A stretch of DNA of 64,000 nt from Roseiflexus sp. RS-1 (GTDB taxonomy: Bacteria > Chloroflexota > Chloroflexia > Chloroflexales > Roseiflexaceae): NCBI RefSeq assembly GCF_000016665.1, contig NC_009523.1, positions 1,426,001 through 1,490,000 on the forward strand. Direction: 5' to 3'. Below the pieces are notes generated by a model, which did not search any database, was not told where the DNA came from, and saw only the letters and a list, made by a program, of their open reading frames with translations. This document shows, in pieces, positions 1 through 64,000 of the stretch (positions are counted from its first letter, which is position 1; each line of letters starts with the position of its first letter). Both the position numbers and the translations under genes were made by a program.

Positions 1-316
1 CGACAACCGGTTGACCGCGCCAGAGGACACGATCTTTTGCCAGAACAGCGCTGTGGCGTGAATTGACTGCCCGGTCGCGCGTTGGCAGGTCGTCGGCGGT
101 CAACACAGCGACGACGCCGGGAACAGCCTGAGCGGCGCTCCTATCAATAGCGACAATCCGGGCGTGGGCGTAGGGACTCAAGACCAGACACGCATGCAAC
201 ATGCCGGGGAGCGACAGATCACCCGCATACTTTGCATTGCCGGTGATCTTCTCCAACCCTTCGATCAAACGATGACCCTTGCCGAGATAGCGAAACGTCG
301 ATCCATTGTGCGACAC
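1..316 (-). CDS. Xanthine dehydrogenase/aldehyde oxidase family molybdopterin-binding subunit (N-terminus, partial)
   Basis: The reverse strand is open from a GTG at 316 to the window edge, about 105 residues. It contains GKGHRLIEGLEKITGNAKY, then SLPGMLHACLVLSPYAHARI, PGVVAVLTADDLP and a final LAKDRVLWRGQPVV. This order is typical of the N-terminal hammerhead (a/b) domain of the large molybdenum subunit of xanthine dehydrogenase-type hydroxylases. The GTG start is chosen because AGGA lies seven bases upstream and the frame contains no better ATG. The gene begins 14 bases after the gatC stop, so it probably belongs to the same transcript. The Moco-binding C-terminal part is outside the window, so the substrate cannot be inferred. 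Confidence 0.82.
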   Translation of the reverse strand, partial: MSHNGSTFRYLGKGHRLIEGLEKITGNAKYAGDLSLPGMLHACLVLSPYAHARIVAIDRSAAQAVPGVVAVLTADDLPTRDRAVNSRHSAVLAKDRVLWRGQPVV

Positions 317-330
317 AGGTTTCCTCGCTT

Positions 331-624
331 CTACTCTTCCTCAAAAATTGCACGGACACGGAACATGCCATCCTGCTGCTCAGGAGCGTTTGCCAGCGCC
401 TGTTCATGCGGCAGCGACGGGCGAATCTCATCCTCGCGCAGAACATTGACCAGATCGGTGACCTGCGCTGTGGGCGGCACTGCGCTGACATCGATCTGTT
501 GCAGCATTTGAAAATGGTCGAGAATGTTGGACAGTTGATCGCGCATCTTCTCCAGTTCGGCAGGAGAGAGACGCAGGCGCGCCAGTCGCGCCACGTGTTC
601 AACATCTTGCAGGGTGAGTGCCAT
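331..624 (-). CDS. gatC: Aspartyl/glutamyl-tRNA(Asn/Gln) amidotransferase subunit C
   Basis: This 97-residue protein has the normal GatC length and pattern: it opens with LTLQDVEHVARLARLRLS, followed by a helical segment with LSNILDHFQMLQQID and a C-terminal LREDE...P tail. GatC is the small subunit that stabilises GatA and GatB in GatCAB, which amidates misacylated Glu-tRNA(Gln) and Asp-tRNA(Asn). GatA and GatB are not in this window, so the subunits are encoded apart. The start follows a GGAGGAAAG ribosome-binding site. It sits between cdaR upstream and the molybdenum-subunit gene downstream, all on one strand with short gaps. Confidence 0.93.
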   Translation of the reverse strand: MALTLQDVEHVARLARLRLSPAELEKMRDQLSNILDHFQMLQQIDVSAVPPTAQVTDLVNVLREDEIRPSLPHEQALANAPEQQDGMFRVRAIFEEE

Positions 625-653
625 CGTTTTCTTTCCTCCTGTGATCTGGATGT

Positions 654-2009
654 CTATGGCGTTGTTGATGTGGGTGTCATAGTTGGCGTCGGTGCAGGTT
701 CCGCAGTGCCTGGCGTCGCCGTTGGTTGGGTATCGATGTCAGGGGTTGCCAGCGGTTCAGGTGTTGATGTAGGCGGCAGACGAAGTGTGACGAAAACGCG
801 CGGCGCCGGCGGAACCAGAGTCACTCCCTCCGGTAGCGAGAATGTTGGTTCGAGTTCATAGGTTCCGGGTCCCAACCCGCGAACATTGATCACGCCAAGC
901 AGTTGTGCGCTGGACAATGCTTCAAGTTGTGGCGATGATCCCGCCACGGTAACGGACACAATACCCGGGCTGAGCGATGCGAGCAAGCCATCACTGATGC
1001 CGATAACCTGCACCGATGCCGGTACAGTCACCTGAAACGGTCGGTTGATTGGCACGATTGTGACCGTCACAACCACCTCTGTCGGTTCGCCGAAGCGCAA
1101 CTGGGTGCCGCGCGGCAGTATGAGTCCTACCGTGCGGGTCAACGTTTGTGAAGCGCCGGTAATATCGACATCCGCAGTCACAACATTCTCTGCATCATCG
1201 AGCGGTCCTGAACTGCCGGTCAGCGTTACCAGCAGCGGTGAGACTGACACACCGGCAACGATAGAGCCGCTGGCTGGAACGCCGGTGACCGAGGGCACAA
1301 CTGGCACACGTTTGAGACCAACACTCGAAATGATCGGCACCAATACATCGACAGTCGCCGGGTCAACGGTCACGCCAGCGATTGGTTGACCGTTGGCATC
1401 GACCGGTTCGAGTGTTCGTGGTGAATTATAATTTGCCGTCAGGCGGTCGATATCGACACGCGCACGCACCATAGCCACTCGTTCGACGCGTCCTTGAGGT
1501 CCACGCACCGTAACGCTGGTGACGGGTTGTCCACGCGATGTGACCTGTGGTGTACGCGCCTCGAAACCGAATGGCACGATGCCGGTTGTTTCGACGGTCA
1601 GCGCCACCGTTCGGGTGATTTCCTGATCCAGACGAATGAGCAGATATTCGGGTTCAGCGCTTGCCCGCAGACGAAGTGAGCGCGTCGTCACCACATTGAC
1701 CGGCACATTATGCTCGCCTGGTCCGCGCCCGGTAAGATCCACAAAGGGACGCAGATCGCTGACGCGCACATTCCGTACCGTTTCATCATCCGCCAGAACG
1801 GTAATATCGACTTCGGGGCGCTGGATGCGTGGCAGACCTTCCTTGTCGATCACGACCAGCCCGGGCGCCAGACCTTCAATATCGACCGGCACATTATCAT
1901 AGGCAATCGACCGATCCGGATTCTGCGTGTAGGATACGAACACCCACAGCGTAAATGCCAGGATGAGCGCCAGCAGGAAACGTAAAGCCGGAGTGTTCAG
2001 AAAATCCAC
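654..2009 (-). CDS. cdaR: YbbR-domain membrane-anchored regulator of diadenylate cyclase (CdaR-like)
   Basis: The 451-residue protein has one N-terminal membrane helix (about residues 8-26, LRFLLALILAFTLWVFV) followed by SYTQNP, a typical YbbR entry. A long extracytoplasmic beta-rich region with several YbbR-like repeats follows, and residues from about 415 form a Pro/Thr/Ser-rich tail. In Firmicutes, CdaR is encoded next to CdaA and modulates c-di-AMP synthesis. Here it lies 21 bases downstream of cdaA, which supports the same partnership. The low-complexity tail looks like a wall-spanning or linker segment; that role is inference. Confidence 0.85.
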   Translation of the reverse strand: MDFLNTPALRFLLALILAFTLWVFVSYTQNPDRSIAYDNVPVDIEGLAPGLVVIDKEGLPRIQRPEVDITVLADDETVRNVRVSDLRPFVDLTGRGPGEHNVPVNVVTTRSLRLRASAEPEYLLIRLDQEITRTVALTVETTGIVPFGFEARTPQVTSRGQPVTSVTVRGPQGRVERVAMVRARVDIDRLTANYNSPRTLEPVDANGQPIAGVTVDPATVDVLVPIISSVGLKRVPVVPSVTGVPASGSIVAGVSVSPLLVTLTGSSGPLDDAENVVTADVDITGASQTLTRTVGLILPRGTQLRFGEPTEVVVTVTIVPINRPFQVTVPASVQVIGISDGLLASLSPGIVSVTVAGSSPQLEALSSAQLLGVINVRGLGPGTYELEPTFSLPEGVTLVPPAPRVFVTLRLPPTSTPEPLATPDIDTQPTATPGTAEPAPTPTMTPTSTTP

Positions 2010-2030
2010 GATGACGACCTTTCGAGCGCT

Positions 2031-2870
2031 CTAGTTTTTTAGCGCCTCATCGAGTTGCACCTTGAGCAAACCTGCCAGCATGTTTCGCAGGCGCGCTTCA
2101 TTCAGATAACTCACCATACGCCCGTCGTGCACCAGCGAAATCGCACCGGTTTCTTCAGAAACCACCACTGCAATCGCATCGGATTGTTCGGAGATGCCTT
2201 TCGCCGCACGATGGCGTGTGCCGAGACGCCGTGGTCCGACAATATCTTCACTGAGCGGCAGAACAACGTTCGCAGCCAGGATTCGATTGCCACGCACAAT
2301 GACTGCCATATCGTGCAGCGGCGCGTTGGGATAGAAGATATTGAGCAGGAGCGGCACCGCGAGTCGTGCATCGAGAATGACGCCGCGATCGGCATACTCC
2401 TGTAGTCCGGTCTCACGCTCGATCACCATCAACGCGCCGATGCCTTGCTGCGAGAGTTGCTGCGCGGCGCGCGAGATGCCGATCACCGTTTCGATCAACT
2501 CCGACCGGTTGGAGCGCGAGAACGGTCGTCCAAGCAAATCATTGGTGCGCCCCAGGCTTTCCAGTGCGCGACGCAACTCAGGCTGGAACAACACCGGAAT
2601 AGCCACAATCAATGCCGGTTGGATCGCATTCTCGATCAGCCAGCGGAGCGTCTCGAGCGGCAAGACCGAACTCAGCGCAATCGAAATCGCAAGCAGAATG
2701 CCAAAACCGCGCAGCAACTGCACGGCGCGCGTGCCGCGAATAACGCCGAGCAGCCAGTAAAAGATCAGTGCGACGATCGCAATATCAAGCAGTGCGCGCG
2801 GGTCAACGAAGGGATTGAGGCGATCGGCGAGGCGACTGATCCACTCCAGGATGCTACGAATGTCGGGCAT
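2031..2870 (-). CDS. cdaA: Membrane diadenylate cyclase (CdaA-type, c-di-AMP synthase)
   Basis: Membrane helices occupy roughly residues 25-45, 53-70 and 82-98, followed by a DAC domain. The GTRHRAAKGISE block (RHR at 219-221) and VVSEETGAISLVHDG match the DAC active-site region, so synthesis of c-di-AMP from two ATP is the expected reaction. The other signature, normally Asp-Gly-Ala, reads Asp187-Met188-Ala189 (LHDMAVIV); the codon is clearly ATG. The start at 2870 gives 279 residues, the usual CdaA length, and removes a 34-residue extension that does not look like protein. It is followed directly by cdaR. The Met for Gly change leaves some doubt about catalytic competence. Confidence 0.88.
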   Translation of the reverse strand: MPDIRSILEWISRLADRLNPFVDPRALLDIAIVALIFYWLLGVIRGTRAVQLLRGFGILLAISIALSSVLPLETLRWLIENAIQPALIVAIPVLFQPELRRALESLGRTNDLLGRPFSRSNRSELIETVIGISRAAQQLSQQGIGALMVIERETGLQEYADRGVILDARLAVPLLLNIFYPNAPLHDMAVIVRGNRILAANVVLPLSEDIVGPRRLGTRHRAAKGISEQSDAIAVVVSEETGAISLVHDGRMVSYLNEARLRNMLAGLLKVQLDEALKN

Positions 2871-3026
2871 AGCGTTCCATCGGTGCAAGGCAATGCCAGG
2901 AGTAGCCTGCGGTTGAGCATATGCTGCCGCTATCCCGGCGATATGGCGTGACGATGCCGCCTTGAGTCGCATATGCAGGGCAGTGCGTTTCCGGTGGTTT
3001 CGAGATCGTCACTGCGTTGCGCCCCA

Positions 3027-6000
3027 TCACCGTTTCTCTGCCTGTTGCTGTTCGAGCATGCGTCTGGCTGCTGCCTGCAATGCTTCGACACGCTCAATCT
3101 CCACGTCTGGCAGTTTTGCCAGGCGGTTGTAGATGCGAATAGCCTGTTCATACTCCTGCCGACGCATAAGGGCATCGCCCAACTGGAACAGATTGTCAGT
3201 ATCGTTCTGATCCAATCCGTAGATCTGGTGCATTTCGGCGATTGCATTATCCAGATCGCGGCGCTGGAGCAGAATACGGATAATCTGCTTCTTTTGCGCA
3301 ATAGCTTCGCGCGTCATGCCTGCCAGCGTATACATGAACGAAAGCCACTGGCGCGCTTCGATATCGTTGGGCGCGATATGCACGATTTTGTCGTACAATG
3401 CGCGCGCCTCGGCGTGTTTGCCGAGCGTCCAGTGAACTTCAGCCGCCTGTTGCAGGCTGGCGACGGCATCCTTGATCTGCCCCTCTTTGCGCTGTAAGTC
3501 GGCGACACGCACCAGCGCTTCGATGCCCTTATCCAGGTAACCGCGTCGGATATACATTTTCGCCAGGCGGTTGCCGATTGCAGTATTATTCGGCGCCAGG
3601 CGCAGCGCGCTTTCAAGAGCTTCGATAGCGCGATCCAGCATTTGACGCTGTTCATAGTGGCTTGCCAGTTCTTCGAGTTGCGCCAGCGCTTCGTTCAGGC
3701 GACCCTGACGGAAATAAATATCAGAGAGTTTCGTATAGATCGCCCGATCGTAGGGGAGGAACTGCTTGGCTTCCTGCAAGGCGCGTTCAGCGCCCGCCAG
3801 ATCGCCGACTGCAGCATACGCTTCCGCCATGCGACGCACAATTTCACCCTGGGAGAGTGGCGTCGAGAAGGGATAGCGGGCGCTATCGGGAGGCGGCGCT
3901 GCCGGTTCCAGTGCAAGGCAGCGCTGGAGTTGCTCCAGCGCCTCGCCAGCCTGACCCAGCGCGATGTGACTGTCTGCCAGCGCTTGATGAACAAGATGCA
4001 ACGTCAGGAATGGATCGCGCTCGTTCTGCAGCAGTTCGAGCGCCTGTTCGAACTCAAGGATTGCCGACTGATGCTGACCGGCGTTTTGCTGGATGATTCC
4101 GAGAATATAGTGGAGAACCGGTAGATCGGCGATCAGAAATGCAGCGCGATATTCCGCCTGCACGTCATTCAGGCGCTGCGGATGCTGTTTGATCTGTTCG
4201 AGCAGGGTTGCCAGCGATTGCCAGACGGCGACCGATTGTTCTCCCATGATCGCCAGCGTCAGGTTGATGCGCGCGATGTTGACCGGATTCTGCTGATCGA
4301 GTTCGAGGGCGCGGCGGAAGGCAACCAGCGCCGCCTCGGTGCGTTCGAGTTTCAGCAGCGCCTGGCCATACTGCGCGTGGAGATCGGCGCTGGCAGGCGA
4401 CCATTGCAGCGCGCGACGGTACTCTTCGAGCGCTTTATTGGTCTGCCCCATGCGGAAATAGGCGCCAGCCACCACAGAAAGTTGTTGAGCGGCTTCTTCG
4501 TTGCGTCCTTCGGCGCGTAATAATTCTGCCAGCCGCGAACGCGGCAGGATCGTATCGGGGGATAACTCGATCAGGCGATAGTAGACATCAATGGCACGTC
4601 GCGGTTCACCACGCGCCACATACGTGTCGATCAGCAACTGATACTTGATCAATGCCTCATCTCTGCGGCCATCACGTTCATAAATCTCGCCCAACCGCAG
4701 ATGGATCGGAAGGTAATCCGGGTTGAGCCGGATGACTTCCATGCAGGCATCGTTGGCTGCCAGCATCAGTCCCTGCTCGATGTATTTTTCGCTTGCCTGC
4801 ACATACCGCTCACACAGTTCGTCCAATCCGGTCGTATCGAGTGGAGTAACCGGCGCAGTCGGAGCGCGTTCAGGAGGTGGCAGCGCTTCGAGCGCCGCCA
4901 GCGGATCGATCGGTTCGACGGCAACAGGAGTGGTTTCGAATCGGGTCTCATCCTTCTTTTGTTCTTCGGGCGCGCGCAAGAAGTCGGTGATCGGTCGGAT
5001 CTTGCCCCATGTTTCGGGCATGGGGCTTTCGGGCGGCGGTTCGGGTTCTGGAGCGGGCGGTTGGAGTGAGAGTGCGCCGGTGCCAAGCGTGCGGAGCTTG
5101 GCGAACATGTTTCGTTCGGTCAGATCTTTGGCTTTCTGACGAAACTCATCGGCGCGCTCGCGCCCCCAGCGTTTGCTCTGGAGGAAATTTGCCAGCGTTG
5201 AGTAGAGAGTCGCCGCGCGTGCAATGTCGTTGAGTTGGATATAGATCTGCGCTGCGCTCTCGTACATCTGGATCATATCGTCGGCTTCGGCGCGCCCGAT
5301 CGACTCCAGCGGCAGGAGGCGAATGGTCTGTTCATACTCGTGCGCTGCTTCGGGAAGTTTCCCCAACTCCTGATACGCCTGACCGAGCATATAGTGCGCC
5401 GAGAGCGCGTACTCCTGATCACCGGCGGCGCTCTGCAGCAACTCGATAGCGCGCTGATAGTCGCCCCGTTCCTGGTACAGCAGTCCCAGGCTGTAAAAGA
5501 CATCACTCCGGTCGGCGCCCAGTTTCAGTGCGCGCTCATACTGTTCGATGGCGCCATCGATATCACCGGCCTCCTGCCGTTCGTGCGCCAGTGCAACGAT
5601 GCGTTCGACTGCGATCTGTGCGCTGCGCAGACCGCCGGTTCCGGCGATCGGGAGCGGGATTGCCTCGGTGGCAGCAGGCGTCGCTTCGATTGCTGATTGA
5701 AGTGTTGTCGCCAGGGCGTCATGAAGTGCAGCAATCAATTCTTTGGCTTCGCGGTTGTCCGGCTCATAGCGCAGCGCCGTTTCCGCCAGATCCACCGCCT
5801 GTTCGAGGCGCCCGTGCGCCTGCGCGCGTCGCGCCAGATCGAGGTATTGCGCTGCCGCTTCCGCCCGTGCACCCTGATCGGCGAGCAACTGTGCCAGGCG
5901 CGCCCGCTGATCATCGGCATCGGGTTGCAGGCGCAGCGCTTCACGCAACGCATCGATCGCACGCGCTGCCAGTTTTCGACTGATCTGGAGATCGGCGAGT

Positions 6001-6302
6001 TGCACATAGGCAGTGGTTGCCGCCTTTGGATCGCCGAGACGCTCATGGGTGCGCGCCAGGTATTCCAGATAGAACGGATTGCTGGCGTCGGCGCGGCGCA
6101 GTTCATCGAACATCTGGAGCGCCTGTACATATTTTGCTGTGTTGAAGAGCGCCACCGCAGCGGCTGAGCGTGCGTCGAGATCCTGGGGAAACTCCTGAAG
6201 CGCGCGAACCGCCTGTTTCAGCGCCTCGTCCCAGTTCATGAGCCGCGCAGCCTCGCGGCTTTGCTCCATAGCACGGTCGAACAATGCGCGATTGCCTGGC
6301 AT
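3027..6302 (-). CDS. Large tetratricopeptide-repeat (TPR) protein
   Basis: The protein is 1091 residues and almost entirely tandem TPR units (W/Y-L-G-A-Y-A-P spacing), for example YSLGLLYQERGDYQRAIELL and HYMLGQAYQELGKLPEAAHEY. The repeats form two blocks separated by a Pro/Glu-rich linker at about residues 410-480. There is no signal peptide or membrane helix, so it is probably a cytoplasmic scaffold or adaptor. The ATG is preceded by AGAGGT. It lies upstream of cdaA on the same strand with a gap of about 150 bases, so co-transcription is possible. The partner and process cannot be read from the sequence. Confidence 0.9.
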   Translation of the reverse strand: MPGNRALFDRAMEQSREAARLMNWDEALKQAVRALQEFPQDLDARSAAAVALFNTAKYVQALQMFDELRRADASNPFYLEYLARTHERLGDPKAATTAYVQLADLQISRKLAARAIDALREALRLQPDADDQRARLAQLLADQGARAEAAAQYLDLARRAQAHGRLEQAVDLAETALRYEPDNREAKELIAALHDALATTLQSAIEATPAATEAIPLPIAGTGGLRSAQIAVERIVALAHERQEAGDIDGAIEQYERALKLGADRSDVFYSLGLLYQERGDYQRAIELLQSAAGDQEYALSAHYMLGQAYQELGKLPEAAHEYEQTIRLLPLESIGRAEADDMIQMYESAAQIYIQLNDIARAATLYSTLANFLQSKRWGRERADEFRQKAKDLTERNMFAKLRTLGTGALSLQPPAPEPEPPPESPMPETWGKIRPITDFLRAPEEQKKDETRFETTPVAVEPIDPLAALEALPPPERAPTAPVTPLDTTGLDELCERYVQASEKYIEQGLMLAANDACMEVIRLNPDYLPIHLRLGEIYERDGRRDEALIKYQLLIDTYVARGEPRRAIDVYYRLIELSPDTILPRSRLAELLRAEGRNEEAAQQLSVVAGAYFRMGQTNKALEEYRRALQWSPASADLHAQYGQALLKLERTEAALVAFRRALELDQQNPVNIARINLTLAIMGEQSVAVWQSLATLLEQIKQHPQRLNDVQAEYRAAFLIADLPVLHYILGIIQQNAGQHQSAILEFEQALELLQNERDPFLTLHLVHQALADSHIALGQAGEALEQLQRCLALEPAAPPPDSARYPFSTPLSQGEIVRRMAEAYAAVGDLAGAERALQEAKQFLPYDRAIYTKLSDIYFRQGRLNEALAQLEELASHYEQRQMLDRAIEALESALRLAPNNTAIGNRLAKMYIRRGYLDKGIEALVRVADLQRKEGQIKDAVASLQQAAEVHWTLGKHAEARALYDKIVHIAPNDIEARQWLSFMYTLAGMTREAIAQKKQIIRILLQRRDLDNAIAEMHQIYGLDQNDTDNLFQLGDALMRRQEYEQAIRIYNRLAKLPDVEIERVEALQAAARRMLEQQQAEKR

Positions 6303-6455
6303 GAATGACCTCTGATGCGGCAGACTGGCGTGGATGCTCCTTCATCGGAGCATAATAACTCCGGCAGCGCGACGGATCGCGCAAAAAACCAGTGATAATG
6401 ATAGCACAAAACGGTCGTATCAGGGAACAGTTCCTATGATGGAGCGATGATAGCG

Positions 6456-7289
6456 CTATTTCACGCGACGTTGCGCCCCGGCGATTGGATAGCGTTGCGC
6501 GATTGGCAACCGACGGTAATCGGCAGCGTCGATAATGATGTGTTCTTCACACAGGGCGCGGTCAGACATGCGTGAAAAGATGCGCGGATCGATCTCTTCC
6601 GGTTTGCGATTGCTGGTAATGACGGTTGGCAGGGCAAAATTGTACCGGTGGTTGATGATCTGAAAGAGTTTTTCACGCGCCCAGGGAGTGGTATTTTCTG
6701 TGCCGAGATCGTCCAGGATGAGAACGTCCGCTTCGCGAATATCCTCAAACCGTTGATCGTACTCGATCTCGCTCGACGGACCGAACGTCGAGCGCAGATG
6801 GTCGAGCAGGTCGGGCACAACGGCAAAGAGGACGCGGTAGTGGTTCTGGAGCAGTTGATTGGCGATGGCAGCCGCGAGATGTGTTTTGCCGCAGCCATAG
6901 TTGCCGAACAGAATGAGCCATCCGCGTGGATGGCGGGCGTACTCCTGCGCGCGCAGATAGGCGCGGCGCACGCCGGGTACATTGGGGTTGAAGGTCTCGA
7001 ACGTCTTATCGAGGAACGCCGCCAGGTTGCTGATCTCCAGCAGACGCGCCGCGTCGCGCTGCTCCTGTTCCGCCAGTTTGCAGACGCACGGAAAGAGTCT
7101 GGCGAAATCGGGATGACCGTAAGGAACCGCTTTCTTGTAGAAACCGGCGCCGCCGCAGTGCGGACATTCCGCGCTACTGGAGGTCGGAGACGTCGCTGCC
7201 GCGGCGGAAGAGATCGCCGTAGGCGCCGCTGGTGTATTTTTCGACATCGATAGGTCGGTCGGCGCGATCCTGCGCATCGTTTCGTCCAT
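6456..7289 (-). CDS. DnaC/DnaI-like AAA+ ATPase, probable replicative helicase loader
   Basis: A Cys motif (CPHCGGAGFYKK ... FPCVC) near the N-terminus resembles the zinc ribbon of DnaI-type loaders. It precedes an AAA+ domain with Walker A GNYGCGKTHLAAAIA, Walker B VLILDDLGTE and sensor I TVITSNRKPEEID. Such proteins load DnaB at origins or in primosomes. The start at 7289 is preferred because GAGAGG lies about ten bases upstream; it overlaps the 3' end of the DnaD-domain gene by about 116 bases, implying translational coupling. A later ATG at 7247 is possible but has no clear ribosome-binding site. dnaB is the next gene but one upstream, which fits a replication-initiation module. Confidence 0.86.
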   Translation of the reverse strand: MDETMRRIAPTDLSMSKNTPAAPTAISSAAAATSPTSSSAECPHCGGAGFYKKAVPYGHPDFARLFPCVCKLAEQEQRDAARLLEISNLAAFLDKTFETFNPNVPGVRRAYLRAQEYARHPRGWLILFGNYGCGKTHLAAAIANQLLQNHYRVLFAVVPDLLDHLRSTFGPSSEIEYDQRFEDIREADVLILDDLGTENTTPWAREKLFQIINHRYNFALPTVITSNRKPEEIDPRIFSRMSDRALCEEHIIIDAADYRRLPIAQRYPIAGAQRRVK

Positions 7290-7893
7290 TGGCAGCCCAC
7301 CTCTCGAGTATCTTTTTGACATAACGCCACGAACGGACATTGGCACGCACCGCTTCCCGCAGTGCATCTTCGATCCAGTGCGCCGGGTAGCGCTCCTCCG
7401 CTTCGCGCAGGTCGTCGAGCAGCATGGGGGTCACCAGCCCGATATTCTGCTCGTACAGGGTTATCAGCGACGGGCGCTCGTCGGGCACGGATGGGTTGGG
7501 GGTGAGTACGGCGCCCGCCTGACCCACCTGTTCGACCCACGCACGGTTGGCAGCAGTGTTTACGACATACCAGCTGACGCTGCGCGCGCCATCGGGCAGG
7601 GCAACGTGGAGAAGGGTGGTGCGACGCACGGCGGCGTCAATCCCCTCAGCAAGTAATTCTTCCGGTGGACGTAAGCGTGTAATGGCGCGCAACCCGCGTC
7701 GCAAGACACGATCCGCCGCCAGGTCGTCCCAACTGATCCGCCGTGGTGCCGGTCCACGCTGGCGGCTCAGGCGATAGAACACGTGCAGCGTGACTTTGAG
7801 TTCGCTGGGAAGCGTGATCTGCGGCAGCACCTCGGTGAAGAACTCAACCGGCAGCCCGACCAGGGTGTCAGTTGTGAAACCGGTGAACGTCAT
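7174..7893 (-). CDS. DnaD-domain replication initiation/primosome protein
   Basis: The C-terminal portion YEQNIGLVTPMLLDDLREAE ... WIEDALREAVRANVRSWRYVKKILERW matches the DnaD/DnaB_2 helical domain, including the YxxxIxxxTP and W-x-Y-xxxIL landmarks. The N-terminal part (FFTEVLPQITLPSELKVTLHVFYRL) resembles the winged-helix half of DnaD-like proteins. The start at 7893 has AGGAG upstream; an earlier ATG at 7926 lacks one. The 3' end overlaps the helicase-loader gene. In Firmicutes, DnaD and DnaI cooperate to load the replicative helicase, and the arrangement here suggests an equivalent pair. A strong promoter lies directly upstream. Confidence 0.82.
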   Translation of the reverse strand: MTFTGFTTDTLVGLPVEFFTEVLPQITLPSELKVTLHVFYRLSRQRGPAPRRISWDDLAADRVLRRGLRAITRLRPPEELLAEGIDAAVRRTTLLHVALPDGARSVSWYVVNTAANRAWVEQVGQAGAVLTPNPSVPDERPSLITLYEQNIGLVTPMLLDDLREAEERYPAHWIEDALREAVRANVRSWRYVKKILERWAANGRNDAQDRADRPIDVEKYTSGAYGDLFRRGSDVSDLQ

Positions 7894-7937
7894 CCGCGCC
7901 TGCACTCCTGTATGCATAACATGCATGTTCTACAACG

Positions 7938-7966
7938 ATTATATATCGAGACGTTCATCATTCCAA
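7938..7966 (-). promoter_or_regulatory. Sigma-70-type promoter for the DnaD/helicase-loader pair
   Basis: On the minus strand TTGGAA (7966-7961) and a perfect TATAAT (7943-7938) are separated by 17 bases. The -10 box lies about 45 bases before the GTG/ATG region of the DnaD-domain gene, so it should start transcription of that gene independently of dnaB. Confidence 0.7.
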
Positions 7967-7993
7967 CAGGGATTGTCCCAAAAAGCAGGTGTA

Positions 7994-9328
7994 TCAGTAT
8001 CCCTCCGGTGTGCGATAGGTCAGATCCATAAACCGTGTCGTCGATGGATCGAAACGCATCGGCACCACGCCAACAGGACCGTTCCGATGTTTGGCGATGT
8101 GTATCTCGGCGATGCCTTTCTTATCAGTGTTCGGGTCGTACAACTCTTCACGATAGATGAACATCACAATGTCAGCATCCTGCTCGATCGACCCCGACTC
8201 GCGCAGGTCGCTCAACATTGGTACGTGGCTGGTGCGCCCTTCAACGGCGCGCGAGAGTTGCGAAAGTGCAATCACCGGCACATTCAACTCACGCGCCAGC
8301 GCCTTCAACCCGCGCGAAATCTCACTCACCTCCTGCACGCGATTCTCGGAGCGGCGTCCCTGCATCAGTTGCAGGTAGTCGATAATGATCAGGTCTACTC
8401 CGGCGCGCGCCTGGAGTCGTCGCGCGCGACTGCGCACGTCCATGATGCTCAACCCTGCGGTATCTTCGATATAGATCGGAGCGGCTGCCAGGCGTCCCAT
8501 CGCGCTGATGACGCGCTCCATTTCTTCCTCGCGCAACTGCCCCAGGCGCAGGCGATGCGTGTCGATCGAGGTTTCCATCGAGAGCAGACGCTGCACCAAC
8601 TGTTCGCGGCTCATTTCCAGGCTGAAGATGCCGACCGTTCCCTGGTACTGCGTGGCGACATTGTGGGCAATGCTCATCACCAGGCTGGTTTTGCCCACAC
8701 CGGGACGCGCTGCGAGAATGATCAGGTCGCTCCGCTGCAATCCGCCGGTCAGTTGATCAAGATCGCGGAAGCCGGTCGGCAACCCGACCACTTCGCCACG
8801 ATGCTCCTGGAGGTAGTTGATCTGCTCGTAGTACGCATCGATGACCTGACCGATGTGAATGAAATCCTGGTTGGTGCGGCGCTGGGAGACTTCGAACAGG
8901 GTCTGTTCGGCAAGATCGAGTGTTGTCTCGATATCCTGCTGCTCATCGTACCCCAGCGCAGCAATCTTGCCGCCAGCTGCGATCAGGCGACGGAGCAGAG
9001 CGGTGCGCTCGACGATCCGTGCATAGTATTCGACGTGGTACGACGTTGGGACGCTATCGACGAGTTCTGCCAGGTAGAGCACGCCGCCGACCGCTTCGAG
9101 CTGGTTGCGGCGACGGAGTTCCTCGGCGACGGTGCGGGTGTCGGGGGGAATGCGGGCGTTGTAGCATGCCAGCATTGCTTCGTAGATCTGAACATGCCGT
9201 TGCAGGTAGAAGTAATCCGCCTGCAGCCAGGGCGCAATGGCAATAATGGCATCGCGATTAAGCAGGATCGAGCCGAGCGTTGCCTTCTCAGCATCGATAC
9301 TATGTGGGAGATCGGGAAGTGTGGTCAT
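7994..9328 (-). CDS. dnaB: Replicative DNA helicase DnaB
   Basis: The protein starts PHSIDAEKATLGSILLNRDA, the usual DnaB N-terminal domain, and continues to a RecA-like domain with VGLPTGFRDLDQLTGGLQ, Walker A AARPGVGKTSLVMSIA, Walker B DLIIIDYLQLM and the VPVIALSQLSRAVE and SDLRESGSIEQDADIV motifs. Length is 444 residues from the ATG at 9328, which has GGGGA upstream; the frame stays open to 9406 but the extra residues do not look like DnaB. No intein is present. It unwinds the replication fork and is presumably loaded by the two genes just downstream. A strong inverted repeat lies in its 5' region. Confidence 0.96.
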   Translation of the reverse strand: MTTLPDLPHSIDAEKATLGSILLNRDAIIAIAPWLQADYFYLQRHVQIYEAMLACYNARIPPDTRTVAEELRRRNQLEAVGGVLYLAELVDSVPTSYHVEYYARIVERTALLRRLIAAGGKIAALGYDEQQDIETTLDLAEQTLFEVSQRRTNQDFIHIGQVIDAYYEQINYLQEHRGEVVGLPTGFRDLDQLTGGLQRSDLIILAARPGVGKTSLVMSIAHNVATQYQGTVGIFSLEMSREQLVQRLLSMETSIDTHRLRLGQLREEEMERVISAMGRLAAAPIYIEDTAGLSIMDVRSRARRLQARAGVDLIIIDYLQLMQGRRSENRVQEVSEISRGLKALARELNVPVIALSQLSRAVEGRTSHVPMLSDLRESGSIEQDADIVMFIYREELYDPNTDKKGIAEIHIAKHRNGPVGVVPMRFDPSTTRFMDLTYRTPEGY

Positions 9329-9456
9329 ATGATCCCCGGCGTCGAACGCCACTTTTTCCAGAGGAGCGCCCTTTTCTGGCGTCACGCGATGTCGAAGCGT
9401 TTTCACCCGGTTCTCGACAGGTTATCCCACGTCTGTCCACATGCACCCTGAGAAGC

Positions 9457-9493
9457 GATAATGTGCCAGGGCGCTTTGCCGTGGCACATTATC
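9457..9493. promoter_or_regulatory. Perfect 12-bp inverted repeat between rplI and dnaB
   Basis: GATAATGTGCCA (9457-9468) and TGGCACATTATC (9482-9493) form a perfect 12-bp stem with a 13-base GC-rich loop. It lies after rplI and about 130 bases before the dnaB start. There is no U-tract after it on the minus strand, so it is not a classic terminator. It could be an operator or a leader or attenuator hairpin. Confidence 0.5.
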
Positions 9494-9526
9494 CAGACCG
9501 GATGTCCTATCGAATGTCGCAGATGG

Positions 9527-10024
9527 TCAGACTGTCTCTGGATCGGGGGGCAACTGGATCGCCCCTTCCTCGCCCTCAACAACGACGTTGATCACTGCCT
9601 CGACGCCCGCCATCAAGCGGATCGTTACCGGATAGATGCCGATACGCTTGATCGGCTCCTCCAGTTGAATCTTGCGGCGGTCGAATTCTACGCCGAGGAT
9701 CTCGCCAATCTTCCCGGCAATATCGCTGCTGGTGATCGAACCGTACAACCGGTCGAGTTCACCAACGCGCGCGGTGAAGCGCAGGGTTTGCCCGTGCAGG
9801 CGTGCAGCAATTGCCTGTGCATCGCGGCGCGTTGCTTCTTCGCGCCGCCGTTGCGCGGCAAGGCGCTCTTCGGCCTGCCTGATCTGCCCGCGCGTCGCCA
9901 GTACTGCCATCCCGCGCGGAATGAGATAATTGCGACCGTATCCGCCGGACACTTCACGAATCTCGCCAGCAACGCCAAGATTGGCAACGTCTTGCGTCAA
10001 CACAACTTTGATTTTGCTCCCCAC
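9527..10024 (-). CDS. rplI: 50S ribosomal protein L9
   Basis: KIKVVLTQDVANLGVAGEI followed by VSGGYGRNYLIPRGMAVLAT is the L9 N-terminal rRNA-binding domain. The C-terminal domain contains GKLYGSIT-like GELDRLYGSITSSDIA. The GTG at 10024 is chosen over upstream alternatives because AGGAG lies seven bases before it and L9 proteins start at this point; the product is 165 residues. The L9 gene is often grouped with replication genes, as here with dnaB downstream. Confidence 0.95.
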   Translation of the reverse strand: MGSKIKVVLTQDVANLGVAGEIREVSGGYGRNYLIPRGMAVLATRGQIRQAEERLAAQRRREEATRRDAQAIAARLHGQTLRFTARVGELDRLYGSITSSDIAGKIGEILGVEFDRRKIQLEEPIKRIGIYPVTIRLMAGVEAVINVVVEGEEGAIQLPPDPETV

Positions 10025-10274
10025 AGTCACGCTCCTGCAAAGATATTCTGCCAGATAACAATAAGGAAGCGCCGTTGCCGGCAGAGGCATCGGGCGCGTG
10101 TCGATCAAACAGCGACTATAGTATCACAGGATTGCCAGGAGCGCAACGGGCGCAAGTGTTGCGCTGCTGACATCCGGAAACTCCGCTGTCCAGGCAATGC
10201 CGTGTGAAACAATTGCCGGGGGCAATCTGTCGCCGACCCTCTCGTCGCCCGCATGACAATCAACTATCCATATC

Positions 10275-10934
10275 TCAGGAAGTGCAGGTATGAATGATCG
10301 CCGCAAGGTCGTGCAACCCTTCGACAACAGCGATCGGTTGGGGGGTGTCAGGCGGCAGCGTCGCCCCGTGGCGGTTGACCCAGATGGCGCGCATGCCCGC
10401 CATAGCCGCTCCGTGCAGGTCGTGTTCGGGCGAATCGCCGACGAAGATTGCTTCGTGGGGCGCAACTGCCAGGGCGCGCAGCGCAATGTGGAAGATCTGC
10501 GGGTCTGGCTTGGCGCAGCCGACTTCTTCTGAAACGATGATTGTATGCATATATAAGGATAAGTTGAAGCGTTCGATCTTCGGGCGCTGCGACCACGACG
10601 GTCCGTTCGTGACAAGGGCGAGACGATAGCGCGCGCCGAGGGCAGTCAGCAATGCCGGCGCTTCTGGATCGAGGGTGAGCGTGTCGAACCAGATATCGCG
10701 GTAGCGCGTGAAAGCGTCGTCGATGATGCGCTGATCGACAATACCCTGGGCGCGCAGAAAGTCGGGCAATTGCTCGATCCAGACCTTCGCAGCCAGCGCG
10801 GTGTGCACCAGCGTCTCCAGATCATAGCGCATATGTGCAGCGACGTTCGCCAGTGCATTGCGCAGGCAGGCGATCCAGTGCGCCCGAAGATCGTACAGGG
10901 TGTTATCGAGGTCAAAAAGCACGGCGCGGATCAT
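10275..10934 (-). CDS. HAD-superfamily hydrolase (phosphatase)
   Basis: The product begins MIRAVLFDLDNTLYD, the HAD motif I with two catalytic aspartates. Motif II is LALVTNGPS, the lysine-bearing region is EVGCAKPDPQIFHIAL and motif IV is AIFVGDSPEHDLHGAAMAGM. A helical cap lies between motifs I and II. The family removes phosphate from small phosphorylated metabolites; the substrate is unknown. The start at 10934 removes eleven residues that precede motif I. It follows the metallo-beta-lactamase-fold gene by about 20 bases and is probably in the same operon. Confidence 0.88.
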   Translation of the reverse strand: MIRAVLFDLDNTLYDLRAHWIACLRNALANVAAHMRYDLETLVHTALAAKVWIEQLPDFLRAQGIVDQRIIDDAFTRYRDIWFDTLTLDPEAPALLTALGARYRLALVTNGPSWSQRPKIERFNLSLYMHTIIVSEEVGCAKPDPQIFHIALRALAVAPHEAIFVGDSPEHDLHGAAMAGMRAIWVNRHGATLPPDTPQPIAVVEGLHDLAAIIHTCTS

Positions 10935-10954
10935 AGGGTTGTGATCCTTTTCCT

Positions 10955-11920
10955 TCAGCAGGTGCATCGTCGCCAGGAGTACTGTCCGCCATCATGTTCG
11001 ATCTGTTCAATGCGTCCCTGCGTTGCCAGATATTCCAGGTGTGCCAGCGTTTCCGCCATAGCAAAGCGCATCTGGTGTGATGTGAGTTCCTGGAGCGGAA
11101 ACACCGCTGTGCATACATCGTATGCAGTCGCTCCTGCGCCAACGGCGCGTTCCATAGCTGCCAGACGCTCGGCGTGATGGATACGCAGTTCTTCAAGGCG
11201 TTCGTGGAAGCGCGTGATCGGCGGTCCGTGTCCCGGCAATGCCAGCGCCACGTCGAGTTCCGCCAGGCGGTCGAGCGATGCGAGAAACTGTGCCAGCGGA
11301 TTGCCATGCGTCCATCCCCACAGCCCAACGTTGGGCGTAATTTTGATCAGCACTGCATCGCCACAGATCAACAGGCGTTCTTCAGCGCAGTAGAACACCA
11401 GATGGTCGTCGCTGTGTCCAGGTGTCGCAACCGGCACGAACACGCGCCTGCCGATCGTCAATGGTTCACCAGCCGGAAGGTGGGTTAAGACGACCGGCGT
11501 TGGATGGGTCATCAAGCGCAGGTTGACAATATCTTCCGTTACTGTTGCCATCAGATCGCGCGGCATTCCGTGCGCACCAAAGAATGTGGCGGTTATCTCG
11601 TGGGCGCGTGAGTCGCTGTGCCACTGCGCCCGGGCAAATGCCGCTTCGCCTGCTGAAAGCGCCACAGATGCACCCGACAGGCTCTGGAGCCAGCCTGCCA
11701 TGCCATAGTGATCGGGATGCGCGTGGGTCAGCACAATGCGCCGGATCGATGCCGGATCGACGCCGTAGCGGTTGAATGCTTCGCGCCACGCCGCCCGACC
11801 TGGCGGATAATTGAGTCCGGCGTCGATGATGGTCCATCCATCGTCATCACGCATCAGGTAGGCGTTCACGATTCGCAATGGGAATGGCAATGGCAACTGA
11901 ACCTGATGGATGTCTTCCAT
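10955..11920 (-). CDS. Metallo-beta-lactamase-fold hydrolase
   Basis: The protein has the metal-binding motif THAHPDHYGMAGWL (HxHxDH), a further His in VATPGHSDDHLVFY, the metal Asp in LLICGDAVL and the final His in ALPGHGPPI. These are all the ligands of a binuclear hydrolase of the glyoxalase II/RNase Z-like superfamily. The C-terminal helical region ending in LEYLATQGRIEQI resembles the winged-helix-like tail of LACTB2-type proteins. Cytoplasmic location is inferred from the lack of a signal. The ATG at 11920 has AAGG upstream. The neighbouring HAD hydrolase is on the same strand. Confidence 0.87.
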   Translation of the reverse strand: MEDIHQVQLPLPFPLRIVNAYLMRDDDGWTIIDAGLNYPPGRAAWREAFNRYGVDPASIRRIVLTHAHPDHYGMAGWLQSLSGASVALSAGEAAFARAQWHSDSRAHEITATFFGAHGMPRDLMATVTEDIVNLRLMTHPTPVVLTHLPAGEPLTIGRRVFVPVATPGHSDDHLVFYCAEERLLICGDAVLIKITPNVGLWGWTHGNPLAQFLASLDRLAELDVALALPGHGPPITRFHERLEELRIHHAERLAAMERAVGAGATAYDVCTAVFPLQELTSHQMRFAMAETLAHLEYLATQGRIEQIEHDGGQYSWRRCTC

Positions 11921-11961
11921 GGTATCATGCCTTTCGTACAACGAATCATCAAGGACCGTGC

Positions 11962-12735
11962 GTGATCGACATCGACATTGAAGAATTGCAGGTTTGGGCG
12001 CGCGAATGCGGTGATATTGCGCTGCGCCTGTTCAATCGCGTCAAAGCTCAACGCAAAGCCGACAACAGCCCGGTCACCGAGGCGGATGTAACGATCGAGC
12101 GCATGCTGGTCGAACGGCTCACGCAGCGCTACCCGGATCACGGCATCATCGGCGAGGAGCAGACGAGAATCGACATAACGAAAGAGTATGTATGGGCGCT
12201 CGACCCAATCGACGGAACCGCGTCGTTTGTCGCGGGTCTGCCGGTGTGGGGGATTTCGATCGGGTTGTTGCATCGTGGTGTTCCGTGCGCTGGACTGTTT
12301 TACATGCCTGTTACCGACGACTGTTACTGGGCGCTTGAGGATCGCGCGTTCCTTGGTCGGCAGCCGATCAGCGTTGTTGTGGCGGCAGATCACGAATGGA
12401 ACAGTGAAGACTGGCTGGCTATCCCTTCCGACGCGCATCGTCGGCTCGACATCGATTTCATCGGTAAGACGCGCAGCCTGGGTTCTGCTGCGGCCGCGAT
12501 CTGTTATGTTGCCCGTGGTTCGGCGCTGGGCGCCGTTCTGACCTGCGCAACCATCTGGGATCTGGCGGGCGGGATTGCAATACTGAAGGCTGCGGGCGGT
12601 GTCGGCGTCACTCTATCGGGTAGACCGCTCGATAACGCCGCACTGCTGGAAGGACGGGTCACACGCGAGCCATTGCTGTTTGGCGCTCCGGGCACTGTCG
12701 AAGCGCTCCGTTACCGTATTCGGGCGCGTCGCTAA
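11962..12735 (+). CDS. Inositol monophosphatase family protein
   Basis: The 257-residue product carries the family motifs GIIGEEQ (metal ligand Glu), ALDPIDGTASFV (DPxDGT) and WDLAGGIAILKAAGG. Members dephosphorylate inositol phosphate, PAP or histidinol phosphate with magnesium; which of these applies cannot be decided here. The GTG at 11962 is preferred because AAGGA precedes it and the N-terminus IDIEELQVWARECGDIAL then matches the family start. It is transcribed away from the metallo-hydrolase gene from a shared 41-base gap and toward rpsI. Confidence 0.88.
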   Translation: MIDIDIEELQVWARECGDIALRLFNRVKAQRKADNSPVTEADVTIERMLVERLTQRYPDHGIIGEEQTRIDITKEYVWALDPIDGTASFVAGLPVWGISIGLLHRGVPCAGLFYMPVTDDCYWALEDRAFLGRQPISVVVAADHEWNSEDWLAIPSDAHRRLDIDFIGKTRSLGSAAAAICYVARGSALGAVLTCATIWDLAGGIAILKAAGGVGVTLSGRPLDNAALLEGRVTREPLLFGAPGTVEALRYRIRARR

Positions 12736-12748
12736 AATCAACAGCACA

Positions 12749-12774
12749 GTTCGGAGGGATGTCACCCTCCGAAC
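12749..12774. terminator. Bidirectional hairpin between the phosphatase gene and rpsI
   Basis: GTTCGGAGGG (12749-12758) pairs perfectly with CCCTCCGAAC (12765-12774) across a six-base loop. It lies in the 68-base gap between two convergent genes, the position expected for a shared terminator. Only a weak T-tract is present. Confidence 0.65.
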
Positions 12775-12803
12775 CGTATGCTTGCATCGCACCCCAGACC
12801 AGG

Positions 12804-13202
12804 CTATCGCTTCGTGTACTGTGGCCGCTTGCGCGCGCGCTTGAGACCGGCTTTCTTGCGTTCTTTCATGCGCGGATCGCGCGTGATCAACCCGGCCTTC
12901 TTCAAGGTGGGGCGGAAATCGGGATTGGCATCGAGCAGCGCGCGGGTAATACCGTGGCGCACTGCCTGCGCCTGCCCGCTGACGCCGCCGCCGCGCACCT
13001 TGACCAGCACATTGTAGGCGCCGGTCGTACCGGTCAGTTCCAGCGGTTGGAGGATCTCACGGGCGTACAACTCGCGTGCACCGAAGTACTCGCGGATCGA
13101 CTTGCCGTTGACAACGATCTCACCGCTGCCGGGGAATAGCCGGACCCGCGCCACAGCGGTCTTACGGCGGCCCGTTCCCTGAAAATAGCGCTTTTCGATC
13201 AT
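12804..13202 (-). CDS. rpsI: 30S ribosomal protein S9
   Basis: A 132-residue protein with the S9 start [19 protein letters not shown], central [17 protein letters not shown] and the C-terminal [26 protein letters not shown]-type tail. That basic tail reaches the P-site tRNA in bacterial ribosomes. It is the last gene of the long ribosomal block and follows rplM by about 20 bases, the usual L13-S9 pair. Confidence 0.97.
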
Positions 13203-13223
13203 GGGTTGCTCCAGTACACACTG

Positions 13224-13664
13224 CTAGCCGCGAGGTCGCGGTTCGTAGACTTTCGGTTGCTGTGCCGCGTGTGGATGTTTCGGTCCGGCGTAAATCTTCA
13301 GTTTCGTCAACTGTTGACGTCCCAGGCGAGTTTTGGGCAGCATACCTTTCACGGCGAAGCGCAGCACACGCTCCGGATGCTTTGCCATCAACTGTTTGAA
13401 CGATACCGCCTTGAACCCGCCGGGGTAGTTCGAGTGGCGGTAATACATTTTCTGTTCCGGCTTCCTGCCGGTCAGCCGGATACGTTCGGCATTGACGACG
13501 ATCACGAAGTCGCCGCCATCGATATACGGGCTAAACGTCGGTTTGTGCTTGCCGCGCAGCAGGGTTGCGATCTGCGTTGCGAGCCGACCGAGAGTCTGAT
13601 TCGTCGCGTCGATCACATACCACTCGCGCTGCACTTCCGACGCCTTTTGCGCGTAGGTTTTCAT
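13224..13664 (-). CDS. rplM: 50S ribosomal protein L13
   Basis: The 146-residue product shows the L13 features [51 protein letters not shown] and the conserved [19 protein letters not shown]. It assembles early onto 23S rRNA. Its ATG overlaps the truA stop by four bases, suggesting translational coupling, and rpsI follows. Confidence 0.97.
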
Positions 13665-14473
13665 AGTTGCATCCTTGTCTCGGTCACTCCATGCGGTGCA
13701 GCAGGTTCGTCCGCCGCACCCGTTCCATCTTCCGGATAGCGCACTGCCATCAGGTAGAGACCATGGGCTGGCGCCAGCACTCTGGCGCGTCGGTCATCAC
13801 CTGCCAGCACTGCTGCAAACCGGTCGGCGTCGATTCGCCCTTCGCCGACCTGAATAAGCGTCCCGACCAGATTCCGCACCATATGGCGGAGGAACGCATT
13901 CGCCGCAATATCGATCAGCACCAGCGGTTGTCCCCACACTTCAGTGCGCGTGCAGCGCGCCTCGTAGCAGATCCGCACCGTCGATCCTTCCTGCGGTCCG
14001 TCGCTCAGCGGCGCGAAATCGTGTGTTCCGATCACCTGCCTCACTACAGCGTCCATTGCGGCTGTATCGAGGCGGCGCGGCACATATGCCGCGTGGCGGC
14101 GCAGCAGCGGTGAGGGCGTGCGACCATTGTCGATGACGTAGCGATACTCGCGACGTACTGCCGAGTAGCGTGCATGAAAATCATCGGGCGCTTCCCAGGC
14201 GGCAAGGACGCCGACATCTTCCGGGAGAATGCCGTTCAACCCCCGCACAATCGTGGATATTGTATGGCGGGTATCGGTTCGGACATTCGCCACCTGTCCA
14301 CGGGCATGCACCCCGGCATCGGTACGTCCAGCCAGCGTCATCCGGCGGCGCTCGCCAGTCAGTTGTTGCCAGGCAGCCTCAAGCACCCCCTGGACCGAGC
14401 GGCCATTCGTTTGCCACTGAGAGCCGACAAAGTCGGCGCCGTCATACTCGATCCGCAGCGCAATGTTTCGCAT
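13661..14473 (-). CDS. truA: tRNA pseudouridine synthase A
   Basis: The 270-residue protein begins [18 protein letters not shown] and contains [15 protein letters not shown], where the Asp is the catalytic nucleophile, followed by [16 protein letters not shown] and [19 protein letters not shown]. TruA modifies U38-40 in the anticodon stem-loop. It begins immediately after the rplQ stop and overlaps rplM, so it is embedded in the ribosomal operon. Confidence 0.96.
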
Positions 14474-14824
14474 TTAGAGCAGTTCGATCTGCACCATTGT
14501 CGCGCCATCGCCCTGGCGCTGCCCCAACTTCGTAATGCGGGTAAAACCGCTTGTGCGATCGGCATACTGAGTTGGCGCAAAACTGAAGAGCCGACGCATT
14601 GCCGTTTTGCTCGCCAGCCGCGAAAGCGCCATGCGCCGGTTATGAGGCGTATCCTGGCGCGCCAGCGAAATCAACTTTTCCATTTCTGGTTGAACGGCTT
14701 TAGCTTTTGCCAGCGTCGTCCGGATGCGGCGATGCTCGATCAGAGCGATCATCAACCCGCGGATCAGCGCCTCACGCTGTTCTTTTTCTCTGCCAAGCAG
14801 ATATCCCTTTTTGCGGTGTCGCAT
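14474..14824 (-). CDS. rplQ: 50S ribosomal protein L17
   Basis: This 116-residue protein begins MRHRKKGYLLGREKEQREAL and has IEHRRIRTTLAKAKAVQPEMEK plus the RITKLGQRQGDGATMVQIEL ending typical of bacterial L17. It follows rpoA by 12 bases, as in most bacteria. Confidence 0.97.
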   Translation of the reverse strand: MRHRKKGYLLGREKEQREALIRGLMIALIEHRRIRTTLAKAKAVQPEMEKLISLARQDTPHNRRMALSRLASKTAMRRLFSFAPTQYADRTSGFTRITKLGQRQGDGATMVQIELL

Positions 14825-14836
14825 AGCACTTCCTCA

Positions 14837-15808
14837 TCAACCCTCGATCTCTGCACGAGCCGCGTGCGATGTTTGACCGATCCGTGGAATATAGCCGCGT
14901 TCGATCAATTTATCGCGGATTTCTTCCATCGATTTTTGTCCCAGATTCCGCACCGACAGCAGCGCCTTTTCGTCCATTTCGAGCACCTGACCGACTTTGG
15001 TAATATCGGCGCGCTTGAGACAGTTGTAGGTCCGTGTTGAGAGATCGAGCTCCTCGATCGGCGTATCATAAATATCCGCCGGGATAGCCAGTCCGTTGGG
15101 CGCTGTAGTCGGTTCCGCTTCTGTCGAGAGGCGATTGAAGTCGGCAATCGTCTGCGAATACTGAACCAGCACCTGCGCCGCGTGGCTGAGCGCATCCCCC
15201 GGCTTGATCGTTCCATCAGTCCAGATTTCGATCAACAGGCTGTCGATATCGGTCGCCTGCCCCACGCGAATATGTTCAACCACATAATTGACCTTGGGGA
15301 CAGGAGTAAAGATCGCATCAATCGGGATTTCGCCGATCGGCAGCGCATCGCGCTGATCCGCCGGCAGGTAGCCGCGCCCGCGTTCGACCGTCATTTCCAT
15401 ATCAATGGCGGCATCGTCGCGATCGATCGTACAGATATAGTGGTTGGGATTAACGATCTCGACATTGCTTGGCGCATCAATATCCGCAGCGCGAACAACG
15501 CCGGCGCCGCGTTTCGACAGCGATATTTTCACAGGACGTTCGGCATAGGAACGCAAACGAATACCTTTGATGTTCAAGACAATCTCAGTGACGTCTTCTT
15601 TGACCCCCGGAATAGTCGAGAACTCATGAAATACTCCCTCGATCTTGATCTTCGTAATCGCCGCACCAGGGATGGAAGAGAGCAGAACGCGGCGCAGCGC
15701 ATTTCCAAGCGTATGTCCGTACCCTGGATCGAGCGGCTCGATTTTGAACCGTCCGTAATTTTCAGCAGCGGTAACGACTTCAATCTTTGGCATGGCGATA
15801 TCCAGCAT
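14837..15808 (-). CDS. rpoA: DNA-directed RNA polymerase subunit alpha
   Basis: The 323-residue protein has the assembly domain with GYGHTLGNALRRVLLSSIPG and ITKIKIEGVFHEFSTIPGV. Its C-terminal domain includes EELDLSTRTYNCLKRADI and LLSVRNLGQKSMEEIRDKL, the part that contacts UP elements and activators. The ATG at 15808 has a perfect AAGGAGG five bases upstream; the longer frame to 15850 is rejected. It lies between rpsD and rplQ, the standard alpha-operon order. Confidence 0.98.
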   Translation of the reverse strand: MLDIAMPKIEVVTAAENYGRFKIEPLDPGYGHTLGNALRRVLLSSIPGAAITKIKIEGVFHEFSTIPGVKEDVTEIVLNIKGIRLRSYAERPVKISLSKRGAGVVRAADIDAPSNVEIVNPNHYICTIDRDDAAIDMEMTVERGRGYLPADQRDALPIGEIPIDAIFTPVPKVNYVVEHIRVGQATDIDSLLIEIWTDGTIKPGDALSHAAQVLVQYSQTIADFNRLSTEAEPTTAPNGLAIPADIYDTPIEELDLSTRTYNCLKRADITKVGQVLEMDEKALLSVRNLGQKSMEEIRDKLIERGYIPRIGQTSHAARAEIEG

Positions 15809-15901
15809 GATCGCCTCCTTTTCTGGCTGATCACACGATCCGGGTTCCACGCGATGCTCCTGCCAGCGTTCCGCTGGGCGGCATCAGGAACCCGGAACCG
15901 A

Positions 15902-16522
15902 TCAGCGGCTGTAGAACTCAACAATCAATTGTTCGTTGATGCCCGGCTCTGCATCCTCACGACGCGGCATCGCAACCACTTCACCCGACAGATCCGCCGG
16001 ATTCAGGCGGAGCCAGTCTGGTGTTTTATGGCGCGCGAGCGCACCGCTGTCAATCAGGTTCTTGAAGTACGTGCGGCGGCGGCTCTCCGGTCGAACGGCT
16101 ATCGTTTCCCCGACGCGCACCGTATACGACGGGATATTCGTTTTCCGTCCGTTCACCGTAATATGCCCGTGGGAGACCAGTTGCCGCGCCTGGGCGCGGG
16201 TAGTTGCGAAACCCAGGCGATACACGACATTGTCGAGTCGCCGCTCAAGCAGAATAAACAGGTACGCGCCGGTCTCACCGGGAAAGCGTTGCGCCTTCTC
16301 GAAAATGCGGCGGAACTGGCGTTCCAGCACGCCATAGACATAGCGCGCCTTCTGTTTTTCGAGCAGTTGCAACCCATAATCCGACACCTGCCGTCGACGC
16401 GCCGACGGTCCGTGCTGGCCCGGAGGAAACGGCCGTTTTGCCAGGATGCGCTGACCCTTATCCGTAATGCCGATCCCCAGGCGTCGGCTGACTTTTCCTA
16501 CAGGTCCTCGATAGCGAGCCAT
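15902..16522 (-). CDS. rpsD: 30S ribosomal protein S4
   Basis: The 206-residue product starts [15 protein letters not shown] and contains [26 protein letters not shown], the S4 RNA-binding domain [20 protein letters not shown] and the [15 protein letters not shown] motif. It nucleates 30S assembly and in other bacteria represses the alpha operon. The N-terminus lacks the zinc Cys set, so it is the zinc-free form. The ATG at 16522 follows GGAG. Confidence 0.97.
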
Positions 16523-16543
16523 CAATCACTCCTCAGTCATCTC

Positions 16544-16963
16544 TCAGACACGCCGGCGCTTGGGCGGTCGGCAACCATTGTGCGGGATCGGCGTCACATC
16601 GGTAATCGCAGTCACCTGCAAGCCAGCCGCCTGCAGTGACCGGATCGCCGCTTCGCGTCCGGCGCCCGGTCCTTTCACGAAGACCTCAACCTGACGCATG
16701 CCATTCTCCATGGCCTTGCGTGCCGCGTTTTCGGCTGCCACCTGAGCAGCATACGGCGTACTCTTGCGGGATCCTTTGAAGCCATTCTGTCCGGCGCTTG
16801 ACCAGCAGATCACATTCCCGGCTGGATCGGTGATCGTGACAATCGTATTGTTGAACGTACTCTGGATATGCGCCTGACCACGCGGCACATTCTTCTTTTC
16901 ACGGCGTTTACCGCGCTGTCGTTTGGTCGCGGCGGCCGAACCTTTTGCTGCTTGCTTTGCCAT
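16544..16963 (-). CDS. rpsK: 30S ribosomal protein S11
   Basis: The 139-residue protein has a basic N-terminal extension followed by [59 protein letters not shown] and the C-terminal [15 protein letters not shown]. These are diagnostic of S11 on the 30S platform. It lies between rpsM and rpsD. Confidence 0.97.
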
Positions 16964-17040
16964 GCTGTCTCCCTGGTCTCCTGCGTCGGATGCACGGTTG
17001 GATTGCCAGTGTGGGTCTAACCGTCATCCAGCAACGCGGT

Positions 17041-17424
17041 TTACTTCTTCACTGTCTTCTTCTTGATGCCAATCGCCTGACCCCGGCGACCGCGGCGGGT
17101 GCGCGCATTGGTGCGGGTGCGCTGACCGCGCACCGGCATGCCTTTGCGATGGCGCAGACCGCGGTAGCACCCGATATCCATCAGACGCTTGATATTCATC
17201 TGGATTTCGCGGCGCAGATCGCCTTCGACGCGATACTCACGCTCGACAATTTCACGGATCCGCGAAACCTCCTCTTCGGTCAGATCGCGCACCCGGGTTG
17301 CGGGGTTGACGTTTGCTTTACGCAGCACCTCAGCCCCGTTGGATCGCCCGATACCGAAGATATACGTAATGGCGATTTCGATCCGTTTGTTGCGCGGGAG
17401 GTCAACCCCTGCGATGCGTGCCAT
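17041..17424 (-). CDS. rpsM: 30S ribosomal protein S13
   Basis: This 127-residue protein begins [20 protein letters not shown]-like sequence with [20 protein letters not shown], then the [24 protein letters not shown] block and a Lys-rich C-terminal tail that contacts P-site tRNA. It follows rpmJ by about 100 bases and precedes rpsK. Confidence 0.97.
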
Positions 17425-17526
17425 ACGCTCCCCTTACTGACTGATGTTGCGCGCCGCCAGGCGACGCAACCGTACATCTCCTGCGGAACGACGCATTCCA
17501 CCACATCGATCCGCTTCCTCGAACAT

Positions 17527-17643
17527 TCATCCCTGGCGCTGCTTATGCTTGGGTTGGCGACTACAGATGACGCGCAGCACACCCTTGCGTTTGATAACGC
17601 GGCAATATTCGCAGCGCGGCTTGACCGACGCTCGAACTTTCAT
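17527..17643 (-). CDS. rpmJ: 50S ribosomal protein L36
   Basis: A 38-residue frame reads [20 protein letters not shown] and continues with [18 protein letters not shown]. Cys11, Cys14, Cys27 and His33 form the zinc-binding set of the C+ L36 type. It lies between infA and rpsM, the standard place, and GGAAGGAACAAAC precedes the ATG. Confidence 0.96.
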
Positions 17644-17757
17644 GTTTGTTCCTTCCTGTACCGAACATCAACAACCTGCGACGTTTCAACAATCAAAAAG
17701 AATACCACCTTCTCTGCCGCGCGCTGCACGGAAGACTCACAAGATACGCTTCTCAAT

Positions 17758-17979
17758 TCACTTGTAGCGATACGTGATGCGCCCACGCGTCAGATCGTAG
17801 GGCGACAATTCGACCAGCACCCGATCTCCTTTGAGAATGCGAATATAATTCATCCGCATACGACCTGAAATATGAGCCAGCACCTCGTGCCCATTTTCGA
17901 GTTTTACGCGAAACATGGCGTTTGGCAACGGCTCAGTAATCGTTCCTTCCATCTCGATGACATCTTTTTTTTTGGACAT
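17758..17979 (-). CDS. infA: Translation initiation factor IF-1
   Basis: The 73-residue protein has [20 protein letters not shown], the OB-fold stretch [20 protein letters not shown] and [20 protein letters not shown], all canonical for IF-1. It lies 15 bases downstream of adk. The map gene, often found between adk and infA, is absent here. Confidence 0.97.
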
Positions 17980-17994
17980 GCTGCTCCTTTCTTG

Positions 17995-18675
17995 CTACGC
18001 GCTTTCGTCGGAAGGCGTCGCGCTAACAGCGTATTTGTTGAGTGCTTCGATCATACTACGTGTCACCTGCGAAATCTCACGGCGCCCATCGATTTCGACC
18101 AGCACCCCCTGGTCGCGATAGTACTCGATCAACGGCATCGTTTGGGCAAAATAGACTTCGAGCCGATGACGCGCCGTTTCCATTGTATCATCACTGCGCT
18201 GATACAGTTTCCCACCGCAATCATCACAGACATTCGGATGTTTCGATGGGAAATAGTAAATATTATACGTCGAGCCACAGGTTTTGCAAGTCTGTCGCCC
18301 GGCGATACGCCGCAGCAGCATATCTTCCGGCACGCGAATGTAAAGGACGACATCGATCCGCCGTCCCTGTTTGTTGAGCTCCGCTTCGAGCGCCCGCGCC
18401 TGCTCGCGGGTGCGCGGGAACCCGTCGAAAATCACGCCCCGACTGCAATCGGGCTGACTGATGCGTTCGACAATCATGCGAATGACCACTTCGTCCGGCA
18501 CCAGTTCGCCACGATCCATATACGACTTCGCCAGCATACCGAGTTCTGTTCCCTGGCGAAGCGCCGCGCGGAACAGATCGCCGCTGGCGACGTGCACCAT
18601 TCCGGTATGCTCCTCAAGATATTTCGCCTGGGTGCCTTTCCCGGCGCCAGGCGCTCCGAGCAGAATGATATCCAT
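17995..18675 (-). CDS. adk: Adenylate kinase
   Basis: The 226-residue enzyme begins with the P-loop IILLGAPGAGKGTQAKYL and has GDLFRAAL and GVIFDGFPRTREQA. Its long LID domain carries four cysteines (CKTCG ... CDDCGG), indicating a zinc-stabilised LID as in thermophiles and Gram-positives. It equilibrates ATP, AMP and ADP. The gene is downstream of secY, the normal spc-operon position. Confidence 0.97.
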   Translation of the reverse strand: MDIILLGAPGAGKGTQAKYLEEHTGMVHVASGDLFRAALRQGTELGMLAKSYMDRGELVPDEVVIRMIVERISQPDCSRGVIFDGFPRTREQARALEAELNKQGRRIDVVLYIRVPEDMLLRRIAGRQTCKTCGSTYNIYYFPSKHPNVCDDCGGKLYQRSDDTMETARHRLEVYFAQTMPLIEYYRDQGVLVEIDGRREISQVTRSMIEALNKYAVSATPSDESA

Positions 18676-18710
18676 GGCACACCCCTCTGCACGTCGTCGA
18701 ACGCCGGTGG

Positions 18711-20063
18711 TCAGCGATTGATGAACCCTTCATAATTGCGCATGACCAGTTGAGCTTCCAACTGTCGCATCGTGTCGACTGCCACACCGACCACGATCAG
18801 CAGCGCCGTGGCGCCCAGCCCGATTGGCACACCGGTAAGTTGCTGCGTGATAAAGGGCAGAATTGCGACAATACCCAGGAACAGCGCGCCGATTCGCGTA
18901 ATCCGGCTCACCACCTGGTCGAGATACTCCTCGGTGCGTTTCCCCGGTCGAATGCCCGGAATAAACCCGCCGTTGCGCTGAAGCGTCTCCGGGATGTTTT
19001 GCTGGTCAAAAATGACCTTTGTGTAAAAGTAGGTAAAGAAATAGACGAGCACAAACAGCGCAATCGAGTACACCAGCGTCCCGCTGCCGTACTGCGGGCT
19101 AAACGTTTGATACGTAAAGCACGCAATCTGCTTGAAGACGCCTGATCCCGGCGGCGCAATCTGTTCCGGGCAGGCATACGATGCAATCGTGCCCGGAAAG
19201 ATGATGATGCTCTGCGCGAAGATCAGCGGGATCATACCTGCCATGTTGACCTTCAGCGGGATATGGCTGCTCTGCCCGCCATACACGCGATTGCCACGCA
19301 CGCGCTTGGCGTACTGTACCGGGATGCGTCGTTGCCCCTCGTGCATCAGGACAATCCCCACAATCGTTCCCAGAGCGATGACCAGGAACGACACCAGCCC
19401 GATAATTTGCTCGACGCCTCCCAGTTCGACGGTTGTAAACGCCTGAATGATCAACCCTGGCAACCCGGCGACAATCCCGGCGAAGATGATCATCGACACG
19501 CCGTTGCCGATCCCGCGTTCCTGGATCTGTTCGCCGAGCCACACCAGCAGCATCGTTCCCGCCAGCATGCTCACCAGAATGGTAAAGGTCGGAAAGAAAT
19601 TATTCACAATATCGAACGGCGTCTGGAAGAGCGCCTGCCCTGTGCCAAGGCTGCGTTCGAGTGTCAGCGTCTGCCCATAGGCCTGCAACAGCGCCATCGG
19701 AATGGTCAGGTAAAACGTAAGGCGGTTCAGGCGCATGCGCCCCTGTTCACCCTCTTTGCGCAATTCTTCCAGCGCCGGGATGAGCGGCACGAGCAGTTGC
19801 AGAATGATCTGGGCAGTGATGTACGGATAGACCCCCATCGCTGCCACCGACAGGTTCTGCAGTGCGCCGCCGGCAAAAATATTAAGCAACTGTGCCAGTT
19901 GATTCCCCTGCAGCGCGATCCGCAGACTTTCCAGCGCCGTCGGATCGATGTTTGGCACAGGAATATGGGCGATCAACCGGAAGAGCAACAGCATTGCCAG
20001 CGTAAACAGGATGCGCTGACGCAGATCGGGCAACCGGAGCGCATTGACAACCGACTCAAGCAT
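18711..20063 (-). CDS. secY: Preprotein translocase subunit SecY
   Basis: The 450-residue protein has about ten membrane helices and the SecY landmarks RILFTLAMLLLFRLIAHIPVPN, MGVYPYITAQIILQLL, RRIPVQYAKR, GMIPLIFAQSIIIFP and the final NIPETLQRNGGFIPGIRPGKRTEEYL-type region. It forms the protein-conducting channel. The ATG follows AAAGGAG, and the gene lies between rplO and adk. Confidence 0.97.
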   Translation of the reverse strand: MLESVVNALRLPDLRQRILFTLAMLLLFRLIAHIPVPNIDPTALESLRIALQGNQLAQLLNIFAGGALQNLSVAAMGVYPYITAQIILQLLVPLIPALEELRKEGEQGRMRLNRLTFYLTIPMALLQAYGQTLTLERSLGTGQALFQTPFDIVNNFFPTFTILVSMLAGTMLLVWLGEQIQERGIGNGVSMIIFAGIVAGLPGLIIQAFTTVELGGVEQIIGLVSFLVIALGTIVGIVLMHEGQRRIPVQYAKRVRGNRVYGGQSSHIPLKVNMAGMIPLIFAQSIIIFPGTIASYACPEQIAPPGSGVFKQIACFTYQTFSPQYGSGTLVYSIALFVLVYFFTYFYTKVIFDQQNIPETLQRNGGFIPGIRPGKRTEEYLDQVVSRITRIGALFLGIVAILPFITQQLTGVPIGLGATALLIVVGVAVDTMRQLEAQLVMRNYEGFINR

Positions 20064-20112
20064 GCACTTCTCCTTTAGTCAGAAAGCGGTCGGCGCCAGG
20101 ATCGTCCGCGCC

Positions 20113-20637
20113 TCACGCCTTCTGCGGCGTTTCCGCCTTGCGGCTATGCCGGGGCGGGTTGGGTCCCCGGCTACGACTGCGCCGTTCCACAACCCATGGC
20201 GTTTCGATGGCGGCGCCGCCAGCTGCTTCGATCCGCGCCCGCGCACTGGCGCTGAACTTATGCGCGTGGATCGTCAGTTTCCGCTCCAGTTCGCCATCCC
20301 CAAGAATCTTGACCGGCTTTGCCGGATGGATCCATCCCTGAGCGACCATCTCCTCAATGGTCAGTTCGGTTCCATCGGGAACATCGTTCAGTTGACCGAT
20401 GTTGATCACCTGATACTCAACCCGCCAGCGATTCTTGAAGCCGCGCAGTTTGGGCATTTTGCGGGTAATACGCATCTGCCCGCCTTCGAACGATGGCGAT
20501 GGCTTGGGACCGGAGCGCGCCTTCTGACCCATCATGCCCTTGCCGCCGGTTTTGCCCTTGCCCGAGCCGATGCCGCGCCCGATGCGCTTGCGCTCACGGT
20601 GCGCTCCTGGCGCCGGTTTCAAATCATGCAGTTTCAT
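20113..20637 (-). CDS. rplO: 50S ribosomal protein L15
   Basis: This protein starts [20 protein letters not shown] and has the [22 protein letters not shown] glycine-rich stretch, then [20 protein letters not shown]. At 174 residues it is longer than typical L15 because of a basic C-terminal extension after the canonical domain. Its ATG overlaps the rpmD stop. Confidence 0.97.
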
Positions 20638-20879
20638 GATCGGTTCCCCCCATCGCGCTCCAGATCAGCGCCCGTTTCGGCATCTGGCGAGGTGTCGTCG
20701 GCAATTTCTTCAACGCTGACCAGATGACGAACTTTGAAGACCATCCCGCGAATGGTTGGCGTATCGTCGTGAATGACGACGCTGTTCAGCCTGCGCAACC
20801 CGAGTGAACGGATGGTCGCCTTCTGGTCGCGGCTATACCCAATCGCACTCTTGCGATACGTGATTTTCAATCTGGACAT
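20634..20879 (-). CDS. rpmD: 50S ribosomal protein L30
   Basis: The first 60 residues ([52 protein letters not shown]) are a complete L30. An acidic tail of about 20 residues follows, which is not part of the usual protein. It begins three bases after rpsE and overlaps rplO by four bases. Confidence 0.95.
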
Positions 20880-20882
20880 CGG

Positions 20883-21431
20883 CTACGCCTCCTGGGGCGC
20901 CGGTTCGCGCCGCATGCGCCGCAGGTTCAGTTCGCGCGGCGTCATCCCACGCATACGCGCCTGTTCTTCGAGCGACGTCAGCGCACTCAGCGCCTTAAAC
21001 GTCGCTTTCACCACGTTGATCGGATTGTTGCTGCCGTACCGTTTCGAGAGCACGTCTTTGATGCCTGCCATCTCAAGCACCGGGCGCACACCGCGCCCGG
21101 CGATGACGCCGGTGCCCGGAGCAGCCGGGAGCAGGCGCACCTTGGAAGCGGCAAACTCCATCTGCACTTCGTGCGGAATGGTCGTGCCGGAGAGCGGTAC
21201 CCGGATCAGGTTCTTTTTCGCCGCCTCCACACCCTTGCGGATCGCTTCGGGCACTTCAGCCGCTTTGCCCATGCCAATGCCGACATGCCCTTTACCGTCG
21301 CCCACGACGACGACCGTGCTGAAACTGAAGCGGCGCCCGCCTTTGACCACTTTCGAGACGCGGTTGATCTGCACCACGCGCTCTTCGAGTTCGAGTTCGT
21401 CCGCATTAATGCGTCGCTTGATCACTGTCAC
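20883..21431 (-). CDS. rpsE: 30S ribosomal protein S5
   Basis: The 182-residue protein contains [40 protein letters not shown] and [17 protein letters not shown] with a C-terminal region linked to decoding fidelity. The order rplR-rpsE-rpmD is the standard spc arrangement. Confidence 0.97.
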
Positions 21432-21510
21432 ACTCCATCAAGGCTAGAGGTTGCGGCGAAGGCGGCGCCTGCAACCTGCAACTGTGCTGCCGGGCAGACC
21501 GGCGGCGTTA

Positions 21511-21876
21511 TCAGAACTGGAGTCCGCCCGCACGCGCTGCATCGGCGAGCGCCTGCACCCGCCCATGATACTTGAACCCGCCGCGGTCGAAGACGACCCG
21601 TTCAATACCAGCGGCTCTGGCACGCTCAGCGATCACGGCGCCGACCGCCTTCGCTTGTTCGGTTTTCGTCTTTCCGGTCAGCGATGCGCGCAGTTCAGGC
21701 TCCACGGTGGAGGCTGCCGCCAGCGTTCGCCCAACCGTGTCATCAATGACCTGCGCGTAGATATGCATATTGCTGCGAAAGACGCACAACCGTGGTCGTT
21801 GCGGAGTGCCGTGGACTTTTTTCCGCACACGACGATGGCGTCGGATTCGCAGTTCTCGTGGTGTTCGTTTTGCCAT
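21511..21876 (-). CDS. rplR: 50S ribosomal protein L18
   Basis: The 121-residue product has [37 protein letters not shown] and the C-terminal [20 protein letters not shown] typical of L18, which binds 5S rRNA. It follows rplF. Confidence 0.97.
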
Positions 21877-21947
21877 AGCGATCTGCTCCTGAGGGCAGAG
21901 ATGACCATCCCCTGCCGCTGCTGAGTCGCAAAAAAGTTCTGGAAGCG

Positions 21948-22511
21948 TTACCGCGCTTTCCCTGCCTTGCCCGCCTTGCGACGAATCCGCTCATCACGAT
22001 ACTTGATGCCATACCCTTTGTACGGCTCCGGCGGGCGCAGCGCGCGCAGTTTTGCCGCTTCTTCGCCAACTTTCTGCTTATCGATACCTCGTATAATCAC
22101 CTGCTGTGGTTCATTTGCGCTGCGGCGCTCCAGCACCTCGAAGGTAATCCCTTCGGGTGGCGTTACACGGATCGGATGGGAAAATCCGACCTGAAGGACC
22201 AGGTTTTTTCCCTCACGTGCAGCGCGATACCCGATGCCGGTGATCTCCAGAATCCGCTGATACCCTTCGGTCACGCCCGTCACCATATTGGCGATGAGCG
22301 AGCGCGTCAACCCGTGCAGGGCGCGGTGGCGCTTATCGTCCGAGGGGCGCGCAACTGTAATCACGCCGTTCTCATGCGTGATAAGCATTTCCGGCGAAAA
22401 CTGTTGCGAGAGTGTCCCTTTCGGACCTTTCACAGTCACCCGGTTCTCTTCGGTGATCGTCACCTCGACGCCACGCGGGACCGGGATTGGTTTTTTGCCA
22501 ATACGCGACAT
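21948..22511 (-). CDS. rplF: 50S ribosomal protein L6
   Basis: The protein begins [19 protein letters not shown] and contains [32 protein letters not shown] and the C-terminal [20 protein letters not shown]. The ATG at 22511 gives 187 residues; the longer frame to 22574 would overlap rpsH and add nonconserved sequence. Confidence 0.97.
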
Positions 22512-22528
22512 GATTTCACTCCTCGGCG

Positions 22529-22927
22529 CTACCAGACGTAACAGAGAACCTCGCCGCCGACGCGCTGCTGCCACGCCTCGTGTCCCGCCATCACGCCGCG
22601 CGGGGTCGAGAGAATGCTCAACCCCAATCCGCCGCGCACCCGCGGAATATCGGCGCGTTTGGTATAGATGCGCAGTCCCGGCTTACTCACACGCTTCAGC
22701 CCGGTAATCACCGGTCGCCGATCGGGAGTGTATTTCAACGTAATAACGATCGTGTTGCGCGGCTTGCCTTCCTGCACCGTGAAGTCCTGGATGAACCCCT
22801 CGCGCTTAAGGATTTGCGCGATGGCGAGTTTCATCTTCGACGACGGGATCGACACCGTTGCGTGGCGGGCCATACACGCATTCCGGATGCGGGTCAGCAT
22901 ATCGGCAATAGGATCATGCATGCTCAC
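22529..22927 (-). CDS. rpsH: 30S ribosomal protein S8
   Basis: The 132-residue protein starts with [20 protein letters not shown] and ends with [20 protein letters not shown] and GGEVLCYVW, the S8 C-terminal signature. S8 binds 16S rRNA and in E. coli autoregulates the spc operon. A GTG at 22927 with AAGGAGG upstream, or the ATG six bases later, may be used. Confidence 0.96.
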
Positions 22928-22973
22928 TGCGGTCCTCCTTCATCTCCGGACTGACTGTAGGCGTCGGATCTGC

Positions 22974-23159
22974 TCACCAGCTCGATTTCGTCACGCCGGG
23001 GATCAACCCGCGCAGGGCGTGTTCGCGGAAGCAAATGCGACACATACCGAACTTCCGCATATATGCACGTGGACGCCCACAGATCTTACAGCGGTTGTAG
23101 GCCCGCACTTTATACTTTTGCGGCCGCTGTGCTTTGACAATCAACGCTTTTCGTGCCAA
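22974..23159 (-). CDS. rpsN: 30S ribosomal protein S14, zinc-binding type (type Z)
   Basis: A TTG at 23159 with AAGGAG seven bases upstream starts a 61-residue product, exactly the usual type Z length: [20 protein letters not shown], then [20 protein letters not shown] and [20 protein letters not shown]. CxxC at CKIC and CRIC form the zinc site. A longer frame to 23177 adds residues not seen in S14. Confidence 0.95.
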
Positions 23160-23233
23160 ACCAGATCTCCTTGTCAATAGTCCGGGCTGGTCAGCGCCTT
23201 TTTTGAGGATCGGCGCTCCTGGCCTGGACGCAC

Positions 23234-23776
23234 CTAATCACGAAACGGCATGCCGAGACGCTTGAGCAACGCATACCCCTGTTCATCATCAGGTGCGGTT
23301 GTCACAATCACCACTTCGAGACCACGGAGTTTATCGACCTTATCGTAGTCGATCTCCGGGAAGACTATCTGCTCACGCAGACCGATCGAGTAGTTGCCGC
23401 GTCCATCGAACGAACGACGACTGACGCCGCGAAAATCGCGCAGGCGTGGCAGCACCAGATTCATCAACCGATCAAGGAAGGACCACATGCGTGGACCACG
23501 CAGCGTGACCATGACCCCGATCGGCATCCCCTGACGCACCTTGAACGCTGCAATCGACTTCCTGGCACGGGTGATCACCGGCTTCTGACCGGCGATTGCC
23601 GCCAGATCGGCTGTTGCAGCATCAAGCGCCTTCGAGTTCTGGATCGCCTCGCCCAGTCCGATGTTCAGCACGATTTTCTCGATCCGCGGCACCTGCATGA
23701 CGGAGCGATAGCGAAACTCCTGCATCAGCGCCGGCACAACCTCAGTCTGATATTTTTCTTTGAGTCGTGGTACCAT
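23234..23776 (-). CDS. rplE: 50S ribosomal protein L5
   Basis: The 180-residue protein contains [60 protein letters not shown] and [20 protein letters not shown], all L5 landmarks. The start at 23776 has AGGAG six bases upstream and matches family length. L5 contacts 5S rRNA and the P-site tRNA. Confidence 0.97.
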
Positions 23777-23826
23777 CACCTGCTCCTCGAGAACCCGGAG
23801 CGCAGTTGTCGCTCCGTTCTCGCCAT

Positions 23827-24159
23827 TCACTCATCGATGACGGCATCACACGCTTTACAGTACCGTACCTTTTTGGGTCGGCCCTTGTGATCCGTCTCTT
23901 CCAGAAAGCGATGCCCGGTTCGTGACGCGCGACCGCACGTCGGGCAGATCAGCATCACATTCGACACATGGATCGGCGCTTCCATCTCAATAATCCCGCC
24001 GGGTCGTGTTGGACCGCGCGGCTTCATGTGTCGTTTCACAATATTCAGTCCCTCAACGATCACCCGTTGCTCTTTGGGGCGCGCCTCTTTGATTTTGCCG
24101 CGCTTGCCGCGATCTTTTCCGGTGATGATCAGGACTTCGTCGCCGGTTTTGACATGCAT
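23827..24159 (-). CDS. rplX: 50S ribosomal protein L24
   Basis: The protein begins [20 protein letters not shown] (KOW motif), continues [20 protein letters not shown] and [20 protein letters not shown], and carries four cysteines (CPTCG and CKACD), a zinc-ribbon-like addition. The ATG at 24159 is preceded by AAGG; an upstream frame overlaps rplN. Confidence 0.96.
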
Positions 24160-24173
24160 AGCACCTTCTCCCA

Positions 24174-24542
24174 TCACAGTACTTCCGGCGCCAGCGAGAT
24201 GATCTTCATGAATGCGCGTTCGCGCAACTCACGAGCGACGGGACCGAAGATGCGCGTCCCCCGCGGGTTGTTGTCCTTCCCGATGATCACCGCTGCATTG
24301 TCATCGAACCGGATGTGCGAACCATCGGGGCGGCCATACTCCTTTGCCGTGCGCACGATGACGGCGCGCACCACTTCGCCCTTCTTCACCGCGCCGCCGG
24401 GAGTCGCTTCCTTGACCGAAGCGACAATGACATCGCCGACGCGGCCGTAGCGCACACGTGAGCCGCCCAACACGCGGATGCAGAGTATCTCCTTTGCGCC
24501 GGTATTATCGGCAACACGCAGCCGCGTTTCCTGCTGCACCAT
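24174..24542 (-). CDS. rplN: 50S ribosomal protein L14
   Basis: The 122-residue protein has the classic start [20 protein letters not shown], then [30 protein letters not shown]-like [12 protein letters not shown] and [18 protein letters not shown]. It is the first gene of the spc group, directly after rpsQ. Confidence 0.97.
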
Positions 24543-24544
24543 GG

Positions 24545-24805
24545 TCAGGCCTCCTCATTGCGCTTGATAATCTCAACCACTTCCCAGCGTTTGGTCTTGC
24601 TCAGCGGGCGAGTTTCGCCGATGCGCACGATATCGCCGATCCGACACTGCTGCTCATCGTGCGCATGGAACTTGCTGGTGCGGCGAATGATTTTGCGATA
24701 GAGCGGATGCGGCTTCAGATAGTCAACCGCCACCACAACCGTCTTCTGCATTTTATTGCTGACGACTCGCCCGACCTTGAATTGTCGTCGTCGCGCTTCA
24801 GTCAT
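24545..24805 (-). CDS. rpsQ: 30S ribosomal protein S17
   Basis: An 86-residue product containing [40 protein letters not shown] and [20 protein letters not shown], diagnostic of S17. It overlaps the rpmC stop by four bases. Confidence 0.97.
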
Positions 24806-25017
24806 CGACCTGTCTCCTGGACTTCAATGCCAAGTTCGCGCTCACGCAGGATCGTCTTGATACGCGCAATATCGCGTCGGACGACCCGCGGGCGGCCGGT
24901 GGCCGTCAATTTGCCCATCACCTGCTGAAAGCGCAGGTTGAACAATTCCTCGTAGCACTCTTTCAATTTCGCACGCAATTGCTGATCATCAAGTTTGCGC
25001 AACTCATCGGCTTTCAT
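24802..25017 (-). CDS. rpmC: 50S ribosomal protein L29
   Basis: The 71-residue protein [20 protein letters not shown] followed by [20 protein letters not shown] and [15 protein letters not shown] is a typical L29. The start at 25017 has GGAGG seven bases upstream. It contacts the nascent chain exit region of the ribosome. Confidence 0.96.
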
Positions 25018-25439
25018 GCTGCGCCCTCCAGGTCTTCGCGCGGAACAATTTTGCATTTGATCGGCAGTTTCTGCGCTGCACGTTCCAGCGCCTCGTGCGC
25101 AACCTCAGGGCGGACGCCAGCCAGTTCGAACAGAATACGCCCCGGCTTGATGACCGCCACGTAGTGATCAACCGCTCCTTTGCCCGATCCCATGCGGGTT
25201 TCGGCAGGTTTGGCTGTGACTGGCTTATCTGGAAAGATACGGATCCAGATTTTCCCGCCGCGTTTGACGTGGTGACTGATGGCACGGCGTGCCGCTTCGA
25301 TCTGACGGCTTGTCATCCACGTCGCTTCGAGCGCCATCAAGCCGTATTCGCCAAATGCAACCGTGTTGCCGCGGTGCGCCATGCCGCGATTGTGGCCACG
25401 CTGCTGTTTGCGATATTTGACACGCTTCGGCATCAACAT
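25014..25439 (-). CDS. rplP: 50S ribosomal protein L16
   Basis: The 141-residue protein has [60 protein letters not shown] and [20 protein letters not shown]. These are the L16 landmarks near the A-site. It overlaps rpmC and follows rpsC. Confidence 0.97.
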
Positions 25440-25454
25440 ACGATTGTGCTCCTT

Positions 25455-26243
25455 TCAGCTGCGTGACCGTCCGCCACGCCCGCCGCGCGCTGCGCCAGCG
25501 TTCGCGCCGCGTCCGCCACGCCCGCCTTTGCGCTGTGGCCGTTCTTCTTCCTCAACCGTCAGACCTGGACGTGCGGCGGCGACTGCCGGTTGCGGTAGTT
25601 GCGTCTGCCCCTTCTGATCGGGGAAGACCTCACCCTTATAGATCCACACCTTCACGCCAATCCGACCATACGTTGTGTGCGCATGCACCTGTGCGTAGTC
25701 GATATCGGCGCGCAGCGTATGGAGCGGAACCCGTCCATCGCGTTCCCAGGCGACGCGCGCCATCTCGGCGCCCGCCAGTCGTCCCGAACACTTAATCTTC
25801 ACCCCCTGGGCGCCCAGGCGCATCGCGCGCTGCACGGCCTGTTTCATCGCGCGCTTGTACGAGACGCGCTTGTTGATCTGTTCAGCAATGCTCTCGGCGA
25901 CTAGTTGCGCCTCAAGTTCTGGTTGATGGATCTCCTGAATATTGAGTTTGACTTTCTTACCGGTCCGTTTCTCCAGTTCAGCCCGCAGTTCATCGACTTT
26001 CGCGCCGCGTTTGCCGATGACGATGCCTGGCTTGGCTGTATAGACCGTCACCTCGACTTTATTCGCTGAGCGCTCGATCTCGATCCGCGCCACACCCGCA
26101 TTCTCAAGCTCTTTGGCAATGATCTTGCGCAGCATGACGTCTTCGTGGAGCAGTTCGGTATAGTTGCGCTCCGCGAACCACTTCGACTGCCAGTCCTTGA
26201 TATACCCAAGGCGGAAGCCGATCGGGTGCACTTTCCGTCCCAT
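25455..26243 (-). CDS. rpsC: 30S ribosomal protein S3
   Basis: The protein begins [20 protein letters not shown] and has the KH domain [20 protein letters not shown] plus the C-terminal [20 protein letters not shown] and [15 protein letters not shown]. At 262 residues it is longer than usual, with an Arg/Gly-rich C-terminal tail (about residues 230-262). The tail may bind RNA; that is inference. Confidence 0.97.
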
Positions 26244-26290
26244 AGGTCCTCGCTCTCTCTTCTGCGGGCTGGCGCGGTGACGCCGCCTGC

Positions 26291-26632
26291 CTACATCTCC
26301 TCGCCGTCATCGACAATCACCGTGATATGGGTCGTCCGCTTGCGAATGCGATCGGCTCGACCGCGGGCGCGCGGCATGATCCGTTTAAACGCCGGACCTT
26401 CATCGGCGAAGATGTACTTCACGATGAGCGCATCGGGCGCCATATCGTAGTTGTTGGTGGCATTCGCCCGTGCCGACTCGATCGTGCGGGCGATCTCGCG
26501 CGCCGCTTTGTGGGGCAGGTAGCGAAGGATCGCCAGCGCCCGATCGACCGGCTTGCCGCGCACCAGATCCATCACCGGGCGCACCTTTGTCGGCGAGATG
26601 CGGACATATTTGGTTACTGCTTTCGCCTGCAT
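26291..26632 (-). CDS. rplV: 50S ribosomal protein L22
   Basis: The 113-residue product contains [40 protein letters not shown] and the beta-hairpin region [20 protein letters not shown], which lines the exit tunnel. The start at 26632 has AGAGG upstream and matches family length better than the longer frame. Confidence 0.97.
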
Positions 26633-26687
26633 ATCAAACCTCTGTTGCGCCTGTCGCGCGCCTGCGGGCAATGCGACGGCGCTCCGA

Positions 26688-26975
26688 TCACTTCATTTTG
26701 CCGCGCTTGTCGGCTTTCTTCCCGCCGTGACCGCGAAACGACCGGGTTGGGGCGAACTCGCCCAGTTTATGCCCGACCATATTCTCGGTAATATACACCG
26801 GCACATGGCGTCGGCCATCGTGAACTGCGATGGTATGCCCGACCATTTGCGGGAAGATCGTCGAGTCGCGCGACCATGTGCGCAACACTCGCTTTTCGTT
26901 TGCCCGGTTCAATTCCTCGATACGGTTGAGCAACCGGATATCGACGTAAGGACCTTTTTTAGAAGAACGCGACAT
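26688..26975 (-). CDS. rpsS: 30S ribosomal protein S19
   Basis: The 95-residue protein [20 protein letters not shown] ... [20 protein letters not shown] and [20 protein letters not shown] is canonical S19, located between rplB and rplV. Confidence 0.97.
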
Positions 26976-26999
26976 ACGCTTTACCCTCTATCCTCATAT

Positions 27000-27827
27000 T
27001 TACCGTGTCCGGCGGCGGATAATGAAGGGATCGGTCCGCGGGTTATGGCGGGTCTTCACGCCACGCGCCGGTTTGCCCCACTTGGTCTTCGGGGTGGGCA
27101 TGCCGCGCGGAGCGCGTCCCTCGCCGCCGCCGTGCGGATGGTCGCGCGGGTTCATCGCCGCGCCGCGCACTTCGGGTCGTCGCCCAAGCCAGCGTTTGCG
27201 TCCGGCTTTCCCCAGGCGAATGTTCTGATGATCCAGGTTGCCGACCTGACCAATCGTCGCCATACACTCGATGAACACGCGGCGCACCTCGCCTGACGGC
27301 ATGCGCAGGGTGGCGTAGTTGCCCTCCTTCGCCATCAGTTGCGCGGCTGCGCCAGCGCTACGCACCATCACGCCGCCGCGTCCTTTTTCCAGTTCGACGT
27401 TATGCACCTGTGTACCGAGCGGTATCTGGCGCAGCGGCAGCGCATTGCCGACCCGGATATCGGCGTCGGGGCCGCTCATCACCGTATCGCCGACGTTCAA
27501 GCCGAGCGGCGCCAGGATGTAGCGCTTCTCGCCATCGACATAGTGCAGCAGGGCAATGCGCGCCGACCGGTTTGGATCGTATTCAATCGCCGCGACCTTC
27601 GCCGGAACCCCAATCTTGTCGCGCTTGAAGTCGATCCGGCGATAGTGGCGCTTATGACCGCCGCCGCGATGCCGCACCGTAATGCGACCATAGTTGTTAC
27701 GACCGGCTTTCTTGCGCAGCGGCTCGAGCAGTGATCGCTCTGGCTCTTTCTTCGTGATCTCCTCGAAGGTCGAGACCGACATATTGCGGCGACCTGGCGA
27801 GGTTGGTTTATACTTTTTGACCGGCAT
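27000..27827 (-). CDS. rplB: 50S ribosomal protein L2
   Basis: The 275-residue protein has [40 protein letters not shown] and the functionally important [20 protein letters not shown] with the conserved His. L2 is needed for subunit association and peptidyl transfer. It is between rplW and rpsS. Confidence 0.98.
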
Positions 27828-27830
27828 GGT

Positions 27831-28115
27831 TTATGCTCCCTCGAACAGGTCGATGCGGTCGCCTTCCGCAAGTGTGACGATCGCCTTCTTCCAATCGGCG
27901 GTATAGCCGTACTGACGCCCCCGGCGGCGCAGTTTCCCGCGCACATTCATGGTATGCACCGCCGTCACCCGCACATTGAAGATTTCTTCGATGGCGCGCT
28001 TGATCTGCGGCTTGGTGGCGTTGCGATCGACCTCGAACGAATACTTGTTGAACCTCATCAGGTTCGTATTCTTTTCCGTGATCAGCGGTCGCTTGATGAT
28101 CTGATGCGGGTTCAT
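27831..28115 (-). CDS. rplW: 50S ribosomal protein L23
   Basis: The 94-residue protein contains IIKRPLITEKNTNLMRFNKY, FEVDRNATKPQIKRAIEEIF and VRVTAVHTMNVRGKLRRRGR. L23 sits at the tunnel exit and docks trigger factor and SRP. It overlaps rplD by four bases. Confidence 0.97.
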   Translation of the reverse strand: MNPHQIIKRPLITEKNTNLMRFNKYSFEVDRNATKPQIKRAIEEIFNVRVTAVHTMNVRGKLRRRGRQYGYTADWKKAIVTLAEGDRIDLFEGA

Positions 28116-28783
28116 GACGCTTCCTCCTCACTCGCGCCCGCCGCCGCGACGACATGTTCCGGTTGGTCGAGATACCCTTGAGCGACGTCCACCGCCGCCT
28201 GCAGCATCACGATATGATCGTGCGTAAGCAGATCGATAACGTTCAGATAGTGCGCCAGCAGCGTCTTGACATTCGGCAGATTATTTGCCGAGCGACGCAC
28301 GTACTCATCCTTCTGGTCCAGCACGATCAAGGTCTTTCCGGTCAGATTGAGCGCGTTGAGTACCGCAATCATGTCTTTGGTGCGCGGTTTCTCGAACGTC
28401 AACCGATCCAGAAAAGTAATCGCGCCGTCGCGGTAGCGCGCAGAGAGCGCCGAGCGCACTGCCAGGCGGCGCATTTTGCGCGGCATGGCTTTGGTATATT
28501 TGCGCGGATGGGGTCCGTGCGCAATACCGCCCCCTTTCCGATGCGGCGCGCGGATCGATCCCTGTCGCGCGCGACCGGTGCCTTTCTGACGGTAGAGTTT
28601 GCGCGTGCTCCCCTCGACTTCACCGCGACCGAGCGTATTATGGGTGCCAAGGCGCGCATTGGCGCGCTGGCGTTCCATCGCCTGATGCATAACCGGCACA
28701 TTCGGCTCAATCCCGAAAACGTAATCGGATATCTGGATGACGCCGACCTCTTCGCCGGACTGGTTGTACAACCTGGCTTCCAT
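28112..28783 (-). CDS. rplD: 50S ribosomal protein L4
   Basis: The 223-residue product has the L4 loop motif [40 protein letters not shown] and the C-terminal [20 protein letters not shown]. In E. coli L4 autoregulates the S10 operon; no leader of that type is evident here. It lies between rplC and rplW. Confidence 0.97.
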
Positions 28784-28827
28784 CGCACTTCCTCGATATA
28801 TCTGCTCATGCGTTCAGCGCGCTGCTC

Positions 28828-29460
28828 TTACGAGCCTTTGATCGCCCGGCGAACCATGACCAATCCATTCTTAGCCCCTGGAATGGAGCCGCGCACGAGC
28901 AACAGATTACGCTCTGGAACGACATCAACGACCGTCAGGTTTTGGACGGTTACCCGCTGATTGCCCATCCGCCCGGCCATGCGGGTATTCTTCAACACGT
29001 GACCCGGATCGGTGCCGGCGCCGATCGAACCGGGAGCGCGCAGGCGGTCGCTCTGACCGTGCGTGCGCGGTCCGCCGCCGAAGCCATGGCGTTTCACCAC
29101 GCCCTGGAACCCGCGACCTTTCGATGTGCCAATGACATCGACGCGCTGACCTGGTGTGAACATCTCGACCGTCAACACATCACCGACTTTGTGATCGGCG
29201 ATATTATCGGCGCGGAACTCGCGCAGGTGGCGCAGCAACTTACCTGCACCACGGAGATGCCCCTGTTCAGGCCTGGTCAGGCTTTTCGCCTTGACTTCCT
29301 GGTAGCCAATCTGGACAGCTTCGTACCCATCCCGCTCTTTTGTGCGAATCTGGGTGACGACGCATGGACCCACTTCGATGATCGTCACCGGGATGACCTG
29401 TCCGGTCGCATCGAAGACCTGGGTCATGCCGATTTTGCGGCCAAGCAACCCTTCGATCAC
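28828..29460 (-). CDS. rplC: 50S ribosomal protein L3
   Basis: A GTG at 29460 preceded by GGAGGTG starts a 210-residue protein: [40 protein letters not shown] and [20 protein letters not shown], the L3 landmarks including the loop reaching the peptidyl transferase center. It follows rpsJ. Confidence 0.97.
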
Positions 29461-29520
29461 AATTGCACCTCCGCAGCATGCGCGTTTTCGTTGTGCGCAG
29501 CGGCTGCTTTTGTTCCAGAC

Positions 29521-29829
29521 TTACAACTTGATTTCGATATCCACGCCCGCCGGAAGGTTGAGTTTCATCAGCGCGTTGATGGTCTGCTGGCTCGGATCGA
29601 GCACATCGATCAATCGCTTGTGGGTGCGAATCTCAAACTGTTCCTGCGAGTCTTTATCAATAAACGGCGAACGAATGACGCTATGCTTTTCGATTTTGGT
29701 CGGCAACGGCACCGGACCGGCGACGAGCGCTCCGGTGCGTTCGGCTGCTTCGACGATCTGTCGCGCCGATTGGTCGAGAATCTTATGGTCGTATGCCTTG
29801 AGACGGATGCGAACCTTTTGTTTCGCCAT
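29521..29829 (-). CDS. rpsJ: 30S ribosomal protein S10
   Basis: The 102-residue product [39 protein letters not shown] and [20 protein letters not shown] is canonical S10 (NusE), which also joins antitermination complexes. GAGG precedes the start at 29829; an in-frame ATG two codons earlier is also possible. It follows tuf after about 110 bases. Confidence 0.97.
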
Positions 29830-29943
29830 ATGCACCTCAGGTAGAGGGTAGTGGCGGTGGGGTAAAGCGTGGATCGGATGGTTGTTTCATCGATCTCTAT
29901 TCCTGAACGCTGATCCCCGCCGCCGGAAACCCATAACTCATAA

Positions 29944-31149
29944 CTAATCGACAATCGCCGAGACGACGCCTGCGCCGACGGTGCGTCCGCCCTCGCGGAT
30001 GGCAAAGCGCAACCCTTCTTCAATCGCCACCGGCACGATCAACTCCACCGTCATCTCAATGTTGTCGCCCGGCATCACCATCTCCACCCCTTCCGGCAGA
30101 TGGATCGCCCCGGTCACGTCCGTCGTGCGGATGTAGAACTGCGGCCGATACCCGGAGAAGAACGGCGTATGCCGTCCGCCCTCCTCCTTCTTCAGCACGT
30201 ACACGTTCGCCTTGAACTTCGCGTGCGGCTTGATCGACCCCGGCGCCGCCAGCACCTGCCCGCGCTCCACCTCGGTGCGCTCAATCCCGCGCAGCAGCAC
30301 TCCCACGTTGTCCCCGGCGATCCCTTCGTCGAGCGTCTTCTGGAACATCTCCACCCCGGTCACCACCGTCCGGCGCGGCGCCTCGTGGGTCATCCCGATA
30401 ATCTCGACCGTATCCCCCATCTTGACCTTGCCGCGCTCGATGCGCCCGGTGACCACCGTGCCGCGTCCTTTGATGCCGAACACGTCTTCGATCGGCATCA
30501 GGAACGGCTTATCGATTTCGCGCACCGGCGTCGGAATGTACTCATCGACCGCGTTCATCAGGTCGAGGATGCACTTATACTCCGGCGCGTTGATGTCGGT
30601 CGACGTGCTGGAGAGCGCCGCGAGCGCGCTGCCGCGCACAATCGGCACCTCATCGCCGGGGAAGCCGTGATTGCTGAGCAGTTCGCGCAGTTCGAGTTCG
30701 ACGAGTTCGAGCAGTTCCTCGTCGTCCATCATATCGACCTTGTTGAGGAACACGACCATCGCCGGGACCTGCACCTGACGCGCAAGCAGGACGTGCTCGC
30801 GGGTCTGCGGCATCGGACCGTCGGGGGCCGAGACGACCAGGATGGCGCCGTCCATCTGCGCGGCGCCGGTGATCATATTCTTGATATAGTCGGCGTGGCC
30901 CGGGCAGTCGACGTGGGCGTAGTGGCGCCTGGCGGTCTGATACTCGACGTGGCGAATGGCGATGGTGATGCCGCGCGCGCGCTCTTCGGGCGCATTGTCG
31001 ATCTGGTCGTAAGAGACGAACTGCGCCGCGCCCTGGAGGGCGAGGACCTTGGTAATCGCTGCGGTCAGCGTGGTTTTGCCGTGGTCGACGTGGCCGATGG
31101 TGCCGACGTTGACGTGCGGCTTGGTGCGCTCAAACTTCTGCTTTGCCAT
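29944..31149 (-). CDS. tuf: Elongation factor Tu
   Basis: The 401-residue GTPase has P-loop [14 protein letters not shown], switch I ending in [26 protein letters not shown] and NKVDMMDD, plus beta-barrel domains 2 and 3. It delivers aminoacyl-tRNA to the ribosome. Codon choice is visibly biased toward C-ending codons, as in highly expressed genes. It lies between fusA and rpsJ. Confidence 0.98.
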
Positions 31150-31203
31150 TGCTGTTTGCTGCTCCTTGCAGAGTGCTTACAAATGCCGTGCTCGTGAAAC
31201 GAA

Positions 31204-33309
31204 CTAGCCGCGCCGTTTTTCGACAATCTCTTTTGCCAGAGCCTCCGGCAGCGGCTGGTAATATGCGAATTCCATAGACGACGTTGCGCGTCCCTGCGTT
31301 GCCGAGCGCAGGTCGGTGGTATAGCCGAACATGGATGCCAGCGGAACGTATGCCCGGATGACCTGCGCGTTGCCGCGCGCCTCCATGCCTTCGACGTGAC
31401 CACGGCGCGAGTTGATGTCGCCGAGAACCGTGCCGAGAAAATCTTCCGGTGTCACGATTTCGACCTTCATCACCGGTTCGAGCAGAATGGGGCGGCCCTT
31501 CCGCACGGCTTCTTTCAGCCCCATCGAGGCAGCGATCTTGAATGCCATTTCCGACGAGTCGACCTCGTGGTACGAACCGTCGTAGAGCGTGACTTTCAGA
31601 TCGACCACCGGATACCCGGCGATGACGCCGCTTGCCATGGCTTCTTTGACGCCAGCTTCGACCGCCGGGATGTATTCGCGCGGAATAACGCCGCCAACGA
31701 TCGCATTGATGAACTCAAACCCTTTCCCGCGTTCGAGTGGCTCGACCTGCAATTTGACGTGACCATACTGACCCTTGCCGCCGGTCTGGCGCACGAACTT
31801 GCTATCCACATCCGCCGGAACCGTGATCGACTCGCGGTACGCCACCTGCGGCTTGCCCTGATTGGCTTCGACCTTGTATTCGCGGCGCATGCGGTCAACG
31901 ATCACTTCAAGATGCAGTTCACCCATACCGGCGATGATCGTCTGACCGGTTTCCTGGTCGGTAAAGACGCGGAACGTCGGGTCTTCCTCCGCCAGTTTGC
32001 TCAGCGCAACCGCCATCTTATCCTGGTCAGCCTTGGTCTTCGGCTCAATCGCCAGTTGAATGACCGGCTCGGGGAAGCGGATGCTTTCCAGGACGATCGG
32101 GTCGTTCGGATCGCAGATCGTATCGCCGGTGTAGCTCTGTTTCGGACCGACCATTGCGGCAATATCGCCAGCGTAGACTTCTTTAATCTCTTCGCGGTGG
32201 TTGGCGTGCATCTGCAACAGGCGACCGATGCGCTCACGCTGGTTGCGCGTCGAGTTGAGCACATAGGAGCCGGTTTCCAGTTTCCCGGAATAAACGCGGA
32301 AATACGCCAGCTTCCCGACGAACGGATCCGAGACGATCTTGAACACCAACCCGGTAAACGGTGCATCTTCCGATGTCGGGCGGGTGATCATTTCCACGCC
32401 ATCATCACCGGCGACCTGACCCGGGCGCGTGCCACGCACCGGTGGAATATCGACCGGCGACGGCAGGTAATGCACAATCGCGTCAAGCAGGCGTTGCACA
32501 CCTTTATTCCGCAGAGCTGCGCCGCACAGCACCGGCACCAGTTGACCCTTGATCGTCGCCTTTCGCAGGGCGCGGCGCAGTTCTTCGACGCTGAGTTCTT
32601 CCCCTTCCAGATAGAGGAGCATCAACTCATCGTCGGTTTCGGCAATCGCCTCGATCATCTCGTTGCGCAGGCGCTCAACTTCGTCGGCAATCTCCGTCGG
32701 TATCGCGTCCAACTCTTCGCGCTTCCCCTGATCGTCGACATAAAGCACTGCCTTATTCGTGATCAGGTCCACAATGCCACGGAAGCGATCTTCCGAACCG
32801 ATCGGGAACTGAATGGGCACCGGTTTCGCCCCAAGGCGCTCGCGGATCATCTCTACCGTGCGCTCAAAGTTGGCGCCGATCCGGTCCATCTTGTTCACGA
32901 AGCAGATCCGTGGCACGTGGTACTTATCCGCCTGCCGCCAGACCGTCTCCGACTGCGGCTCAACTCCGGCGACAGCATCGAAGACCACCACACCGCCGTC
33001 GAGCACGCGCAGGGAACGCTCCACCTCCGCCGTAAAATCGACGTGACCAGGCGTATCGATGATATTGATGCGATACGGAACGCCCTCGACCGTCCACTCG
33101 GCGGTGGTCGCCGCCGCAGTGATCGTAATGCCGCGTTCACGCTCCTGCTCCATCCAGTCCATCACCGCAGTGCCCTCGTGCACCTCGCCGAGCTTATACG
33201 TGCGACCGGTGTAGAACAGGATGCGCTCGGTCGTTGTCGTCTTTCCTGCATCGATGTGCGCAATAATACCAATATTACGAATGCGCTCTAATGGCACTTC
33301 ACGAGGCAT
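31204..33309 (-). CDS. fusA: Elongation factor G
   Basis: The 701-residue translocase starts [20 protein letters not shown] with P-loop [15 protein letters not shown], switch [12 protein letters not shown], switch [11 protein letters not shown] and NKMDRIGA. The C-terminal domains include the HEGS-like and PEEYIPAVE-like [18 protein letters not shown]. It catalyses tRNA-mRNA translocation. It follows rpsG in the str group. Confidence 0.98.
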
Positions 33310-33415
33310 GAGATTCTCCCCCCTCTTCTGCGCTAGCCGTATCGTCTATCTGGTCGTCGGAGACCGTCTGGCGTACCCTGCCGTCTTGATGCAATCCGCT
33401 TACCGTTCCGTCGTC

Positions 33416-33889
33416 TCAGAAGCGTCCATAGTGCGAGAATGCGCGGTTGGCTTCCGCCATGCGCTGCACATCCTCTTTCCGTTTGATCGTCGCGCCCGTA
33501 TTGTTATAGGCATCGATCAACTCAGCAGCCAGGCGTTCGTACATCGGCTTACCAGAGCGCGCGCGCGCCGACATCAGCAACCAGCGCATGGCCAGCGACT
33601 GTCGGCGATCACTCTTGACCTCGACCGGCACCTGATAGGTGGCGCCGCCGACACGCCGCGGCTTCACCTCGATCACCGGACCGGCGTTGCGCACGGCGGT
33701 TTCGAAGATTTCCAGCGCTGGCTTCTTCAAGCGTTGCGCCGCAAGGTCGAACGCCTGATAGACGATCTTCTCGGCGATGCTCTTCTTGCCGCGCTGCATC
33801 ACCTTATTAATAAACTGCTGCACCAGCACGCTGTTGTAGCGTGGGTCGGGCGGCGGAATACGCCGTTCAATCGTGCCTCGACGGGGCAT
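33416..33889 (-). CDS. rpsG: 30S ribosomal protein S7
   Basis: The 157-residue protein [60 protein letters not shown] and the final [11 protein letters not shown] are diagnostic of S7, which nucleates the 30S head. GAGG lies upstream of the ATG. Confidence 0.97.
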
Positions 33890-33945
33890 AGGCTACCTCA
33901 TCTCATACGGCGCAGGCGATCCGTGATCGCACTGCGCTATGAACC

Positions 33946-34380
33946 TTACTTCTTCTTCGCCGGAACCGCGCTGGCTTTCTTCGTACCGTACTTCGAACGA
34001 CCCTGCTTCCGATTGGCGACCCCCTGCGCATCGAGTGTGCCGCGCACGATGTGGTAGCGCACGCCGGGCAGATCCTTCACGCGCCCGCCGCGGATCAGCA
34101 CCACCGAGTGTTCCTGCAAGTTGTGCCCTTCGCCCGGAATGTAGGCGGTGACTTCCATGCCGTTCGACAACCGGACGCGCGCGATCTTGCGCAGCGCCGA
34201 GTTGGGCTTTTTCGGCGTCATCGTTCGGACCTGCGTGCAAACGCCGCGTTTGAACGGCGAACCTTTGCCGCGCGTCAGTTTCCCTTTCAACACATTCAGG
34301 CTGAAACGCAAGGCAGGCGCCTTGACTTTTTTCGTGACCCGCTTCCGCGGCTTGCGCACCAACTGGTTGATTGTCGGCAT
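33946..34380 (-). CDS. rpsL: 30S ribosomal protein S12
   Basis: The 144-residue protein begins [20 protein letters not shown] and contains [20 protein letters not shown] and [17 protein letters not shown], the decoding-site loops. The streptomycin-linked Lys residues in KKPNS and RVKDLPG are wild type. Between PAL and KRGVCT it carries a longer loop than E. coli S12, as in Firmicutes. It is the first gene after the str promoter. Confidence 0.97.
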
Positions 34381-34404
34381 GCTGCTTCCATCCTCCATCG
34401 TGCG

Positions 34405-34420
34405 CGACGCACGTGCGTCG
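34405..34420. promoter_or_regulatory. 16-bp perfect palindrome in the rpsL leader
   Basis: CGACGCACGTGCGTCG is a perfect palindrome about 25 bases before the rpsL start, inside the transcribed leader. It could fold as a hairpin near the ribosome-binding site or act as a DNA operator. Function is unknown. Confidence 0.4.
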
Positions 34421-34550
34421 GCTACGGCTGATCAGTCGCTATGCAAAAAAATAACCTCGCCCGTCACTGGTCGCAGCAAGGGCTACGCCTTAGATCGGGG
34501 CCAAACGCAGACAATAAAATACCTGTGCGTTTTCCGCACAGCGGTAGGGA

Positions 34551-34579
34551 AGTATACCATAGCGACGTTCGCCTGTCAA
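34551..34579 (-). promoter_or_regulatory. Near-consensus promoter of the str/S10/spc block
   Basis: On the minus strand TTGACA (34579-34574), a 17-base spacer and TATACT (34556-34551) with an extended TGG just before the -10 form a very strong sigma-70-type promoter. Transcription would give a leader of about 160 bases before rpsL. Confidence 0.85.
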
Positions 34580-34604
34580 ACTTTTTTATGCGATAATGGC
34601 AGTC

Positions 34605-34613
34605 TGGTATACT
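34605..34613 (+). promoter_or_regulatory. Extended -10 promoter for the flavoprotein gene
   Basis: TGGTATACT at 34605-34613 matches an extended -10 element on the plus strand, with only a weak T-rich -35 region. It lies about 75 bases before the flavoprotein ATG and back to back with the str promoter. Confidence 0.5.
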
Positions 34614-34685
34614 ATTCAGGAAGCGCAACGACGATCGCGATCCGGCGGATGCGCGCATCGTCCGGGTGACAGAGAGGAAACGACC

Positions 34686-35600
34686 ATGCGCGAACTCATC
34701 ATCATCGGCGGCGGCGCCGCAGCGCTTTCAGCCGGGATGTACGCCCTGGGAAAGCAACTCGATTTTTTGATGATCTACGAGTCGTTGGGCGGCAAGGCTG
34801 GATGGCGGCAGAATATCATCGGTCAGGAGGAAGTCGAGTATCTGGCGGGCGAAGAAGCGGTGCGGATCTTCGAGCGCAAAATTGCCATGCAGACCGATCG
34901 CACCATCCGCGATACGGTGCTGGCGGTGCAGCGCGCGGGAACAGGATTTCGTGTGGAAACCCGCACCCATGGCGCATTTGAGGCAATGGCGGTGATTGTG
35001 GCAACCGGTGCGACGCCGGTGCGTCTCAAGGCGCCGGGCGCGCAGGAGTTGCTGGGGCAGGGGTTGGGCTACTCGGTGACGACCCACGCCCATCTGCTGG
35101 CAGGGAAGACGGCGGCGGTCATCGGATCAACGCATCGGGCGCTGCGCGGGGTAGCGGAACTGGCGCGCACCGCCGGGAAGGTCTACCTGATCATTCCTGA
35201 TCCGAATGCCGCTTCGTTGCCGATGGTCCACGCGGTCAGTCAGCGCCCGAATGTCGAAATCCTGGCGGGATACACGGTTGATGAAGTCGCAGGACCGATG
35301 AATGTCGAAGAGATCGTCGTTTCGCGCGATGGTCAACAGCGACGGATCGCGGTCGATGCGGCATTCGCCGATCTGGGGCTGCATCCGTGCAGTGAGTGCG
35401 TCCAGCATCTCGTGCGCACCGACCAGGATGGCTTTATCTGGGTCGATGAGCGGATGGCGACCACTGTTCCGGGCATCTTTGCCGCAGGCGATGTGACGAC
35501 ATCGTTTGGCGAGCAGGTGCTGATCGCTATTGGCGACGGGGCGCGGGCGGCGCTCAGCGCATACGACTATCTGCTGATGCGCGCACCGGTTGTGCGGTGA
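34686..35600 (+). CDS. Thioredoxin-reductase-like FAD/NAD(P) oxidoreductase lacking the CxxC
   Basis: The 304-residue protein begins MRELIIIGGGAAALSAGMYA, a Rossmann FAD site. It has VIVATGATPVRLKAPG, a second nucleotide-binding region around KTAAVIGSTHRALRGVAELA and the terminal FAD motif VPGIFAAGDVTTSFGEQVLI. Length and order match thioredoxin reductase-like proteins. The position where TrxB has its redox CxxC (after the ATGATP segment) reads YSVTTHAHLLAGK, without cysteines; the only CxxC-like pair is CSEC near residue 238. It may therefore be a ferredoxin/flavodoxin-NADP reductase-like or other flavoprotein. GAGG lies eight bases before the ATG. Confidence 0.8.
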   Translation: MRELIIIGGGAAALSAGMYALGKQLDFLMIYESLGGKAGWRQNIIGQEEVEYLAGEEAVRIFERKIAMQTDRTIRDTVLAVQRAGTGFRVETRTHGAFEAMAVIVATGATPVRLKAPGAQELLGQGLGYSVTTHAHLLAGKTAAVIGSTHRALRGVAELARTAGKVYLIIPDPNAASLPMVHAVSQRPNVEILAGYTVDEVAGPMNVEEIVVSRDGQQRRIAVDAAFADLGLHPCSECVQHLVRTDQDGFIWVDERMATTVPGIFAAGDVTTSFGEQVLIAIGDGARAALSAYDYLLMRAPVVR

Positions 35601-35746
35601 TACAGCGCGCAACCTGGTGCGGCAGTGGTTCGTCATATCGGTTGGAGACGCGGGGGGCGATAGTCCTTCCTGTGTGTCAGGACTGGGGGCGCTGCCAGAA
35701 CATGGGCGCCCCGGTCAGTTTCGGTGAGTTGTGTAAGGAGGGGAGT

Positions 35747-36226
35747 ATGAGCGAGCAAACACCCGCCGCCGGTCAACCCGAGCCGCAGAAGGAAACACCC
35801 GATCTGGCGACCGAACTGCGCGAGATGGGGCAGCAGATTGAAGCGCTGTTCCGCGCATTTATCGAGAGTGAGCGCGCAAAGCAGATGCAGGCGACGGTCG
35901 CAAAGAGCGTCCAGAATGTTGCGGCTGTGATGCGTGAGACGGTGGAGAAACTCCAGAGCGATCCGCGGGTTCAGCAGGTGGAAGATCGCGGGCGTCAGGC
36001 GCTCGAACGGGCGCGCGAGAGCCAGGTGTTCCACGATGTCCAGGAGACGCTGGTGAACGGTCTGGAGCAGATCAACGCGCAGTTGCACAAACTGGTCGAG
36101 AAACTCGAAGCCGAGCGCGCCGCCGCCGGAACGCAGTCTGCTCAGGAGGGCGAAGTCAACCCGCCGGTTGAGCATGTTCCGCTTGAAGCGCCAGCGACCG
36201 GTGAGACGAAAAAACTGGAGGAGTAG
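35747..36226 (+). CDS. Hypothetical coiled-coil protein
   Basis: The 159-residue product has a strong AAGGAGG site five bases before the ATG. It is highly charged and predicted helical: residues about 25-125 (ELREMGQQIEALFRAFIESE, then VAAVMRETVEKLQSDPRVQQ) have heptad-like spacing, and the N- and C-terminal ends are Pro/Glu-rich. No signal, membrane helix or enzyme motif is visible. It may associate with the nucleoid, envelope or another helical partner, but nothing here decides that. The flavoprotein gene is upstream on the same strand. Confidence 0.7.
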   Translation: MSEQTPAAGQPEPQKETPDLATELREMGQQIEALFRAFIESERAKQMQATVAKSVQNVAAVMRETVEKLQSDPRVQQVEDRGRQALERARESQVFHDVQETLVNGLEQINAQLHKLVEKLEAERAAAGTQSAQEGEVNPPVEHVPLEAPATGETKKLEE

Positions 36227-36257
36227 CACGTCGGGTGTGATGACGCGACCGGGCGTT

Positions 36258-36490
36258 ATGGAGATTGAGAATTTAATCCGGTATGCGCCTCGTGCCGTCG
36301 GGCTCATGGAGATTGAAAATTAAATCCGCTATCCCGCGCTAGCCGTGGGGCTGAAGCCCTCGGCTAGCCAAGGCGAAGCCCGCCTGCGCGGGCTATACCG
36401 GATTATTTCTTCAAAGACCATAAGCCCTCGGCTAGCCAAGGCGAAGCCCGCCTGCGCGGGCTATGGCGGATTATTTACTCAAAGACCATA
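36258..36490. repeat. Dispersed palindromic repeat, copy A
   Basis: This is a compound repeat with short lead-in units (GGAGATTGA followed by ATCCGGTATGCGCC-like text), one hairpin at 36340-36366 (arms TAGCCG/CGGCTA and GGGCT/AGCCC) and two copies of a module with hairpin AGCCCGC-CTGC-GCGGGCT (first at 36377-36394) ending CAAAGACCAT. Closely similar copies occur at 41419-41639 and 57713-58025. The spurious frames it contains are not genes. Confidence 0.85.
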
Positions 36491-36525
36491 ACGCCCCGCG
36501 TCATTGCACTACTTTCGGCTATCAG

Positions 36526-36554
36526 TTGCCGGTCAGGTCGAATGCTGGTATAAT
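36526..36554 (+). promoter_or_regulatory. Promoter of tRNA-Glu
   Basis: TTGCCG (36526-36531), a 17-base spacer and TATAAT (36549-36554) with TGG before the -10 precede the tRNA by 12 bases, an ideal spacing for transcription to start close to the mature 5' end. Confidence 0.75.
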
Positions 36555-36566
36555 TCCGATAGAGCC

Positions 36567-36643
36567 GCCCCCATAGTCTAGCGGCCCAGGACGTCACCCT
36601 TTCAAGGTGAAGATCGCGGGTTCGAATCCCGCTGGGGGTACCA
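36567..36643 (+). tRNA. tRNA-Glu (anticodon UUC), CCA encoded
   Basis: The sequence folds as a cloverleaf: acceptor GCCCCCA pairs with TGGGGGT (first pair G-U), the anticodon stem TCACC/GGTGA encloses CTTTCAA with anticodon TTC, and the T arm is CGGGTTCGAATCCCG. Discriminator A is followed by encoded CCA. Confidence 0.96.
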
Positions 36644-36653
36644 GGATCACATG

Positions 36654-36713
36654 CCCGACGGTGATCTCCCGTCGGGTGTGTGGCTTTTCAGGGCGCGTGA
36701 GCGCCCTGTTTGC
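36654..36713 (+). terminator. Two successive hairpins after tRNA-Glu
   Basis: CCCGACGG (36654-36661) pairs with CCGTCGGG (36669-36676), followed by a short TTTT; then AGGGCGC (36690-36696) pairs with GCGCCCT (36701-36707), followed by a T-rich stretch. They should terminate the tRNA transcript. Confidence 0.65.
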
Positions 36714-36809
36714 TTTTCAGGCGCTGCGCAGTGGAAACCTGGGCGATGCTCCATCGTATACAATTGATAAAGCAGTGTGCGTATTTTACAGCAGATCAGG
36801 AGAACTGAC

Positions 36810-38084
36810 ATGCGACCGCCGCCTTTGGAGGCGTTCGATCACTTCACCCGTGTGTATGACTGTGTGGATGCGTCGTTCGAGGAAATGCGCAAAACCGCGA
36901 GTGAAAGACTTCGTCGTCCGGGTACGTCGATCAGATGGCATTTCGTGCTGGCCAATCTGGTTGTTTTTGTTTCCTGGTTTTTTGATCCCGGTCCGCGTAC
37001 CATGGTGGCATTGGTGGATATCTTACGCAGATCAGGTGTCTATATAGACGGTATGTATATGTTCCTGCTCTTGTTTGGTTTTGCAGGTTGGTGTGTTTTG
37101 GTTGCGATTATTGGTAATTTTGTTTATCGGTGCAAAGATCGTTTTCCTTTTATATTGCTAATTCATAGTGTATTTTTCCTTCCCATTTTATCATTTCTTT
37201 CATTGATATCCGGGGGAGATTTTCAATCTGCATCGATAATGTATTTATTCTGGTCTTTTACCTCCCTCGCATTCTGGTTGCTTATCCTCGGTCTCTTGTT
37301 TATCATATCTGGAGGCTTTCCTCTTTTTATTTATATGATCCTTTCATCGATTAGTCGCGGCAAGGAAGACGATCTCATTCCCAGTTACATCCATTTTGTG
37401 CGCCGTGCCGCTGAGAAAGTGAAGGATGATCCGAAAATGCCCGCTCCTGGATCGGATGAATGGCATCAGATCGAAGCGATTGCGCGCTGGAAATTTGATG
37501 GAATCAATGGGCGGGTGCAGACTTTTTCGTTTGGTATTGCATCCGTGGCGCTGTTCGGCATTCTTGCGCTGGTCTTCACCCAGGATGACGTTAAGAGGGC
37601 GCTAGTGTGGCTTTGGGAAGAGTGGACGCGGTTGTTGGGAACCGGGTCGAGTGGTAATGGCGGCGCTCTGTTGCCGGTAATAGCAGTGGGAATCATCATT
37701 CTGCCAGCCGTGATCTATTTTGCCCGCACCTATGCCGAACTGCGTCGTCTGGAGGCGTTGGGTATCATCTGTGCGCTGGCAGCCGGCGGTTCTGCGCAGC
37801 AGCACGCGGGACGGTCGGACGCTGCGCAGCCCACCGTAGATGGGCACAACGATACCGTTGCGACGCCATCATCGCCTGCTGTCTCTGGGGACGGGTCGTC
37901 TGACGTACCTGCACTATCCGGCGATCTCCACTCTGATACGCTTTCTGAACCAAACGCGCCTGCTGTCTCTGGGGGCGGGTCGTCTGAGACCGATCTGTCT
38001 GCCGGGGTTTCGGCGCCATCCGCTGCCCCGACTCCGCCCGATGTACTGGGCGATCCGTCCAACTCTGCCAATCCTCGCTGTTGA
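36810..38084 (+). CDS. Hypothetical multi-spanning membrane protein with Ser/Pro-rich tail
   Basis: The 424-residue protein has several hydrophobic segments: about residues 42-56, 80-104, 113-132, 143-178 and, after a soluble region of about 70 residues, two more near 236-255 and 288-307. The C-terminal 90 residues are Ser/Pro/Asp-rich with an imperfect repeat (PAVSGDGSSD / PAVSGGGSSE). AGGAG lies seven bases before the ATG. The DNA from about 37080 to 37340 is much richer in A and T than its neighbours, with codons ending in T/A, a sign of transfer. It lies right behind a tRNA gene. No family is recognised. Confidence 0.72.
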   Translation: MRPPPLEAFDHFTRVYDCVDASFEEMRKTASERLRRPGTSIRWHFVLANLVVFVSWFFDPGPRTMVALVDILRRSGVYIDGMYMFLLLFGFAGWCVLVAIIGNFVYRCKDRFPFILLIHSVFFLPILSFLSLISGGDFQSASIMYLFWSFTSLAFWLLILGLLFIISGGFPLFIYMILSSISRGKEDDLIPSYIHFVRRAAEKVKDDPKMPAPGSDEWHQIEAIARWKFDGINGRVQTFSFGIASVALFGILALVFTQDDVKRALVWLWEEWTRLLGTGSSGNGGALLPVIAVGIIILPAVIYFARTYAELRRLEALGIICALAAGGSAQQHAGRSDAAQPTVDGHNDTVATPSSPAVSGDGSSDVPALSGDLHSDTLSEPNAPAVSGGGSSETDLSAGVSAPSAAPTPPDVLGDPSNSANPRC

Positions 38085-38129
38085 GCATGTCGTGTGGCCG
38101 TAGCGTCGGGCGTCAACGTGACAGGAGTG

Positions 38130-38354
38130 ATGGTGCGCTGGCGTGATGTGCTGGCGGAGGAATTGTGTGCTTATGTGTGGATCGAGGCGGCATGCGCTGG
38201 AGTGGATGCCACCACGCTAGCGCCCCAAGAACGCTTGCTGCGCCTGCGCCATCCCGAAGCTGTCTCGCTCTGGCTGGGTCGCTGGAAAGCCGAGGGCATC
38301 AAGAGCCTGCCCATCCGGGACAGACGCAGGCGCACGTCTACGTTTTCCTCCTGA
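38130..38354 (+). pseudogene. Possible remnant of an IS630-type transposase N-terminus
   Basis: A short frame of 74 residues ends RLLRLRHPEAVSLWLGRWKA followed by EGIKSLPIRDRRRR, which resembles the helix-turn-helix and linker of IS630-family transposases (WLxRWxxEGxxxLxxRxRxxR). No catalytic DDE part follows and the frame stops soon after. It may be a decayed fragment; it could also be a chance frame, so confidence is low. Confidence 0.25.
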
Positions 38355-38735
38355 CCACTATGACCCTTATGTGTTCACATTTCTCCTGGGAGCGAGGTCA
38401 TCTTGCCCTCGTAGATGCGACGAAATGTGCATTTTCCCTCCGTAAGCATCACAATAAGTCCAGTCGTCCAATGATGCGTAGAAAGGCGCCTATCGTTGTT
38501 TGAAACATACCTGCTGCCCGACTGTTTGCCTCCAGGAAAAACTCCGGATTTTTTATCCGCTTTTTGTTTCAGGGAGCGCCATTCTCTCGTTATCGTCGTC
38601 TCCCGGCATTGACGACAAAGAACGCTATCTGATCCAGGAAGGGCACGAGCAGCACCACCGGCGCCCATACCGCGCGCCGTGTCCGACGGCGTGCGGCGAC
38701 GGATCGTAACGAAGGCTACCGCCACACCTGGACGC
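38355..38735. other. Intergenic stretch without a supportable gene
   Basis: No frame here has a ribosome-binding site together with protein-like composition. A segment around 38525-38575 (GGAAAAAC, then a T-rich TATCCG block) resembles 40045-40085, suggesting an old duplication of a noncoding element. Confidence 0.4.
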
Positions 38736-39290
38736 TCACTGACGACGACGGTGAGATCGGCTATGATAGGTGTAGGCATCACGGACCGACACCGCCGAAA
38801 CAAGCCATCGGCGCAGCCACGCCCACCAGCGCGCCCTGCATGGTTGCCGCGCTGGTATCACATCGGGATCCAGCAACGGTTGAACATGCCGGGCGCACCC
38901 GTCTGCATCATAGAATGTGACCAGGGCGAAGGTAAACAGTGGTGTCAGGGCACAGAACAACCCCTCGGAGACCAGCGCTTCGATTGCTTCGATCGGATGG
39001 CTGGCATTCGTCGTGATCCGCACAGTACTGACTGCTGGGGGCAGCATTCCATAGATCACCCGGCGTCCTCCAATGTCAGCCGTTGCGATCATGAGCGGCC
39101 CTCCTCCAGCGACCGTCACCCCTCCATGCGCATGCGTCTGAATAGACCAGAGATTGCTGTCAATAGAGCGCCGATGGAGCGAAAACACCCACTCATCGAC
39201 TGCAACTGTTAGAACAGCATCGCTGAGTTGATAGCGCTGGCACATTCTTGCGCGATTGAGCATATGAATATCAGGATTCTGATTGACCAT
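38736..39290 (-). CDS. Hypothetical protein
   Basis: The 184-residue frame has protein-like composition in its first two thirds, including AVLTVAVDEWVFSLHRRSID and GGGPLMIATADIGGRRVIYG, and ends in an Arg-rich stretch. No clear ribosome-binding site precedes any of the three candidate ATGs (39290, 39263, 39245), so the start is uncertain. It lies 48 bases after the secreted-protein gene and may be translated from the same mRNA. No known domain is recognised. It could be partly decayed. Confidence 0.45.
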   Translation of the reverse strand: MVNQNPDIHMLNRARMCQRYQLSDAVLTVAVDEWVFSLHRRSIDSNLWSIQTHAHGGVTVAGGGPLMIATADIGGRRVIYGMLPPAVSTVRITTNASHPIEAIEALVSEGLFCALTPLFTFALVTFYDADGCARHVQPLLDPDVIPARQPCRARWWAWLRRWLVSAVSVRDAYTYHSRSHRRRQ

Positions 39291-39338
39291 AGGCTGCTGG
39301 ACATCAGGTTATGCTTATACACTCGCCGTCCATGAGAA

Positions 39339-39875
39339 CTAAGGTTCATAGGTAAAGGGGAACGCTCTGGAAACCACGTTGGGGGACGTATAAATAGTTC
39401 CATCACCAGAGGTGAAACTTCCAACCGCTCGTGTTCGGTACCGTGTCGTTCCATAATCATACCCATAGCGATCAGTCTCAACTGACAGAAAAAAACTACT
39501 TTTGGAGTTAGACTTGCATCCGAGATCTGCCCAGTATGGAAGAAATAAAAACCATCGTTCGACCTGTACACATACGATCAAAGACTGCCGAATAAATACC
39601 CCCGAACATAATTGTGAGGCGGCTGTGCTGACATTATGTGTATGAAATGTCGGATCACTTACGACAATTTGACACGAGACGTCGGAACTTAATCCTGCCA
39701 GCTCTGAAAGTTGTTGTCCATTTGGTGTTGAAGTGTACGTATATTCACCAACATACTCATCCTTGTGCCCAGACGAGTCATCATTCGGATACGGCATTGC
39801 TGCAATGCTTCCGGCGCTCAGAGAAAGCCACAGTGCCAGAAGCAAGCTGATGATACCAAGACTTCTTGCACGCAT
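39339..39875 (-). CDS. Hypothetical secreted protein with signal peptide
   Basis: A perfect AAGGAGG six bases before the ATG starts a 178-residue protein. Residues 1-26 form a signal peptide (MRARSLGIISLLLALWLSLS, then AGSIAA, with cleavage probably after AAA/AM). The mature part has four cysteines, is rich in Ser, Thr and Tyr (KDEYVGEYTYTSTPNGQQLS) and has no recognised domain. An earlier in-frame ATG is less likely. The frameshifted LuxR-type regulator lies upstream on the same strand. Confidence 0.68.
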   Translation of the reverse strand: MRARSLGIISLLLALWLSLSAGSIAAMPYPNDDSSGHKDEYVGEYTYTSTPNGQQLSELAGLSSDVSCQIVVSDPTFHTHNVSTAASQLCSGVFIRQSLIVCVQVERWFLFLPYWADLGCKSNSKSSFFLSVETDRYGYDYGTTRYRTRAVGSFTSGDGTIYTSPNVVSRAFPFTYEP

Positions 39876-40039
39876 AGCAGACCTCCTTCGCATAGAGCAT
39901 CGATATGGATACCCTGGAGAGGTTATCTTCTTCTGAACGACGGTCGCCAATGCATCGCAGGTTTGGGCACTGGTAGCGTGTTGTCTGGAAAAGACTTGAC
40001 CTCTGATGTCGAAGTATATTCCTTGCGTCGGGATTCGTC

Positions 40040-40060
40040 CCTGGGAAAAACCCAGGTTTT
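40040..40060 (+). terminator. Small hairpin with T-tract
   Basis: CCTGGG, five A, CCCAGG and TTTT form a compact terminator-like hairpin on the plus strand. No plus-strand gene ends just before it, so it may instead belong to the leader of the minus-strand secreted-protein gene. Confidence 0.35.
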
Positions 40061-40167
40061 GTATCCGATTTTTTTGAGCCAGCGCTGTGATCCATCAACC
40101 GCTGCCGCTCCCCGTCATCCTCCCCATCGTTAGCATCAAGCAGCGCTGGCGGCACGCGCTCGCGCAC

Positions 40168-40765
40168 TCAGAGCGCGACGTTCAGGCGCGTCTTCATCTC
40201 CAGCTTCGCCAGCAGTCTGCCTGTGTGATACTCGACTGTCTTGCGGCTCATCCCCAGCAGCGTTGCTATCGCCACCGTATCCTGTCCGTGTGCCAGCAGC
40301 AGCGCCACCTGCCGTTTCTGCCGGGTCAGGCGCCGCCAGCGCAGGCCGACGTCCGCTTGCCAGCGCTGCGCCCGGATGCAGTGCGCCGGGTCGCCGTGCC
40401 AGCCGTGGTGCGCTGCGCAGCAGCTGGCATGCTCCAGGACGGTCGCGTCCAGCGCGAGCGGCAGACAGGCAGTCGCGCCAGCGCTCACGAGCAGCGCCAG
40501 CGCGCCGTCGTCGCACCAGGACGTGAGAACAAGCGCAGCAACCTGCAGCGCACGGCGGCGCTGCCAGCGGATGAGGGTCAGCAGATTCCGATCCGATGCG
40601 GTCCACGCCAGCATGAGGACGTCCGGCGGTTGAGCGCATCCAGCGTCGGGCAACTGTCAGGTCGCCGGTGACGCCAGAGAGCGCAGCGTTGGGGGCGCGG
40701 CTCAGAATGGCGTGCACGCCAGCGCGAATGATCGACGCCGGTGCTACGATGATTACCTGTACCAT
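40168..40765 (-). pseudogene. LuxR/NarL-type response regulator interrupted by a frameshift
   Basis: The ATG at 40765 (GGAG upstream) starts a receiver-like N-terminus, VQVIIVAPASIIRAGVHAIL ... LSGVTGDLTVA, then the frame changes near 40655-40665. The other frame continues PPDVLMLAWTASD, a receiver core, and ends with a GerE helix-turn-helix: LTRQKRQVALLLAHGQDTVA followed by IATLLGMSRKTVEYHTGRLL. One reading frame shift restores a complete protein of about 200 residues. The phosphoacceptor region reads DVLMLAW, where a normal receiver has an Asp at the end of beta3, so phosphorylation may be lost. It is probably a recent pseudogene or a sequence error. Confidence 0.62.
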
Positions 40766-41418
40766 CAGAATCGTCTCCAGCGCAGGCTGAGCGTTATCCG
40801 CTGACCGCCCGCGCCCTGGCACGTCACTGCTACGGCGAGTCTACAGCGACGACACGGCAATGTCTATCCGGGAAAGACCCTTAGTTGAGGAGAGGCTTTG
40901 TGTTCCGGGACAAAGCGCGGGCGCAGCGATTGGCGCGGTCGGCGCTTCCAGGAGTCTTTGGAGTCGTTGTAGTGCCGGGACTGAGCAATATCTGTGGTTG
41001 TTTTCGCCTGAACGCAGGGGCTTCCATAATTCATTTCTGATGTTCGACAATGCCATCAGGCTGATCACACTGGGGGCGCTGCCGCCTGCCCGCGTCTGCC
41101 GGGGTCAAACAGGCAGGCAAACATCCTTGCTACAGCGTGCAGATGCATTCAGCCCCGCGCCAGCGGGGATTCGTGTCATCAGCGCGGGCATACATGCTCG
41201 CGCGGGCGTGAACTCCGCCTCACCCACGCCCGACAGTGATGAAGATTGAGCATTTATAGCAGTTCTCAGATACGTTGACCCCTGTCTGGGGCTGCCGTGT
41301 CGCACGAGATGCCCGTGTCCAGCGGAGTGTAGACCGAAATGTATTTCGGTCATCGCGTGGGGCGCGCAATTCCCAGGAGTGTTCAACCTTGTCCAACAGG
41401 TTCAACCTTTGTGAGAAC
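40766..41418. other. Intergenic region with a palindrome, no supportable gene
   Basis: Frames on both strands lack ribosome-binding sites and look noncoding. The most notable item is a near-perfect palindrome at 41332-41351 with arms GACCGAAAT and ATTTCGGTC around a two-base center. Confidence 0.4.
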
Positions 41419-41639
41419 CGCTATAATCCGGTATGCGCCTTTTGCCGTCGGGCTAATGGAGATTGAGAAATAAATCCGCTATCCCGCGCTAGCCGTGGGG
41501 CTGAAGCCCTCGGCTAGCCAAGGCGAAGCCCGCCTGCGCGGGCTATACCGGAATAATTATTCAAAGACCATAAGCCCTCGGCTATATAATGCGAAGCCCG
41601 CCTGCGCGGGCTATACCGGATTATTTACTCAAAGACCAT
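41419..41639. repeat. Dispersed palindromic repeat, copy B
   Basis: The same compound element as at 36258-36490: lead-in with ATCCGGTATGCGCC, the TAGCCG...CGGCTA hairpin and two AGCCCGC-CTGC-GCGGGCT modules ending CAAAGACCAT. In the second module the CTAGCCAAGG arm has changed to CTATATAATG. Confidence 0.85.
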
Positions 41640-41651
41640 TAGCAGAACGTC

Positions 41652-41864
41652 TCAATCTTCTTCCTCAATCCATTCAAGCGCGTAGATGATCCCGCCGTGC
41701 CTGATCCGGCTGACGAGCGGGTGAAGCGGTGCATCGTCGGCAGCGCGACGGTAGATGTAGCGGGTATTCGTTTCGTGCTCGATGAGCAGGTAATCGCCGT
41801 GGTTCAGGATCGTCGGATCGCTGCCGTTGACTACCGTTTCGTCACAGCCGTACACGTCGTCCAT
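41652..41864 (-). CDS. Hypothetical small protein downstream of nif cluster
   Basis: From the ATG at 41864 (AAGGA nine bases upstream) a 70-residue product reads MDDVYGCDETVVNGSDPTIL and ends in an acidic GIIYALEWIEEED. A longer start at 41951 is possible but has a weak ribosome-binding site. The composition is acidic, compact and protein-like, with no known motif. It follows nifK on the same strand after about 190 bases containing a hairpin, so it may or may not be in the nif transcript. Confidence 0.5.
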   Translation of the reverse strand: MDDVYGCDETVVNGSDPTILNHGDYLLIEHETNTRYIYRRAADDAPLHPLVSRIRHGGIIYALEWIEEED

Positions 41865-42010
41865 CTGGATGATCCTTTCATTCGTGATCGCTCTTGCCAG
41901 ATGCTTGCACCCGTTTGTGCGCATATCTGGTGATCGTTTGCTGTTGGTCATGATGCTCGATATGGAATGCAAGAACCTGCCAGAAAAACGTTCCCCTGTA
42001 CGACGCATGG

Positions 42011-42041
42011 GCGCCGCCGTTGCCAGGAGCATCGGCGGCGC
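42011..42041 (-). terminator. GC-rich hairpin after nifK
   Basis: GCGCCGCCG (42011-42019) pairs with CGGCGGCGC (42033-42041) around a 13-base loop, starting about 12 bases after the nifK stop. There is no clear U-tract, so it may stabilise the mRNA end or be an inefficient terminator. Confidence 0.4.
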
Positions 42042-42053
42042 TCTGCTATCCGG

Positions 42054-43481
42054 CTATCCGTGCGCCGTCGTGCCGTTGCGCAGCGCAATTGGAACCGAAG
42101 TCGGTCCCTCGACGCCGGTTTCGATCAGGGTGTTGCTCACGATGGTCGTTGCGCGGCGCTCAAAGATCGTGTTGGTGATCTCATCGACCAGCGCAATCGC
42201 ACCGTTGTAACCGACAATCGATCGTCGATGATGTCCGAAGCGGTCTTCAACCGGGAATCCAACCCGCACCAGCGGAATGTTCTCGGCTTCGGCGATGAAC
42301 CTGCCTTTCGAGTGCCCGATGAGCAGATCAACCGGTTGCTGCTTGATACGCTTGTGCAATTCGTGCAGATCACCCTTGAGAATGATCTCGCTCTCAACCC
42401 CCAGTTCTCCCGTCAGTTCGACCATTCGTTCGCCCCAGGGACGATTGTCGGCAGCGGTCAGAATGTATGCCGGGGTCATACCCATTTCGGCGATCAGCCC
42501 GACCAACCCTTCGAGCAGGTCGGGATCGCCGTAGAGTGCGACCCGCAGTCCGGTAGTGTACATATGCGTATCGACCAGTGCATCGAGCAGGCGTGCCCGC
42601 TCGACTTCCAGCGATTCGGGGATCGTATGGTCGGTGATCTCGATCAGCGTGTTGACGAAAGCATCGGTATTCTTCAGCCCGATGGGCATGGTCAACACAT
42701 GGGCGGGCACGTTGTAGCGTCGTTCGTAGATGCGCGCCGCTTCGCCGCCAACGTGGCGCTGGAGCGCAATCGTTGCCAGCGATTTCGAGGAGCTGCGCAG
42801 TTCCTCGATGGTCGTGCCGCCGCGCGGAACATGGGGACGCGGGTCGTAGTAGCCGCCGTCGAGGGTCTCTGAGTAGTCGGTGATCCACAGCCCGTGCAAC
42901 CCCATCTCCCGCAGCATATGCTTCAGTTCGCGGATGTCGCCGGGGTTGACCCAGCCGGGAATGATGTTGATCCTGCCGTTGGTCTCGCCTTTCTTCTTGC
43001 GGCGATCCGGGAGATTGAGGGCGATCTCTTTGAGAAAGTTGTCGAAGCCGGTCGTGTGATTGCCGATGTACGACGGAGTTTTGACCGAAAGGATCGGGAT
43101 TGTGACGTCCGGATGTTTGTCCAGAAACTCATCGATGATCGCAGGAATGTCGTCCCCGATCGTTTCTGAGAGACAGGTCGAACAGACCATGATCATGGTC
43201 GGGTGGAAGCGTTCCCAGATATTCTTGAGCGCCGCGAGCAGGTTCTGCTTGCCGCCGTAGACCGTTGTCTTTTCGGTGAGCGAGGTGGTGGCGACCTCAA
43301 CCGGCTCGCGGAAGTGACGTGACATCTGGTGACGCGGGTAGGTGGCGCATCCCTGGGAGCCGTGGTTGATGGTGATAGCGCCGTGAATGCCGTAATTGGC
43401 GAGCATTGCCCCGATTGGCGCGCAGGAACGGGTCGGGTTGATGGCAACGGCTCGTTCCTGAAGGGTCAGACAGCTGGTCAT
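42054..43481 (-). CDS. nifK: Nitrogenase beta chain (NifK-type)
   Basis: The 475-residue protein has the three P-cluster cysteines: Cys20 in INPTRSCAPIGA, Cys45 in HGSQGCATYPR and Cys103 in MVCSTCLSETIGDD. It continues with VKTPSYIGNHTTGFDNFLKE and IGHSKGRFIAEAENIPLVRV, as in NifK. It is shorter than typical molybdenum NifK because the N-terminal extension is missing, like the beta chains of alternative nitrogenases. With NifD it would form the alpha2beta2 catalytic component. Its ATG overlaps the nifD stop and GAGGAGG precedes it, so the two are co-translated. Confidence 0.93.
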   Translation of the reverse strand: MTSCLTLQERAVAINPTRSCAPIGAMLANYGIHGAITINHGSQGCATYPRHQMSRHFREPVEVATTSLTEKTTVYGGKQNLLAALKNIWERFHPTMIMVCSTCLSETIGDDIPAIIDEFLDKHPDVTIPILSVKTPSYIGNHTTGFDNFLKEIALNLPDRRKKKGETNGRINIIPGWVNPGDIRELKHMLREMGLHGLWITDYSETLDGGYYDPRPHVPRGGTTIEELRSSSKSLATIALQRHVGGEAARIYERRYNVPAHVLTMPIGLKNTDAFVNTLIEITDHTIPESLEVERARLLDALVDTHMYTTGLRVALYGDPDLLEGLVGLIAEMGMTPAYILTAADNRPWGERMVELTGELGVESEIILKGDLHELHKRIKQQPVDLLIGHSKGRFIAEAENIPLVRVGFPVEDRFGHHRRSIVGYNGAIALVDEITNTIFERRATTIVSNTLIETGVEGPTSVPIALRNGTTAHG

Positions 43482-44908
43482 GACTCCACCTCCTCAGATC
43501 CGTGGACTGCGTGGCGGGCGACGGGTGCAGGTCGGGCGTGCTGATGCACGATATTCCAGACCGGCGCATGCAGGGCTTTATCGATATCGCGCGCGAAGTT
43601 GACCATGCCCACAAAACCGGCGTAGGGTCCGGTGTCGTAGGTATGCCCATTGACGAACGGCACGCCCATTTTGTATGCCAGGTATCGCTCCTTGTTGCCT
43701 GAGATGAACAGGTCGGGACGGCGACGGGTCAGGATTTCTTCGATTTCGGGGACATTCGGGTTGTCGATAACCAGCGCGCCTTCGCCGATCTGGTTGAATA
43801 TCTTCTCGTAATCATCGGTATGCCCGAAGGTTGTGGCTGCCGTCTCGGTCTCCATGCCCAATTCGCGCAGGAGTTCGATCCAGTGCCAGACGCGCGGACC
43901 GCCCTGGTAGATGAAGACGCGCTTCCCCTGCAGGCGTTGACGATAGGCGTCGATGTAGGGTTGAATGCGCGCCACTTCTCGGGCGATCACTTCTTCGGCG
44001 CGCGCTTCAAGCCCGAAGAACGCGGCGGTGTCGCGCAGCGCTTTTGCCATGTTCTTCATGCCCCAGAGCGTGACATTGATGTACGGCGTGCCATACTTAT
44101 CCTTCATCATGTCGGCGATGTAGGTGGCGGATCGCTGGCAGTGCACGATATTGAGCGCCGCTTTGTGCATGATCTTCAGGTCGTCCACTGAGACGTTCCC
44201 GGTGAAGCGGGCGATGATCCGCAAGCCAAGCGCCTCGAAGAGATACTCGAAGGTGCGGATGTCATTCTTGATGTTGTAGTCGCCGATGATGTTGATCGAG
44301 CGGCTGAAATCGCCCTCCGGTTCGACCGAGCCGACCAGTTGACGAAAGATCGTCTCGTTGCCGACGTGGTGCCCCATCGACTGACTGACGCCACGAAACC
44401 CCTCGCACTCGAAGAACACCACCGGTTTGCCGATGATCGCTTCCGCCTGTTTGGCGACGTCGCGCCCGTCATCGCCGATCAGCGCCGTAGAGCAGGTGTT
44501 GTAGACGAACACCGCCTTCGCATTGGGAAACTCGGCATTGGCTTCGATGATCGACTGAAGCAGCTTTTTCTCGCCGCCGAAGACGATGTTGGTTTCGTTC
44601 ATATCGGTGACGAAGGTGTACTTCATGTGAAAATCGCTGTCGGCGAGGTGCGGACGGTAGCCCCAGGAGAAGAACGCGCACCCGATCGGTCCGTGGGTCA
44701 GTTGAATAGCGTCCTTGACCGGTCCGCCGACGACGCCGCGACAGCCGGCGTAGGTGCAGCCGCGCTCGGTCATATCGCCAGGCGTCGTTGCCACGTTGTT
44801 GGCAATGAAACAGGTGGTGCCATCGCCGCGCTGACACTTCCCGCCCGGTCCCTTGAGCGCGATATGGATCGCTCGCTCAGGCAGGGTCTGATTGCATTTG
44901 AACTGCAT
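43478..44908 (-). CDS. nifD: Nitrogenase alpha chain (NifD-type)
   Basis: The 476-residue protein carries P-cluster ligands Cys51 (ERGCTYAGCRG), Cys77 (HGPIGCAFFSW) and Cys139 (YNTCSTALIGDD). It has the cofactor ligands Cys257 (VHCQRSATYIADMM) and His422 (NGHTYDTGPYAG), and Gln176/His180 in FRGVSQSMGHH. The active site is therefore complete. Several blocks differ from classic molybdenum NifD: SWGYRP instead of SWGTRR, HMKYTFVTDMNETNIVFGGE resembling AnfD/VnfD, and three extra N-terminal cysteines (5, 25, 33). No delta subunit (anfG/vnfG) is nearby. The start at 44908 has AGGAG upstream and overlaps the nifB 3' end by about 30 bases. Confidence 0.92.
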   Translation of the reverse strand: MQFKCNQTLPERAIHIALKGPGGKCQRGDGTTCFIANNVATTPGDMTERGCTYAGCRGVVGGPVKDAIQLTHGPIGCAFFSWGYRPHLADSDFHMKYTFVTDMNETNIVFGGEKKLLQSIIEANAEFPNAKAVFVYNTCSTALIGDDGRDVAKQAEAIIGKPVVFFECEGFRGVSQSMGHHVGNETIFRQLVGSVEPEGDFSRSINIIGDYNIKNDIRTFEYLFEALGLRIIARFTGNVSVDDLKIMHKAALNIVHCQRSATYIADMMKDKYGTPYINVTLWGMKNMAKALRDTAAFFGLEARAEEVIAREVARIQPYIDAYRQRLQGKRVFIYQGGPRVWHWIELLRELGMETETAATTFGHTDDYEKIFNQIGEGALVIDNPNVPEIEEILTRRRPDLFISGNKERYLAYKMGVPFVNGHTYDTGPYAGFVGMVNFARDIDKALHAPVWNIVHQHARPAPVARHAVHGSEEVES

Positions 44909-45818
44909 CGCGTTGCTCCTTTCGCTGCGCCAGAAACTTCGGAATACAGACTCGTTCGCCCGCGCCGCACCCCTCCTCGCCCGGCACGCCGATAGCATCA
45001 GCGCGGCATCGCTGGCAGTTGCGAAACTGCTCGATGACCGTCGCGCATTCGTCGCGCACCCGATTGACCAGCGCGGGTGAAGGTTCCGGCAGGTGGGCGA
45101 ACTTTGCCAGGGGCATGAGCGGGATGATGTTCATGATGTACGCGCCGTGATCTTTGACCGTGCGCGCGACATCGATCAGGTGATGATCGTTGACGCCCGG
45201 TATCAGCACCGAATTGACCTTGACCGCCATCCCGCGCAGCGCCGCTTCACGCAGACCGGTCAGTTGATTGCGCAGAAGCAGCGTACACGCCTCACGCCCG
45301 CGATAGGTCTTGCCGCGATACCGCACGTGAGCGTATATCTGCTCAGCGATTGCCGGGTCAACTGCATTGATCGTGATAGTCAGCGTGGTAATGCCAGCCT
45401 GCTCGATGGCATCGATCTGATCCGGCAGCAGCAAGCCGTTGGTGGAGAGACAGCGGATCAGGTGCGGAAATTCGTCGCGTGCGCGCTCGAATGTGGTCAG
45501 TGTTGCATTGTTTGCCAGCGCATCGCCCGGACCGGCGACGCCAAGGACGCGCAGGCGCGGGTCGCGGGCGACCGCATGGCGCACAGTTTGCAGCGCCTCA
45601 TCGGGCGATACCACGCGCATCGTAACGCCGGGGCGATTTTCATTCGGGCAGGCATACCGGCGAATGCAGTAGTTGCACTGAATGTTGCAGCGCGGCGCCA
45701 CCGGAACGTGGATGCGTCCGAAGCGGAAATGCGCTGCGCGGCTGTAACATGGATGCGTGCTCAGGTCGATGTTGGGAAAACAGACGCCCTGACACGATCC
45801 GGCGGATGAAGCGTCCAT
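44877..45818 (-). CDS. nifB: Nitrogenase cofactor biosynthesis radical SAM protein NifB
   Basis: The 313-residue protein has HPCYSRAAHFRFGRIHVPVA followed by the radical SAM triad CNIQCNYC (Cys44, 48, 51). It ends with the further cysteine set NCQRCRADAIGVPGEEGC used for the iron-sulfur precursor clusters. NifB makes NifB-co, the carbide-containing core of the nitrogenase cofactor. The C-terminal NifX-like domain of many NifB proteins is absent. The start at 45818 is chosen because GGAGG lies five bases upstream. It lies between nifH and nifD, 27 bases after nifH, which is an unusual place for nifB. Confidence 0.94.
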   Translation of the reverse strand: MDASSAGSCQGVCFPNIDLSTHPCYSRAAHFRFGRIHVPVAPRCNIQCNYCIRRYACPNENRPGVTMRVVSPDEALQTVRHAVARDPRLRVLGVAGPGDALANNATLTTFERARDEFPHLIRCLSTNGLLLPDQIDAIEQAGITTLTITINAVDPAIAEQIYAHVRYRGKTYRGREACTLLLRNQLTGLREAALRGMAVKVNSVLIPGVNDHHLIDVARTVKDHGAYIMNIIPLMPLAKFAHLPEPSPALVNRVRDECATVIEQFRNCQRCRADAIGVPGEEGCGAGERVCIPKFLAQRKEQRDAVQMQSDPA

Positions 45819-45845
45819 GAGAGCCTCCATGACGCTGACGCGCCG

Positions 45846-46862
<1,017 letters not shown>

Positions 46863-46939
46863 TCAGTCTGACGGCATGAGCAGGAAGGGGGACATGTGGT
46901 ATAATGCCACCGCATCGGCGCTCACGCCGCCGCTGCAAT

Positions 46940-46973
46940 CGATCCCCCGCCGGTGCCAGCGGCGTGGGGATCG
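46940..46973. promoter_or_regulatory. Hairpin in the putative nifH leader
   Basis: CGATCCCC (46940-46947) and GGGGATCG (46966-46973) form a perfect 8-bp stem, extended by an inner GCCG/CGGC pairing. It lies about 275 bases upstream of nifH, inside the leader predicted from the promoter at 47248-47276. It may be an attenuator or RNA regulatory element. Confidence 0.45.
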
Positions 46974-47247
46974 CCTGTTGCCTGAACCGATCTGTCAGAC
47001 ACCGGGCTGCACTATCGCCAGGATAGTGATTGCAGTGCCAGTGCAACCGCTCCCTGTAGACGACCGAATGCGACTCCCGATACTCAGCCCGGTTGTGACA
47101 TGCTGCTCAGGCAGTTCGTGCAACACTGCAAAGAGGCGTCATTGAGGATCACGACACTGTGGCGTTGCAGGGTTGACGGTGTTGATACGTGCATCGTGCC
47201 AGCACGCTCAACGCCACTGTTGGTTTCCATCGGTGGGATTTGTAGAG

Positions 47248-47276
47248 AATATACCATTGAAGATCGGGTTTGGCAA
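47248..47276 (-). promoter_or_regulatory. Candidate sigma-70-type promoter reading toward nifH
   Basis: On the minus strand TTGCCA (47276-47271), a 17-base spacer and TATATT (47253-47248), with TGG immediately before the -10, make a good extended promoter. It would give a leader of about 570 bases before nifH. Confidence 0.5.
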
Positions 47277-47423
47277 TACGTTTTTGAGACATGATCGTTA
47301 ACATTCGATAACCAACAGGGGCTGATCGTCTATTTTGTACGTATGTATTTGCGCGCAAAACGTTGATGGTTTCCGATCTGGCGACGGATTGAAACAGTTG
47401 TGTGTTGAAGAGTGATTGCGCCG

Positions 47424-48329
47424 ATGGCAACACGGCTGACGATCCATGTCCTTTTTACGCTGGACTGCGAGAGCATTGCGATTCGCGCGGCGAAAGAAGG
47501 ACCACGCTCCTGGGAGCAGAGCGCGCGCGCGATTGAAGGGTATTGCAATCGTCTGCTTCGGGCAGGGTATCCGCCGACGTTGTTCGTCGCACCGCAGTGC
47601 GCAGTCGAACACACGCCGCTGCTCGAAGAACTGGCGGGGCGCGGCGTCGAACTTGGGTTGTACGTGAATCCGTTGCAGGCGGAGAGCGGATCGTACCGCA
47701 ACTTTCTCGGCACGCTGGCGCCGGATGTGCAACGCCGGTTGATCGACGACGCAGCCGAGCGTTTTGCCGACGCCCTGGGCGTTCGCCCGCGCTCCTTCCG
47801 CCCCTGCAAGCATTCGGCGAGCGACGCTACCTATCGCCTGCTCTACGAACTCGGCTTTCGCCAGGGGTCGATTGCGCAGCCCGGTTTTATGCTGCCGCGC
47901 ATTGGGGTGGAGTGGGAGCATGTGGTGCATCACCCGCGCTATGTCGATGCGCAGCACCACGAGCGCGCCGGCGACCTGCCGTTCCTCGATGTGCCGGTGA
48001 CGACCGACCCGGATCAGCGACAGATCACCAATCAACCGTATGAGTTGCGGATCGACGCCGGAACGCTCGATGCGCTGCACCAACCGGTGATCGAGCGCGC
48101 CATCGAGCGCATGATCGAGGATGCCGCGTTGTTCTGCGCACTCTGTTTCACGTCCGATAATCGTCCGGCGTATGACAATGACAATGATAAACATAGTCGG
48201 ACGCTGGAAGCCGTCCTTGATTATCTCGAAGCGCTTGGCGAACAGCATGATCTTGTTCCGACGACCCTCGCTGGCGCTCACGAACGCTTTCGCGCCCTGC
48301 GCCACACGGTGAGTGCAGCGCGGGAGTGA
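47424..48329 (+). CDS. Polysaccharide deacetylase-like (NodB-fold) protein
   Basis: The 301-residue product opens LTIHVLFTLDCESIAIRAAK, with an Asp where NodB-fold deacetylases have their first metal-binding Asp. It later shows FRPCKHSASDATYRLLYELG, resembling the catalytic RPP motif, and LPFLDVPVTTDPD. The usual HxxxH motif is missing: the equivalent place reads VELGLYVNPLQAE. It may be a degenerate enzyme or have another substrate. The ATG at 47424 has a weak site; a GTG at 47412 in frame is an alternative. The permease gene follows after 12 bases, so they are likely one operon. Confidence 0.7.
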   Translation: MATRLTIHVLFTLDCESIAIRAAKEGPRSWEQSARAIEGYCNRLLRAGYPPTLFVAPQCAVEHTPLLEELAGRGVELGLYVNPLQAESGSYRNFLGTLAPDVQRRLIDDAAERFADALGVRPRSFRPCKHSASDATYRLLYELGFRQGSIAQPGFMLPRIGVEWEHVVHHPRYVDAQHHERAGDLPFLDVPVTTDPDQRQITNQPYELRIDAGTLDALHQPVIERAIERMIEDAALFCALCFTSDNRPAYDNDNDKHSRTLEAVLDYLEALGEQHDLVPTTLAGAHERFRALRHTVSAARE

Positions 48330-48341
48330 GCAGGCAACGGT

Positions 48342-51248
48342 ATGCTGCGTCAACTCACGATTGCCCTCTCGTTTCCCCCGGTCATCTGGCGACGGTTGCT
48401 GAGTCACTTTGGGCTTGCGCTGGCGGTCTGGTCTGGCATGACGCTGGCAGCTGGCATGGTGGTCAGCATTCCGGTCTACGCCGAAGCGTCGGGGTACCGC
48501 ATTTTGCTGGCGGCGCTCACCGAACGCGCAGTCGCCGACCCGCTGCCGCCATTCGCCATGGTCTATCGCTACGGCGGTGCGTCCGATCCATCGATTTCGT
48601 GGCAACAGTACCTGCTGACGGATCAACTGGCGGGCAATCTGCCAGCGGCGGGGATTGACCTGCCTGCACCGCCGGGCGTGCGCTTCGCCGCCACCGAAAA
48701 ACTGCGTGTCGGGTTTCCCGACGGTGCAGGGCGGGAAGTTCTGTTTGCCCGTATCGGCTTCCTCAGCGGCATCGAACGGCATATCCAGATTGTTGATGGC
48801 GATCTGCCGCGTCCCTTCACCGGCGACGGACCGCTCGACGTGCTGGTTTCAGAAACAACCGCTGCGAAGAACACGCTGCTGATCGATGATCTCTACCGGG
48901 TCGAGTCGACCGGTCGCGGACCGCGCATCGATGTGCTGGTGCGGATCGCAGGCATCTGGCGACCGGCGGATGCCGACGCCGGTTACTGGTTTCAGCCGCC
49001 ATCGACGTATAGCGATGTCTTCCTTGTGCCCGAGGAAAGTTTTGCCCTGATTGCGGATGTGCCGGATGCGCGATTTGTGACATTGGCGGCGTGGTACACG
49101 GCGATCGATGGCAGCAGTGTGCGCAGCAGCGATGTCGAGCGTCTGCGTGAGCGAATTGCAACCGCCACCGCCGACATCCAGCAGCGTCTGCCCGGCGCGC
49201 AACTCGTGCGCTCGCCAATGGAGGCGCTAGAGCGGCATCGTGATCAGGTGCGGGTGTTGACTGTCACGCTGGCGCTGTTTGCAGTGCCATTGCTCGTCGT
49301 GATCGGGTACTTTGTGCTCCAGGTCGCCGGGATGACCGTTGCGCGCCAGCAGCAGGAGATGGCGATTCTGCGCAGTCGCGGCAGTTCGCGCTGGCAGGTG
49401 CTGGGGCTGGCGCTCGGCGAAGTGCTGCTGCTCGGCGCAGCGGCATGGGCGGCTGGTTTGCCGTTGGGGTTGTTGCTGGCGCATGTGATCTCCTGGACTG
49501 TCTCCTTTTTGCGGTTTGCGCCACTTGACGCGCCGGCGCCGACATTGTTGCCGGCAAGCCCCTGGCATGCACTGGCGACGGTTCTGCTGGCGCTGCCAGC
49601 CGTTGTGATCCCGGCGCTGAGCGCTGCCGGTCGGACGATCATTTCCTACAAGATCGAACGCGCGCGCGCAACCCGCCCACCGCTCTGGCAACGTCTCTAT
49701 CTCGATATTCTGTTGTTGATACCGGCAGTCTATGGTTATCAACAGTTACGGTTGAGCGGTATGATCGGTGTGCCGGGCGTGACTGTCGGCACGGATGACC
49801 CCTTTCGCAACCCGCTGTTGCTGCTCGCTCCGGCGCTGATGGTGTTTGCCGGCACGCTGGTCGGTATGCGTTTCCTACCGCTGCTGCTGCGCGCGCTGGC
49901 ATGGATTGCGGGGCTGTTGCCGGGAGTGGCGCTTGTGACGGCGCTGCGCTTCCTGTCGCGCACGCCGGGCGCCTATGGCGGACCGGCGCTGCTCGTTGCG
50001 CTGACCCTGGCGCTTGCAACATTCACATCGTCGATGGCGCTCACACTGGATCGTCATAGTGAAGAACGGGCGTACTATCGAGGCGCGGCGGATGTGCGTC
50101 TCGTATATCCTGGCGCGGCGATAACATCGGCAAACATTGCTGGCGATCGCGAGATCGCCCCGGCGGAAACCAGTCTTGATCTGAGCGGAGGCACGCTGGG
50201 CACAACGGGCGAAGCCGATACGACACCCAGCACGGCGTACCTGTTCGTGCCGATCGAAGAGTATCTGCTGATCCCCGGCGTGACCGGCGCCACCCGCGTT
50301 GCGCCTGGCAAGGTAGACATTATCGTGGGGAGCGCGCGACCAATCAGCGGCATTTTCTACGGCGTTGATCGGACGACCCTGGCAGCAGTGCTGGCGGATG
50401 CGTGGCGACCTGACTATGCCGATGAGTCCCTCGGCGCGTTGATGAACCGTCTGGCGGATTATCCCGATGCGGCGCTGGTTTCTGAAACATTCGCAACACA
50501 ACAAGGGCTGCGGATCGGCGACCGGTTTACGCTGGCGATGAATGATCGCGGGCAGACGCAAAATATCACATTTACGGTCGTTGGTATGCTCAGGTATTTT
50601 CCAACGCTCTACGATCAGGGTCCGCCATTTGTGATCGGGAACCTGGACTACAGTTTCGATTCACAGGGCGGGCTGTATCCGTATGAAGTCTGGCTATCGC
50701 TGGCGCCCGACGCCAGTCTGCAAGCAGTGGCGGCGGCAGGCATCGGGTACGGGCTGCGCATGATCCGCTCGACGCCGCAGACGTTGCTCGATCTCGATCT
50801 GCGCCGACCGGAGCGACAGGGGTTGTTCGGGTTGCTCTCGGTCGGTTTTCTGGCGACAACTGTGGTGACGGTGATTGGATTTGTCGCCTATACGCTTCTC
50901 TCGTTCCAGCGTCGCCTGGTGGAGTTGGGAGTCCTGCGCGCAATTGGCTTGAGTACGCGACAGTTGAGCGTGCTGCTGGTCTTTGAGCAGACGCTGATCG
51001 TCGGTTTTGGCGCCGCTCCCGGCACGCTGGTCGGTATTCTGACAAGTTGGTTGTTTATTCCATTCTTGCAGGTGCGTACCGGGGTCTATCCTGAGACGCC
51101 ACCATTCGTGGTGCAGATCGACTGGGAGCGGATCGCGCTGGTGTACGGTATTTCCGGCGGTTTGCTGGCAGCGACGATTGTTGTGATCGTGCTCTTGTTG
51201 CATCGAATGCGCATTTTCGAGGCGGTGAAACTGGGTGAAGCGGTATAG
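48342..51248 (+). CDS. FtsX-type (MacB/LolC-like) ABC transporter permease
   Basis: The 968-residue protein starts with a membrane helix (about residues 23-45), then a large extracytoplasmic domain of about 290 residues. A helix bundle around residues 305-430 includes MTVARQQQEMAILRSRGSSR, the coupling segment of FtsX domains. A second extracytoplasmic domain precedes the final FtsX domain with LLSFQRRLVELGVLRAIGLS and three more helices at 845-960. This duplicated layout is that of permeases that push envelope lipids, lipoproteins or peptides without moving a solute through. No ATPase subunit is in the window. Confidence 0.85.
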   Translation: MLRQLTIALSFPPVIWRRLLSHFGLALAVWSGMTLAAGMVVSIPVYAEASGYRILLAALTERAVADPLPPFAMVYRYGGASDPSISWQQYLLTDQLAGNLPAAGIDLPAPPGVRFAATEKLRVGFPDGAGREVLFARIGFLSGIERHIQIVDGDLPRPFTGDGPLDVLVSETTAAKNTLLIDDLYRVESTGRGPRIDVLVRIAGIWRPADADAGYWFQPPSTYSDVFLVPEESFALIADVPDARFVTLAAWYTAIDGSSVRSSDVERLRERIATATADIQQRLPGAQLVRSPMEALERHRDQVRVLTVTLALFAVPLLVVIGYFVLQVAGMTVARQQQEMAILRSRGSSRWQVLGLALGEVLLLGAAAWAAGLPLGLLLAHVISWTVSFLRFAPLDAPAPTLLPASPWHALATVLLALPAVVIPALSAAGRTIISYKIERARATRPPLWQRLYLDILLLIPAVYGYQQLRLSGMIGVPGVTVGTDDPFRNPLLLLAPALMVFAGTLVGMRFLPLLLRALAWIAGLLPGVALVTALRFLSRTPGAYGGPALLVALTLALATFTSSMALTLDRHSEERAYYRGAADVRLVYPGAAITSANIAGDREIAPAETSLDLSGGTLGTTGEADTTPSTAYLFVPIEEYLLIPGVTGATRVAPGKVDIIVGSARPISGIFYGVDRTTLAAVLADAWRPDYADESLGALMNRLADYPDAALVSETFATQQGLRIGDRFTLAMNDRGQTQNITFTVVGMLRYFPTLYDQGPPFVIGNLDYSFDSQGGLYPYEVWLSLAPDASLQAVAAAGIGYGLRMIRSTPQTLLDLDLRRPERQGLFGLLSVGFLATTVVTVIGFVAYTLLSFQRRLVELGVLRAIGLSTRQLSVLLVFEQTLIVGFGAAPGTLVGILTSWLFIPFLQVRTGVYPETPPFVVQIDWERIALVYGISGGLLAATIVVIVLLLHRMRIFEAVKLGEAV

Positions 51249-51327
51249 TCTCGTGAAGCGGTGTGAAGGCAGTGTTGACTTCGCTGCAAAAACGCACCGC
51301 TGAGACGCCGAGTAACTGTGTTGCTTG

Positions 51328-52290
51328 TCAAGGGGCGCTCGTATGCACAGCCGGATCCCAGGGCTTTTGCTGACGCAATATTGCGCCGAGAATAGTCAGC
51401 AGCTTGCGCATCGCAGCGACGATGGCGACCTTGCGCGGCTTGCCAGCTTGACACAGGCGCTGATAGAAGGCGCGCCTGACCAGACGGCGCCGCGTGGCCG
51501 CCAGGGTCGCCATGTACAACACGCTGCGCACATCCCTCCTGCCGCCGGAGATATGCCGGGGTTTGTGCTGTGCGCCGCTCTGATTGGCATACGGCGCAAC
51601 GCCCACAACGGCCGCCGCTTCCTTGCGATTGATGGTCCCCAGTTCGGGCAGGCGGAGCAGCAGGTTCAGTGCGGTGATCGCGCCGATGCCGGGCACGCTG
51701 TCGCGCAGCTCCCGTTTCCGGCGCACCTCGTCGGTGCGCTCCGCCTCGTTGTCGCGTTCCTGCTCAAGCGCACGGATCTCCTGATCCAGCCAATCAATAT
51801 GCTTCTGGATGCCCGGGCGGAGGTTCGGCGCGGCAGCCGTCAACCGATTGATCTCAGCCGTCCGCATCTGAATCACCTGCTCCCGCCGGACCAGCAGGTC
51901 GCGCAAGGATGCGCGCTGCTCGTCCGTCGCTTGGTGGTGCGGCGGGCGCACCCGTTCGGCAAAGCGGGCGAGCAACCGGGCATCCAGGCGGTCGGTCTTC
52001 GCCTGGCGTCCTTCCGCGTGCGCCAGGGCGCGCACGCGGCGTGGCTGCACCCGCGCCGTCGGCACGCCAGCCTGGAGCAGTTGGGCGAACACCATGCGCT
52101 CCAGCCCGCCGGTCGCCTCCAGCACAATCAGGGTCGGCTGCAGGCGCTGGAGTCGCGTGACCAGGAGCTGGACACCTTCGTCGGTAGACGGTATCGTCTC
52201 GCGTGGCGCGTGCGGGTCGGCGCCAAACGCCACATCCAGCGTCTGTTTGGAGACATCAATGCCGATAAAGAGCGACTCACGGGAAGCCAT
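51328..52290 (-). CDS. IS110-family transposase (DEDD recombinase)
   Basis: The 320-residue protein has the RuvC-like catalytic residues Asp12 (GIDVSKQTLDVAF), Glu58 (LIVLEATGG) and the Asp100/Asp103 pair (KTDRLDARLLARF). A coiled-coil region follows, then the C-terminal Tnp_20 domain SVPGIGAITALNLLLRLPEL and GVAPYANQSGAQHKPRHISG, which contains the likely catalytic serine. These transposases recombine without flanking inverted repeats and use a bridge RNA from a noncoding end. The gene is intact and has GGAGG before the start. It is inserted between the permease and the proline-rich protein gene. Confidence 0.93.
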   Translation of the reverse strand: MASRESLFIGIDVSKQTLDVAFGADPHAPRETIPSTDEGVQLLVTRLQRLQPTLIVLEATGGLERMVFAQLLQAGVPTARVQPRRVRALAHAEGRQAKTDRLDARLLARFAERVRPPHHQATDEQRASLRDLLVRREQVIQMRTAEINRLTAAAPNLRPGIQKHIDWLDQEIRALEQERDNEAERTDEVRRKRELRDSVPGIGAITALNLLLRLPELGTINRKEAAAVVGVAPYANQSGAQHKPRHISGGRRDVRSVLYMATLAATRRRLVRRAFYQRLCQAGKPRKVAIVAAMRKLLTILGAILRQQKPWDPAVHTSAP

Positions 52291-52380
52291 ACACAGAACC
52301 TCCTGAGGAAAACGGCGCCAGCCTTGCTAGCATATGCGGGTTTGAGGGCCCAGATACCTGTTCGGCTTGGTCGCGTTGAA

Positions 52381-52445
52381 GGACACGGCTACCCAACACT
52401 CCGCGGCGATCTCGTGAACCTGGCGCAGAACGGTATACCGTGTCC
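52381..52445 (-). ncRNA. Candidate IS110 bridge RNA hairpin
   Basis: GGACACGG (52381-52388) is the inverse complement of CCGTGTCC (52438-52445), closing a stem-loop of about 65 bases, and the inner ACGGTATACCGT is itself a perfect palindrome. On the minus strand a TATAAT (52457-52452) lies just upstream of this fold, so the stem would be transcribed toward the transposase gene. In IS110-group elements such a noncoding end encodes the bridge RNA; the target- and donor-binding loops were not assigned here. Confidence 0.45.
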
Positions 52446-52677
52446 CGTTAGATTATACTAGGGCGCAGAGAACCCTAAAAACGAACTATGATGGATGCAT
52501 AGCAAAGCATGCGTGTGCGTGACTCGCTATGGAATCCGCCTCTGCGAATGCTGCGCCTTCAGGGTGACATACCCCTTTTTGCAGTGGACTCAATGTTCAA
52601 AAGAGACGCTTGAAGAACCGATCACCCTCTGTTACTATAGCCGCAATCGCGTACTGAAGCGACAAGGAGCATCCCGC

Positions 52678-53232
52678 ATGCCTCGATTGATTGTGGTGAT
52701 CTGCGCCGGTATCGTGGCAACCGGATTACTCGTCGGTTTTGCACGAGCGATGGAAGCGGCTGCACCCCGTTCTGCGCCGCAGGCGCCGCTGCTGGCGTTG
52801 ACCGAAACGGTGGAAGTACGTCCTACTGACACGCCGCCGCCGACAACGCCGCCGGGCACGCCGCCGCCAACAACGCCGCCAGGGACGCCGCCGCCGACGA
52901 CCCCGCCAGGGACGCCGCCACCGACGACCCCGCCGGAGACGCCGCCACCGACGACCCCGCCGGAGACGCCGCCACCGACGACCCCGCCAGAGACACCGCC
53001 GCCGACGACCCCGCCAGAGACGCCACCGCCGGGAACGCCAGTGCAGGAGCAGCAGCAGCAGACGGTTACGCTGGTTTCTGTCGGTACGCCAACACCGACG
53101 CTGACCGTGCCTGTTCCTGTCACCCTCCCCGGCGCCGGTGCATCTGTCGCCAGTGGAGCGCCGCTGATGCTTGTACTGATAGCGCTGCTCGTGATTGCTG
53201 GCGGATTGCTGGCTCGTAGCCGTAAGGCGTAA
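52678..53232 (+). CDS. Proline-rich surface protein with C-terminal anchor-like signal
   Basis: The 184-residue protein begins with a signal or anchor helix (LIVVICAGIVATGLLVGFAR) and carries seven copies of a nine-residue repeat, TPPPTTPPG or TPPPTTPPE, at about residues 51-117. It ends with LPGAGASVASGAPLMLVLIA followed by a hydrophobic stretch and the basic tail LLARSRKA. This LPxxG-hydrophobic-basic layout resembles sortase sorting signals, although LPGAG is not the canonical LPxTG. AAGGAG lies nine bases before the ATG. The repeats make an elongated stalk likely. The peptidase gene follows directly. Confidence 0.72.
   Translation: MPRLIVVICAGIVATGLLVGFARAMEAAAPRSAPQAPLLALTETVEVRPTDTPPPTTPPGTPPPTTPPGTPPPTTPPGTPPPTTPPETPPPTTPPETPPPTTPPETPPPTTPPETPPPGTPVQEQQQQTVTLVSVGTPTPTLTVPVPVTLPGAGASVASGAPLMLVLIALLVIAGGLLARSRKA
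52828..53028 (+). repeat. 27-bp tandem coding repeats
   Basis: The DNA encoding the Thr/Pro repeats consists of about seven 27-base units of the type ACGCCGCCGCCGACAACGCC plus GCCGGGN, with synonymous differences between copies. Copy number is likely to vary by slippage. Confidence 0.8.
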
Positions 53233-53279
53233 CTCTGTAACGCAGCAGAAGAGTTGCCGCTTGTGCTGCCTGGATTGCA

Positions 53280-55934
53280 ATGATGACACGTTTTGCTCTC
53301 GTTCTTGTTCTGATCATCGGCAGTGTGTGCGGTGCGATGGCATCTCCCACAGCAACCGGCGCCGGGGATGATGCGCCGGTGGTGCGTCCGGTTGATAATG
53401 GCGTTTGGATAACCTGGCGTCCCACTGTTCCCGATCCTTCGCTGCCAGTGAAACCGGTTCTGGTTGCGCTGCGCGCATTCAGTGATGCTGGTGTCGAGCC
53501 ACGCGTCATTGCGCTCGACGATGCACCATGGTCTGGCTCACCCGATGATGTGCCGGTTGCGCCGGTGGTGGTGGTGCGCGAGTCGCGTCTGCGCGGCGAA
53601 CGGATCGTGGCGCTGGCGCTGAGTCCGGTGTATCGGCAGGATGGACGTGCGCGCGCCGTGCGTACCCTTGAGGTGCTGGTCGAAGCGGTGGCGCCGCTAG
53701 AGACTGTGGGCGAGTCGGGTCTCGCGTTTGCCCAGGCGATGGCGTCGCCTTCCTCGATTCCGCCTCGCCCCCCCGCGTTCCCCGCTGTCCCGGCGTTGCG
53801 GGTGCGCGTCGAACACCAGGGATTGCAGATTCTCCGAGTCAGCGAACTGAGTCCGGCGATCGCCGGATCACCGGCGCGCATCAAACTCAGTCGCGCCGGC
53901 ACGGAGATCCCGGTCGAGTTGCGCGATGTCAACGGGAACAGCGCCTGGGGCGATCCTGATGATGAACTGCGCTTCTACGCGCCGCCGCCGGGCGACCGCT
54001 GGAACCGGAGCGACACATACTGGCTTACGCTGGAAGATGGTGCGCGATTGCGGATTGCATCTCGTGCAACCAGCATACCATCGGGGGAAGCGCCGTCCGG
54101 CGCGCTGGAGCGGGGCGTGGTGCGGGGAACGAGCTACTACGACTCGCGGCGCCCCGGCAGTGACGGCGACCACTGGTTTGCAGCGTTGCTGCGCGCCGAA
54201 CCAGGGCAACCGGAGGATGATCAGGCGCGGATGAGCATTCCGGTAACAACGACCCTTCCGGCGGCGGCAGGAACGATGACCTTCACGGTAAGCGTGCATG
54301 TGCAATCCGGCGCTGTGCGTCGCCTGACTGCCGCAATCGGGTCGAGCAGCAGCGCGCCAGTAGAGTGGAACAGCGCCGGAGATGCGACGCTGACGCTGGT
54401 AGCGCCGGGAACTGCTGGCGGCGCAACCGAAGCGCGCCTGACCCTGACCGCCATCACCGGCTACGCACAGGTCGCGGTTGATACCATCGAGTGGTACAGA
54501 CCGGTGCTGCTCCAGTTTGGCGGGAAGGGAGCGATCTTCCAGGGCGCATCCGGTCAGCGCGCCTATCAGATCGCTGGAGCGCCGCCTGGCTTTGCCCTGT
54601 ACGACGTGACCGATCCGGCTGCGCCGGTGCGGGTGCAGATCACCGGAGCGGCGTTCGAGGATGATCGTGCAGGGCGCTCGTACCTGCTGACCGGCGATGG
54701 GACCATTTTCACGCCGACGGTCGAACCCTTTACCCCGCCAGCGTTGCCATCTGGCGCCGATGCGGTCTACATTGCCCCGGCGCTGCTGCACCCCGCGCTG
54801 ACGCCACTTCTCGATCTGCGGCGAGCGCAGGGATATACCGTCGCGGTAATCGATGTCCAGACCATCTATGACGGATGGAGTTCCGGTCAGGTCGATCCGC
54901 GCGCGATCCGTTCATTTCTGCAACATGCAGCGCGAACATGGTCGCCGCCGCCGATGGCGGTGACGCTTGTCGGCGATGGGAGTTCCGATCCGTTTGACTA
55001 CACCAATCGCGGTGCAAAGAACGTCAACCTGATGCCGCCCTATCTGGCGATGGTCGATCCGTGGCTGGGTGAGACAGCCTGCGAAACCTGCTACGCGCAA
55101 CTCGACGGTGAAAACCCGACCGACGACCGGTTGCCGGATGTCTGGCTTGGGCGTTTGCCGGTGAAGAGCGCCGCCGAACTGCAAACGCTCGTCGCCAAAA
55201 TCATCGGGTACGAAACAGCGCCGACCGGCGGTGCGTGGCGCGGGCGGATGCTGTACCTGGCAGACGATGCGGACAGCAGCGGCGATTTTGCGGCACAGGC
55301 GGAAGCGAGTATTGCACTGCAACCGCCTGTCATGCAGATCGATCGCGTGTTTTTCGGCGATGGCGCGGGGCAGATTCCAACCGCAGCCGCAGCGCGCGCG
55401 GCGGCACTGGCGCGCTTTGGCAATGGTGCGGCGGTGGTTGCGTACTTCGGGCATGCACACCAGCAGCAGTGGGCAGTGACCGAGTTGAGCGCTCCGGAGA
55501 ACTGGTTGCTCCACCGTTCGGATGTGCTGCAACTGACGAACGGCGACCGGTTGCCGGTGGTGCTATCGCTCACCTGCCTGAGCAGCGCCTTCCAGTGGCC
55601 CTCCTATGTCGGCATGACCATCGACGAAGCATTGCTGCTGAGTGAGAAGGGCGGCGCCGTGGCGGTGTGGGGACCGACGGGGTTGGGGGTATCGTATGGG
55701 CACGATAAACTGCAAGAAGGATTCTTCCGCACCCTCTGGTCGTCCTCGGCAGGAAACGACATCGAACGCGCTATTCCACTGGGCGCATTGACCGCTGCTG
55801 GCTTCCGCGAACTCTTTACTGGCAGCGTATGCTGTCAGGAAACGCTGTTGACCTATGCCCTGCTCGGCGACCCGCTGACCCGGCTGCGGGTTCTGCTGAC
55901 GTGGCGCGTCACGCTGCCGCTGGTGCAGCGGTAG
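53280..55934 (+). CDS. Gingipain-like peptidase, C25 family
   Basis: The 884-residue protein has an N-terminal signal peptide (TRFALVLVLIIGSVCGAMAS) and a long beta-rich propeptide-like region. The catalytic domain starts near residue 490 (YIAPALLHPALTPLLDLRRA). It contains AVTLVGDGSSDPF, VWLGRLPVKSAAEL, the catalytic His725 in VAYFGHAHQQQW and Cys766 in LPVVLSLTCLSSAF, followed by GGAVAVWGPTG. These match the C25 Cys/His dyad of gingipain-type proteases and their more distant bacterial relatives. It is probably secreted. A clear ribosome-binding site is not visible before the ATG at 53280 or 53283. Confidence 0.85.
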   Translation: MMTRFALVLVLIIGSVCGAMASPTATGAGDDAPVVRPVDNGVWITWRPTVPDPSLPVKPVLVALRAFSDAGVEPRVIALDDAPWSGSPDDVPVAPVVVVRESRLRGERIVALALSPVYRQDGRARAVRTLEVLVEAVAPLETVGESGLAFAQAMASPSSIPPRPPAFPAVPALRVRVEHQGLQILRVSELSPAIAGSPARIKLSRAGTEIPVELRDVNGNSAWGDPDDELRFYAPPPGDRWNRSDTYWLTLEDGARLRIASRATSIPSGEAPSGALERGVVRGTSYYDSRRPGSDGDHWFAALLRAEPGQPEDDQARMSIPVTTTLPAAAGTMTFTVSVHVQSGAVRRLTAAIGSSSSAPVEWNSAGDATLTLVAPGTAGGATEARLTLTAITGYAQVAVDTIEWYRPVLLQFGGKGAIFQGASGQRAYQIAGAPPGFALYDVTDPAAPVRVQITGAAFEDDRAGRSYLLTGDGTIFTPTVEPFTPPALPSGADAVYIAPALLHPALTPLLDLRRAQGYTVAVIDVQTIYDGWSSGQVDPRAIRSFLQHAARTWSPPPMAVTLVGDGSSDPFDYTNRGAKNVNLMPPYLAMVDPWLGETACETCYAQLDGENPTDDRLPDVWLGRLPVKSAAELQTLVAKIIGYETAPTGGAWRGRMLYLADDADSSGDFAAQAEASIALQPPVMQIDRVFFGDGAGQIPTAAAARAAALARFGNGAAVVAYFGHAHQQQWAVTELSAPENWLLHRSDVLQLTNGDRLPVVLSLTCLSSAFQWPSYVGMTIDEALLLSEKGGAVAVWGPTGLGVSYGHDKLQEGFFRTLWSSSAGNDIERAIPLGALTAAGFRELFTGSVCCQETLLTYALLGDPLTRLRVLLTWRVTLPLVQR

Positions 55935-56027
55935 GATGCTGTGGGGTGCGATGGAGGGGGGGCGGGCGGGAGCACAGGTTCTGACCGGCGCACCGCTGGT
56001 TTCTGATGCGTCTGTGCCCCTTCTCCG

Positions 56028-56051
56028 CCTGCTCTCAAGGGCAGGTTTTTT
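56028..56051 (+). terminator. Intrinsic terminator after the C25 peptidase gene
   Basis: CCTGCTC (56028-56034), loop TCAA and GGGCAGG (56039-56045) form a seven-pair stem followed by six T, a textbook intrinsic terminator about 95 bases after the stop. Confidence 0.8.
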
Positions 56052-56430
56052 AAGCGGACATAAGCGGTTTTCTTTGTTCCGAAGCATTTGTGCATCCTCA
56101 TCCCCCTGACCTCCTTTTCTCATATCAAATCTTGATCGATAGGATGCATTCCTGCCGGGGCGCCACGCGGTCGTTCTGGAATGTTCCTGACGCACTGGAA
56201 CCGTGTGCATCCCCGCAAACACGGCAATACCCGCGTCACTCGTGTGGTCCAAAAGTGATGTAATCCAACGGCGCAGCGCGTAGATTTCTGCGAGTGACTG
56301 CCAGAGACGTACAGCGCCTGAATCGGGTATGCCAGGCAGAGGGTGATGATGGTATTCTACGGATCGTTCATGGTTTCCATTATATGCGATGCTGTGCAGT
56401 GCACGAAGCCCGTATGATGGATGGTGAGGG

Positions 56431-56458
56431 ATTGACAGACTGGCATTGTCTGCTATAA
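56431..56458 (+). promoter_or_regulatory. Consensus promoter of the MarR-protoglobin pair
   Basis: TTGACA (56431-56436), a 16-base spacer and TATAAT (56453-56458) are both perfect boxes. A small inverted repeat, TTAG-GAGTA-CTAA (56463-56475), overlaps the ribosome-binding site just downstream and could be the site where the MarR protein represses itself. Confidence 0.8.
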
Positions 56459-56478
56459 TTATTTAGGAGTACTAAGTA

Positions 56479-57099
56479 ATGACTTCTTTTGATCCGAAGC
56501 ATCGAACGACGGTCGGTGGACAGATCACGATTGCGCTCTACCGAATCGCGCAGGCAATTGACTATCTGCTGCGGGAACGGGGAAAGACGATGCACCTTTC
56601 GCCAGCCCAGATTCAGACATTGATCTTTCTCAAGTACGCCCGCCCTGGCGTGCGCACGGTTGGCGGTCTGGCGCAGCGCCTGGGAGTGACGTATGCGACG
56701 GCGAGCGGCGTGGCTGATGCGTTGGAAAACAAGCGGTTTATCGAGCGTGTGACGTTGCCGGGTGATCAGCGCGTAGTAACGTTGCTGTTGACCGAGGCGG
56801 GTGCGGCGCAGGCGGGGCAGCTAGAAAACGTGCTGGATGAGATCGAGGCAGCGGTTGATGGATTGCCCGATGCTGAGCAGAGCGTGTTGCTGCACGCCAC
56901 ACAGGCGATTGTCGCGCGTTTGCAGCAGAGCGGCTATGTGCGCGTGTACGAGATGTGCTGGGGGTGTCAATTCTTTCGGCGCGACGCCCATCCCGACGAC
57001 CCGCGCGGACCGCATCATTGTGCATTCGTAGACGCGCCGCTGGCAGAACCGGCAACATATTTCGAGTGCCCTGATTTTGTGCCTTCAGAGCAGGGATAA
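56479..57099 (+). CDS. MarR-family regulator with C-terminal Cys/His metal site
   Basis: The 206-residue protein has a winged-helix DNA-binding core: LSPAQIQTLIFLKYARPGVR, VGGLAQRLGVTYATASGVAD and the wing ERVTLPGDQRVVTLLLTEAG. After residue 150 it carries an extension with CWGC (Cys160, Cys163), HHC (Cys181) and FECPDF (Cys197). That set could bind an iron-sulfur cluster or zinc and make the regulator respond to O2, NO or redox. AGGAG precedes the ATG. The protoglobin gene lies 21 bases downstream in the same transcript. Confidence 0.85.
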   Translation: MTSFDPKHRTTVGGQITIALYRIAQAIDYLLRERGKTMHLSPAQIQTLIFLKYARPGVRTVGGLAQRLGVTYATASGVADALENKRFIERVTLPGDQRVVTLLLTEAGAAQAGQLENVLDEIEAAVDGLPDAEQSVLLHATQAIVARLQQSGYVRVYEMCWGCQFFRRDAHPDDPRGPHHCAFVDAPLAEPATYFECPDFVPSEQG

Positions 57100-57120
57100 A
57101 AACACGAAGGAGGTGCTGCA

Positions 57121-57711
57121 ATGATGGCGACCGCAATTCCCGGCTATACCTATGGAACGGACCAGGTGGCGCATGCTCCCCTGACCATGCAGGACCTGGA
57201 CCTCTTGAAGCAGGCAGTGTTGTTCGGACCGGAGGATGAGCAGTACCTGCGGATGGCGGGCGAGGTGCTGGCGGATCAGATCGATGATGTTCTCGATCTG
57301 TGGTACGGTTTTGTCGGTTCACATCCGCACCTGGTGTACTACTTTACTGACGGGCACGGTAATCCAAATGCCGACTATATGGCGGCTGTGCGCAGGCGCT
57401 TCGGGCAGTGGATTCTCGATACCTGCACCCGCCCGTATGACGAGCAATGGTTGAATTATGCGTATGAAATTGGTCTGCGTCATCACCGCAGCAAAAAGAA
57501 CATCGTTGACGGGGTGCAGGCTGTGCCACACATCCACTACCGCTACATGGTTGCATTCATCTATCCAATCACGGCGACGATCAGATCGTTCCTGGCAAAG
57601 AAGGGACACTCTCCCGAAGACGTTGATCGCATGTACCAGGCGTGGTTCAAATCGGTCGTGATGCAGGTGGCGCTCTGGAGCGTACCGTATATCAGGGAGG
57701 GCGATTACTGA
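57121..57711 (+). CDS. Protoglobin (single-domain heme gas-binding protein)
   Basis: The 196-residue protein matches protoglobin: WYGFVGSHPHLVYYFTDGHG, RRRFGQWILDTCTRPYDEQW and LNYAYEIGLRHHRSKKNIVD, where one of His121/His122 is the proximal heme ligand, and VPHIHYRYMVAFIYPITATI. Protoglobins bind O2, CO and NO at a buried heme. There is no fused signalling domain, so it is a stand-alone globin. AAGGAGG lies six bases before the ATG. Pairing with a Cys-rich MarR suggests a gas-stress operon. Confidence 0.93.
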   Translation: MMATAIPGYTYGTDQVAHAPLTMQDLDLLKQAVLFGPEDEQYLRMAGEVLADQIDDVLDLWYGFVGSHPHLVYYFTDGHGNPNADYMAAVRRRFGQWILDTCTRPYDEQWLNYAYEIGLRHHRSKKNIVDGVQAVPHIHYRYMVAFIYPITATIRSFLAKKGHSPEDVDRMYQAWFKSVVMQVALWSVPYIREGDY

Positions 57712-57712
57712 A

Positions 57713-58025
57713 TGTAAACCGGTATGCGCCCTTTGCCGCAGGGCTCGTGGAGATTGAGAATATAAACCGGTATGCGCCCTTTGCCGTGGGGCTGATGGAG
57801 ATTGAGAAATACATCCGGTATGCGCCCTTGCCGTGGGGCTGATGGAGATTGAGCATTTAATCCGCTATACCGAACTAGCCGTGGGGCTGAAGCCCTCGGC
57901 TATGCAAGGCAAAGCCCGCCTGCGCGGGCTATACCGGATTATTTCTTCAAAGACCATAAGCCCTCGGCTATGGAATGCAAAGCCCGCCTGCGCGGGCTAT
58001 GGCGGATTATTTCCTCAAAGACCAT
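57713..58025. repeat. Dispersed palindromic repeat, copy C with expanded lead-in
   Basis: Four tandem lead-in units of about 52 bases (CCGGTATGCGCCC, then GGAGATTGAG) precede the same two-hairpin core as copies A and B, with two AGCCCGC-CTGC-GCGGGCT modules ending CAAAGACCAT. It begins directly after the protoglobin stop and ends about 70 bases before the DUF4058 gene. It may also act as a transcription terminator. Confidence 0.85.
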
Positions 58026-58098
58026 ACATTCTTCTGACCCATACAGACGGCGTGGCTGTGTGGTATCATGCGGTCAACGGACACGCCCGGAGGTGATG

Positions 58099-58884
58099 AT
58101 GGAACTCCCCTTCCCCGGCATGGATCCCTACCTGGAGCTGCCTGCCCTGTGGCCCGATGTGCACGCACGCTTGATCAGTGCGATGTGCGATGCCATTCAG
58201 GAGCAACTCGGTCCAAACTATATTGCGCTCATCACGCCCTATATCGCGCTCGAAAACATCGAGATTGCACCGGCCCGTCAGGTGTTCGTTCCCGATGTCG
58301 GCATCGTGCGCGACGATGTCGCCGATGCTGGCGCCGTCACTACCGCCATCACTCCCGCCCCGCTCACCATTCCGGCGCAGATCACGGTGCCGACCCGCTA
58401 TGCCCGGATTGAGATTCGCTCGGTGTTGCAGCAAACTCTCATTACCGCCATTGAACTGCTCTCGCCCGCCAATAAGCGGGCAGGCGCGGATGGCGCCGAC
58501 GCCTATGAAAAGAAGCGCCAGGAACTCTTTGCCAGCAGCGTCCATCTGCTGGAAATCGACCTGTTGCGCGCCGGTGTCCGTCCCCGCCTGGCGCGGCCGC
58601 TCCCGCCGACCGCCTACTGCGCGCTGCTCAGCCGCGCCTCTCGCCGTCCCCTGGTCGAGGTGTGGCCGATTGCGCTCAGCGACCCGCTGCCGGTGCTCCC
58701 GGTTCCCCTGGCTGATCCTGACCCGGATGTCGCGCTCGACGTTGGCGCCGTGCTGCGTCAGGTCTACCGGCGCGCCCATTATGAGCGGGTGATCGACTAC
58801 CGCGCCGATCCGCCCCCGCCGCCTCTCACGCCCGAAGAAGCCGCCTGGCTCGACCATCATCTCCGGGCGCGCGGTTTGCGGTGA
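58099..58884 (+). CDS. DUF4058 family protein
   Basis: The 261-residue protein opens MELPFPGMDPYLELPALWPD, the signature of DUF4058, and includes ARYIEIRS-like RYARIEIRSVLQQTLITAIE and LLSPANKRAGADGADAYEKK, followed by LVEVWPIALSDPLPVLPVPL. The conserved Glu/Asp/Lys positions resemble nuclease-like folds, but no activity is established. The second ATG (58099) is chosen because GGAGG is five bases before it. A small hypothetical gene follows after about 35 bases. Confidence 0.85.
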   Translation: MELPFPGMDPYLELPALWPDVHARLISAMCDAIQEQLGPNYIALITPYIALENIEIAPARQVFVPDVGIVRDDVADAGAVTTAITPAPLTIPAQITVPTRYARIEIRSVLQQTLITAIELLSPANKRAGADGADAYEKKRQELFASSVHLLEIDLLRAGVRPRLARPLPPTAYCALLSRASRRPLVEVWPIALSDPLPVLPVPLADPDPDVALDVGAVLRQVYRRAHYERVIDYRADPPPPPLTPEEAAWLDHHLRARGLR

Positions 58885-58920
58885 TGTCGGGCTGCAGGAT
58901 AGAATCACGCAGGAGGCGCA

Positions 58921-59238
58921 GTGAAGCCGGAGTATCTGGTCGAGATCGATGAACACGGAGTGTCCTGTCATCATCAGGATGGACGGGTCGATGTTGTGCG
59001 CTGGGATGAGTTGCGCGCGGTTCTAATCGAAACGTCTGATCGGGGTCCGTTTGAGACGGATGTGTTCTGGATTCTGGTAAGCGAGCGCGGCGAATGTATC
59101 ATTCCGCAAGGCGCGACCGGCGATGCGGAATTGCTTGCGCGTTTGCAGCGTCTCGACGGGTTCGACAATCTGGCAGTGATTGAGGCGGTGGCATCGACCG
59201 ATAATCGGCGATTTGTGTGCTGGACTGCCCCCGTGTAG
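58921..59238 (+). CDS. Conserved hypothetical protein
   Basis: A GTG with AGGAGG upstream starts a 105-residue protein: YLVEIDEHGVSCHHQDGRVD, RWDELRAVLIETSDRGPFET, FWILVSERGECIIPQGATGD. The alternating polar/hydrophobic pattern suggests a compact PH-like or beta-sandwich fold, as in small immunity-type proteins; this is a loose resemblance only. It follows DUF4058 on the same strand. Confidence 0.72.
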   Translation: MKPEYLVEIDEHGVSCHHQDGRVDVVRWDELRAVLIETSDRGPFETDVFWILVSERGECIIPQGATGDAELLARLQRLDGFDNLAVIEAVASTDNRRFVCWTAPV

Positions 59239-59259
59239 CGCTTTCACCTGCCGACCGGA

Positions 59260-59492
59260 GTTGAGCGTTGGACGTTGAGCGTTGAACGTTGAGCGTTGAA
59301 CGTTGAGCGTTGAACGTTGAACGTTGAGCGTTGAACGTTGAGCGTTGAACGTTGAGCGTTGAACGTTGAGCGTTGAGCGTTGAGCGTTGAACGTTGGAAC
59401 GTTGAGCGTTGAGCGTTGAACGTTGAACGTTGAACGTTGAACGTTGAACGTTTGAATATCGAGCGTGGGACGTTGAACGTTGAACGTTGAAC
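59260..59492. repeat. Heptanucleotide tandem array (GTTGAAC/GTTGAGC)
   Basis: About 31 units of GTTGAAC or GTTGAGC follow one another with one 8-base unit at 59393-59400 and one interruption at 59450-59464. The variants alternate at first and become uniform GTTGAAC at the right end. Because seven is not a multiple of three, the long frames it creates are artefacts. Confidence 0.95.
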
Positions 59493-59508
59493 GTTTTTCG
59501 AGTATACT
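59480..59508 (+). promoter_or_regulatory. Possible promoter at the end of the heptamer array
   Basis: TATACT (59503-59508) lies 17 bases after TTGAAC (59480-59485), which is part of a repeat unit. Before the IS66 insertion this would have been the promoter nearest to the cyclase gene. Confidence 0.4.
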
Positions 59509-59653
59509 ACACTCTACCGCAACAATCTTTGCGCCTTCTGCCACAGGGAAAGGCTCAGATCGCACCGTGTCAGCACTGCTGATGGGCAGTCTGGCGGGGC
59601 GTGCCATACCCGGCAGCGGCTTCCTTCGAGCAGCGTCAATGTATCGTATCACA

Positions 59654-61389
59654 GTATCCTCTCCAAAAGCGCTGGATCAGGCCGATGAAGGCACAGCGAT
59701 ACCCGCCCGTTGCGCTACCCGTTCGGCTAAGGTGGGGGTGGTCTCCGGCGTGACGATGCGGTCGCGGAGATAGTGAAAGAACCCCACGCCGAGTTTGGCG
59801 GCGGTGGCGGCCAGGGTTTGGAAGGTATCCCACGCCCGTGCCCCGTCTCGGGATTGAGGGCCGAAACTGATATCGCGTTTGCGCACGCGGCGTCGCGCCG
59901 CCAGTTCCATATCATTATTGTGCAGGGGAATGTCGGGATGTTTCAGCACCGCCAACAACTGGGTCCGTTTGTCGGCGGTTTTGCTGATCCGGTCATCCAA
60001 CGCCGCATAGCCGGTCTCTTTTTCCACCAAGGCGTCAAACGCATCCGCCAACCGTGCGCGTTCCGCCGCAGTGGGCGCCTGTTGATAGGCCAGCAGGTCG
60101 CGATAGAACGTCCAATAGCGTTCCCCAAACGCGGCGAGTTCGGCCTGATGATGGGGCGCCCGTGGGGCAAGCTTGGCGTAATGCCGCCAATCATGCACCC
60201 AACACAGGGCGTGGGTGGTCGTGAGGTGGTCATACACGGGGGCATCATCGCTCAGCAACCAGCGCAGGACGGGCGCCTGGGTTTGGGCGTGATAGGCGGC
60301 AAGCGCCAGCGCATCGCCGACCGGCTGTACCTGCTGCGGGGTGAGCGTGATCCCGGCGTTGGTCAGGTGCTGCTGGAGTTCCGCCGCCGTCATGTCCGTG
60401 CCGCGGGGCAGGGCCTCCCGCAGCCGGCGGAGCAGGGTGTGCGGCAGGCTGCGAGCCTGCAGCCACGCCAGCGACTCGTCATTGAGGCGATAGCGGAGTT
60501 CCTGGCCCCAGATGACCGCCAGGACATCCTGGCGCGTGCCGCCGGGACGGGTATGATAGCTCGTGAACCAGGCATTGCCCACAACGTGGCAGACCTCGTT
60601 CTGCCCATCCACGCGGGTACTGGTCTGGTCGGTGGCGACCCACGACCCGGTGGCGAGGCCGGTTTGATGAATCGCGGCGGCTTCGTCCGCCCAGCGTCCC
60701 TTCGGATCCAGCAGCATGCGCGCCACCGTGCCCGTGCCAATCTTCAGACCGACATCCCGCAGAAAGCGCAGCAGCGCGGGCTGACTGACGTTTGCCCCGT
60801 GACCGAGTGCGGGAACGATGGTATGGGTCGTGGGGCAAAACCCACCCCGGTAGCCGGGCGGCAACGGTGCGGTGATGAGCGTGTTGGTGCTGGGGACGTA
60901 CCACCGCTCCCGCACGAAGCGGACCACCTCCACGTCGATGCGCAGGCGCTGCACGATGGAATCGGTTGTCCCATGGCGCACCGCATCGGGGGGCAGGGTC
61001 GCCGGATCCACCCCGCAGCGCTCCTCGTGCGTGACAATCAGGGTCGCGTTCTTTTTCGGCTTGCCCCGTGGCGTGCGCGTGCGGCGCTCGGCCTCCGAGG
61101 AATGATCCGCAGGCGGCGGGCTGGGCGGCGGCGTGGGTGGTTTGATGTCGGGCTTACCCGAGCGTCCCTTCAGCCGTGCCACCTCATCCCGCAGATTCTG
61201 GTTTTCAACCCGCAGGGCGGCGTTCTCAGCCGCCAGCGTCTCGATGACGTTCAGCAACTGGATCACGATCTGGCGGGTTGCCAGATCGGCAATGCTGTCG
61301 GGGTTGAGGTCAGGTATCTGCATATGTTGGTAGTCTACCAGATCTTGGCTCCGCCGTCACCCGCTGCCCAGCAGTTTTGGAGAGGATAC
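59654..61389 (-). mobile_element. IS66-family insertion sequence, intact, with 8-bp target duplication
   Basis: Terminal inverted repeats beginning GTATCCTCTCCAAAA lie at 59654-59675 and, inverted, at 61368-61389 (22 bases, three mismatches). GTATCACA occurs immediately outside both ends (59646-59653 and 61390-61397), the 8-bp duplication characteristic of IS66. The element is 1736 bases and carries a single transposase gene. Joining the flanks restores sequence running into AGGAGG of the next gene. Confidence 0.95.
59677..61323 (-). CDS. IS66-family transposase (TnpC-like, single-ORF type)
   Basis: The 548-residue protein has an N-terminal leucine-rich coiled coil (about 26-52), a Pro-rich linker with a basic stretch, a Cys-containing region (CGVDPA, GFCPTTHTI) and a DDE domain. 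Catalytic acids are likely Asp232 (WVATDQTSTRVDG), Asp359 or 360 (WLLSDDAPVYDHL) and Glu473 (PLHNNDMELAARRRV). The accessory TnpA and TnpB genes of classic IS66 are absent, as in the ISBst12 group. The gene occupies nearly the whole element and is undamaged, so the copy may be active. Confidence 0.93.
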   Translation of the reverse strand: MQIPDLNPDSIADLATRQIVIQLLNVIETLAAENAALRVENQNLRDEVARLKGRSGKPDIKPPTPPPSPPPADHSSEAERRTRTPRGKPKKNATLIVTHEERCGVDPATLPPDAVRHGTTDSIVQRLRIDVEVVRFVRERWYVPSTNTLITAPLPPGYRGGFCPTTHTIVPALGHGANVSQPALLRFLRDVGLKIGTGTVARMLLDPKGRWADEAAAIHQTGLATGSWVATDQTSTRVDGQNEVCHVVGNAWFTSYHTRPGGTRQDVLAVIWGQELRYRLNDESLAWLQARSLPHTLLRRLREALPRGTDMTAAELQQHLTNAGITLTPQQVQPVGDALALAAYHAQTQAPVLRWLLSDDAPVYDHLTTTHALCWVHDWRHYAKLAPRAPHHQAELAAFGERYWTFYRDLLAYQQAPTAAERARLADAFDALVEKETGYAALDDRISKTADKRTQLLAVLKHPDIPLHNNDMELAARRRVRKRDISFGPQSRDGARAWDTFQTLAATAAKLGVGFFHYLRDRIVTPETTPTLAERVAQRAGIAVPSSA

Positions 61390-61410
61390 GTATCACAAGG
61401 AGGTTTGGAC

Positions 61411-62238
61411 ATGTGCCCCCCGGAAACCCTCGCCAGCATGCGGTCCCCTGAGATCAGCCGACGCAACCTGCTCAAGTTTGGTCTGGGCGCCGCCGTCGCT
61501 GCGGCATTGCCGGTCGGTTCGGCGCACGCGGCGACTGTGCGGCGCACCACGTTTCGCAACGTAGCGGACCTGACCCACGTCCTTGGCACACAGTTTCCGC
61601 TCTTCCCTGGAGCGGCGCCGTTCCGCATTCAACAGGCGGTCTCGCACGATAAAGATGGCTATTACGGGAGCATCCTGACCTACTGGGAGCATTCAGGCAC
61701 CCACATGGACGCACCGGTGCATTTCGCCCCCAATGGGTTGTTTGTCGATCAGCTGCGCATCGAGAACCTGGTCGTGCCAGCGGTGGTGATCAACATTACC
61801 GAAAAGGTGCGCCGTGATCCAGATGCGGTGGTGACGCCGGACGATATTCGGGCGTGGGAGCGGCGTTATGGGCGCATTCCCGACAACGCCGCCGTGCTCA
61901 TGGCGAGCGGCTGGGGAGCGCGCGCCGGTTCGGTCGAGGCGTTTCGCAACACCGACAGCAGCGGGGTGATGCACTTCCCCGGCTTTGGCAAGGAGGCGAT
62001 TGACTTCCTGTTGACCGAACGGCGCATTTCGGGCATCGGGGTGGATACCCTGAGCCTCGACCATGGTCCTTCGACGACGTTTGCCGTGCATTATACGATT
62101 CTCCCGACCAACCGGTGGGGATTGGAGAACCTGGCAAATCTGGAGTCAATCCCGCCAAGTGGCGCAACGCTCTTCGTGGGCGCGCCGAAAATCGCGTCCG
62201 GTTCCGGTGGACCGACGCGCGTCATGGCGGTCTGGTAA
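61411..62238 (+). CDS. Tat-exported cyclase-family (kynurenine formamidase-like) hydrolase
   Basis: The 275-residue protein has a twin-arginine signal (SRRNLLKFGLGAAVAAALPV, ending GSAHA), so it is exported folded. The mature part has the cyclase family metal motif HSGTHMDAPVHF, then GWGARAGS and GIGVDTLSLDHGPSTTFAVH. Relatives hydrolyse N-formylkynurenine or cyclic amides with zinc or manganese; the substrate is unknown. AGGAGG precedes the ATG. The upstream frame that runs through the insertion sequence is not coding. The IS66 element ends 21 bases before the start and separates the gene from its former upstream region. Confidence 0.88.
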   Translation: MCPPETLASMRSPEISRRNLLKFGLGAAVAAALPVGSAHAATVRRTTFRNVADLTHVLGTQFPLFPGAAPFRIQQAVSHDKDGYYGSILTYWEHSGTHMDAPVHFAPNGLFVDQLRIENLVVPAVVINITEKVRRDPDAVVTPDDIRAWERRYGRIPDNAAVLMASGWGARAGSVEAFRNTDSSGVMHFPGFGKEAIDFLLTERRISGIGVDTLSLDHGPSTTFAVHYTILPTNRWGLENLANLESIPPSGATLFVGAPKIASGSGGPTRVMAVW

Positions 62239-62241
62239 TCA

Positions 62242-62652
62242 TCAAATGATGACCGTGTCGAACTCCTGCACACCCGTCATCCCCATCCGCGCCATGCCCA
62301 TGTCGCGGAAGCGGCGCTCCTGGTGCGTGGCGCGCACCAGGTCGTAGATCTCATCGCGCCGCTGGGGATCGTCGAAACTGCGGGCAAGACGTTCGAGGCG
62401 CAGGCGCTGTTCTGGTGCAGTGGTCAACCGGTACATCGGTTGACCGCAGCACTCCACCCGGTTCAGCAACCCGGCGCCTGCCAGTTCATCGAGGGCGTCG
62501 GCGATTGCCCAGGGGCTTTCACGCAGGCGTTGCTGCGCTGTAGCAGCACTCATGCGCAACCAGGGATATTCAGCGAATAGCAGAACGAGGCGCAGTTTCA
62601 ACAGCGAGTCGATCTGTCCAGGGGAAACAAGCCCGGATTCATAGCGTTCCAT
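62242..62652 (-). CDS. Small winged-helix-like putative regulator
   Basis: The 136-residue protein has GAGGTGA before the ATG. Its central part, LRMSAATAQQRLRESPWAIA followed by ALDELAGAGLLNRVECCGQP, looks like a winged-helix DNA-binding fold, and the C-terminal half is helical. It converges on the cyclase-family gene with only three bases between stops. A perfect inverted repeat upstream could be its operator. The target process is unknown. Confidence 0.65.
   Translation of the reverse strand: MERYESGLVSPGQIDSLLKLRLVLLFAEYPWLRMSAATAQQRLRESPWAIADALDELAGAGLLNRVECCGQPMYRLTTAPEQRLRLERLARSFDDPQRRDEIYDLVRATHQERRFRDMGMARMGMTGVQEFDTVII

Positions 62653-64000
<1,348 letters not shown>

Follow-up and report, generated by a model that had tools for sequence, protein, structure and literature searches.

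Nif Group IV was defined on Roseiflexus castenholzii by Howard et al. in 2013 (PMC3760896) as a group without nifE and nifN whose alpha subunit is, among the Nif groups, the nearest to Anf/Vnf, and Roseiflexus had been set apart as group R by Dos Santos et al. in 2012 (PMC3464626). Paya-Tormo et al. (2024, PNAS; PMC11573651) used E. coli as the source of purified Roseiflexus RS-1 NifH, NifB, and NifDK and obtained active enzyme by combining them with molybdate, homocitrate, and SAM, without NifEN. The reconstituted NifDK produced 149 nmol NH3/min/mg with an NH3/H2 ratio of 1.22 (1.19 for the Azotobacter vinelandii enzyme). Replacing molybdate with vanadate or ferrous iron did not raise the activity, and tungstate was inhibitory. 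The authors concluded that NifDK acts as maturase as well as catalyst, FeMo-co being built on NifDK itself.

We analyzed a stretch of 64,000 nucleotides from Roseiflexus sp. RS-1 (termed the window), in which positions 43478 to 44908 almost certainly encode the NifD protein of this thermophilic, NifEN-independent Mo nitrogenase of Nif Group IV. We take the NifDK of Paya-Tormo et al. to be the same protein, as the gene order nifHBDK, the lack of NifEN, the numbering of R85 and H422, and the subunit sizes all match. No difference from their system was found, and a 70-aa gene behind nifK is absent from their paper. The central question raised by the sequence, namely which metal is used, was thus answered in 2024, and the mixed character of this NifD is a real but already known observation.

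The nif locus and its genome

The nifD gene (43478 to 44908, minus strand) encodes a nitrogenase alpha subunit of 476 aa, assigned to Nif Group IV by NCBIfam models and our tree. Translation of the same interval on the plus strand is interrupted by in-frame stops; the earlier note had the coordinates right and named no strand. The other genes are also on the minus strand: nifK (42054 to 43481) for the beta subunit (475 aa; TIGR01286 E value of 6.2e-113, below the cut-off; PF00148, 432.5 bits), nifB (44877 to 45830) for the NifB-co-forming radical-SAM enzyme (317 aa; TIGR01290 E value of 3.5e-97; PF04055), and nifH (45846 to 46667) for the Fe protein (273 aa; TIGR01287, 446.5 bits, over the cut-off). 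nifD overlaps nifK by 4 bases and nifB by 32 bases. The order nifH-nifB-nifD-nifK is kept in the contigs of relatives, and NifH is 76 to 98% identical to its Chloroflexales counterparts.

The genome, a single contig of 5,801,598 bases, encodes six PF00148 proteins, namely, NifD, NifK, and two further pairs located around 2.37 and 4.11 Mb. Since a NifH-family gene adjoins each of these pairs, we take them to be BchYZ and BchNB, the two chlorophyll reductases. Neither NifE nor NifN was found in the genome, and a whole-genome search with TIGR01862 at 1e-40 matched NifD alone. Likewise, no homocitrate synthase NifV scored over the cut-off in this genome (G000), the best matches being 2-isopropylmalate synthase and citramalate synthase. 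The delta subunit AnfG/VnfG (PF03139), whose absence the earlier note had remarked on, is missing from the entire 5.8-Mb genome, and the same search recovered PF03139 in the Methanosarcina acetivorans control.

Metal ligands and N-terminal cysteines of NifD

NifD combines the PF00148 fold with a TIGR01862 score over the cut-off (554.6 bits), as expected of the alpha subunit of nitrogenase component 1. Alignment with the A. vinelandii protein showed that the cofactor ligands Cys275 and His442 correspond to Cys257 (44138 to 44140, minus strand; within C-Q-R-S) and His422 (43643 to 43645, minus strand) and that Gln176 and His180 are the counterparts of Gln191 and His195. The four residues are where the earlier note had numbered them, and the cofactor site is complete. 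The P-cluster ligands Cys62, Cys88, and Cys154 are represented by Cys51 (44756 to 44758, minus strand), Cys77, and Cys139, present in 29/29 of the Group IV proteins compared here (3 sequences made up the set of Howard et al.), among which the cofactor cysteine is invariant as well.

In Group III, four NifD genes from Bacillota (L068, L075, L076, and L078, in genomes G304, G389, G424, and G578) carry an in-frame TGA at the codon for A. vinelandii Cys62, which in their relatives is a cysteine codon (TGC or TGT). Howard et al. (PMC3760896) reported selenocysteine at this P-cluster site in three further species.

Three cysteines near the N terminus (Cys5, Cys25, and Cys33) had been described as added. 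All are at the positions given; Cys25 and Cys33 indeed belong to an insertion (KCQRGDGTTC; 44810 to 44836, minus strand) seen in the alignment of the Chloroflexales clade, but Cys5 (44894 to 44896, minus strand) is part of a C-x4-PER element also present in VnfD, in the majority of AnfD, and in almost every Group III protein of our set. That the three bind an extra metal cluster might be suggested by their frequency in the 29 Group IV proteins, where Cys5 is kept in 25 (Ser in 4), Cys25 in 27 (absent from L031 and L035), and Cys33 in 27 (absent from L026 and L030). We nevertheless find such a cluster highly improbable: each cysteine is lost or replaced in relatives whose protein is otherwise intact, Cys5 also occurs in Vnf, Anf, and Group III, and apo-NifDK contains ∼16 Fe per tetramer, a content already explained by two P-clusters (PMC11573651, Table 1), which leaves no evident room for a further one. 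Structure modeling, proposed in the earlier note for these cysteines, was carried out with AlphaFold (25 sequences; mean pLDDT of 75), and the model is weak in this region (N-terminal block means of 57 to 77, below 50 at residues 40 to 61), so that no geometry can be read from it. A cluster site at these cysteines is thus unsupported, and a required metal site is unlikely since some close relatives have lost or replaced them.

Phylogenetic position, diagnostic residues, and metal

The NCBIfam scores of NifD are split. Besides TIGR01862, the protein passes the "alternative" subfamily model TIGR01284 (524.6 bits), and it falls under all three equivalog cut-offs, with 466.8 bits for VNFD (cut-off, 823.1), 465.3 for nifD (TIGR01282), and 417.5 for ANFD (cut-off, 873.8). 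A tree of 54 alpha subunits, with NifE as the root, placed NifD from Roseiflexus and other Chloroflexales (Group IV) in a clade of their own (support of 100/100), separate from the canonical NifD clade (100/98) and the AnfD clade (100/100), and Groups III, IV, and Vnf/Anf joined at an unresolved fork. A single clade of Group IV with canonical NifD (Groups I and II) was rejected (p-AU of 0.013), and groupings of Group IV with Vnf/Anf (p-AU of 0.47) or with Group III (p-AU of 0.093) were not. The protein thus joins a complete cofactor site to a position outside the NifD, VnfD, and AnfD clades, as the earlier note had supposed. The phylogeny gave no placement within a characterized Mo, V, or Fe clade, which that note had named as evidence against its view, but Group IV itself has since been characterized by biochemistry.

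Over aligned columns, Roseiflexus NifD shares 50 to 56% identity with Group III, 43 to 45% with VnfD, 40 to 41% with AnfD, and 38 to 46% with NifD; its closest named relatives are from Roseiflexus MAGs (94 to 97%). The Group III or "uncharacterized" proteins (archaeal methanogens and Bacillota; structure 9spz) resemble it further in the C-x4-PER N terminus, TFGH/TFAH, GPRxWHW, and C-Q-R-S but form a separate clade, lack the Cys25/Cys33 insertion, and in some members have the TGA mentioned above. VnfD and AnfD (about 40 to 45% identity) share the N-terminal C-x4-PER and the W-H-W block and differ by their delta subunit and by the V/Fe diagnostic residues. Other Chloroflexota encode distant nitrogenase-like pairs (L049/L051 in G281; L046/L050 and L052/L053 in G270), 25 to 27% identical to Roseiflexus NifD and far under all equivalog cut-offs where scanned.

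The earlier note had judged three blocks (residues 94 to 111, 81 to 86, and 421 to 432, i.e., 18, 6, and 12 residues) closer to AnfD/VnfD than to Mo NifD. All three blocks are present, and the numbers of residues identical to Roseiflexus NifD in the 18-, 6-, and 12-residue blocks are 10, 1, and 8 for VnfD; 10, 1, and 7 for AnfD; 7, 2, and 6 for Klebsiella NifD; and 10 to 11, 3 to 4, and 9 for clostridial-type NifD. The judgment therefore holds against NifD of the Azotobacter/Klebsiella type but not against clostridial-type Mo NifD, which is as close or closer, and the "alternative" impression arose because the comparison was limited to the former. As a caution, an Azotobacter-type NifD as the only comparator makes any Group II to IV protein look "alternative." The likeness to VnfD/AnfD comes from common descent within the part of the tree where Groups III and IV lie together with Vnf and Anf and is no sign of V or Fe. 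This nearness has been in print since 2013 (PMC3760896), and the mixed sequence character is a known Group IV signature.

We then considered the residue positions proposed by McGlynn et al. (2013; PMC3578447) to separate Mo from V/Fe types. Roseiflexus NifD has Ala54 (position 65), Gly58 (position 69), Arg85 (position 96), Thr360 (position 380, not Lys), Arg408 (position 428, not Gly), and Cys-Gln-Arg-Ser at residues 257 to 260. All of these sites are Mo-like or "uncharacterized"-like and none is V/Fe-like, whereas Vnf/Anf have Cys65, Leu/His69, Lys96, Lys380, Gly428, and C-A-R-S. Howard et al. (PMC3760896) warned that residues in the vicinity of the cofactor tell the origin of a gene and do not prove its metal.

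Within Group IV, C-A-R-S, the motif of V and Fe-only types, occurs at the cofactor cysteine (residue 258, numbered as in Roseiflexus NifD) in 5/29 proteins (L022, L023, L025, L027, and L035), which bears out this caution. L022, L023, L026, and L030 have Ala at residue 337 in place of Gly.

The earlier view that the metal cannot be assigned has been overtaken, since Mo was measured for the Roseiflexus enzyme (PMC11573651) and the diagnostic residues are never V/Fe-like. We also weighed whether NifD could be an unclassified homologue acting on another substrate, such as a nitrogenase-like enzyme forming ethylene or methane. NifE and NifN are missing, deep-branching nitrogenase relatives have been linked to such reactions (PMC11573651), and, according to the same paper, growth of Roseiflexus on N2 is so far undemonstrated, N2 reduction being an in vitro observation. 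Even so, this reading has an extremely low probability, as the enzyme converts N2 to NH3 in vitro at the ratios of a Mo nitrogenase (PMC11573651) and NifD keeps every cofactor and P-cluster ligand. Least credible of all, a V or Fe-only nitrogenase that no longer has a delta subunit could invoke the passed NCBIfam "alt_nitrog_alph" model, the presence of VnfD and AnfD among the solved structures closest in sequence, and a sister position to Vnf/Anf that is not rejected, but it is refuted for the Roseiflexus protein by the Mo dependence of the published reconstitution (PMC11573651) and is contradicted by Arg85, Ala54, Gly58, Thr360, and Arg408 in place of the Lys, Cys, Leu/His, Lys, and Gly of Vnf/Anf, by a genome devoid of PF03139, and by VNFD and ANFD scores far under their cut-offs.

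As a NifEN-independent Mo nitrogenase, the Roseiflexus enzyme would be matured as follows. NifB would make the 8Fe-9S-C precursor, which NifDK itself would take up with NifH; on NifDK, one Fe would be swapped for Mo and homocitrate added, and N2 would be reduced at the resulting FeMo-co. Mo dependence, NifEN-free assembly, and in vitro N2 reduction come from experiment (PMC11573651), and our analysis contributes the clade, the diagnostic residues, the absence of the delta subunit and of NifE/N, and the conserved nifHBDK order. We infer that the same NifEN-free Mo route operates in the living cell and that Mo is used across the whole Chloroflexales clade.

A conserved small gene behind nifK

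A gene of 70 codons, termed orf70 (41652 to 41864, minus strand), lies directly behind nifK, starting 190 bases beyond it and preceded by a Shine-Dalgarno-like AAAGGA. Relatives of orf70 also lie behind nifK at further Group IV loci (32 to 90% identity) and align with invariant residues along their length. A profile added four Group IV loci (L022, L025, L026, and L027) but had no match at the Chloroheliaceae locus L031 and none in the related G281. Over 301 sampled genomes, the profile search detected orf70 in 8/9 Chloroflexota genomes with a Group IV nifD and in 0/292 others (Fisher P of 6e-15, a value that overstates the evidence since the genomes are related). A search of 299 Bacillota genomes for the same protein gave a single partial match (1.7e-4) with an internal stop, which we take as chance. 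orf70 had no convincing match in Pfam or NCBIfam, and its structural model, all-beta and of modest confidence (mean pLDDT of 72), had no Foldseek match in the PDB at an E value of 0.001 or better.

The operon was described as nifHBDK, with the 70-aa gene unmentioned and outside the reconstitution (PMC11573651). We conclude that orf70 is an undescribed gene that is conserved with Group IV nifD. A role in the assembly of nitrogenase is our guess from its position and co-occurrence. More specifically, and tentatively, its product might be an accessory protein dedicated to the Group IV nitrogenase, which lacks NifEN, e.g., a chaperone of the cofactor or of NifDK that partly replaces NifEN, NifX, or NafY, although we hold this to be less probable than its being something else. 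The in vitro reconstitution, performed without the orf70 product, reached about one fifth of the activity of the A. vinelandii enzyme (PMC11573651). nifHBDK alone is being proposed for transfer to crops, and orf70, a conserved small gene in the same operon, is a part of the locus worth a test.
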